Shown piece after piece: positions 1-33,855 of a stretch of DNA of 33,855 bases. Positions within the stretch are counted from its first letter, which is position 1, and every line of letters starts with the position of its first letter. The position numbers were made by a program, and so were the translations under genes. Origin of the DNA: an uncultured Clostridia bacterium (GTDB lineage: Bacteria > Bacillota > Clostridia > Christensenellales > Aristaeellaceae); NCBI GenBank assembly GCA_947624355.1, contig CANQKI010000015.1, positions 1-33,855 of the forward strand, in the 5' to 3' direction. Under the pieces are notes generated by a model. It was not told the origin of the DNA, made no database searches, and worked only from the letters and a program-made list of their open reading frames with translations.

Positions 1-30
1 ACTTCCAGAAGAAATGTCCCGCTGCGGCCG

Positions 31-59
31 TTGACTTTTTTAATAGGAAGTTATACAAT
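31..59 (+). promoter_or_regulatory. Sigma-A-type promoter of the mnh/mbh-like operon
   Basis: The -35 element TTGACT (31-36) and -10 element TACAAT (54-59) are separated by exactly 17 bases. Transcription would start near 66, about 30 bases before the mnhE start at 97. This places the beginning of the operon inside the window, so no upstream gene need belong to the same transcript. Confidence 0.75.
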
Positions 60-96
60 GATTGCCGTGCGGCGTGGCCGCGCAAGGAGGCATATC

Positions 97-579
97 ATGC
101 TGGTTCTTTTGTTTCTGTTCTGGATGCTGCTGGGCGGGCAATGGACGGGAGAGGCCGCGCTGGTGGGCGCGGTGCTGAGCTGCGCCCTGTACGCGTTCAT
201 GTCCGCGTTTCTGGGCTATTCCCCCAGACGGGAATGGGCGGTGATCAGACGTCTGCCCCGCATCCTTCGCTATACCGGTTTTCTGCTGGCGGAAATCGTG
301 AAATCGGCCTGGGCGGTGCTGAAAATGATCTGGACCCCGGGGCTGGAGCCCGAGCCCCAGCTGATTTCCGTAGCCACCAGGCTGCGCACCCGGGCGGGCA
401 AGGTGCTGCTTGCCGATTCCATCACCCTGACCCCCGGCACCATTACCGTGAACATTCAGGACGACCGGCTGCTGGTGCACTGTCTGGACAAAGATTTTGC
501 GATCGACGAAAGCAATTTCCCCATGGAAGACAAAATCCTCAGGATCGAAGGAGGCAAGGGCGATGCGGGAAGCGTATGA
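97..579 (+). CDS. mnhE: MnhE/MbhA-like subunit of a cation/proton antiporter complex
   Basis: 160-residue membrane protein of the MrpE/MnhE family (MbhA in membrane-bound hydrogenases), an accessory subunit of complex I-related Na+/H+ antiporters in the cytoplasmic membrane. Hydrophobic helices occupy roughly residues 1-35, and a further amphipathic membrane segment follows (about 55-80). The C-terminal half is soluble and carries the family-typical stretch around DSITLTPGTITV. The start at 97 is chosen because AAGGAGG lies at 84-90, six bases upstream; an in-frame start at 31 would fall inside the promoter. The gene is first in a ten-gene operon, and its 3' end overlaps the next gene by 17 bases. 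Confidence 0.88.
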   Translation: MLVLLFLFWMLLGGQWTGEAALVGAVLSCALYAFMSAFLGYSPRREWAVIRRLPRILRYTGFLLAEIVKSAWAVLKMIWTPGLEPEPQLISVATRLRTRAGKVLLADSITLTPGTITVNIQDDRLLVHCLDKDFAIDESNFPMEDKILRIEGGKGDAGSV

Positions 580-874
580 ATTCATCTGCAACGGCGCCCT
601 GGCCGTGCTGGGCGTGCTGCTGATTTTCTGCCTGATCCGCGCCATCCGCGGCCCCCGGATCACCGACCGGGTGATTTCCGTCAACATGATGGGCACGCTG
701 GTGGTGATCGCCATCTGCATTCTGGCCTTCCTGATGGGCGAGGATTACCTGGTGGACGTGGCCATGGTGTACACCATGCTGAGCTTCCTGGCGGTGGTGG
801 TGCTGACAAAGGTGTACATGGGCGTATACCGGGAAAAGCGCCGGCAGGCAAAGGAGGCGGAAAAGCATGGGTGA
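563..874 (+). CDS. mnhF: MnhF/MbhB-like antiporter subunit
   Basis: 103-residue protein with three predicted membrane helices (about residues 10-28, 38-58 and 63-85) and a basic C-terminal tail, matching the small MrpF/MnhF subunit. The family signature around GPRITDRVISVNMMGT after the first helix is present. The start at 563 follows AAGGAGG at 548-554 and overlaps the end of mnhE, suggesting translational coupling. MrpF-type subunits are needed for assembly of the antiporter complex; no catalytic function is known for it alone. Its end overlaps mnhG by eight bases. Confidence 0.88.
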   Translation: MREAYEFICNGALAVLGVLLIFCLIRAIRGPRITDRVISVNMMGTLVVIAICILAFLMGEDYLVDVAMVYTMLSFLAVVVLTKVYMGVYREKRRQAKEAEKHG

Positions 875-1220
875 ATTCCTGCGGTTTTTCCTGGCCGCCG
901 TGCTGACGCTTGGCGGGCTGGCGGTGCTGATTTCGGGGGTGTTCGGGGTATTCCGCTTCCGGTACGCCCTGAACCGCATCCATGCCGCCGCCCTGAACGA
1001 CACAGTGGGCATCGCCCTGACGCTGCTGGGGGTGATTGTGGCCGAAGGCCTTTCCCCCATCGGGATCCGGCTGGCGCTGGTGGCGGTATTCCTGTGGGCC
1101 ACCAGCCCCGTGGCCTCGCATCTGCTGGGGCGGCTTGAAATCACGGCCAACGACGAACTGTCCGAAAACATGAACGTAACGGACGAAAAAGCCGTGCTCC
1201 GGGAAAAGGAGGGGAAATAA
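867..1220 (+). CDS. mnhG: MnhG/MbhC-like antiporter subunit
   Basis: 117-residue protein of the MrpG/MnhG family with three membrane helices (about residues 5-28, 42-62 and 67-90) and the conserved segment FGVFRFRYALNRIHAAALND between helices one and two. An AAGGAGG site at 851-857 lies inside the end of mnhF and sets the ATG at 867. The C-terminal 30 residues are soluble and charged. E-F-G is the order of the first three genes in Mbh/Mbs operons of archaea, where they form the sodium-translocating part of the complex. By family knowledge it is a structural membrane subunit. Confidence 0.88.
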   Translation: MGEFLRFFLAAVLTLGGLAVLISGVFGVFRFRYALNRIHAAALNDTVGIALTLLGVIVAEGLSPIGIRLALVAVFLWATSPVASHLLGRLEITANDELSENMNVTDEKAVLREKEGK

Positions 1221-1505
1221 ATGCAGGCGCTGCACCTGATTCTGCTGCTTTTCGTGCTGCTGTGCGCGGTGGCCGTGGCAATGACGAAGGACCTGCTCAC
1301 CTCCATCATCATTTTCATGGGCCAAAGCCTGGCCATGAGCGTGATCTGGATCATGCTTCAGTCCCCCGACCTGGCCATTACCGAGGCCGCCGTGGGCGCG
1401 GGCGTCACCAGCCTGCTTTTGTTTGTGACGCTGAAAAAAATTCACGCCATCGACGTGAAAAAGAAAGAAGGCGAAGGCCATGGCCCGGATGCGGAAGGAC
1501 TATGA
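1221..1505 (+). CDS. MbhD-like subunit (DUF4040; detached C-terminal part of MrpA)
   Basis: 94-residue protein with three hydrophobic helices (about residues 3-20, 25-46 and 54-72) and a charged tail. The motif SPDLAITEAAVGAG is typical of the DUF4040/MbhD domain, which in Mrp antiporters forms part of the long MrpA subunit and in Mbh complexes is a separate protein, as here. Its glutamate-containing helix is thought to lie in the cation path (family knowledge). The ATG at 1221 follows immediately after the mnhG stop, with AAGGAGG inside the mnhG end. Its own end overlaps the next gene by 26 bases. Confidence 0.82.
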   Translation: MQALHLILLLFVLLCAVAVAMTKDLLTSIIIFMGQSLAMSVIWIMLQSPDLAITEAAVGAGVTSLLLFVTLKKIHAIDVKKKEGEGHGPDAEGL

Positions 1506-2502
1506 AACCAGCTGGTGGCCCCGCCTCCGCCGGTGGATCGACGCGGGCGCGTCCCCCCTGGACGACGCGCTGGAGAAAGCCCTGGACGAAACCCGGGAAG
1601 GGCACCAGGTGCTTTCCCAGGAGGAAGCGGCCGAGCGGGAGGAGCGCGCCGAGGCCCGGCAGCGGCTGGACCGCGCCCGGGAAGCGCGGATGTACGCCCG
1701 TTTCCGGGAATGGCGGCAGCAAAAGGGCCGCCGGTGGGCGAATATGCTGTACCGCCTGCTGGCCGTGACCGTGTGCCTGGCCATTATCTGGGTGCTGCTG
1801 GAAACGGCGGCCTACCTGCCGCCCTTCGGCCATGCCGACAACCCGGCCCACAACGAGGTGTCACGCCGGTACATTGAGGACGGCATGACGGAAACGGGCG
1901 CGGTGAACATCGTGGCGGGCATGATCCTGGATTACCGCGCCTTCGACACCCTGGGCGAAAGCAACGTGCTCTTTATCGCGGCCTGCGCGGTGATTATCCT
2001 GCTCCGGCTGCCCGACGCCCGGGACGGGAGCGGCCACACGGCGGCGCTGCTGGAAGCCGAGGCGGATGACCGGATGTACGAACCCAAGAACGACGCGATT
2101 TTGCAGGCCACGGCCCGGTTGCTGACGCCCTTTATCCTGATGTTCGGGCTGTACGTCATGTTTTACGGCCATATTTCCCCGGGCGGCGGCTTTTCGGGGG
2201 GCGCGATTATGGGGGCCGGCCTGATTCTGTACCTGAACGCCTTCGGGTTCAAGAAGGCCGAGCGGTTTTTTACCTACACCACCTTCCGGGTGATTTCGGT
2301 GGCTGCCCTGTCCTTTTACGCGGGGTCGAAGGCCTATTCCTTCTTTACAGGAGCCAACGGCCTGCACTCCTTCATCACCCCCGGCACCCCGGGCCGCATT
2401 TTTTCCGCCGGGCTGATTCCCTATCTCAATATCGCGGTGGGCTTCGTGGTGTGCTGCACCATGTACGCCTTTTACACCCTGTTCAGGAAGGGGGATCTGT
2501 GA
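1480..2502 (+). CDS. mnhB: MbhE-MnhB fusion subunit with charged N-terminal extension
   Basis: 340-residue protein in three parts. Residues 1-85 are soluble and very rich in Glu and Arg, probably a cytoplasmic helix or coiled coil. Residues about 86-180 hold two membrane helices and the segment NIVAGMILDYRAFDTLGE, typical of MbhE. Residues about 205-340 are a MrpB/MnhB domain with four helices and the hallmark GHISPGGGFSGGAI. In archaeal Mbh operons these are two genes (mbhE, mbhF); here they are one reading frame. The start at 1480 is preceded by GAAGGCGAAGG; an ATG at 1489 is an alternative. I know no parallel for the charged N-terminus, and its role is unknown. The stop overlaps the next ATG by one base. 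Confidence 0.85.
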   Translation: MARMRKDYETSWWPRLRRWIDAGASPLDDALEKALDETREGHQVLSQEEAAEREERAEARQRLDRAREARMYARFREWRQQKGRRWANMLYRLLAVTVCLAIIWVLLETAAYLPPFGHADNPAHNEVSRRYIEDGMTETGAVNIVAGMILDYRAFDTLGESNVLFIAACAVIILLRLPDARDGSGHTAALLEAEADDRMYEPKNDAILQATARLLTPFILMFGLYVMFYGHISPGGGFSGGAIMGAGLILYLNAFGFKKAERFFTYTTFRVISVAALSFYAGSKAYSFFTGANGLHSFITPGTPGRIFSAGLIPYLNIAVGFVVCCTMYAFYTLFRKGDL

Positions 2503-2873
2503 TGAACGGCCTGGTCAATTATGAGGAAATGGCGGCCATGATCCTGTTTGGCATCGGGTTCACCACCTTGCTGCTCAACCCCAACCTGGTCAAGAAAATC
2601 ATCGGCTTTTCCATGATGGACAGCGCCGTTTACCTGTTCCTGGCCGCCAAGGGGTACATCACCGGCCGGGTGGCCCCCATTGTGGTGGACAGCATTCAGG
2701 AAATGGAGCATTACATCAACCCCATTCCCGCCGGGCTGGTGCTGACGGGTATTGTGGTGTCCGTGTCGGTAACGGCGCTGATGCTGGCCCTGACCGTGCG
2801 GCTCTACCGCCGCTACCACACCCTGAACATCGATGAAATCACCAGGATGAGCAAAAAGGAGGCGGAGCATTGA
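2502..2873 (+). CDS. mnhC: MnhC/MbhG-like (NuoK-type) antiporter subunit
   Basis: 123-residue homologue of MrpC/NuoK with three membrane helices (about residues 7-24, 28-48 and 75-101). A family-typical stretch NPIPAGLVLTGIVVSVSVTA leads into the third helix. NuoK-family subunits carry membrane-embedded glutamates that belong to the ion path of complex I. The start overlaps the previous stop (TGATG), and the same arrangement is repeated at its own end with the next gene, so the three genes are probably translationally coupled. Confidence 0.87.
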   Translation: MNGLVNYEEMAAMILFGIGFTTLLLNPNLVKKIIGFSMMDSAVYLFLAAKGYITGRVAPIVVDSIQEMEHYINPIPAGLVLTGIVVSVSVTALMLALTVRLYRRYHTLNIDEITRMSKKEAEH

Positions 2874-4381
2874 TGACCCACCCCCTTTGGCAGTCCATCC
2901 CCTTTTTCTGTATCCTGCTGCCCCTGGGCTCCGCCGCGGTGACGACGGTGCTGCCCGGCCGCATCGCCAAGTGGTGGGCCGCGATTGCCCTGACCGTCGT
3001 CACCGCCCTGTCCACCGTGCTGATGGTGATTTTCGGCGTCACCGGGGCGGAAAGCTATGCCTATTCCATGGGCCATTATCCCGCCCCCTGGGGCAACGAG
3101 ATCCGTGCCGGGCAATTGGAAGCCATTGCCGCCCACTTTTTCAGCCTGATCATGCTTCTGTCCCTGCTGGGGGGCATGCGGAAAATCGATGAGCATGTGA
3201 CAAAGAGCAAGCACGGGCTGTATTACGCCGTGCTGCTGCTGCTGACCGCCGCCCTCATGGCCCAGATTTACACCAACGATATTTTCACGGCCTACGTGTT
3301 CCTGGAAATCATGACCATTTCGGGCTGCGCCCTGATTTCGGCAAGGAACCGGGGCCTGAACATCGTGGCCGCCACCCGGTATATGATTATGAACCTGCTG
3401 GGCTCGGGCCTGTTTCTGCTGGGCATTATCCTGCTTTATGACCTGACGGGCCACCTGCTCATGCCCAACATCCAGGAGGCCGTCCGCGCCCTCCACGCGT
3501 CGGGGGAATATGCCCTGCCCCTCAACGTGGTGGTGGCGCTGATTTCCGTGGGGCTGTGCGTCAAATCGGCCCTGTTTCCCTTCCACACCTGGGTGCCGGA
3601 CGCTTACGGCTATTCCACCCCCACTTCCTCCGCCGTGCTGTCCTCCCTGGTGAGCAAGGGCTACATTTTCCTGCTCATCAAAATCATTTACCGGGTCATC
3701 GGCATGGACGTCATGGCGGACACGCATATTTTCAACGTATTGTTCGTGTTCGCCCTGGTGGGCATGGTGATGGGCTCCCTTTCGGCCATCCGGCAGAGCG
3801 ATATCCGCCGGATGATCGCCTTTTCCTCTGTGGCGCAGATCGGCTATATTTACGCGGGCATCGGCCTGGGAACGGACGCCGGGATGATGGCCGCCGTGTT
3901 CCACATGCTGTCCCACGCGGTGTGCAAGTCCATGCTGTTTCTGGCGGCGGGCGGCCTGGCGGACGCTTCGGGCAATTCCAAGCAGTTCCGGGACCTGCGG
4001 GGCTCCGGCTTCCGCAGCCCCATTGCCGGGGTCGCCTTCACGGTGGGGGCCCTCTCCATGGTGGGCTTTCCCTTCCTGGGCGGCTTTTCCAGCAAGGTGA
4101 ACCTGGCCATGGCCGCGGCCGGGCACGGGGGCATGCGGGCCCTGCTGGTGCTGGTTTTCCTGGCGGTGTCCACCGCCCTCAACACCCTGTATTTCCTGCG
4201 CACCGTAATCACGCTGTACCGCAAGCCCGCGGAGGGCGCCCAATATTCCCCGGAGCGGGGCCGGCGCGGCTTTTGCTTCAACGGGGCGCTGGTGCTGTTT
4301 ATCTGCGTCAACATCGGCCTGGGGCTGTTCGCCCCCTCTATTGCCGACGCCATTCTGACGGGCCTTGCCCAATTTGCATAG
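2873..4381 (+). CDS. mnhD: MnhD/MbhH-like proton antiporter subunit (first of four)
   Basis: 502-residue polytopic protein of the complex I antiporter family (NuoM/NuoN/MrpD), about 14 helices. The residues that define the proton channel are visible: Glu145 in the fifth-helix motif FLEIMTISG, Lys231 in LCVKSALFPFHTWVPDAY, and Lys262 in SLVSKGY. MrpD-type subunits move protons across the cytoplasmic membrane. ATG 2873 overlaps the previous stop (TGATG); a TTG one codon earlier is possible but less likely. It directly follows mnhC, the position MrpD/MbhH holds in known operons, so it is the best candidate for the true orthologue among the four antiporter subunits here. Confidence 0.88.
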   Translation: MTHPLWQSIPFFCILLPLGSAAVTTVLPGRIAKWWAAIALTVVTALSTVLMVIFGVTGAESYAYSMGHYPAPWGNEIRAGQLEAIAAHFFSLIMLLSLLGGMRKIDEHVTKSKHGLYYAVLLLLTAALMAQIYTNDIFTAYVFLEIMTISGCALISARNRGLNIVAATRYMIMNLLGSGLFLLGIILLYDLTGHLLMPNIQEAVRALHASGEYALPLNVVVALISVGLCVKSALFPFHTWVPDAYGYSTPTSSAVLSSLVSKGYIFLLIKIIYRVIGMDVMADTHIFNVLFVFALVGMVMGSLSAIRQSDIRRMIAFSSVAQIGYIYAGIGLGTDAGMMAAVFHMLSHAVCKSMLFLAAGGLADASGNSKQFRDLRGSGFRSPIAGVAFTVGALSMVGFPFLGGFSSKVNLAMAAAGHGGMRALLVLVFLAVSTALNTLYFLRTVITLYRKPAEGAQYSPERGRRGFCFNGALVLFICVNIGLGLFAPSIADAILTGLAQFA

Positions 4382-4397
4382 GAGGAAGGTTTCTGCC

Positions 4398-5873
4398 ATG
4401 TCCAGCTTTGCGCTGCTTTTGCCCGTGCTGTTTCCCGTGCTGATGGGGCTGCTGATTCTGCTGTTCCCCGATTTTGATTTGCCGCGTCCCCGCCGCTTTG
4501 TGGTCACGATGGCGCTGCTGGTCAACTGGGTGGCGCTGGCGCCCTGCCTGCTGATGGGGGAGGAAACCCAGCCCCTTTTCCTTTTGACCAGCGATCTGCC
4601 CCTCTTTCTCAAAGCCGACGGCACGGCCAAGGTGTTCGCCTGCGTGATGGCCTTCGTGTGGGCCATGGCGGGCATTTATTCCTTTGAATACATGGCCCAC
4701 GAGGGGCACGAGCGGCGGTATTACGGCCTGTATATGATCACCCTGGGGGCGCTGATGGGCCTGTGCTTTTCGGGCAGCATCGTCACCTTCTATATGTTCT
4801 ACGAGCTCATGACCCTGCTCACCATGCCCATGGTGATGCACTCGGGCAAAAAAGACGCCGTGGCCGCCGGCCTCAAGTACCTGATCTATTCCATTCTGGG
4901 CGCATCCCTGGCGCTGCTTTCGGTGTTCCTGCTGAGCCCGTACGGCAACGGCTTTTCCTTTGCGCCGGGGGGCGTACTGGACAGCGCGAAAGTATCGGGC
5001 CACGAGGGCGCGGTGCTGACGGCGGCGTTCCTGATGCTGCTTGGCTTTTCCTGCAAGGGCGGCCTCTTTCCCCTCCACGGCTGGCTGCCCACGGCGCACC
5101 CCGCCGCCCCTGCCCCGGCCAGCGCGGTTTTGTCCGGCGTGATTACCAAAGCCGGCGTGCTGGGCGTGCTCCGGACGCTGTACTTTTACGTGGGGGCGGA
5201 TTTTCTGCGGGGCACCTGGGTGCAGACGGCGTTCATGGCCCTGACGCTCTTTACGGTGTTCATGGGCTCGCTGCTGGCGTTTAAGGAAGGGCTGCTGAAA
5301 AAGCGGCTGGCCTGGTCCTCGGTAAGCCAGGTGAGCTATGTGCTTTTCGGCTTGTCCACGTTGCACCCCCTGGGTTTTGCGGGGGCGCTGCTCCATGTGA
5401 TTGCCCACTCCCTCATCAAGGACACCCTCTTCATGGGGGCCGGGGCCGTGATCCTGAAAACAGGCAAAACGAAGGTGAAGGACCTGGCGGGCATCGGCAA
5501 GCGCATGCCCAAAACCATGGCCTGCTTCACCCTGGCCAGCCTGGGCCTCATCGGCATTCCCCCCTGCCTGGGTTTCGTGAGCAAGTGGTACCTGGCCCAA
5601 GGCTCCATGGCCATGGCCGGCGTGCCGGGGTGCTTCAATCTCCTGGGCCCGACGGTGCTGCTGCTCTCCGCCCTGCTGACGGCGGGGTACCTGATGCCCA
5701 TCATCATCCGGGGCTTTTTCCCGGGGGAGGACGCGCCGGCCCTCAAAAAATGCGAGCCGGGCATGGGCATGGTGATTCCCATGATGATTCTGTCCGTCCT
5801 GATGCTGATCCTGGGCGCGTTCCCGGGCGGGCTGATCGACCTGTTTTCCGCCCTGGCCGGAACGGTCCTGTAA
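4398..5873 (+). CDS. Complex I-type proton antiporter subunit (second of four)
   Basis: 491-residue polytopic membrane protein of the NuoM/MrpD family. The proton-channel residues are complete: Glu136 in FYELMTLLTMP, Lys220 in FSCKGGLFPLHGWLPTAH, and Lys251 in GVITKAGV. The ATG at 4398 has GGAGG at 4381-4385, 12 bases upstream, overlapping the end of the previous gene. Its active-site segment (AHPAAPAPASAVLSG) resembles that of the fourth subunit more than that of the first, suggesting a duplication within this class rather than of its direct neighbour. Expected role: an additional proton- or cation-translocating half-channel in the same complex. Confidence 0.85.
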   Translation: MSSFALLLPVLFPVLMGLLILLFPDFDLPRPRRFVVTMALLVNWVALAPCLLMGEETQPLFLLTSDLPLFLKADGTAKVFACVMAFVWAMAGIYSFEYMAHEGHERRYYGLYMITLGALMGLCFSGSIVTFYMFYELMTLLTMPMVMHSGKKDAVAAGLKYLIYSILGASLALLSVFLLSPYGNGFSFAPGGVLDSAKVSGHEGAVLTAAFLMLLGFSCKGGLFPLHGWLPTAHPAAPAPASAVLSGVITKAGVLGVLRTLYFYVGADFLRGTWVQTAFMALTLFTVFMGSLLAFKEGLLKKRLAWSSVSQVSYVLFGLSTLHPLGFAGALLHVIAHSLIKDTLFMGAGAVILKTGKTKVKDLAGIGKRMPKTMACFTLASLGLIGIPPCLGFVSKWYLAQGSMAMAGVPGCFNLLGPTVLLLSALLTAGYLMPIIIRGFFPGEDAPALKKCEPGMGMVIPMMILSVLMLILGAFPGGLIDLFSALAGTVL

Positions 5874-5885
5874 GGAGGCGGCGCG

Positions 5886-7349
5886 ATGCTCATGTACGTC
5901 ACATTGCTCCTGCCCCTGCTGGCCGGGGCGCTGCTGCCCCTCTTCCGCTTCAAAAGCGGCAGGGCGCGGACCGTTTATGTGGAGGCCGCCGTGCTGGCAA
6001 CCAGCGCGCTGGTCTGGTTCCTGATTCTGCGAAACGGCGGGGAACGCATGTCCCTGTGCCGCCTGGCGGGCAACCAGGAATTGGTGTTCCGCCTGGACGG
6101 CATGGGAAAGGTGTTCGCCGGGCTCATTGCCGTATTGTGGCCCATTGCGTCCCTGTACGCCTTTTCCTATATGGAGCACGAGGAGCGGCCCAACACCTTT
6201 TTCTGCTTCTACACCATGAGCTATGCCGTTTCCCTGGCCGTGGCCATGGCGGGCAGCCTGTTCACGCTGTATATCTTCTTTGAGGGGCTCACGCTGGTGA
6301 CGCTGCCTTTGGTTGTGCACAAGCAGGACGCGAAATCCGTCCGGGCCGGGCGCATGTACCTGAACTTTTCCATTTCGGGGGCGGCCCTGGCCTTTATCGC
6401 CCTCATCTGCGTGATGCATTTCGGCTCCACCACGGATTTCATCCTGGGGGGCGTGCTGGACGCGGAAAAAACCGCGGGGTATGAAACGGCCATGCAGTGG
6501 ATTTTCCTGCTGGCCTTTGTGGGCTTTGGCGTCAAGGCCGCCATCTTCCCCCTGTCCCAGTGGCTGCCCATGGCGTCCGTGGCCCCGACCCCCGTCACCG
6601 CCTTGCTGCACGCCGTGGCCGTGGTGAACACGGGGGCCTTCGCCGTGCTGCGGCTCACCTATTATTCCTTCGGCACGGAGCTGCTTTACGGTTCCGCCGC
6701 CCAGGCCTGCGCCCTGCTTCTTACCTGCGTCACCATTCTGTACGGCTCCATTATGGCCGTGCGGGAGCGGCATTTCAAGCGCCGCCTGGCCTATTCCACC
6801 GTATCCAACCTGTCGTACATGCTGCTGGGGGCCGCGCTGATGACCCCGGCGGGCATGACGGGCAGCCTGAGCCACCTGGTCATGCACGGCATCATCAAGA
6901 TCACGCTGTTCTTCTGCGCCGGAGCGTTCCTGGTGCAGACCGGGGCGGAATACGTGCCCGACGTGCGGGGATACGCCCGGATCATGCCCGGCACCTGCGC
7001 CGCCTTCCTGGTGGGCGCGGCAGCCCTGACGGGGATTCCGCCCCTGTGCGGGTTCGTGAGCAAGTGGAACCTGCTCACCGCCTCCGCCGGGGAGCCCCTG
7101 GGCCCCGTCGCCATGGGCACGCTGATCGTGTCCGCCGTGCTGACGGCCGTTTACCTGTTTTCCTCCGCCATGCCCATGTATTTCCGCCCCCTGAATGCCG
7201 ACCAGGCGGCCCTTTCCGGGCAGAAACGGGACCCGGACTGGCGGATGCTGGTGCCCTTCCTGCTGCTGTGTCTTCTCATGCTGGGCCTCGGCCTGTTCTC
7301 CGGGCCCCTGACCGATTATTTCCGCCAGGTTTCGGCGGGCCTTGTGTAA
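5886..7349 (+). CDS. Complex I-type antiporter subunit with altered lysine (third of four)
   Basis: 487-residue polytopic member of the same family, preceded by AAGGAGG just after the previous stop. Glu133 (FFEGLTLVTLP) and Lys217 (GVKAAIFPLSQWLP) are conserved. At the position where the other three have a second lysine followed by glycine, this one has Asn248 (AVVNTGAF), with His242 six residues earlier (LLHAVAV). NuoL/MrpA-class subunits also lack the lysine and carry this histidine (family knowledge), so this subunit may be NuoL/MrpA-like in its core, although it lacks the long C-terminal extension. It overlaps no neighbour: the next ATG is 13 bases after its stop. Confidence 0.83.
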   Translation: MLMYVTLLLPLLAGALLPLFRFKSGRARTVYVEAAVLATSALVWFLILRNGGERMSLCRLAGNQELVFRLDGMGKVFAGLIAVLWPIASLYAFSYMEHEERPNTFFCFYTMSYAVSLAVAMAGSLFTLYIFFEGLTLVTLPLVVHKQDAKSVRAGRMYLNFSISGAALAFIALICVMHFGSTTDFILGGVLDAEKTAGYETAMQWIFLLAFVGFGVKAAIFPLSQWLPMASVAPTPVTALLHAVAVVNTGAFAVLRLTYYSFGTELLYGSAAQACALLLTCVTILYGSIMAVRERHFKRRLAYSTVSNLSYMLLGAALMTPAGMTGSLSHLVMHGIIKITLFFCAGAFLVQTGAEYVPDVRGYARIMPGTCAAFLVGAAALTGIPPLCGFVSKWNLLTASAGEPLGPVAMGTLIVSAVLTAVYLFSSAMPMYFRPLNADQAALSGQKRDPDWRMLVPFLLLCLLMLGLGLFSGPLTDYFRQVSAGLV

Positions 7350-7362
7350 GGAGGGAGGCGCG

Positions 7363-9492
7363 ATGATGCATTTCCTGCTTCCCATTGCCTGTTTCCTGCC
7401 CATGGCGGCAGGGACCGCCTGCTTCTTTGCGGGCAAAAAATCCCTCTGTGCCCTGCACGGCCTGCAGATCGGCGGGTGCGCAGTTACGTTCTGCCTGTGC
7501 CTCATGCTGTTCATCACGGGGGACGCGGCGCTGACCATTCCCGGCGTCTGCGGCCTTTCCCTGAATTTTAAGTGCGACGGGTTCCGGGGGCTGTACGCCC
7601 TGGTGGCCGCCTTCATGTGGCTGATGACGGCGCTGTTTGCGCCCCGGTACTTTGCCCACCATGACAATTTGCCCCGTTACGCCCTCATGAACCTGCTCAC
7701 TTGCGGGGCCACTCTGGGCCTCTTCCTTTCGGACGATCTGTATACCGCCTTCATCTTCTTTGAAATCATGTCCTTCGCCAGCTTCTGCCTGGTGATTCAG
7801 GAGGAAACCCCCGGCGCCATCCGGGCGGCCAATCTGTACCTGACCGTGGCGGTGATCGGCGGGCTGACAGCGCTGATGGGCCTTTTCATCCTGTGGCACG
7901 AAACGGGCACACTGTTTTACGACGGTATCCGCGACGCCCTGGGGTCCGCCCCGGTCAGCGGAAGAATCACCTGGGCCGCCTGGCTCGTTACCATCGGTTT
8001 CGGGGCCAAGGCGGGCCTCTTCCCTCTCCATGTGTGGCTGCCCAAGGCGCACCCTGTGGCCCCGGCCCCGGCCTCTGCCCTCCTGTCCGGCATATTGACC
8101 AAAGCGGGGGTGTTCGGCCTCATCGTGGTTTGTTCCCGCATCCTGCCGGGGAATGCCGTATACGGCAACGCCCTGCTGGCGCTGGCCGTGATTACCATGC
8201 TGCTGGGGGCGGTGCTGGCCCTGTTCTCCACCGATTTGAAGCGCACCCTGGCCTGCTCCTCCATGAGCCAGATCGGGTTCATTTCCGTGGGCCTTGCCAT
8301 GATGGTGCTGTCCGGGGAAGAGGGCACCCTGGCCGCTTACGGGGCCGTCAGCCACATGGTGAACCATTCCCTCATCAAGCTGACGCTGTTCCTGGCGGCG
8401 GGGGCGGTGTACATGAACGCCCACACCCTGGATTTAAACGAGCTCCGGGGCTTCGGCCGGAAAAAGCCGCTGCTTCATTTCTGCTTCCTGGCGGGGGCCC
8501 TGGCCATCGGCGGCGTGCCCTTCCTGGGCAGCGGGTATCACAGCAAGAGCCTGCTCCATGAAAGCATTCTGGAATTCATCAGCATGCAAAAGGAAGCCGG
8601 CGCGCCCTGGATGCCCTACAAGTGCGCCGAAATCCTGTTTCTCCTTTCGGGGGGCTTCACCGTGGCCTACATGACCAAGCTGTACATCTGCCTCTTCTGG
8701 CAGAAGCACCCCACCCGGCAGCAGGAATACGACCGGATGACAAACTACCTGACACCCGCCTCCGCCGCTGCCCTGGTTTGCAGCGCCGTGACCCTGCCCA
8801 TTCTTTCCTTCTTCCCGGGCTTTACCCTGCGGCCCCTCATGGACGGTAGCGCTGCCTTTTTCGGTCAGCCCGTCCTTTCCCACGCCATCCACTGGTTCTC
8901 GGGGGAAAACCTGCTGGGCGCGGCGGAAAGCCTGCTGATCGGCGCGGCCCTGTACCTGCTGGTGGTGCGGAAATTGCTCATGAAAAAAGAGGCCGCCGGG
9001 GACATTTACCTGAACCGCTGGCCCGCAAAGCTGGACCTGGCGGAGGGCCTGTACCGGCCCCTGGTGATGGAATGGCTGCCCAATCTGACGGCGGCGGTCA
9101 CGGGCTTTGTCGCCAACCTGCCCGAGTGCGGCTTTACGAAACACGGCCTGACGGGCGTCTGTGTGGGAATTGTGCGGTTCCTGGCGGAACTGCCCGAGCG
9201 CTTTGTGCTCTTCCTGCGCTATACCCTGTTCCGCCCCCGCCGCGCCGCCCGGCCCGTGCCGGTTGGCAACCGGCTCACCTGGTATCTGGGCCGCTTCCTG
9301 GATGGCTGCGCCCGGCTGCTCAATAAAACGCTGCTGCGCCGCCGCCCCCTGCGCACGGATTTTGAATACGTTCTGGCCGCCTCCTGGCGCGGGCTCAAGG
9401 ACAGCATGTCCAGCCTGACCGTCAGCGTGTCCTTCGGCCTGCTGCTTCTGTGCGTGGGCCTGTATATCACCTGCGCGTATCTGCTTTGGTAA
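7363..9492 (+). CDS. Large antiporter subunit with NuoL-like C-terminal extension (fourth of four)
   Basis: 709-residue polytopic protein, last gene of the pump operon. The core has Glu134 (FFEIMSFASF), Lys216 (FGAKAGLFPLHVWLPKAHP) and Lys247 (ILTKAGVFG). About 200 residues follow the usual end of the core: a helix near LLGAAESLLIGAALYLL, a long amphipathic stretch, and a terminal helix ending in ITCAYLLW. This resembles the lateral-helix extension of NuoL, which ties antiporter subunits together (analogy). ATG 7363 follows GGAGG closely; a second ATG is the next codon. The last 45 bases, including the stop, are repeated exactly at 10449-10493 after the channel gene. Confidence 0.83.
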   Translation: MMHFLLPIACFLPMAAGTACFFAGKKSLCALHGLQIGGCAVTFCLCLMLFITGDAALTIPGVCGLSLNFKCDGFRGLYALVAAFMWLMTALFAPRYFAHHDNLPRYALMNLLTCGATLGLFLSDDLYTAFIFFEIMSFASFCLVIQEETPGAIRAANLYLTVAVIGGLTALMGLFILWHETGTLFYDGIRDALGSAPVSGRITWAAWLVTIGFGAKAGLFPLHVWLPKAHPVAPAPASALLSGILTKAGVFGLIVVCSRILPGNAVYGNALLALAVITMLLGAVLALFSTDLKRTLACSSMSQIGFISVGLAMMVLSGEEGTLAAYGAVSHMVNHSLIKLTLFLAAGAVYMNAHTLDLNELRGFGRKKPLLHFCFLAGALAIGGVPFLGSGYHSKSLLHESILEFISMQKEAGAPWMPYKCAEILFLLSGGFTVAYMTKLYICLFWQKHPTRQQEYDRMTNYLTPASAAALVCSAVTLPILSFFPGFTLRPLMDGSAAFFGQPVLSHAIHWFSGENLLGAAESLLIGAALYLLVVRKLLMKKEAAGDIYLNRWPAKLDLAEGLYRPLVMEWLPNLTAAVTGFVANLPECGFTKHGLTGVCVGIVRFLAELPERFVLFLRYTLFRPRRAARPVPVGNRLTWYLGRFLDGCARLLNKTLLRRRPLRTDFEYVLAASWRGLKDSMSSLTVSVSFGLLLLCVGLYITCAYLLW
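9448..9492 (+). repeat. 45-base direct repeat, copy 1 (3' end of the last pump gene)
   Basis: These 45 bases encode the final 14 residues and stop codon of the fourth antiporter subunit. An identical copy stands at 10449-10493, on the other side of the ion-channel gene. The similarity extends a few bases further upstream (TGCTTC) with one base inserted in the second copy. Confidence 0.95.
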
Positions 9493-9575
9493 GAATTACC
9501 GGGCCCTTGTTTAATTTTCGCACTTATATTGTGCTGATTCCGCTGCACAGCGCCTGAACATAAGGAGTGTTTGAC

Positions 9576-10385
9576 ATGTCGGTCAAAAGCCGGACTTTTG
9601 AGATTATCAGCCGGGGAAGCGACGGCGACCGGGCAAGCAAACTTTTCGATGGGGTTATTATGGCCCTGATCGCCGTAAGCATTGTTTCCATCATTCTTGA
9701 GTCTTTCGATGGATTTGCCGCGCAGTATTACGGAATCCTGCATGGGCTGGAAGTATTGTGCGTAATCGTTTTTTCCATCGAATATGCATTACGAATCTGG
9801 ACGGCGGATTTGCTGTATCCGGAAAGCAAACATCCCCGCCTGAAATACGTCTTTTCCTTTCTGGCAATTGTTGATTTGCTGGCCATTCTTCCGTTTTACC
9901 TTCCCTTTGTATCTGCCGATCTCCGGTTTCTGCGCATGATGCGGCTTTTCCGGCTCGTCCGCCTTTTCCGCATCTTTAAACTGGGCCGGTATCTCGACGC
10001 GCTGAATATCATTGCCGACGTTATCAAAGGCACCCTGTCCCAATTGGTCATCTCCGTCATAATTTGCTTTTTTGTCATGCTGTTTTCATCAATTGTTATG
10101 TACACGGTGGAAAATCCAGTGCAGCCCGAACAATTTCCCAACGTGATTGCTTCGCTCTGGTGGGCCATCTGCACATTAACAACCGTAGGCTATGGGGATG
10201 TTTACCCCATCACCGCCGTCGGCCGCGTATTCGCCGCCATTATCAGCGTTGTAGGGATCGGAATCATTGCCATTCCCACCGGCATCATCGCCGCAGGGTT
10301 TACTTCAGCCATCAATCGCAACAGCCAGGCCAAGGACGACCCGAAGAAATTTTGCCCTTACTGCGGTCATAAATTGGATGACTGA
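9576..10385 (+). CDS. Voltage-gated potassium channel (6TM VIC family)
   Basis: 269-residue cytoplasmic-membrane channel. Four voltage-sensor helices occupy about residues 20-140, the fourth being arginine-rich (RLFRLVRLFRIFK). A pore helix and the K+ selectivity filter TTVGYGDVYP lie near residues 203-212, followed by a final glycine-rich helix. The C-terminus ends in a single Cys-X2-Cys knuckle (KFCPYCGHKLDD), half of a zinc ribbon. ATG 9576 is set by AAGGAG at 9562-9567. The gene is clearly more A+T-rich than its neighbours and is flanked by direct repeats of the upstream gene's end, so it was probably inserted. I find no convincing promoter of its own, so it is likely read from the pump operon. 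Its role may be K+ flux linked to membrane potential (inference). Confidence 0.9.
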   Translation: MSVKSRTFEIISRGSDGDRASKLFDGVIMALIAVSIVSIILESFDGFAAQYYGILHGLEVLCVIVFSIEYALRIWTADLLYPESKHPRLKYVFSFLAIVDLLAILPFYLPFVSADLRFLRMMRLFRLVRLFRIFKLGRYLDALNIIADVIKGTLSQLVISVIICFFVMLFSSIVMYTVENPVQPEQFPNVIASLWWAICTLTTVGYGDVYPITAVGRVFAAIISVVGIGIIAIPTGIIAAGFTSAINRNSQAKDDPKKFCPYCGHKLDD

Positions 10386-10418
10386 CCGCCCTTCTTCTGC
10401 ACTTCTATGTGTTTTCAT

Positions 10419-10436
10419 ATAAGTCGAATGACTTAT
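10419..10436. repeat. Perfect inverted repeat downstream of the channel gene
   Basis: ATAAGTC-GAAT-GACTTAT: two 7-base arms and a 4-base loop, 33 bases after the channel stop. No T-run follows, so it is not a standard terminator. It lies inside the segment bracketed by the 45-base repeats and may be part of what was inserted. Confidence 0.6.
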
Positions 10437-10448
10437 TGGATATGCTTC

Positions 10449-10493
10449 CTGTGCGTGGGCCTGTATATCACCTGCGCGTATCTGCTTTGGTAA
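10449..10493 (+). repeat. 45-base direct repeat, copy 2 (orphan gene end)
   Basis: Exact copy of 9448-9492 but not attached to any coding region. It is followed about 20 bases later by the terminator. This suggests that the terminator originally followed the fourth antiporter gene directly, and that about 1 kb carrying the channel gene was placed between the gene end and its terminator. Confidence 0.95.
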
Positions 10494-10514
10494 TGCCCGG
10501 AATGAATTTCACTG

Positions 10515-10544
10515 AAAAAAGGCTCCCGATTCGGAAGCCTTTTT
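10515..10544. terminator. Bidirectional intrinsic terminator
   Basis: Arms AAAAAGGCT (10516-10524) and AGCCTTTTT (10536-10544) with a short inner CCG/CGG pair. It has a T-run on the plus strand for the pump/channel transcript and a T-run on the minus strand for the sugar-kinase transcript, whose stop codon is 13 bases away. Confidence 0.85.
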
Positions 10545-10556
10545 ATGATGCTGTCT

Positions 10557-11456
10557 TCACAGCCCGGCGGCCATTTTCGCCGCGCCGTAAGCGGCGGAAC
10601 CCCGGGGCGCAATGCACCGCATTTGGGGATACACCGCCCGGCAGCATTGCTCCACCCCCCGGCGGATCGTATCGTGATGAGCCAGGATGCTGCCGGCCAG
10701 CGCCAATTCGCCCTCCTGCAGCCCCAGCCCGGTCCACACGGTAAGGGCCAGCTCGGTGAGGGCGTTGGCCGCTTTCATGGCGATCTGCCGGGCAGCTTCA
10801 TCCTGGGCCGCCACGGCAGACGGCAGCAGGCGGGCCAGGGCGGCCACGTCCTTTTTGCCCGTGTCCGGCGCGTACAGCCAGGAAATGACCGGGCCCACGT
10901 CCCGGACACGCAGGGCGGCAAACACGCTTTCCGTCAGGGCGGTGGCGGGCCCCCGGCCATCTTTGGCCCGGACGACGGCGGCCAGAATATCCCGGCCGAT
11001 GGCGTAGCCGCTGCCTTCGTCGTCGATCAGATAACCAAACCCCCCGGCCCGAAGGACCTTATCCCCGTTTCGGCCGCAGCAGATGGAGCCCGTGCCCGCG
11101 ATGAGCACGGCCCCCGGCCCTTCGATGGCCCCGGCCAGGGCGATTTCCTGATCCCCCGCCAGGCGCAGCGGGCCCTGATAGCCCGCCTGCCGCACGGAGG
11201 CTTCCAGCAGCCGCGCCGCGTCCCCGTTGCTGATTCCTGCCGCGCCGATGACCAGCCCGGCGCAGGCCTCCAGGCCCCCCGGCTGGGCCGCCATAAAGCC
11301 CACCGCGTCTTTGATGGTAGCCTGCACCCGGCCATCCGCCGCGCCGTTTAGGTTCAGGGGGCCGAACACGCCCTTTGCCTTTTCCCGGCCCTGTTCATCC
11401 AGCGCCACAACCTCTGTCTTGGTGCCGCCGCCGTCCCAACCCCAGGTTATGCGCAT
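10557..11456 (-). CDS. BadF/BadG-type amino-sugar kinase, probably MurNAc/GlcNAc kinase (MurK-like)
   Basis: 299-residue ASKHA-fold kinase of the BadF/BadG/BcrA/BcrD family. The N-terminal phosphate loop DGGGTKT (residues 8-14), the second phosphate loop GTGSI (121-125) and the segment GYLIDDEGSG are present. Family members include NagK-type GlcNAc kinases and the clostridial MurK, which phosphorylates both MurNAc and GlcNAc at O6. The context favours that role: the gene overlaps nagZ by 10 bases and sits downstream of murQ, whose substrate is MurNAc-6-phosphate. With no PTS gene nearby, this kinase would supply that substrate from free cytoplasmic sugars. Exact sugar specificity cannot be read from the sequence. 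Confidence 0.85.
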   Translation of the reverse strand: MRITWGWDGGGTKTEVVALDEQGREKAKGVFGPLNLNGAADGRVQATIKDAVGFMAAQPGGLEACAGLVIGAAGISNGDAARLLEASVRQAGYQGPLRLAGDQEIALAGAIEGPGAVLIAGTGSICCGRNGDKVLRAGGFGYLIDDEGSGYAIGRDILAAVVRAKDGRGPATALTESVFAALRVRDVGPVISWLYAPDTGKKDVAALARLLPSAVAAQDEAARQIAMKAANALTELALTVWTGLGLQEGELALAGSILAHHDTIRRGVEQCCRAVYPQMRCIAPRGSAAYGAAKMAAGL

Positions 11457-12971
11457 ACGACGCCCTCCAGATTCACGCCCAGCCTGCCGGGGGCAGCCAA
11501 TTCGCCCGCCAATACGGCGGCCAGCACGTCCAGGCTTTCCGCGCTGTATTCATAAATCGCCAGGCCGCAAGCGTTTTCGGGCAGTGCGGCCAGGTCGTAG
11601 GGATCCCGCAGGGCGGCGCAGATCATGGGTGTGCCGAGAGCCGCCAGCCTTTCCATCAGCCGCAGCTGCCCTTTGCGCACATGGCCGTTATACAGTCCCA
11701 GCACGATGCATGTGCAGCCCCGGGCCCTTTCCACTGCCCGGTCGATTTCCGTATCGTCCGGGTCATAGGTCGTCACCCAGCTTTCGCCCCCGAACCGGGC
11801 GCGGAAAGCCTGGGGCATGCACAGCCCGTCAATTTCGGCGTTGCCCACCAGGGACACCCGGTCCGCCGCGCAGCCCACGAACAGGGGCCTGTCGCCAAGG
11901 GGCGGCAGCGCCGCGCCCACATGGGTGACGGCCTCCTCCCGCATGCGGCGCACGGCAGCCCTGTTTTCCGGGCGGCCCGCGCCGGATGCGTCGCCCATTT
12001 CAGGCAGCCGTTCCTTGCGCCTGGCAATCCGCAGGGCGGAGTCTTCCATAATCGCGGGGTCGCACTTTTCCACCATAGCGGCGCAGCATTCCCCCGCCAG
12101 GGCGGGATCATGGCACACCATCACCATATCCACCCCCGCGTCGCAGGCCATCACGCTGCCGGGCACGGTGCCGTAATGGCGGGCAATGGCCTGCATCATC
12201 AGGCAGTCTGTCACAATGATGCCCTCAAATCCCAGCCGTTCCCGAAGAAGGCCCGTCATGATCTTTCGGGACAGGGTGGCCGGAACATTCGCATCGACGG
12301 CGGGGAAAAGGATGTGGGAGGACATGATCATGTCGATTCCCGATTCGATCAGGGCGCGGAAGGGCCGCAGCTCGCACAACTCCAGCTCCTCCAGCGTTTT
12401 TTCCACCCGGGGCAGACCCAGGTGGGAATCCACATCCGTATCCCCGTGGCCGGGAAAATGCTTGGCGCAGGCCAGCACGCCGCTTTCCCGGATGCCCGCC
12501 GCCATGGCCATGGTATAGGCCGAAACGGTGGCCGGATCGTCCCCGAAGCTGCGGGCGCCGATGACAGGATTGCGGGGATTGTTGTTCACATCCGCCACGG
12601 GGGCGAAATCCAGATTAACCCCCAGGGCGCGAAGCTCCCGGCCGATGATGCGGCCCGCCGTCAGGGCGTTTTCGGTGCTGCCCGTGGCGGCAATGGCCAT
12701 GGCCGTGGGCGTCACGGCGCATCCCTCGGGCAGGCGGGAAACCACGCCGCCCTCCTGGTCGATGGCGATGAGGGGCGGCAGGCCCGTTTCCGCCAGTACC
12801 AGCGCCTTCAGTTCCGCGCAGAGGGCGCGAAGCTGGGGAATGCTGACCACGTTGTGCCTGAACAGAATGATATTGCCTACTTTATATTCCTTCACCAGGG
12901 CCCGCAGGTCGTCCGTCACCTCCGTGCCCGCAAAGCCGGCCATCATCCGTTGTCCGGCCATCCATTTCAGG

Positions 12972-12982
<11 letters not shown>
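11447..12982 (-). CDS. nagZ: Beta-N-acetylglucosaminidase NagZ (GH3), two-domain Gram-positive form
   Basis: 511-residue GH3 enzyme that removes GlcNAc from muropeptide fragments. Residues 174-187 are the NagZ signature KHFPGHGDTDVDSH, whose Asp/His pair acts as general acid/base. Asp259 in IIVTDCLMM is the expected nucleophile. About 170 residues follow the catalytic barrel, matching the additional C-terminal domain of Gram-positive NagZ. ATG 12982 is chosen because the product begins directly with the barrel, it has AAAGGCGGGG upstream, and it overlaps the end of murQ by 11 bases. No signal peptide is visible, unlike secreted Bacillus subtilis NagZ, so hydrolysis would occur in the cytoplasm. 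Confidence 0.92.
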
Positions 12983-13910
<928 letters not shown>

Positions 13911-13988
13911 CCCATTCCTCCTCGCCGCCGCGGCGCACCGCGGGGATATCATTCTTTTTGTTTGTCGCCGTGCTCGCATCCGCGGCCC

Positions 13989-14023
13989 GGCGACCCGGCC
14001 GACCGCCCTGCGGGCCGGTCGCC
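13989..14023 (-). other. Strong hairpin at the 5' end of the murQ transcript
   Basis: Arms GGCGACCCGGCC (13989-14000) and GGCCGGTCGCC (14013-14023) pair with a single bulged base and a 12-base loop. Measured from the -10 element at 14031-14036, transcription should begin at about 14024, so the messenger would start with this stem. No T-run follows, so it is not an ordinary terminator; a 5' stabilising stem or attenuator is possible. Confidence 0.6.
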
Positions 14024-14030
14024 TAAACGT

Positions 14031-14059
14031 ATTATATCATCCTATTCTCTTTTCGTCAA
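14031..14059 (-). promoter_or_regulatory. Promoter of murQ-nagZ-kinase
   Basis: Reading the minus strand, -35 TTGACG (14054-14059) and -10 TATAAT (14031-14036) are separated by exactly 17 bases. The leader to murQ is about 114 bases. Confidence 0.85.
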
Positions 14060-14061
14060 TT

Positions 14062-14100
14062 ACTTGTTCGCAAAACCTTTCAATTAATTTGCACTTGTTC
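14062..14100. promoter_or_regulatory. Twin ACTTGTTC boxes upstream of the murQ promoter
   Basis: Two direct copies of ACTTGTTC (14062-14069, 14093-14100; GAACAAGT on the transcribed-direction strand), 31 bases apart, with AATTAATTT between. The nearer box ends two bases from the -35 element. The same arrangement occurs before the RpiR regulator gene, so this is probably its binding site. Confidence 0.65.
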
Positions 14101-14293
14101 ATATTTCGACCCCGTATTTCCGCATTCGCATAAAAAAGGGCCCAGGGGCCCGTTTGACGGAACCTCCGGGGCGAAGAGAAACCGGAAATTTCCTGGCGCC
14201 CATGATCTCGTTGTAATCATCGGAGCACGCCTGGATCACGTCGGCCAGGCCGCGAGTCCTGAAATTTTCGTACTGGATGAAGAAATCATTCAC
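14099..14293 (-). pseudogene. Doubtful small frame, possible gene remnant
   Basis: A 64-residue frame starting with GTG at 14293. Its first 35 residues look protein-like (for example GLADVIQACSDDYNEIMGA), but the remainder runs through the namZ terminator. There is no ribosome site. It could be the leftover of a lost gene or chance coding in GC-rich DNA; I recognise no family. Confidence 0.15.
14132..14151 (-). terminator. Intrinsic terminator of the RpiR-namZ unit
   Basis: On the minus strand: a GGGCC stem, a four-base loop and GGCCC followed by six T. It lies about 180 bases after the namZ stop and closely resembles the terminator at 16492-16512. Confidence 0.65.
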
Positions 14294-14332
14294 GGTGAAA
14301 AATTCAATTCGTTTGCAGCGGCCGGAAAGACT

Positions 14333-15484
14333 TCATGCATACAGTTCAAAGGCCCGCACCTTTTCGCAGAAAACGGCAATATCTTCCCGCCCCTTGGCGA
14401 TCACTTCCGCCGCCGTCATGCGGCCCGTGCGGAAGGCATCCGTGCCCAGCAGTTTATCAATGGAATGAACGGGGTTTTCGCCCCAGCGCAGAAATTCCAC
14501 CTTATCCCCCGCCTGGCGCAGAATTTCCTCCAGCAGGTACAGCCCGCCGGCAAAGGGGTCGGCGGCGTCCCGGTCAATGACGTGCATCTGCACGCCCTCG
14601 CAGGGCGTTCCTTCGTGTTTGCTGAAGGTAGGCCGGAAATATGCCTGGCGGAAATACAGGCCGGGCAGGCCCTTTTCGTTCATGGCTTTTTCCAGGCGCT
14701 CGGCCTGCAGGAAGGGCGCGCCGATGAGCTGGAAGGGCTGGGTGGTGCCCCGGCCTTCGCTGATATTGGTGCCCTCAAAAATGCAGGTGCCGATGTAGCA
14801 CACGGCGGTAGCCAGGTCATAACAGTTGGGGGAAGGGGCCACCCAGGGCAGGTCGGTATCGTCCAGGTACATTTCCCGCTTCCAGCCGGTGAGGGGAACC
14901 ACGGTGAGATCGAGGTCGAGGTGCAGATAGTCCTTCACATACCGGGCGTATTCCCCCACGGTGAGGGCATAACGGGTGGGCAGGGCGTAATTGCCCACAA
15001 AAGAGCCGAATTTTTCCTCGATCACCGTGCCCTGGCGCACCAGCCCGCCCAGGGGATTCACCCGGTCCAGCACAACGACGGCCTTGCCCGCCTTCGCGCA
15101 GGCCTTCATGGCGTTGGCCAGGGAATAAAGATAGGTGTAGAACCGGGCTCCCACATCCTGCATATCGAACACCAGCACGTCGAAGGCGTCCAGCTTTTCG
15201 GGGGTGTATTCCCGGTGCACGCCGTAGGTGCTGAACACGGGCACGCCCGTTGCGGCGTCCACGGTGTTGCCCACCTCGTCCCCCGCCTGGGCGTCGCCCC
15301 GGATGCCGTGCTCCACCCCGAAAAGGGCCGTCAGGTTGAACCGGCGGTGAAACAGGTCGATGGTGCTTTCCATGGCGTGGGTCACGCCGGTGGGATTGGT
15401 CATCAGGCCGACGCGCCGCCCGCGCAGCTGCTTTTCAACCGGCTCCAGGCAGTCCACGCCGCTCAAAACACGATGCTTTGTCAT
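14333..15484 (-). CDS. namZ: DUF1343 family exo-beta-N-acetylmuramidase (NamZ-like)
   Basis: 383-residue DUF1343 protein. Family motifs: GVEHGIRGDAQAGDEV, FDMQDVGARFYTYLYSL, LDRVNPLGG, NISEGRGTTQPFQLIGAPF and a C-terminal HSIDKLLG. The characterised member, Bacillus subtilis NamZ, releases MurNAc from the non-reducing end of peptidoglycan fragments and works alongside NagZ. ATG 15484 is five bases after the RpiR gene ends, with GGGAGG inside that gene's end, so the two are co-transcribed. There is no signal peptide; the B. subtilis enzyme is exported, so here the reaction is probably cytoplasmic. Assignment rests on the family motifs plus the murQ/nagZ context. Confidence 0.87.
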   Translation of the reverse strand: MTKHRVLSGVDCLEPVEKQLRGRRVGLMTNPTGVTHAMESTIDLFHRRFNLTALFGVEHGIRGDAQAGDEVGNTVDAATGVPVFSTYGVHREYTPEKLDAFDVLVFDMQDVGARFYTYLYSLANAMKACAKAGKAVVVLDRVNPLGGLVRQGTVIEEKFGSFVGNYALPTRYALTVGEYARYVKDYLHLDLDLTVVPLTGWKREMYLDDTDLPWVAPSPNCYDLATAVCYIGTCIFEGTNISEGRGTTQPFQLIGAPFLQAERLEKAMNEKGLPGLYFRQAYFRPTFSKHEGTPCEGVQMHVIDRDAADPFAGGLYLLEEILRQAGDKVEFLRWGENPVHSIDKLLGTDAFRTGRMTAAEVIAKGREDIAVFCEKVRAFELYA

Positions 15485-15489
15485 TTTGT

Positions 15490-16353
15490 TTACGTTCCTC
15501 CCGTTTTCTTCACGCGCCGCCTTTCGGCAATCATGGTGTTGCGGCGCACAAGCGTTTCGATTTCGTCGCTCATGCTGCTGGCAAGGCAGGTGAACAGCAC
15601 GTCCACCATGCTCATGGTGCTGATTCGGGAGCTCATGGCCGTGACCCTGCGGAGGGATTCGTTGCTGGCCACCTGCAGGCACACGTCGCTGTTTTCGGCC
15701 ACGGGGTTTTTCCCGTACCGGGTCACGGAAATCACCTTAGCGCCCGCTTCCCGGCTCAGCTCGCAGGCCTCCAGCATATCCTTCGTGCGGCCGTTGAAGC
15801 TGAAAACCAGGGCCACGCTCCGGTCGGTCAGGGCGGAGGTTTCCAGCAGCTGGCAGTGCACGTCCAGGGAGAAATGCGCGTGGAGGCCGATGCGGCTGAG
15901 CTTGTTGTACATATCCAGGGCGGCAATGGCGCTTCCTCCCACGCCGAAAAGAATGATCCTGTCTGCGCCGCGGAGGTATTCCACCGCCCGCTCGATGGCC
16001 CCGGCGTCCAGCAGTTCCTCGGTATCCTGCAGGGATCGCACCTCCTCGTGGAAGGTAAGATGGGCAATCTGGGAAACCGAGCAGCCGGGATGAATGCCCT
16101 CGTAATCCTCTTCGTCCTCCTGCCGGCCGCTGATGGCCTGCTCCACACGCATTTGCAGGCAAAGGTCCTTGTACCCCTTGAACCCCGCCGCCTTGCACAG
16201 CTGCACCACCATGGACTTGCTGGTGCCGCAGTCCCCGGCCACCTGGCTGATGGAAATTTCCCAGATGCGGCCGGCGTTTTTCAGGATATAATCCGCGATG
16301 CGCCGCTCGGTCGCCGAAAAACCGGCGCTCTGCAGCCTGGCCGTGATGCTCAT
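15490..16353 (-). CDS. murR: RpiR-family regulator with SIS domain (MurR-like)
   Basis: 287-residue transcription factor. An N-terminal HTH_6 domain (about 1-77, recognition region CGTSKSMVVQLCKAAGFKG) is followed by a sugar-phosphate isomerase (SIS) sensor domain (about 120-260, beginning near RIILFGVGGSAIAALDMYNK). RpiR regulators bind phosphosugars; in MurR the ligand is MurNAc-6-phosphate. First gene of the RpiR-namZ unit. CAAGGAG lies upstream of ATG 16353 and a 17-spacer promoter at 16410-16438. The twin boxes before this promoter and before murQ are likely its binding sites. Their position upstream of -35 would suit an activator, though MurR of E. coli is a repressor. Confidence 0.85.
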   Translation of the reverse strand: MSITARLQSAGFSATERRIADYILKNAGRIWEISISQVAGDCGTSKSMVVQLCKAAGFKGYKDLCLQMRVEQAISGRQEDEEDYEGIHPGCSVSQIAHLTFHEEVRSLQDTEELLDAGAIERAVEYLRGADRIILFGVGGSAIAALDMYNKLSRIGLHAHFSLDVHCQLLETSALTDRSVALVFSFNGRTKDMLEACELSREAGAKVISVTRYGKNPVAENSDVCLQVASNESLRRVTAMSSRISTMSMVDVLFTCLASSMSDEIETLVRRNTMIAERRRVKKTGGT

Positions 16354-16409
16354 CTTTCGCTCCTTGCCGCCCGGGGCAGCACGTCTCCGGGCCGTTTTTT
16401 TCTGATTTT

Positions 16410-16438
16410 ATCATAACACGGTTTTGTTCGACCGTCAA
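16410..16438 (-). promoter_or_regulatory. Promoter of the RpiR regulator-namZ unit
   Basis: On the minus strand, -35 TTGACG (16433-16438) and -10 TATGAT (16410-16415) with a 17-base spacer. The -35 hexamer and the sequence just upstream of it are the same as at the murQ promoter. Confidence 0.82.
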
Positions 16439-16440
16439 TT

Positions 16441-16478
16441 ACTTGTTCGAATTAATTTATCTTCGTATGCACTTGTTC
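16441..16478. promoter_or_regulatory. Twin ACTTGTTC boxes upstream of the RpiR promoter
   Basis: ACTTGTTC at 16441-16448 and again at 16471-16478, 30 bases apart, with AATTAATTT between. CGTCAATTACTTGTTCG (16433-16449) is identical to 14054-14070, and GCACTTGTTCAT (16469-16480) to 14091-14102. Outside these blocks the two regions differ, so the boxes are selectively conserved. Confidence 0.65.
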
Positions 16479-16491
16479 ATAAAAGTGGCAC

Positions 16492-16512
16492 AAAAAAAGG
16501 GCCCCGCGGCCC
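16492..16512 (-). terminator. Intrinsic terminator after the small membrane protein gene
   Basis: On the minus strand: GGGCC, loop GCGG, GGCCC, then seven T. It ends the transcript of the 16609-17250 gene and stands directly next to the twin boxes of the RpiR promoter. Confidence 0.75.
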
Positions 16513-16608
16513 GCTTTGGGAATCCGGTCCGCCCCCCGTTTGCCCGGCAGGCAAGGCATACCGCCGGCAAATGGGGGCAGATCAGGCGCCTCTTGAATTT
16601 TTTCTAAA

Positions 16609-17250
16609 TCAGGTGAAGGAATCCGTTTTCCCGTCATTCCCGGGCGCTTCCTGAAACTGGGGGACGATTTCAGCGGCAGGCTGCGGGGCGACAGCCTGCG
16701 CCTCCTGCTGCTTTTTCGCTTTCTGTTTTCCGGAAGACGCAATGACGGCCCAGCTGCCCAGGGCGGCAAAGAACAGGCCCATCACGAAATTCTTGATGAC
16801 GTCGGTGCGGATGTCGGCCATTTCCTCATCCTCGCCCTGAAGAATCAGCGGCGTCACTGTCCGGAAGAACTCCCCTTCCGAGTTGATGAACTGCCGGGCC
16901 TGCTCCTCCGTCATGCCGTAGCCCGTATATTCCTCCACCAATTCCTGGCTTCCTTCCTTATATGCGGAATGCAGCTCATAGGCCACGCTGCCCGCAGTGC
17001 CCGCCGCCACGGCGAGAATCACGCACAGAATCAGCGTGATGATTTTCACTTTTCCCGGCTTTCCGCCCAGCAGGTCATATCCTTTGGACGCCAGCCATGC
17101 GATCAGCAGCCCCACAATGGATGCCATAAAGCCGATGATGCTCAGTGCCGCCCAGGCGACCGCCCCCAGCAGCGCGCCTGCCAGCGCCCCCAGCGGCGCC
17201 AGGATGCTGCCCTGTTTTTCAAGGGCCATACTGTCCGGATTTTCGTTCAT
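16609..17250 (-). CDS. Small multi-pass membrane protein of unknown function
   Basis: 213 residues. An N-terminal glycine/alanine-rich hydrophobic region forms two helices (about 15-60) and ends in SKGYDLLGGKPGKVK. A third helix follows (about 70-92), then a soluble acidic stretch (about 95-150), a fourth helix (about 151-172) and a Gln/Pro/Ala-rich tail. The N-terminal pattern resembles uncharacterised clostridial membrane proteins I know only by sequence type, so I assign no function. ATG 17250 has AAAGGGG upstream. It begins 21 bases after the glycosyltransferase gene ends, so the two are probably co-transcribed, and a terminator follows. Confidence 0.75.
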   Translation of the reverse strand: MNENPDSMALEKQGSILAPLGALAGALLGAVAWAALSIIGFMASIVGLLIAWLASKGYDLLGGKPGKVKIITLILCVILAVAAGTAGSVAYELHSAYKEGSQELVEEYTGYGMTEEQARQFINSEGEFFRTVTPLILQGEDEEMADIRTDVIKNFVMGLFFAALGSWAVIASSGKQKAKKQQEAQAVAPQPAAEIVPQFQEAPGNDGKTDSFT

Positions 17251-17271
17251 GGTGTTTCCCCTTTCCTGCCG

Positions 17272-18456
17272 TCAGATGACGCGCTGGCTTTTTTTCTTCA
17301 GCTTTCCTTCCCTGCCCAGGGCAATCAGCCGTTCGTACCGCGCCACGGCGGTTTCCAGAATGGTTTCCCAGGGGACGGGAATGGTGTCCCGGGCGTTTTG
17401 GCCAGCCTTTTTCGCCGCTTCCGGGTCATCCAGCGCCAGGCGCAGCACCCGGGCCACATCCCCGGCGTCGTTTTCGCAGAGGTAGCCGTTTTCCCCGTCC
17501 CGCACGATTTCGGCCGAGCTGCCGCCCCGGACCAGCACGGAGGCCGTGCCCATCACCGCCGCTTCCCGCACCACCATGGGCGCGCAATCGTACAGGGAAG
17601 GGAAGGCAAAGAGCAAAGCCCGTTCGTACAGCCCGTCCAGCAGGTCCATATCCGTGATATGCCCGGCCAGGTGGGTGCAGGATTCGATGCCCAGCTCGTG
17701 AATCTTCTTTTCGATGGCCTTCAGGTCGGGGCCCTGCCCGGCCAGCACCAGCTGGAATTTCCGGCCTTCGCTTTTCAGAATGGCGCAGGCCTCCAGCACG
17801 GCCAGGATATTCTTTTTCCAGTTCATCTGGCCCACAAACAGGAACATGGGATCCCTGCCCAGGCCCCAGCGGCGTTCGGCCTCCCGGACGGCGTCCGGGG
17901 ACGCGCTGCGCCGGGTCACGCCGTTTGGCATGACCTCGATGCGCCCCTCAAAGCCGTACTGCCGCAGGGTCTCCGCCGTGGCGTCCCCCACGGCCCAGAC
18001 CTCGTCGCACCGGTCGTAAAAATCCACCACGATCTTCGTGCCCACCTTGGCCAGCTTTTCGGACTTGGTGACCTTGAGAAAATCGTCGTAATACTTGGAA
18101 TGGAAGGTGCCAACCAACGGAATATCCCGCTGGACGGCCAGACGCAGGGCCTCGGTGCCCGATGTAAAGGGGCTGTGGCTGTGCACAATGTCCAGGGGAA
18201 TCATGCGCATGCGCTGGCGGTAATGGGGGTCCATGGGAGCCTCCCCCTGGCGGTACTGCTCCATGCCGGGCATTTTGAAGCCCTGAAAATCCACAATTTC
18301 ATAGGGCAGCCCGCCCCGGAACCCCGTATCGTACATGGGGCAGACCACCGTCACCTCGTGCCCCATCCGGGCCAGGGTTTCGGCGTATGATACGGCCACC
18401 CGGCCCACGCCGTCCACAATCGGCAGAAACGTATCGGTAAACTGACCAATTTTCAC
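17272..18456 (-). CDS. GT4-family glycosyltransferase (diacylglycerol glucosyltransferase-like)
   Basis: 394-residue GT-B fold enzyme. N-terminal acceptor domain with TFLPIVDGVGRV and the HSHSPF motif (about residue 94); C-terminal nucleotide-sugar domain with VGQMNWKKN, AGQGPD, the acceptor-side glutamate region PSLYDCAPMVVREAAVMG and GENGYL. The overall pattern is that of lipid glycosyltransferases making mono-glycosyl diacylglycerol (family resemblance); acceptor and sugar cannot be fixed from sequence. It begins with GTG at 18456, preceded by GAGAGAGG. No clear terminator separates it from clpC 63 bases upstream, so read-through from the ctsR operon is possible. Confidence 0.8.
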   Translation of the reverse strand: MKIGQFTDTFLPIVDGVGRVAVSYAETLARMGHEVTVVCPMYDTGFRGGLPYEIVDFQGFKMPGMEQYRQGEAPMDPHYRQRMRMIPLDIVHSHSPFTSGTEALRLAVQRDIPLVGTFHSKYYDDFLKVTKSEKLAKVGTKIVVDFYDRCDEVWAVGDATAETLRQYGFEGRIEVMPNGVTRRSASPDAVREAERRWGLGRDPMFLFVGQMNWKKNILAVLEACAILKSEGRKFQLVLAGQGPDLKAIEKKIHELGIESCTHLAGHITDMDLLDGLYERALLFAFPSLYDCAPMVVREAAVMGTASVLVRGGSSAEIVRDGENGYLCENDAGDVARVLRLALDDPEAAKKAGQNARDTIPVPWETILETAVARYERLIALGREGKLKKKSQRVI

Positions 18457-18519
18457 GCGTTCACGTCACCTCTCTCTCGGCATTGATTTTCGCACATTTT
18501 CCAAAAAAATGCAAGTGTG

Positions 18520-20952
18520 TCACGCCGGGTCGGCCCCGGCGGCCTGTTCAAAGGCGATATTTCCGTCCTTCACGGTCATTTTCACGCTTTCGCCCAAATG
18601 GATTTCCCCGGCGATGAGCTTTTCGCTGAGGGCGTCCTCGATGGTGCGCTGAATCACCCGGCGGAGGGGCCGCGCGCCGTACTGATCGTCAAAGCCCGCC
18701 TGGGCCAGGTGCGCCACCACGGCGTCGTCGTAGGTCAGGGTAATTTCCCGTTCCTTCAGCCGGGCCGCCACCTGCCGCAGCATCAGCCCGGCGATTTTTT
18801 CGATGTCCGCCTGCTCCAGCTTGTGGAACACGATGATTTCGTCCACCCGGTTGAGGAACTCGGGCCGGAACACGCGCTTTACGTCGCTGAACACCTTTTC
18901 CCGCATCCGCTCGTAATCCAGGGCGGCGTTGGCCCCTGCCCCGAAGCCCAGCCCGCCCCGCTGGGCCGACTGAGCCCCGGCGTTGCTGGTCATAACGATG
19001 ATGCAGTTCTTGAAGCTGACCACCCGGCCCATGTTGTCGGTAAGCCGGCCGTCCTCCAGAATCTGCAAAAGGATATTGAACACGTCGGGGTGGGCCTTTT
19101 CGATTTCGTCAAAGAGCACCACGGAATAGGGCTTGCGGCGCACGGCCTCGGTTAATTGTCCCCCCTCGTCGTAGCCCACATAGCCGGGAGGCGAACCCAC
19201 CATCCGGGACACCGTGTGCTTTTCCATGTATTCGGACATATCCAGGCGGATCAGGGCGTTTTCATCCCCGAACATGGCCTCCCCCAGGGCCCGGCAAAGC
19301 TCGGTCTTGCCCACGCCCGTGGGGCCCAGGAAAATGAAGCTGCCGATGGGGCGCTTGGGGTCCTTGAGCCCGGCACGGGCCCGGCGGATAGCCCGGCTCA
19401 CGGCGGACACGGCTTCCTCCTGGCCCACCACCCGCTCGTGGAGCAGCTTTTCCAGGTTCAGCAGCCGCTGACTTTCTTCCTCGGTCATTTTCTTGACGGG
19501 GATGCCCGTCCAGCCCGCCACCACCTGGGCGATGTCCTCCTCCCCCACGGTGTCCTTGGCGGCGGATTTTTTCTTTTCCCAGGCCGCGCGTTTTTCCTCG
19601 ATTTCGGCCCGGAGCTGATGCTCCTGGTCCCGCAGGGCGGCGGCCTTTTCGTAATCCTGCTTGTCGATGGCCTCCCGCTTTTCCCGGAGAACGCTTTCCA
19701 GCTCCTTTTCCTGGGCCTTCACGTCCGGCGGCGCGGTGAAGGAATGGATGCGCACCCGGGACGCGGCCTCGTCCATCAGGTCGATGGCCTTATCGGGCTG
19801 GAACCGGTCGGCGATGTAGCGGTTGGAAAGCTTCACGGCGGCCTCCAGCGCTTCGTCCGTGATGCGCACCTTGTGATGGGCCTCGTACCGGTCCCGCAGG
19901 CCCTTCATGATGAGCAGCGTTTCTTCTTCCGTGGGCTCGTTCACCGTGACGGGCTGGAAGCGCCGGGCCAGGGCCGCGTCCTTTTCGATGTTCTTGCGGT
20001 ATTCGTCCAGGGTGGTGGCGCCGATGCACTGGATTTCCCCCCGCGCCAGGGCGGGCTTCAGAATATTGGCGGCGTCCATGGCGCCCTCCGCCTTGCCCGC
20101 GCCGATGATGTTCTGCAGTTCGTCGATAAAGAGAATCACATTGCCGTTCTTTTTCACTTCATCCAGGGTATTCTTGAGGCGCTCCTCAAATTCCCCCCGG
20201 TACTTGCTGCCCGCCACCATGGCCCCCATGTCCAGGGACACGATTTTTTTGTCCGTCAGGGTTTCGGGCACGCTGCCCGCCACGATGCGCTGGGCCAGCC
20301 CCTCCGCCACGGCGGATTTGCCCACACCGGGCTCGCCGATGAGGACGGGGTTGTTCTTCGTGCGGCGGGACAGAATCTGCACGATGCGCTCGATTTCGTT
20401 GGCCCGGCCGATAACGGGGTCCAGCTCGCCCTTTTCGGCGGCCTGGTTCAGGTCGCGGCCGTATTTTGCCAGGCAGGAGCCGTCCCCGCCGCCGTTTGAC
20501 GCCTGGTCCGGGCCGTCCGGCTCCTTGCCCAGGCCCTCGGCCACGCTCCGCTGCAGCTTTTCCACGTCGCAGCCCATGCCGGTCAGCACCTGCATGGCCA
20601 CGCTTTCGGAATCCCCCAGCAGGGCCAGCCAGAAATGGCCCGCGCTGACGTAGGGCATGCCCAGGCGATGGGCCTCCCGCACGCTGGTTTCCAGCAGTTT
20701 TTTCACCCGGGGCGTTAAATCCAGTTGACTTGGAGACGTGCCCCCCTCTCCCGAAATCTGGCGCACGGCCTCCCGCACCGTATCGAAGGTGACGTTATCG
20801 GGCAGGGCGGGGCAATCGCTCCGCGCCTCCCGCAAAAGCCCCATGAGAAAATGCTCGCTGCCCACAAAGCTGTGGCCCAGCTCCACCGCCGCCTGCTGGG
20901 CCGCGGCAATGACCCGCTGGGCGCGTTCGTTGAACCGTCCGAAAATGGCCAT
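18520..20952 (-). CDS. clpC: ATP-dependent protease ATPase subunit ClpC
   Basis: 810-residue Hsp100 unfoldase that feeds substrates to ClpP. The N-terminal double Clp repeat is at about 1-145. First AAA+ module has Walker A GEPGVGKS (206-213). The middle domain, with a UVR-like segment, is near 420-455. Second AAA+ module has Walker A GPTGVGKT (543-550), followed by the C-terminal D2-small domain. The loop usually reading DELH in ClpC has Gln ([10 protein letters not shown]). ATG 20952 has GGGAGG upstream and begins one base after the mcsB stop. Last gene of the ctsR-mcsA-mcsB-clpC operon; with McsB it degrades phospho-arginine-tagged proteins (established in Bacillus). Confidence 0.96.
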
Positions 20953-20953
20953 G

Positions 20954-21940
20954 TCATTCGCCTCCCGTCAATGCGCGGCGAAGCAGGTCGCTGCGCTTTT
21001 CATCGATTTCCCGATTGGTCAGCGGCTTTCCCGCCGCCTGCTGCACCTGCGCGGACTGGCCCTTGGTCAGCAATTCGTCGCAAAGAGCGGTGGTGACGGG
21101 CAGTTTTCCCATGGCTGCCCCCAGGCGCAGGTTGCTCCAGTGGGCCATGAATTCCTTTTCCTGCATCCGCCGGGCGTTGCTGAGCAGCCCGTAGGAGCGG
21201 AACATCTGGTCCAGGAACCCCACGCTGTCCTTTTCCAAAGTGCGTTCCCGGAAGGTGCGCTCCATTTCGGTCAGCTGCCGGGCCACGGCAGAAACGGCCT
21301 CGGAAATTTCCCGCTCGGTGCGCCCCAGCGTCACCTGGTTGCTGATCTGGTACAGGTTACCCCGGGCCTCGCTGCCCTCGCCGTAAATGCCCCGGATGGT
21401 CAGGCCCAGCTTGGCCGCCACCTGGTTCACCTTGCCCATCTGCTTGAACAGGGTCAGCATGGGCAGATGCACCATCATGGAGGCCCGCATGCCCGTGCCG
21501 ATGTTGGTGGGGCAGGCGGTGAGGTAGCCCAATTGGCCGTCAAAGGCGAAATTCAGCCGCCCGGCCAGGGCTTCCTCCACCCGGAATGCGTTTTCCGCCG
21601 CCGCCTGCAGGTTTTCCCCCGGGGCAAAAGCCTGGATGCGCAGGTGATCCTCCTCATTGATCATGATGGATACGGCCCCGTCGCTGCGGATGAGGGCCGC
21701 CCCTTCCTTGCGGAGCAGCAGGTCCGGGCTGATGAGGTGACCCTCCACCAGGGCCTTCTTTTCCATGTCGCCTTCATTCTTCATGGGAATGAAGCGATAG
21801 CTTTCGGGCACGTCCCGCAGGGCTTCCAGGGTGCGCACCACGCAGGCGTCTCCCTGCTCCGGGGTCATTTTGTGGGGAAAGGGCAGATCGTCGTAATTCC
21901 GGGCCAGGCGCACCCGGGAAGACACCACGATATCGTTCAT
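20954..21940 (-). CDS. mcsB: Protein-arginine kinase McsB
   Basis: 328-residue member of the phosphagen-kinase superfamily that phosphorylates arginines on damaged proteins, marking them for ClpCP, and that inactivates CtsR. Motifs: SSRVRLARN at the N-terminus, the NEEDHLRIQ loop, TACPTNIGTGMRASMMVHLP, and RGIYGEGSEARGNLYQISNQ in the C-terminal half with the nucleotide-binding arginines. Slightly shorter than the Bacillus protein. Its start overlaps the mcsA stop by four bases, indicating coupled translation of kinase and activator. Confidence 0.95.
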   Translation of the reverse strand: MNDIVVSSRVRLARNYDDLPFPHKMTPEQGDACVVRTLEALRDVPESYRFIPMKNEGDMEKKALVEGHLISPDLLLRKEGAALIRSDGAVSIMINEEDHLRIQAFAPGENLQAAAENAFRVEEALAGRLNFAFDGQLGYLTACPTNIGTGMRASMMVHLPMLTLFKQMGKVNQVAAKLGLTIRGIYGEGSEARGNLYQISNQVTLGRTEREISEAVSAVARQLTEMERTFRERTLEKDSVGFLDQMFRSYGLLSNARRMQEKEFMAHWSNLRLGAAMGKLPVTTALCDELLTKGQSAQVQQAAGKPLTNREIDEKRSDLLRRALTGGE

Positions 21941-22419
21941 GCTTCCGCCTCCCGGGCAGGCTCCATGGCCCGGATCTCGTCCCGGAGCCGGGCGGCCTCT
22001 TCAAAATTCTCCACGGCCACGGCGGCCTCCATCTGCGTACGCAGGGCCTCGATTTTCTGCTGCCGCTCCTGCTCCTCCGCGCTGAGCCTTGGCCGCCTGC
22101 CCGCGTGCTGGGCCCGGCCCTGCACCTTCGTAATCAGGGGTGTCAATTGGGCGCGGAAGGCCTGATAGCATTCCGCGCACCCCAGCATGCCGCTCTTTTC
22201 AAATTCCGAAAAAGCCATGCCGCAGTGGGGGCAGGTGATTTCGGGCTGTTTTTCTTTCTGGGTCATGAGGGCCAGCACTGCGGCCAACACCGCCTGCAGA
22301 TCCCCCGCCTGATATTTCTTTAAGCATTCGCGGCACAGATGCCGGGTGACGCTTTCGCCCCCCACCACGGTGGTGACCAGCACCTCGGCCTGCCGTTCGC
22401 CGCATTCTTCGCAAAGCAT
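21937..22419 (-). CDS. mcsA: McsB activator McsA
   Basis: 160-residue zinc-binding adaptor. Two Cys-X2-Cys pairs in the N-terminus (CEEC, CREC), two further pairs (CPHC, CAEC) after residue 60, and a C-terminal UVR domain (ENFEEAARLRDEIRAME). McsA stimulates McsB kinase. The start is placed at ATG 22419, not the in-frame ATG at 22434, because GGAGG of the ribosome site lies at 22428-22432, within the codons between the two. The ctsR stop is about 38 bases upstream. Confidence 0.9.
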   Translation of the reverse strand: MLCEECGERQAEVLVTTVVGGESVTRHLCRECLKKYQAGDLQAVLAAVLALMTQKEKQPEITCPHCGMAFSEFEKSGMLGCAECYQAFRAQLTPLITKVQGRAQHAGRRPRLSAEEQERQQKIEALRTQMEAAVAVENFEEAARLRDEIRAMEPAREAEA

Positions 22420-22457
22420 CCCAGATTCCTCCATTAATTATGAATGATGATTATACC

Positions 22458-22934
22458 TTATGTCGCATTGCTCCGCCGCTGGCAGATATTGAGCAGCATG
22501 GATTTGAACACCTTGGCCCGCAAAGCGTCCTTCACGTTTTCGGGCACGGGCACGGAAAACGCCTGGGGGCACAGGGCCGCGGCCATGAGATGGGCCTCGT
22601 CCTCCGAAATGGCCCCTCGTTCCATCAGCTGGCCGCAGAGCCGCCGGGCCGTCTGGGCGTCCAGGCTGTCCCCCACTCGCTCCCGCAAAACGTACTGGGC
22701 ATGGTCGCTGTCGTCCGACCGCACCCGAACGATGCGGATGCATCCGCCCCCGCCCCGCTGGCTGGATATGGCGTAGCCGTGATCCGGGGTAAAGCGGGTG
22801 GACAGAACGTAATTGATCTGGCTGGGGGCGCAGTGGAAATACGCCGCCAGCTCGTTGCGCTTCAGCTCCACTTCGCTCTGATCCTCTTCCAGCATGGCCT
22901 TGATAAACGCCTCGATGGCGTCGCTGAGCCGCAT
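22458..22934 (-). CDS. ctsR: Heat-shock repressor CtsR
   Basis: 158-residue repressor of clp genes. The N-terminal winged HTH includes RNELAAYFHCAPSQINYVLSTRFTPDHGY and the glycine-rich wing SSQRGGGGCIRI that touches the minor groove. The C-terminal four-helix domain mediates dimerisation and McsB contact. The start is taken at ATG 22934 because AAAGGAGG lies just upstream, overlapping codons of a longer frame from 22955. First gene of the operon; its own promoter (22976-23004) has a CtsR-like box in the start region, consistent with autorepression. Confidence 0.95.
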   Translation of the reverse strand: MRLSDAIEAFIKAMLEEDQSEVELKRNELAAYFHCAPSQINYVLSTRFTPDHGYAISSQRGGGGCIRIVRVRSDDSDHAQYVLRERVGDSLDAQTARRLCGQLMERGAISEDEAHLMAAALCPQAFSVPVPENVKDALRAKVFKSMLLNICQRRSNAT

Positions 22935-22954
22935 GAAGCCGCCTCCTTTGTTCA

Positions 22955-22971
22955 TTGCCTTTCTTTGACCT
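22955..22971 (-). promoter_or_regulatory. CtsR operator (one consensus, one degenerate half)
   Basis: The minus strand reads AGGTCAAAGAAAGGCAA. The first half matches the CtsR heptad (A/G)GTCAAA, and the spacing to the second half is correct. The second half keeps only AGG-CA. It lies just downstream of the -10 element, where binding would block initiation. Confidence 0.65.
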
Positions 22972-22975
22972 ATAA

Positions 22976-23004
22976 ATCATACCACATTTTTTCGTCCATT
23001 GCAA
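22976..23004 (-). promoter_or_regulatory. Promoter of the ctsR operon
   Basis: On the minus strand, -35 TTGCAA (22999-23004) and -10 TATGAT (22976-22981) with a 17-base spacer; the CtsR box starts five bases further on. Confidence 0.7.
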
Positions 23005-23089
23005 GGGGCAAATTTCCGGACGTTTTGGGGCCGCGTCCGCCGCCTCTACATTTTCTTCGGTTTTCCGGCAAAATATTTGTGGAAAGATA

Positions 23090-23118
23090 TTGACACGGCG
23101 ACCGGAATGTGGTTTAAT
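23090..23118 (+). promoter_or_regulatory. Promoter of the HTH-cupin/potABCD operon
   Basis: -35 TTGACA (23090-23095) and -10 TTTAAT (23113-23118) with a 17-base spacer; transcription would begin near 23125. Two operator-like palindromes lie in the leader that follows. Confidence 0.85.
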
Positions 23119-23133
23119 GTTCTGCGTTCCGGC

Positions 23134-23150
23134 GTTTAGTAATTTTAAAC
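23134..23150. promoter_or_regulatory. Operator 1 of the HTH-cupin regulator
   Basis: GTTTAGTAATTTTAAAC, 17 bases, with GTTTA/TAAAC inverted arms, located about 10 bases after the predicted transcription start. Its partner at 23169-23185 differs only in the centre. Confidence 0.7.
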
Positions 23151-23168
23151 CTGCTGTTTTCACCCGAA

Positions 23169-23185
23169 GTTTAGTGAAAATAAAC
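23169..23185. promoter_or_regulatory. Operator 2 of the HTH-cupin regulator
   Basis: GTTTAGTGAAAATAAAC, the same 17-base design as operator 1, centred 35 bases downstream and 27 bases ahead of the regulator start codon. Confidence 0.7.
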
Positions 23186-23211
23186 CGGAACGGCGGAAAG
23201 GAGGGGATCGG

Positions 23212-23754
23212 ATGGACATCGGCGAAAAGCTGCGGCAGCTGCGTCTGCAGCGAAACCTGACCCAGGAGGAAGTGGCCGACCGGTGCGAGCTGAGCAAGGG
23301 CTTTATCTCCCAGGTGGAACGGGACCTGGCGTCCCCCTCCATCGCCACGCTCACCGATATGCTGGAGTGCCTGGGCAGCAGCCTGCCCGAATTTTTCTCC
23401 GAGAAAACGGATGAAAAATGCGTGTTTTCCCAGAACGACATGTTCGTAAAGGAAGACGAGGAGGACCTGCGCGGCAGTATCACCTGGCTGATTCCCAGCG
23501 CCCAGAAAAACGACATGGAGCCCATTTTGGTGGAGCTGGGCGAGGGCGGGCGCACGGAAGAAATGCCGCCCTACGAGGGGGAGGAATTCGGCTATGTGCT
23601 GGCCGGCACGGTGGTGCTGAAGGTGGGCCCCAAGCGGTACCGGGTGCGCACGGGGGAAAGCTTCTGCCTGCATCCGGGCGAGGCCCACGTCATCGAAAAC
23701 GCGGGCAAGCGCCCGGCCCGGTTCCTGTGGGTTTCCACCCCGCCCAATTTCTGA
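23212..23754 (+). CDS. HTH-cupin transcriptional regulator (PuuR-like)
   Basis: 180-residue regulator. An XRE-type helix-turn-helix covers about residues 1-60 (LTQEEVADRCELSKGFISQVE), and a small cupin domain about 105-175 (GEEFGYVLAGTVVLKVG and a later PGEAHVIENAG). HTH-cupin regulators such as PuuR control polyamine genes, and this one is the first gene of a polyamine-uptake operon, 30 bases ahead of potA. AAAGGAGG precedes ATG 23212. Two palindromic operators between its promoter and its start suggest autorepression of the whole operon. The cupin ligand is presumably a polyamine, by context only. Confidence 0.88.
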   Translation: MDIGEKLRQLRLQRNLTQEEVADRCELSKGFISQVERDLASPSIATLTDMLECLGSSLPEFFSEKTDEKCVFSQNDMFVKEDEEDLRGSITWLIPSAQKNDMEPILVELGEGGRTEEMPPYEGEEFGYVLAGTVVLKVGPKRYRVRTGESFCLHPGEAHVIENAGKRPARFLWVSTPPNF

Positions 23755-23784
23755 TTTTTTCATATTTACAGGAGGTGCCCCGCC

Positions 23785-24837
23785 ATGGAGGAAGCACGGC
23801 TGATTTCCCTGGAAAACGTCCACAAACAGTTCGACGGCGTGACCGTTCTGTCCGATATCAACCTGTACATCCGCAAGAAGGAGTTCGTGACGCTGCTGGG
23901 CCCGTCGGGCTGCGGCAAAACCACCACCCTCCGTATCATCGGCGGCTTTGAAACGGCGGACAGCGGCCGCGTCCTCTTCGACGGCCAGGATATTTCCGGC
24001 CTGCCCCCCTACAAGCGGCGGGTCAACACGGTGTTCCAGAAATACGCCCTCTTCCCTCACCTGAACGTGCGGGACAACATCGCCTTCGGCCTCAAGATCA
24101 AAAAGACGCCCAAGGACGAAATTGCCCGCAAGGTGGATAAAATGCTGGACCTTGTGAACTTGCAGGGGTACGGCAAGCGCAGCGTGGATTCCCTGTCCGG
24201 GGGCCAGCAGCAGCGCATCGCCATCGCCAGGGCTCTGGTCAACGAGCCCGAAGTGCTGCTGCTGGACGAACCCCTGGGCGCGCTGGACCTGAAGCTCCGC
24301 AAGGAAATGCAGCTGGAGCTCAAGGCCATGCAGCAGCGCCTGGGCATTACCTTCCTCTACGTCACCCACGATCAGGAGGAGGCCCTCACCATGAGCGACA
24401 CCATCGTGGTCATGCGCGGGGGCAGAATCCTGCAGATCGGCACGCCCAAATCCATTTACGACGAGCCGAAAAACGCCTTTGTGGCCGATTTTATCGGGGA
24501 AAGCAACATTTTTAAGGGCACCATGATTAGGGACGAGCTGGTGCGCTTCTGCGGGGCGGAATTCCCCTGCGTGGACGAGGGCTTCGGCGAGGACGCCCCC
24601 GTGGACGTGGTGGTGCGGCCCGAGGACGTGCTCCTGGTTGGCGAGGACGTGGGCCAGGTGACGGGGGTCGTCAAATCCGTGCTGTTCAAGGGCGTCCATT
24701 ACGAAATGATGATCGACGCGGGCCACTCCATCTGGAAGGTGCACGCCACCACCATGCAGCCGGAAGGCTCCCGGGTGGGCCTGTCGGTGGTGCCCTTCAA
24801 TATCCATATTATGCGGCCCATGCAGGAGGAGCAATAA
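23785..24837 (+). CDS. potA: Spermidine/putrescine ABC transporter ATPase PotA
   Basis: 350-residue ABC ATPase energising polyamine uptake. Walker [10 protein letters not shown] (39-47), signature LSGGQQQR (137-144), Walker B LLLDEP (158-163) and H-loop VTHDQEEAL; a TOBE domain fills the last 90 residues or so, with [17 protein letters not shown] precedes ATG 23785. It follows the HTH-cupin regulator and precedes both permease genes. PotA-type rather than sugar-type is supported by [20 protein letters not shown] and by the neighbouring PotBCD proteins. Confidence 0.94.
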
Positions 24838-24840
24838 GCC

Positions 24841-25833
24841 ATGATCCGTAATCTGACGCTGCCCTGGTGGGCCTGGATCCTGATGGGGCTGTGCCTGTGC
24901 GGCTTCGTCGCCCTGGTGGTAATCACCGTGCGGCGGAACCGGGGCATGAAGCGGTCCCTGTTCGCCGCCCCCTACACCCTGTGGATGATCCTCTTTACCG
25001 TGCTGCCCGTGCTGCTCATCGCCTATTACGCATTTACGGACGCAAACGGCGCTTTCACCCTGGATAATTTCCGCAATTTCTGGGACAGCAATTACGAATC
25101 CAACAAGGTCATTCTGGAGGTCATGGGCGAAGACGGGGCCGCCTATGTGACCCGGGGCACCGTGAACGTGGACACCCTCGTATACTCCCTCTGGATGGCC
25201 TTCCAGTGCACCCTCATCTGCCTGATTTTAGGCTACCCCGCCGCCCTCTTCATGGCCGACCGGCATATGAAGCTGGGGTCCACGCTGGTTGTGCTCTTCA
25301 TTATCCCCATGTGGATGAATTTTTTGCTGCGCACCATCGCCTGGATGAGCCTGCTGGAGGACAGCGGCCTCATCAATTCCTTCCTGAAAGCCCTGGGCTT
25401 TAACGGGGTGCAGCTCATGTACAACTCCGGGGCCGTGCTCCTTGGCATGGTGTACAACTTCCTGCCCTTCATGGTGTTCCCCATTTACACCGTGCTGAAC
25501 AAAATGGATTACCGCCTGAGCGAGGCGGCAGCAGACCTTGGCTGCAACGGCTGGCAGACGCTGTACAAAGTCACCATGCCCCTGTCCGTGCCCGGGGTCA
25601 TCAGCGGCATTACGATGGTGTTCATGCCCTCCGTCACCACGTTCTTTATCCCGAGGGTGCTGGGCGGCGGCAACACCATGATGTTCGGCGACCTGATTGA
25701 AAGCAAGTTCCTCACCGAAGGCAACTGGAACGTGGGCAGCGCCCTGTCCCTCATTATGATGGTGCTGATCCTCATCAGCCTCAGCATCCTGCGCAAGGCG
25801 GACCCCAACGGGGAAGGAGGCGGCATCGCGTGA
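24841..25833 (+). CDS. potB: Spermidine/putrescine ABC transporter permease PotB
   Basis: 330-residue inner-membrane permease. It has the usual six core helices and the EAA coupling loop (LSEAAADLGCNGWQTLYKVT) that contacts PotA. Before the first core helix (about 42-62) there is an additional hydrophobic helix at about residues 9-29 followed by a basic loop, which typical PotB proteins lack. A soluble insert of about 35 residues follows the first core helix, with the sequence EVMGEDGAAYVTRG. ATG 24841 lies three bases after the potA stop, with GGAGGAG inside the end of potA. Confidence 0.92.
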   Translation: MIRNLTLPWWAWILMGLCLCGFVALVVITVRRNRGMKRSLFAAPYTLWMILFTVLPVLLIAYYAFTDANGAFTLDNFRNFWDSNYESNKVILEVMGEDGAAYVTRGTVNVDTLVYSLWMAFQCTLICLILGYPAALFMADRHMKLGSTLVVLFIIPMWMNFLLRTIAWMSLLEDSGLINSFLKALGFNGVQLMYNSGAVLLGMVYNFLPFMVFPIYTVLNKMDYRLSEAAADLGCNGWQTLYKVTMPLSVPGVISGITMVFMPSVTTFFIPRVLGGGNTMMFGDLIESKFLTEGNWNVGSALSLIMMVLILISLSILRKADPNGEGGGIA

Positions 25834-26597
25834 AGAATTTTTTCAAGCGGTTTTACCTGGCCATCATCCTGATTTTCCTGTACGTGCCCATTCTGGTTCT
25901 GATTGTGCAGTCCTTCAACGCCGGGCGGAGCCGGGCCAAGTGGGAAGGGTTTTCCCTGCGCTGGTACGGGGAGCTGTTTACCGACACCCGCATCTTGAAC
26001 GCCCTGTACGTGACGGTGTCCATCGCCCTGCTGGCCATGGTGATTTCAACCGTGCTGGGCACCCTGGCGGCCATCGGCATTCACGCCATGAAAAAGCGCC
26101 CCCAAGCCTTCATGATGACGCTCACGAACCTGCCCAATACCATGCCGGACATCGTGACGGGCATTTCGCTGATGCTGCTGTTCCTTTTTACCAAGGTAAG
26201 CCGCGGGTACTGGACCATGCTGCTGGCGCATATTACCTTTGACGTGCCGTACGTGATATTATCCGTGCTGCCCAAGCTCAAGCAAATGAACAAGCACACT
26301 TACGAGGCCGCCCTGGACCTGGGTGCCACCCCCACCTACGCCCTGACCCGTGTGCTCATCCCCCAGTGCAAGAGCGGCATCATCACGGGGGCCATGCTGG
26401 CCTTCACCCTGTCCCTGGACGATTTCACCATCAGCTACTTTACCACCACCCCCCTGGTGCAGAACCTGTCCACCCTCATTTATTCCGCCGCCCGCCGGGG
26501 CATCGAGCCCACCCTCAACGCCCTGTCGGCCCTGATGTTCGTATCGCTGCTGCTGCTTTTGCTCATCGTCAACCGCCGCACCGCCGAGAAAACCTGA
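25830..26597 (+). CDS. potC: Spermidine/putrescine ABC transporter permease PotC
   Basis: 255-residue permease partner of PotB with six helices and the EAA loop YEAALDLGATPTYALTRVLI near residue 155. The GTG start at 25830 overlaps the potB stop by four bases (GTGA), with GGAAGGAGG a short distance upstream, so the two permeases are translationally coupled in a fixed ratio. Length and motifs are standard. A 53-base gap with GAAGGAGG near its end separates it from potD. Confidence 0.93.
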   Translation: MKNFFKRFYLAIILIFLYVPILVLIVQSFNAGRSRAKWEGFSLRWYGELFTDTRILNALYVTVSIALLAMVISTVLGTLAAIGIHAMKKRPQAFMMTLTNLPNTMPDIVTGISLMLLFLFTKVSRGYWTMLLAHITFDVPYVILSVLPKLKQMNKHTYEAALDLGATPTYALTRVLIPQCKSGIITGAMLAFTLSLDDFTISYFTTTPLVQNLSTLIYSAARRGIEPTLNALSALMFVSLLLLLLIVNRRTAEKT

Positions 26598-26650
26598 TTT
26601 CCCGGCTTGCGATAGATCCCCATTCATATTTGAAGGAGGTTTATGTTCCC

Positions 26651-27688
26651 ATGAAAAAGCTGCTTGCCCTGGTGCTGGCCCTGGCCCTGCTGCTGCCCGT
26701 GTGCGCTTCCGCGGAGGAAGTGGTGAACGTGTTCAACTGGGAAGACTACATCGACGAATCCGTGCTGGAAATGTTCGAACAGGAAACGGGCATCAAGGTC
26801 AATTACATGAATTTCACCACCAATGAGGATATGATCGTGCAGATCGATGCCAATCCCGGCGCGTTCGACCTGTGCTTCCCCTCCGACTACATCATCGAGC
26901 GCATGATTGCCAACGGCCAGGCCGCCGAAATCAATTTCGACAATATCCCCAATTTCAATCAGGTGATGCCCAGCCTTCTGAACCCGGCCTATGACCCGGA
27001 CAACAAATATTCCGTTCCCTACATGTGGGGCACGGTGGGCATCCTGTACAACAAAACCATGATTCCCGAGCCCGAGCAGTCCTGGCACATCCTGTGGGAC
27101 GAGCAGTACCAGAACAACGTGTTCATGCTGGATTCCATCCGGGATTCCATGGGCATCACCCTCAAATACCTGGGCTATTCCATGAACACCCGCGAGGTGC
27201 CCGAGCTGATGGAAGCCCGGGACAAGCTGATCGAGCAGAAAAAGTCCGGCGTGGTGAAAGCCTATCAGGTGGACGAAACCAAGGACAAGATGGTGGCCGG
27301 GGAGGCCGCTCTGGCCCTCATGTGGTCGGGGGACGCCCTGTACGCCATCGACCTGAACGACGATCTGGATTACTTCGTGCCCATCGAGGGCTCCAACATC
27401 TGGGTGGACGGCATGGTGATTCCTGCCACGGCCAAAAACAAGGAAAACGCCGAAAAGCTGATCGATTTCCTCTGCCGCCCCGAAATCGCCCAAATGAACT
27501 GTGATTACATCCGCTATTCCTCCCCTAACGTGGGCGCCATCGAACTGATGGGAGAAGAATACACCGAAAATGCCACCATCAATCCCTCCCAGGACGTCAT
27601 CGACCGCTGCGAATTCTTCAACGACATCCCCGCCGCCATGCAGGCCGTCTACAATTCCCTGTGGAACGAGGTCAAAAATGCGAAGTAA
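26651..27688 (+). CDS. potD: Spermidine/putrescine-binding protein PotD
   Basis: 345-residue periplasmic-type solute-binding protein. Residues 1-21 are a signal peptide ending in CASA, then the mature protein starts EEVVNVFNWEDYIDESV, the typical PotD opening. Polyamine-site segments FCFPSDY-like (LCFPSDYIIERM), YSVPYMWGTVGILYNK and WVDGMVIPATAKNKENAEK are visible. The only cysteine in the signal region is in LLPVCASA, which does not fit a lipobox, so cleavage after ASA is more likely than lipid anchoring; that is unusual for a Gram-positive binding protein. ATG 26651 follows GAAGGAGG. The stop overlaps the next gene by 11 bases. Confidence 0.92.
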   Translation: MKKLLALVLALALLLPVCASAEEVVNVFNWEDYIDESVLEMFEQETGIKVNYMNFTTNEDMIVQIDANPGAFDLCFPSDYIIERMIANGQAAEINFDNIPNFNQVMPSLLNPAYDPDNKYSVPYMWGTVGILYNKTMIPEPEQSWHILWDEQYQNNVFMLDSIRDSMGITLKYLGYSMNTREVPELMEARDKLIEQKKSGVVKAYQVDETKDKMVAGEAALALMWSGDALYAIDLNDDLDYFVPIEGSNIWVDGMVIPATAKNKENAEKLIDFLCRPEIAQMNCDYIRYSSPNVGAIELMGEEYTENATINPSQDVIDRCEFFNDIPAAMQAVYNSLWNEVKNAK

Positions 27689-28901
27689 AGGAAGCCGCGT
27701 CCTGTGCGCGGCGCTGGCCGCCGTGCTGCTGTTTGGCCTGTGCTTTTCAGGCTCCGCCGAGGAATACCGCACCCTGCAGCAGGGCATGAGCGGCAAGGAC
27801 GTAAAGGCCCTGAAACTGGCCATGTACTGGCTGGGGTACTTTACCTCCCAGGACGTATCCGAATCCTACAACGACGTGATGGTGAAGCGGGTAAAAATGC
27901 TCCAGGAAAACAACGGCCTGGAGCCCGACGGCGTCGCCACCCCCGAGCTGCAGGCATTGGTTTTCTCCGGGAACGCCGTGCCGAATGACAAGGCCCCCAG
28001 CCCCTCTCCCGTGCCCACGCCGTCCCCCACCCCCGCGCCGACTCCCGTGCCCCCGCCCATGACCGAAAAGGGCTTTCTGGACACGGCGGACAAAGATGAG
28101 GAATACGTCTATACCGACGAGGAAGCGGGCATCTGGCTCTACAAAACCTCCTCTTTGTCCATCGACCTGCGCCGGTATACCGACGAAATCGAGCCCCTCA
28201 TCTGGTTTGAGGCGGATATCCAGGCCAGCCCGGAAACGCCCCTGACCACCTACCTGAGCGGCGACAAGACCCCGGGCAAGCGCTGGGCCTATCCGCAAAA
28301 GCTGGCCCAGGACAACCATGTGGTGTTCGCCATCACGGACGACCATTTCGGCGGCCGCTGGATCGACGGGGAAAAAACGGGCGTCATTATCCGGGGCGGG
28401 CAGATCATCCACGAAGCCACGGGCAAGGTATCGGGTATCGCCAACCTGGAAGTGCTGGCCGTGTTTCAGGACGGGCGCATGGAAACCTTCGGCATGAAGG
28501 ACCATACCGCCCAGGAATACCTGGACATGGGCGTGACGGATACTTATGCCTTCGGCCCTGTGCTCATCAAAAACGGCCAGCTGAGCGAATACATGCTCAT
28601 GGACGAATACTACACCTACCACGAGCCCCGCTGCGCCATCGGTATGATCGAGCCTTATCACTACTATGTGCTGGTGGCCGAAGGGCGTCTGGAGGGCGTT
28701 TCCGAAGGCGTGTACCTTACCTGGCTTGCGGACAATATGATGGCCCGCGGCGTGCAGGAAGCCATGAACCTGGACGGCGGCGGCACAGTGGCCCTTATGT
28801 TCATGGGGAACATCCTCTATAAGGGCAACCCCGGTAAGGCCATCCGCCAGACCACCAGTATCACGGGCTTCGGCACATCGGATCAAGTCATTCAGGAATA
28901 A
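27678..28901 (+). CDS. Secreted peptidoglycan-binding phosphodiester glycosidase (NAGPA domain)
   Basis: 407-residue exported protein. Signal peptide at 1-27 ending in GSA; PG_binding_1 domain at about 30-97 (LQQGMSGKDVKALKLAMYWL); Pro/Ser/Thr linker at about 110-132; C-terminal NAGPA-type phosphodiester glycosidase domain, with SLSIDLRRY, the RWIDGEKTGVIIRGG region, CAIGMIEPYHYYVLVAEGR and the diagnostic MNLDGGGTVALM. Family members cleave GlcNAc-1-phosphodiesters; wall teichoic or similar polymers are plausible targets here (inference). ATG 27678 overlaps the potD stop by 11 bases, so it belongs to the pot operon. A strong terminator follows the gene. Confidence 0.88.
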   Translation: MRSKGSRVLCAALAAVLLFGLCFSGSAEEYRTLQQGMSGKDVKALKLAMYWLGYFTSQDVSESYNDVMVKRVKMLQENNGLEPDGVATPELQALVFSGNAVPNDKAPSPSPVPTPSPTPAPTPVPPPMTEKGFLDTADKDEEYVYTDEEAGIWLYKTSSLSIDLRRYTDEIEPLIWFEADIQASPETPLTTYLSGDKTPGKRWAYPQKLAQDNHVVFAITDDHFGGRWIDGEKTGVIIRGGQIIHEATGKVSGIANLEVLAVFQDGRMETFGMKDHTAQEYLDMGVTDTYAFGPVLIKNGQLSEYMLMDEYYTYHEPRCAIGMIEPYHYYVLVAEGRLEGVSEGVYLTWLADNMMARGVQEAMNLDGGGTVALMFMGNILYKGNPGKAIRQTTSITGFGTSDQVIQE

Positions 28902-28903
28902 CG

Positions 28904-28939
28904 AAAAAAGAAGCTTCCGCTAACGAAGCTTCTTTTTTT
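28904..28939. terminator. Bidirectional intrinsic terminator between the pot operon and cysK
   Basis: GAAGCTTC (28910-28917) and GAAGCTTC (28925-28932) form a perfect 8-base stem, flanked by A6 on the left and T7 on the right. It can stop the plus-strand pot operon and the minus-strand cysK transcript. Confidence 0.93.
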
Positions 28940-28951
28940 GTCTGCGTTCTT

Positions 28952-29884
28952 TTATTCCCGGAACAAGGGTGTGGAAAGGTAGCGTTCCCCTGTGTCGGGA
29001 AGCAGGGCCACGATGGTCTTGCCCGCGTTTTCCGGGCGTTTGGCCAATTGCACCGCCGCCCACAGGGCCGCGCCGGAGGTGATGCCGACCAGGACGCCCT
29101 CCTTCCGGCTCAGCAGCCGGGCCGTTTCGTAAGCGTCCGCCTCCAGCACGGTCACGATCTCGTCGTAAATTCCCGTGTCCAGCGCCTTGGGCACGAAATT
29201 GGCCCCGATGCCCTGGAGGCCGTGGGGCCCCGCATGCCCTTCGCTCAGCAGCGGGGAATTTTTCGGCTCCACGGCCACGATTTTCACTTCGGGCTTCTTT
29301 TCCTTCAGGTACTTGCCCACGCCGGAAACCGTGCCCCCGGTGCCGACTCCGGCCACGAAAATATCCACCCGGCCCGCCGTGTCCTCCCAGATTTCCGGGC
29401 CTGTGGTCCGGTAATGGGCGGCGGGATTGGCGGAGTTTTCAAACTGCCCGGCAATCAGCGCCCCGGGGATTTCCTTCTGCAGCGCTTCCGCCTTGGCCAC
29501 CGCCCCGGCCATGCCCAGCTTGCCGTCCGACAGAACCACTTCGGCCCCGTAGGCCCCCATCAGCTGCCGCCGCTCCACGCTCATGGTGTCCGGCATCACC
29601 AGGATCACCCGGTAGCCCCGGGCCGCCCCCATGGCCGCCAGGCCGATACCCGTGTTGCCCGAAGTGGGCTCGATGATGACGCCGCCCGGCTTCAGCAGGC
29701 CCCGCGCTTCAAAATCGTCCAGCATGGAAACGGCCGCCCGGTCCTTCACCGAACCGGCGGGGTTCATGGCCTCGATCTTGCATAATATCCTGGCCGATAC
29801 GTCCAAGGCCCGCTCCAGCCGAACGGGCTCCAGCAGCGGCGTATGCCCCACCAGCTGCCCCACGTTCGTGTAAATTTTTTCCAC
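28952..29884 (-). CDS. cysK: O-acetylserine sulfhydrylase (cysteine synthase) CysK
   Basis: 310-residue PLP enzyme making cysteine from O-acetylserine and sulfide. PLP lysine in NPAGSVKDRAA, substrate loop TSGNTG, phosphate-binding GTGGT, and the C-terminal LLPDTGERYLSTPLF, all typical of CysK. The start is GTG 29884, with AAGGAGG eight bases upstream; a longer frame from 29935 is excluded because the promoter lies inside it. Monocistronic: its own promoter at 29907-29935 and the shared terminator at 28904-28939. The leader is only about 20 bases, too short for a riboswitch. Confidence 0.94.
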   Translation of the reverse strand: MEKIYTNVGQLVGHTPLLEPVRLERALDVSARILCKIEAMNPAGSVKDRAAVSMLDDFEARGLLKPGGVIIEPTSGNTGIGLAAMGAARGYRVILVMPDTMSVERRQLMGAYGAEVVLSDGKLGMAGAVAKAEALQKEIPGALIAGQFENSANPAAHYRTTGPEIWEDTAGRVDIFVAGVGTGGTVSGVGKYLKEKKPEVKIVAVEPKNSPLLSEGHAGPHGLQGIGANFVPKALDTGIYDEIVTVLEADAYETARLLSRKEGVLVGITSGAALWAAVQLAKRPENAGKTIVALLPDTGERYLSTPLFRE

Positions 29885-29906
29885 GGAAACCGCCTCCTTT
29901 TGCTGT

Positions 29907-29935
29907 ATCATACTCAGCAGGGGGCTTTTTGTCAA
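29907..29935 (-). promoter_or_regulatory. Promoter of cysK
   Basis: On the minus strand, -35 TTGACA (29930-29935) and -10 TATGAT (29907-29912), spacer 17 bases. The -35 overlaps the last codons of the upstream flippase gene. Confidence 0.88.
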
Positions 29936-31236
29936 GAACCGGTTCCCACTTTATCGCCCCGTTCCCGAAGGAAAAAGGAAATCAGGCCGCATGCCACCGT
30001 CAGGGCGTGGCCCGCCATGGCGGCATAGCCCGCGCCGTATATGTGCCACGCCGGCCGGGCCGTCCACACCCAGGTGCAGAGCAATGTAGCCGCCGCCCCC
30101 AGCAGAGACGCCCGGAGGGCCTTTTTCTGCAGGCCCAGCCCCGTCATGATCCCGCTCATTACCTGCTGGACGGGCAGCAAAACGGCCATGGGGCACAGGG
30201 CCCGGATGAGGGGGGCCAGTTCGGGCAGGTGATACAGCGACCGCGAAAGAACCGGCGCCCCGGCGTACAGAACCGCCGCGCACCCGCCCCCGGCCAGCAG
30301 GGCCGGAACCAGCAGCCGCAGGCACAGCCGCCGCTCTGCCCCGGGGGTTTTGCACCGGGCCATGGCCGGGCCGCCCACCGTGCCCAGGGCCCCCGCCAGC
30401 ATGCCGGGCAGGAACATGAGTGGCATGGCCATGCCGTTCAGCATGCCCAGCCGGCTGACGGCCTCCCGCTGAGTCAGCCCCGCCGCCATGAGCCGCAGGG
30501 GAATCCACACCCCGCACAGGGTGCGCAGCCCCGTGTGGCACAGCCGGGACGCCATAAGGGGCAAAGCCAGCCGCGAAAGCTTTTTCCGCATGCCCGGCAG
30601 CCGGGGGTCCTGCCGGAAGGAGGGCACGCGGCCCACCCATACCAGCATCAATACCAGCCCTGCCGCCTCCCCCAAGGTGGTGGCAAAGGCAGGCATGGCC
30701 GCCCGCCAGGCCACCGTGAGCCTGGGCAGCAGGGAACATAAAAACAGGGTGACAACGAGCCGCAGCACCTGCTCGATGAGCTCGCTCAGGGCGGGCGGCC
30801 AGGCGTTGCCCCGGCCGAAGCAGCAGCCGTCGTATACGCTGGAAACGCCGATGAGCAGCACGCAGGGGGCGAACATGAGCAGGGAGGGCAATGTGCGCCC
30901 GTCCCCCAGCCACGTCGCAATGAAGGGGGACAGCAGCAGGAACACGGGCAGCACAGCCAACCCCAGGCACAGCGCCATCTGCCGCCCGGCGTACAGCACC
31001 AGCCCCTGCTCCTCCCCCTCCGTCTGGGCCGTCAGGCGGCTCACCGCCCCGGGCAGCCCGGAAGCCGCCGGGGTCAGGGCCATCATATGGGCCCCGCTGG
31101 CCAGCTCCATCACCCCCACCGCCTCGGCCCCCAGCAGCCTGGATATCCACAGCCGCATGAAAAACCCCAGGCCCCGGATCACCGCGTTGCATCCGGCGGT
31201 GACGAGGGCCTGGTTTTTCAGGCTCTGCCGCTTCAT
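29932..31236 (-). CDS. Polysaccharide/lipid flippase of the MATE/MOP superfamily (SpoVB/MurJ-like)
   Basis: 434-residue polytopic membrane protein with about 12 helices. The opening NQALVTAGCNAVIRGLGFFMRLWISRLLGAEAVG is the hallmark of the SpoVB/PST group of MOP transporters, which flip lipid-linked glycans such as peptidoglycan precursors across the membrane. Shorter than the usual 500 or so residues of SpoVB. ATG 31236 has GGAGGTGG upstream; longer in-frame starts run into the divergent BlaI promoter and are rejected. A likely promoter lies at 31294-31322. It ends next to the cysK promoter. No sporulation genes are near, so SpoVB identity should not be assumed. Confidence 0.82.
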   Translation of the reverse strand: MKRQSLKNQALVTAGCNAVIRGLGFFMRLWISRLLGAEAVGVMELASGAHMMALTPAASGLPGAVSRLTAQTEGEEQGLVLYAGRQMALCLGLAVLPVFLLLSPFIATWLGDGRTLPSLLMFAPCVLLIGVSSVYDGCCFGRGNAWPPALSELIEQVLRLVVTLFLCSLLPRLTVAWRAAMPAFATTLGEAAGLVLMLVWVGRVPSFRQDPRLPGMRKKLSRLALPLMASRLCHTGLRTLCGVWIPLRLMAAGLTQREAVSRLGMLNGMAMPLMFLPGMLAGALGTVGGPAMARCKTPGAERRLCLRLLVPALLAGGGCAAVLYAGAPVLSRSLYHLPELAPLIRALCPMAVLLPVQQVMSGIMTGLGLQKKALRASLLGAAATLLCTWVWTARPAWHIYGAGYAAMAGHALTVACGLISFFLRERGDKVGTGS

Positions 31237-31293
31237 AGGCGTCCACCTCCCCTCCAGCGTATGAGGGCAGGGCGGGCCGTCATTCGATATGGA

Positions 31294-31322
31294 AATAAAT
31301 TCCAAATGTAAATTCCGGTCAA
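31294..31322 (-). promoter_or_regulatory. Probable promoter of the flippase gene
   Basis: On the minus strand, -35 TTGACC (31317-31322) and -10 TTTATT (31294-31299) with 17 bases between. It is back to back with the BlaI promoter, so the repressor may affect both directions. Confidence 0.55.
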
Positions 31323-31328
31323 AAAGGG

Positions 31329-31356
31329 TTGACAAAGAGTGGTAGACAGTTGTATC
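31329..31356 (+). promoter_or_regulatory. Promoter of the blaI-M56 operon
   Basis: -35 TTGACA (31329-31334); the -10 is weak, best read as TGTATC (31351-31356) after 16 bases. The first BlaI-type dyad covers the spacer and -10 region. Confidence 0.6.
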
Positions 31357-31378
31357 CTTTCGGTAGACACGTGTCAAC
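31342..31378. promoter_or_regulatory. Twin BlaI/MecI-type operator dyads
   Basis: GTAGACAGTTGTATCC (31342-31357) and GTAGACACGTGTCAAC (31363-31378), 21 bases apart, each with a GACA-N-TGT core as in BlaI/MecI operators. The second is nearly palindromic. They cover the -10 and the expected transcription start of blaI. Confidence 0.72.
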
Positions 31379-31404
31379 CGACTGTTTTGAAAGGAGGCGC
31401 TCCC

Positions 31405-31818
31405 ATGGCTGTTCAATGCACCGAGGCGGAATGGAAGATCATGGAGGTGTTATGGGATCATTCCCCCCGCACCATGAGCGACATCACCAAAACCCTGGAG
31501 CCCGATACGGGCTGGACCCGCCACACGGTTATCACCCTGCTCAAACGCATGCAGGAAAAAGGCAGCGTAGCGGTGGACGAATCCGGGGACGTGAAAACCT
31601 ACACCCCCCGCATTTCAAGGGAGGAGGCCGCGTCCGCCCAGACGAAGAAGCTGCTTTCCCACGTTTTTTCGGGCAAGGCCTCCCTGCTGATCAACAACCT
31701 GCTGGATTCCGGCGAAATCACCCTGAAGGAAATGGAAGAGCTGATGGACGTGATCCGCCGGGGCCGCAGCGCAAAAGAAAAAGGAGGCGAAAACAATGCG
31801 CACCGCGACGATTTATAA
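31405..31818 (+). CDS. BlaI/MecI-family transcriptional repressor
   Basis: 137-residue repressor. A winged HTH occupies about 1-75 (TEAEWKIMEVLWDHSPRTMSDI, then TRHTVITLLKRMQEKG). The C-terminal dimerisation helices (about 80-125) contain the region cut in homologues when the partner protease is activated. ATG 31405 follows AAAGGAGG. Two dyads overlap its promoter, so it probably represses itself and the M56 gene that overlaps it by 23 bases. No beta-lactamase or PBP gene is in view, so the controlled stress is unknown. Confidence 0.92.
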   Translation: MAVQCTEAEWKIMEVLWDHSPRTMSDITKTLEPDTGWTRHTVITLLKRMQEKGSVAVDESGDVKTYTPRISREEAASAQTKKLLSHVFSGKASLLINNLLDSGEITLKEMEELMDVIRRGRSAKEKGGENNAHRDDL

Positions 31819-33400
31819 TTTTCTTCTGGAAGCCAACATCATGGCCAGCCTGGCCATTCTGCTGATGATTCCCCTGCGGAAATTTTTCCGCAAACGCATG
31901 GGCAGCACCGTTTTCTGCTTTGCCTGGCTGCTGGTAGCCGTGCGGCTGCTCTGCCCCCTGGCCCTGCCCAATCCCCTGATTCATGAAATCCAGTCCTCTT
32001 ACGCCCCTGACCCCGCCCTGCGGCCCATCGCCGGGCAGGTGCAGGTGCGGCTCAGCGACGCGGCCAGGGATCTGTACCTCTGGACGCAAAACAATCATCT
32101 GGAATCTCTGACCGAGCCGACGTTCAGCCTGTTCACCGGTATGGGCAACGCATCCGTTGCCATTTTGCTGATGAAGGTATACCTGGTTGGCGCGGGGCTG
32201 GTGGTCCTGTGGTTCGTGCTTTCCAATATCCGCTTCCGCCGGAAGCTGCGGGCGGGCCGCATCGAACCCATCTCCGGGGCGCTGCTGGACAAATACAACG
32301 CCCTGTGCCAGGCCCGGCACGTCAAACCCATTCCCGTTTATTTCACCGATCCCCTGCCCTCGGCCTGCCTGGTGGGCGTGTTCAAGCCCTACATCGCCCT
32401 GCCCCTCACGGCCTCCCCCGCCGACGCGCCGCAAATGCTGCTGCACGAAATCTGCCATTATCAGGGCAGGGATCACCTGTGGGCCGTGCTTCGCCTTCTC
32501 TGCTGCGCCGTGCACTGGTTCAACCCCCTGGTGTGGCTGGCGGCGGCCATGAGCCGGACGGATATGGAACTGAGGTGCGACGAACGGGTGACCAAAAACC
32601 AGACCCCCGAGGAACGGAAGGCCTATGCCGGGGTGCTGGTGCTGGCCGCCGCCCGGCGCAATTCCCCCGGCACCCCCATTCTGGCCACCGGCATGACCAT
32701 GACGGGCAAGAAGCTCAAGAACCGGGTGCTCTCCATCGTGGGGGAAAATCGGGTGATCAAAGGGCTGGCCGCCGCTTTCGCCGTCACGGCCGCCGCACTG
32801 CTCGTCTGCGCCTTCGCCACCCTGGACCCCATCGGCCCGGCGGTGAACGCCCGGGCAGAAAGCCAGGCGTACCCCTGGTGGCGGGCCTATGAGGCCCCCG
32901 ATCTTGCGGCCGATCTTTCCACGGAAGATGAATTCATCGCATACGCAAAAACCAAGGTGGGTTGTTTCCCGCCCGAACTTTCGGAAAACGCCGTGTGGCG
33001 GGCGGAACACGTTTCAGACTCATGGCTCGTAACGGCCGCGGACCCGGACGGCGATACGCTCATCCATGGCTGCTTCCATGAAACCGGCCTGATCGAATAC
33101 ATTTACGACTGGCAGCTGACCATGTCCTGCATGCCCGGAGAAGAGAAAGCGACCCCCACGAAAGAGGAAAAGGCGCAGTTGATCGCCTTTGCCCAGCAAT
33201 GCGTTGCCCAGCTTTTGCCCGGCATGGCCCCAACGGACGCCGATGCGTGGCAGCTTGTCCGCTGCGAACCCTGCGATGGCGGCCTGGACGCTCAGCTTTT
33301 CTGCCCCATGGGCGAGGAATATTCCCTGACTATCCGCATAGAAGCGGGGGAACCCCGGTTGATTTATTTCATGTGCGGCGTGAACAAAGGCAACGGCTGA
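31796..33400 (+). CDS. M56-family membrane metalloprotease (BlaR1-like) with unusual C-terminal domain
   Basis: 534-residue membrane protein. Helices at about 8-27, 36-56 and 120-142, a cytoplasmic zinc-protease domain with HEICH (LLHEICHYQGRDH, about residue 220), a downstream glutamate in DMELRCDER, and a further helix at about 320-345. In BlaR1 the protease inactivates BlaI after the outer sensor domain binds a beta-lactam. Here about 185 extracellular residues follow the last helix, with no penicillin-binding SxxK motif recognised. The signal is therefore likely something else. ATG 31796 lies inside the blaI end (coupled translation), with AAAGGAGG just ahead. Confidence 0.87.
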   Translation: MRTATIYNFLLEANIMASLAILLMIPLRKFFRKRMGSTVFCFAWLLVAVRLLCPLALPNPLIHEIQSSYAPDPALRPIAGQVQVRLSDAARDLYLWTQNNHLESLTEPTFSLFTGMGNASVAILLMKVYLVGAGLVVLWFVLSNIRFRRKLRAGRIEPISGALLDKYNALCQARHVKPIPVYFTDPLPSACLVGVFKPYIALPLTASPADAPQMLLHEICHYQGRDHLWAVLRLLCCAVHWFNPLVWLAAAMSRTDMELRCDERVTKNQTPEERKAYAGVLVLAAARRNSPGTPILATGMTMTGKKLKNRVLSIVGENRVIKGLAAAFAVTAAALLVCAFATLDPIGPAVNARAESQAYPWWRAYEAPDLAADLSTEDEFIAYAKTKVGCFPPELSENAVWRAEHVSDSWLVTAADPDGDTLIHGCFHETGLIEYIYDWQLTMSCMPGEEKATPTKEEKAQLIAFAQQCVAQLLPGMAPTDADAWQLVRCEPCDGGLDAQLFCPMGEEYSLTIRIEAGEPRLIYFMCGVNKGNG

Positions 33401-33446
33401 CCGCCGAACGATCCCTTTTTTCCCGAACGGAGGTGAACGATAGATT

Positions 33447-33855
33447 ATGAAGCTTATGATGAAACGCTTTTTGATATTGCTTTTCTTGCCCCTGCTGCTT
33501 TTGCAATTCCCCGCCGCCCTGGCGGAGGAAAAGGACCCGGAGGCCGTCGTCCGAAAGAGCCTGGTGGAAAAATACGGCTATACCCAGGAAGAGGCCCAGG
33601 CCTTCGTATTTGAAAAGCGCGGGGAAAATGTCTATGCCTATTACGATCCCGCCCATCCCGAATGGACGTACGAACGAAAACACTATGTGACGTATGAACG
33701 AAAACCCTATGTGGAAGACGACCGCCTCACGGATATTTCCCCCTTTTCCAGCTATACGGCCAATCTGTTGCCGGCCGTGGATGAAAAACCGGTGCGGCAG
33801 CTGCTGCGGGAGGCCGGGGAAAAAGGCTGGTTCCGGGACTGGAACAAGGCAAACC
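33447..33855 (+). CDS. Secreted protein of unknown function, 3' end beyond the window
   Basis: Open from ATG 33447 to the window end, 136 codons visible. In-frame ATGs at 33456 and 33459 are possible starts; GGAGGTG is at 29-35 of the line beginning 33401. The N-terminus is a signal peptide (MKRFLILLFLPLLLLQFPAALA), cut before EEKD. The mature part is rich in Glu, Tyr and Lys and includes two tandem copies of an eight-residue unit (TYERKHYV, TYERKPYV) near residue 74. It follows the M56 gene by 46 bases in the same direction, without a terminator, so it is probably part of the blaI operon. No family recognised. Confidence 0.75.
   Translation, partial: MKLMMKRFLILLFLPLLLLQFPAALAEEKDPEAVVRKSLVEKYGYTQEEAQAFVFEKRGENVYAYYDPAHPEWTYERKHYVTYERKPYVEDDRLTDISPFSSYTANLLPAVDEKPVRQLLREAGEKGWFRDWNKAN
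33666..33713 (+). repeat. Tandem 24-base repeat inside the last gene
   Basis: Two adjacent 24-base units (33666-33689 and 33690-33713) differing at two positions, encoding TYERKHYV and TYERKPYV in frame. A recent in-frame duplication. Confidence 0.9.

Follow-up and report, generated by a model that had tools for sequence, protein, structure and literature searches.

How a potassium channel gene came to lie between an intact antiporter gene and the probable terminator of its operon, with the last 45 bases of the antiporter gene present on both sides of it, is the question raised by this locus. The window (the whole stretch of DNA analysed, 33,855 nucleotides) belongs to a draft assembly of 2.81 Mb in 176 contigs, and all features described here are on its plus strand. 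Three genes for antiporter-like membrane subunits (positions 2870-7349; individually 2870-4381, 4365-5873 and 5886-7349) each possess a PF00361 match (E values 2e-55 to 8e-51). They are followed in the same operon by a fourth, MrpD-like antiporter gene (7342-9492), an intact ORF of 716 aa matching PF00361 (E 1e-53), the 3' end of which is the putative attachment site considered below.

An earlier note on this DNA had claimed that the end of this gene occurs exactly on both sides of a segment of about 950 bases, and the repeat search bore this out: an exact 45-nt direct repeat occupies positions 9448-9492 and 10449-10493 (spacing 1001), with 956 nt between the copies. The left copy comprises the final bases of the antiporter ORF up to and including its stop codon, and the right copy now lies outside any gene; they would represent the attL and attR cores, respectively. 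This is the sole family of identical copies in the list of repeats of at least 20 nt for the whole window, and the longest word shared between shuffled channel flanks (n=20) was 11 nt, compared with the 45 nt observed. A 31-nt core of the repeat was found at just these two places in the assembly, with up to 3 mismatches allowed, and the insert is single-copy in the genome, where the earlier note had proposed looking for further occurrences of the segment. Likeness of the two copies reaches 5 nt further upstream (TGCTT) when one extra base is allowed in the right copy, which hints at two copies of a site that evolved separately. An assembly error is an unlikely source of the repeat. A chimeric join at the 45-base word, for which a draft assembly leaves room, is very improbable, as such a chimera would still require real sequence running from the channel tail into the gene end, and what follows the right copy is a plausible terminator, located as in two relatives.

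The inserted segment (9493-10448, 956 nt) has a G+C content of 48.7%, compared with 61.7% for the window, and lies below all 658 windows of 956 bases taken along the contig in 50-base steps. Its sole long ORF is the channel gene (9576-10385, 269 aa), with a GC3 of 0.60 versus 0.83 for the antiporter gene. The protein matches PF00520 (E 7e-33), PF07885 and PDB structures of Kv channels (lowest E 7e-30), and it carries a TTVGYGD selectivity filter and, in alignment, an arginine-rich S4; from profile match, filter and charged S4 it is classed, at the level of sequence, as a voltage-gated K+ channel (PF00520). It also matches phage family PHROG 7872 (E 7e-56), listed as of unknown function, and three channels searched against the PADLOC anti-phage defence models matched no family at E 0.01. 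The other ORFs of at least 80 aa are short and overlap the channel or the repeats; no transposase and no phage gene was recognised in the insert, and models of tyrosine and serine integrases gave no match anywhere in the window. Both the A+T-richer K+ channel segment and the lack of a transposase had been proposed beforehand, and both agree with these results. Terminal inverted repeats are absent from the very ends of the insert. An 8-nt inverted pair (9522-9529 and 10417-10424) lies 24-29 nt inside them; it belongs to a set of 18 short pairs in 1121 bases, which makes chance its likely origin. A perfect 7-bp stem with a 4-nt loop (10419-10436) is present directly 5' of the right copy, and the fold of positions 10386-10460, which includes it, has a z of -3.7 (0/200 shuffles as good). 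No RNA family was found within 9000-11000, nor any tRNA in the window.

The right copy had been described as lying just before the operon terminator. A hairpin with a T-run (10516-10544), an inverted repeat that is 93% complementary, does follow 22 nt past the stop codon of this copy and is the probable operon terminator; its fold energy, however, is unexceptional (z -1.3, 22/200 shuffles as good) and it went unreported in a crude terminator scan. Stronger hairpins occupy the same position in two related genomes, G006 and G012 (z -4.5 and -4.2). Bearing on the earlier note's proposal that the pump promoter drives the channel, the crude scan, which missed the probable terminator too, found no promoter-like or terminator-like match on the plus strand between the antiporter and channel genes. 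The channel gene, on the same strand and located between pump gene and terminator, has a probable ribosome-binding site of its own (AAGGAG, 9562-9567, 8 nt upstream of the ATG) and is probably co-transcribed with the pump operon.

The closest orthologues of the antiporter, with 57-60% identity, are those of G006, G007 and G012, and none of the three loci has the channel; at this level of protein identity the bases of the junction are not comparable. In two of them (G006 and G012) the strong terminator hairpin comes directly after the gene end, and in G007 no such strong hairpin follows the gene (z -0.65). These comparisons lend support to the earlier proposal of an insertion that left the gene end intact; relatives do not all share channel and repeat at this place, as the nearest three orthologues are without the channel. 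An antiporter match was present in 26 congeners; in the 25 examined, no repeat of the gene end longer than 11 nt was found downstream of the gene.

The locus thus possesses a direct repeat of a gene end with the gene intact on one side, by which an integrase-inserted element is recognised. We consider it somewhat better than an even chance that the 45-base copies are attL and attR of a decayed element that had carried an integrase, most probably a temperate phage or truncated prophage, of which only the channel is left. Such an element would have integrated at the end of the antiporter gene through recombination at an attachment site holding the gene's last 45 bases; since the site carried these bases, the pump gene would have stayed whole and a second copy of its end would have come to lie on the far side. 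Later deletions would have removed the integrase and the phage genes, and the K+ channel gene, of a kind that phages often carry between repressor and integrase, would alone have survived. It now lies on the same strand between pump gene and terminator, with its own ribosome-binding site. What is observed is the exact repeats, the compositional island, the lack of the channel in the nearest relatives, and the setting of the channel's relatives, which is integrase-linked and in one case att-flanked; we infer the identity of the att sites, the decay and the co-transcription. As no integrase was recognised in the window, it could hold at most a remnant of such an element. An integrase separates the channel from the attachment site in the phage layouts seen; the present state would accordingly require either two or more deletions or a different layout.

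This setting was observed in phage contigs of IMG/VR, where a profile scan for the channel recovered 73 loci (single-sequence scans recovered one contig); contigs in this collection can be misassigned. An integrase lies within 3 kb of the channel in 34 of the 73 loci, in 30 of these 34 downstream on the same strand, and the 34 fall into 24 clusters at 70% protein identity; in the other 39 no integrase was found at this distance. In 30 of the 73, a repressor-like gene precedes the channel on the same strand, no more than 1.5 kb away. The order repressor, channel, integrase is found in many loci, not all, with a tyrosine integrase in contig L159 (channel 70% identical) and a serine integrase in contig L116/L158. 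The channel of the window is arranged otherwise, with the antiporter gene upstream and the terminator downstream. As a control only, genome contigs were scanned with the antiporter, and the best segments of the 34 loci recovered were 40-59% identical to it. Nine loci shorter than 9 kb were dropped for the integrase comparison; the remaining 25 had no integrase match, which is not a fair control for phage contigs. A stronger sign is that, where any integrase was present in the fetched viral stretch (40 loci), it lay within 1.5 kb of the channel in 33. The 45-base core had no match in IMG/VR, either as an exact 26-mer or as a degenerate coding pattern, and absence there proves little. Two Acinetobacter 'phage' matches of the same name (H3 and H4) were set aside; in H3, the one examined, the channel is flanked by bacterial genes such as tamB and acnB. 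A further channel match (H5) is without annotation.

Within the same bacterial family the link to an integrase is rare. Leaving the window aside, 31 channel loci were compared; an integrase lies no further than 1.5 kb away in 3 of them and somewhere in the fetched stretch in 5, several of the stretches having been cut short by the end of a contig. In G229 the channel is found in a truncated prophage of 11.6 kb between exact 49-nt repeats of the 3' end of tRNA-Lys. This prophage resembles the window in its channel family, its exact att repeats and its tyrosine-integrase type; it differs in its tRNA-Lys site, its size and its retention of integrase, repressor and lysis genes, and it would represent an earlier stage of the arrangement in the window. 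The note's likening of the locus to elements that rebuild a gene end is strengthened by this att-flanked prophage and by the integrases that often adjoin the channel's relatives in IMG/VR. In G045, a repressor, the channel and a serine integrase stand in a row, with no att repeats longer than 13 nt around the serine integrase in the fetched stretches. The ORFs adjoining this cassette appear phage-like by eye.

A channel was also gained without long repeats in this family: in G247 about 820 bases with a channel stand in place of 36 bases between flanks that are 97% identical to those of the empty site in G228, showing that gain without att sites occurs. This chromosomal case, together with the lack of an integrase match in the window, lends some support to break repair or template switching that pasted in a channel fragment, with overhang fill-in duplicating the 45 bases and no integrase ever involved. 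Such an origin is a real, if rather unlikely, alternative: under it, the precise end of the duplication with the stop codon would be a coincidence, whereas sites used by integrases are often found at the 3' ends of genes, and the TGCTT extension with its extra base hints at separately evolved site copies. The surroundings of 30 other channel loci (G151 and G283 were left out, and some flanks are short) showed no repeat of at least 18 nt and no structure like that of the window; G063 has one 17-nt repeat pair around its channel locus. This comparison, and the single copy in the genome, make it highly doubtful that the segment is a still mobile mini-cassette, a channel with an attachment site on each side that the integrase of another element mobilises in trans, as one gene between identical 45-nt repeats might suggest.

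Channels 67-70% identical to that of the window occur in 7 of 28 congeners, all outside the antiporter operon; the match in an eighth (G023) is merely 28% identical. These seven could point to a channel inherited within the genus and relocated in this genome by homologous or illegitimate recombination, and a constraint tree placing them in one clade with the window's channel was not rejected (AU p 0.33), so that horizontal gain is unproved by the channel tree. Relocation is nevertheless improbable: the seven form a supported clade that excludes the window's channel (100/99 and 98/95 in two trees), they stand in different contexts with no flanking repeat longer than 11 nt within up to 700 bases on each side, and the species that group with that of the window in an RpoB tree, weakly (83/70), have no channel match.

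Insertion of a since decayed, integrase-borne element would place the locus beside several known systems, and no description of this arrangement was found among the literature matches listed. CIMEs (cis-mobilizable elements) are remnants of integrative elements that have decayed; like the window they consist of att-flanked cargo at a gene 3' end without recombination genes, whereas no integrative relative using the window's site was found here. The defective prophages e14 and DLP12 have many phage genes, unlike the insert of the window, which keeps one gene. In both, as in the window, the 3' end of a gene is repeated on both sides and the target stays whole, and passages of PMC6379469 give att duplications of similar size at gene ends (47 bp of argU for DLP12; icd for e14). 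The channels of the phage contigs often stand next to the lysogeny repressor and are Kv-type by sequence. The rexAB genes of phage lambda are located in the immunity region beside cI, and RexB is not known to be a Kv-type channel. RexB is described in PMC6379469 as a membrane ion channel. A membrane ion channel beside the lysogeny repressor is thus what lambda and the phage contigs share. K+ channels carried by viruses, as in the channel family of the window, are further mentioned for Chlorella viruses, which infect algae (PMC9405923), and for gut phages, where K10716/yugO appears in a table of sporulation genes (PMC10294663).

A wider reading, which we put forward tentatively and hold with less than even confidence, is that the lysogeny cassette of many temperate phages includes a Kv channel, placed after the repressor and before the integrase in a rexAB-like position, where it would probably alter the membrane potential of the lysogen against rival phages or stress. 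Lying near the attachment site, the gene would repeatedly be left behind in host genomes, and here it would have been captured as an extra gene of the antiporter operon between att scars. If this is true, one sequence shows a phage passenger gene joining a host operon unbroken, with the att scars still identical. The K+ channels found beside repressor and integrase in phage contigs suggest a testable function for PHROG 7872, and the same pattern suggests where the K+ channel genes that occur patchily across this bacterial family may have come from.

The terminal 45 bases of the fourth, MrpD-like antiporter gene of the pump operon (gene 7342–9492; left copy 9448–9492) are found again, exactly, at 10449–10493 (right copy), and the similarity of the two copies extends five bases further upstream (TGCTT) if one extra base is allowed in the right copy. 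The 956 bases between them hold an ORF of 269 aa (9576–10385) matching Ion_trans (PF00520, E 7e-33); its alignment shows the TTVGYGD filter and an S4 rich in arginine, and solved Kv channels resemble it (best E 7e-30). Its best phage family match is PHROG 7872 (E 7e-56), annotated as of unknown function. The G+C content of the insert is 48.7%, compared with 61.7% for the window, and is lower than that of every one of 658 window segments of equal size (50-base steps). The earlier note had described a duplicated gene end on both sides of an A+T-rich channel segment, and both features were confirmed; a search for the segment elsewhere, run in its own assembly (2.81 Mb, 176 contigs), returned a single match for the insert and only two copies of a 31-nt core with up to three mismatches allowed. 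Directly before the right copy (10419–10436) lies a perfect 7-bp stem with a 4-nt loop, and the predicted fold of the region around it is more stable than 200 of 200 shuffles.

Comparison was made with 28 genomes of the same genus besides the window's own. The closest antiporter orthologues (genomes G007, G006 and G012) share 57–60% identity, too distant for comparison of junction bases, and carry no match to the channel at E 1e-10. Downstream of the antiporter gene end, G006 and G012 have a strong hairpin and T-run (z -4.5 and -4.2), with none comparable in G007 (z -0.65); in the window, a weaker hairpin with a T-run (10516–10544, z -1.3), missed by the terminator scan, follows the right copy. 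The last 150 antiporter bases had no downstream repeat longer than 11 nt in the 25 congeners checked of 26 with an antiporter match (G001 was left out; 0–1494 bases lay downstream, one locus having none). Because the nearest orthologues are channel-free, a hairpin follows the gene end in G006 and G012 and none of the 25 congeners checked shows the repeat, the operon is best taken to have originally ended in the right copy and its terminator, the channel being an inserted segment. The insertion suggested earlier is favoured, the junction bases being beyond comparison.

An IMG/VR profile scan with the channel gave 73 loci, many with a Kv-type channel gene that has a repressor-like gene on one side and an integrase on the other (L158–L230). 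An integrase lies within 3 kb of the channel in 34 of the 73 (downstream on the same strand in 30), these 34 forming 24 clusters at 70% protein identity, and in 30 of the 73 a co-oriented repressor-like gene lies no more than 1.5 kb upstream. The order is repressor, channel, tyrosine integrase in L159 (part of a 43-kb contig; channel 70% identical) and repressor, channel, serine integrase in L116/L158 (a single contig). In Dulem virus 33 the order is the same: an XRE protein is followed by an ion transport protein that is more distant (35%) and, 1.5 kb further, by an integrase. PMC10294663 lists K10716/yugO K+ channel genes in gut phages. A frequent repressor-channel-integrase order in phage contigs was not described in the literature examined.

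Within the family, the channel is present in 32 of 308 genomes (E <= 1e-90, the window's genome counted), and a 44-kb Aristaeella lactis plasmid (NZ_CP069422.1) encodes a 72%-identical channel 5.8 kb from an integrase. Besides the window, an integrase lies within 1.5 kb of the channel at three of 31 family loci (G229, G246 and G045, the last with a serine integrase on one side of the channel and a repressor-like gene on the other) and anywhere in the examined stretch at five of 31, some stretches ending at contig ends; the link is rarer here than in IMG/VR. In G229, an exact 49-nt repeat marks each border of the element that holds the channel; the two copies are 11,572 bases apart, and one is the 3' end of tRNA-Lys. 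PHROG matches identify a tyrosine integrase, a repressor, part of a tail protein, an endolysin, a DNA methyltransferase and a holin, with no head or terminase gene among those of its ORFs that were scanned. The layout is that of the window with more phage genes remaining, and the element reads as a half-way stage. HicA/HicB-like ORFs, named by eye, lie beside its integrase. A short basic ORF precedes the channel in G229 (L120, 10321–10539, minus strand) and G246 (L061), two genomes of one genus, both ORFs having by eye an ALGITxxKRK-like stretch. In G063 (L070), an exact 17-nt pair closely brackets the channel ORF, which could reflect either a duplicated promoter or a further scar of insertion.

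The likeness to gene-end-restoring elements noted earlier is made more plausible by these integrase neighbours and the G229 repeats, but no integrase match is left in the window and no phage carrying the 45-base core was found in IMG/VR. The channel gene can also be acquired alone, since in G247 a channel-only segment about 820 bases long (L127, 8416–9234; ORF 42% G+C, flanks 67% and 62%) without a long repeat at its borders replaces 36 bases of an empty site in G228 (L252; a different species of the same genus), the flanks being 97% identical. Seven congener channels form a clade excluding the window's channel (support 100/99 and 98/95 in two trees), whereas a single clade of all eight is not rejected (AU p 0.33). 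The nearest channels by path depend on the row set, being phage L158, prophage L120 and phage L159 in one tree and G057 and the A. lactis plasmid in the other. By RpoB, the window's species groups weakly (83/70) with G005, G006, G007 and G012, the nearest rows by path being G001, G002 and G004; none of these seven has a channel match.

The best reading is that the insert is a remnant of an integrase-borne element at the antiporter gene 3' end. Such att-flanked remnants are already known; a one-K+-channel remnant in an antiporter operon was not described in the literature examined. Escherichia coli prophages are described as inserting by integrase at gene 3' ends with duplications of a size like the 45 bases here (DLP12, 47 bp; e14 at icd; PMC6379469). 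The event appears recent, because the 45 bases differ nowhere although one copy no longer lies in a gene. The element would have taken the antiporter gene 3' end as its attachment site, the 45-base repeats being putative attL and attR, and deletions would then have removed all but the channel gene, which is probably transcribed today by read-through of the pump operon as far as the old terminator.
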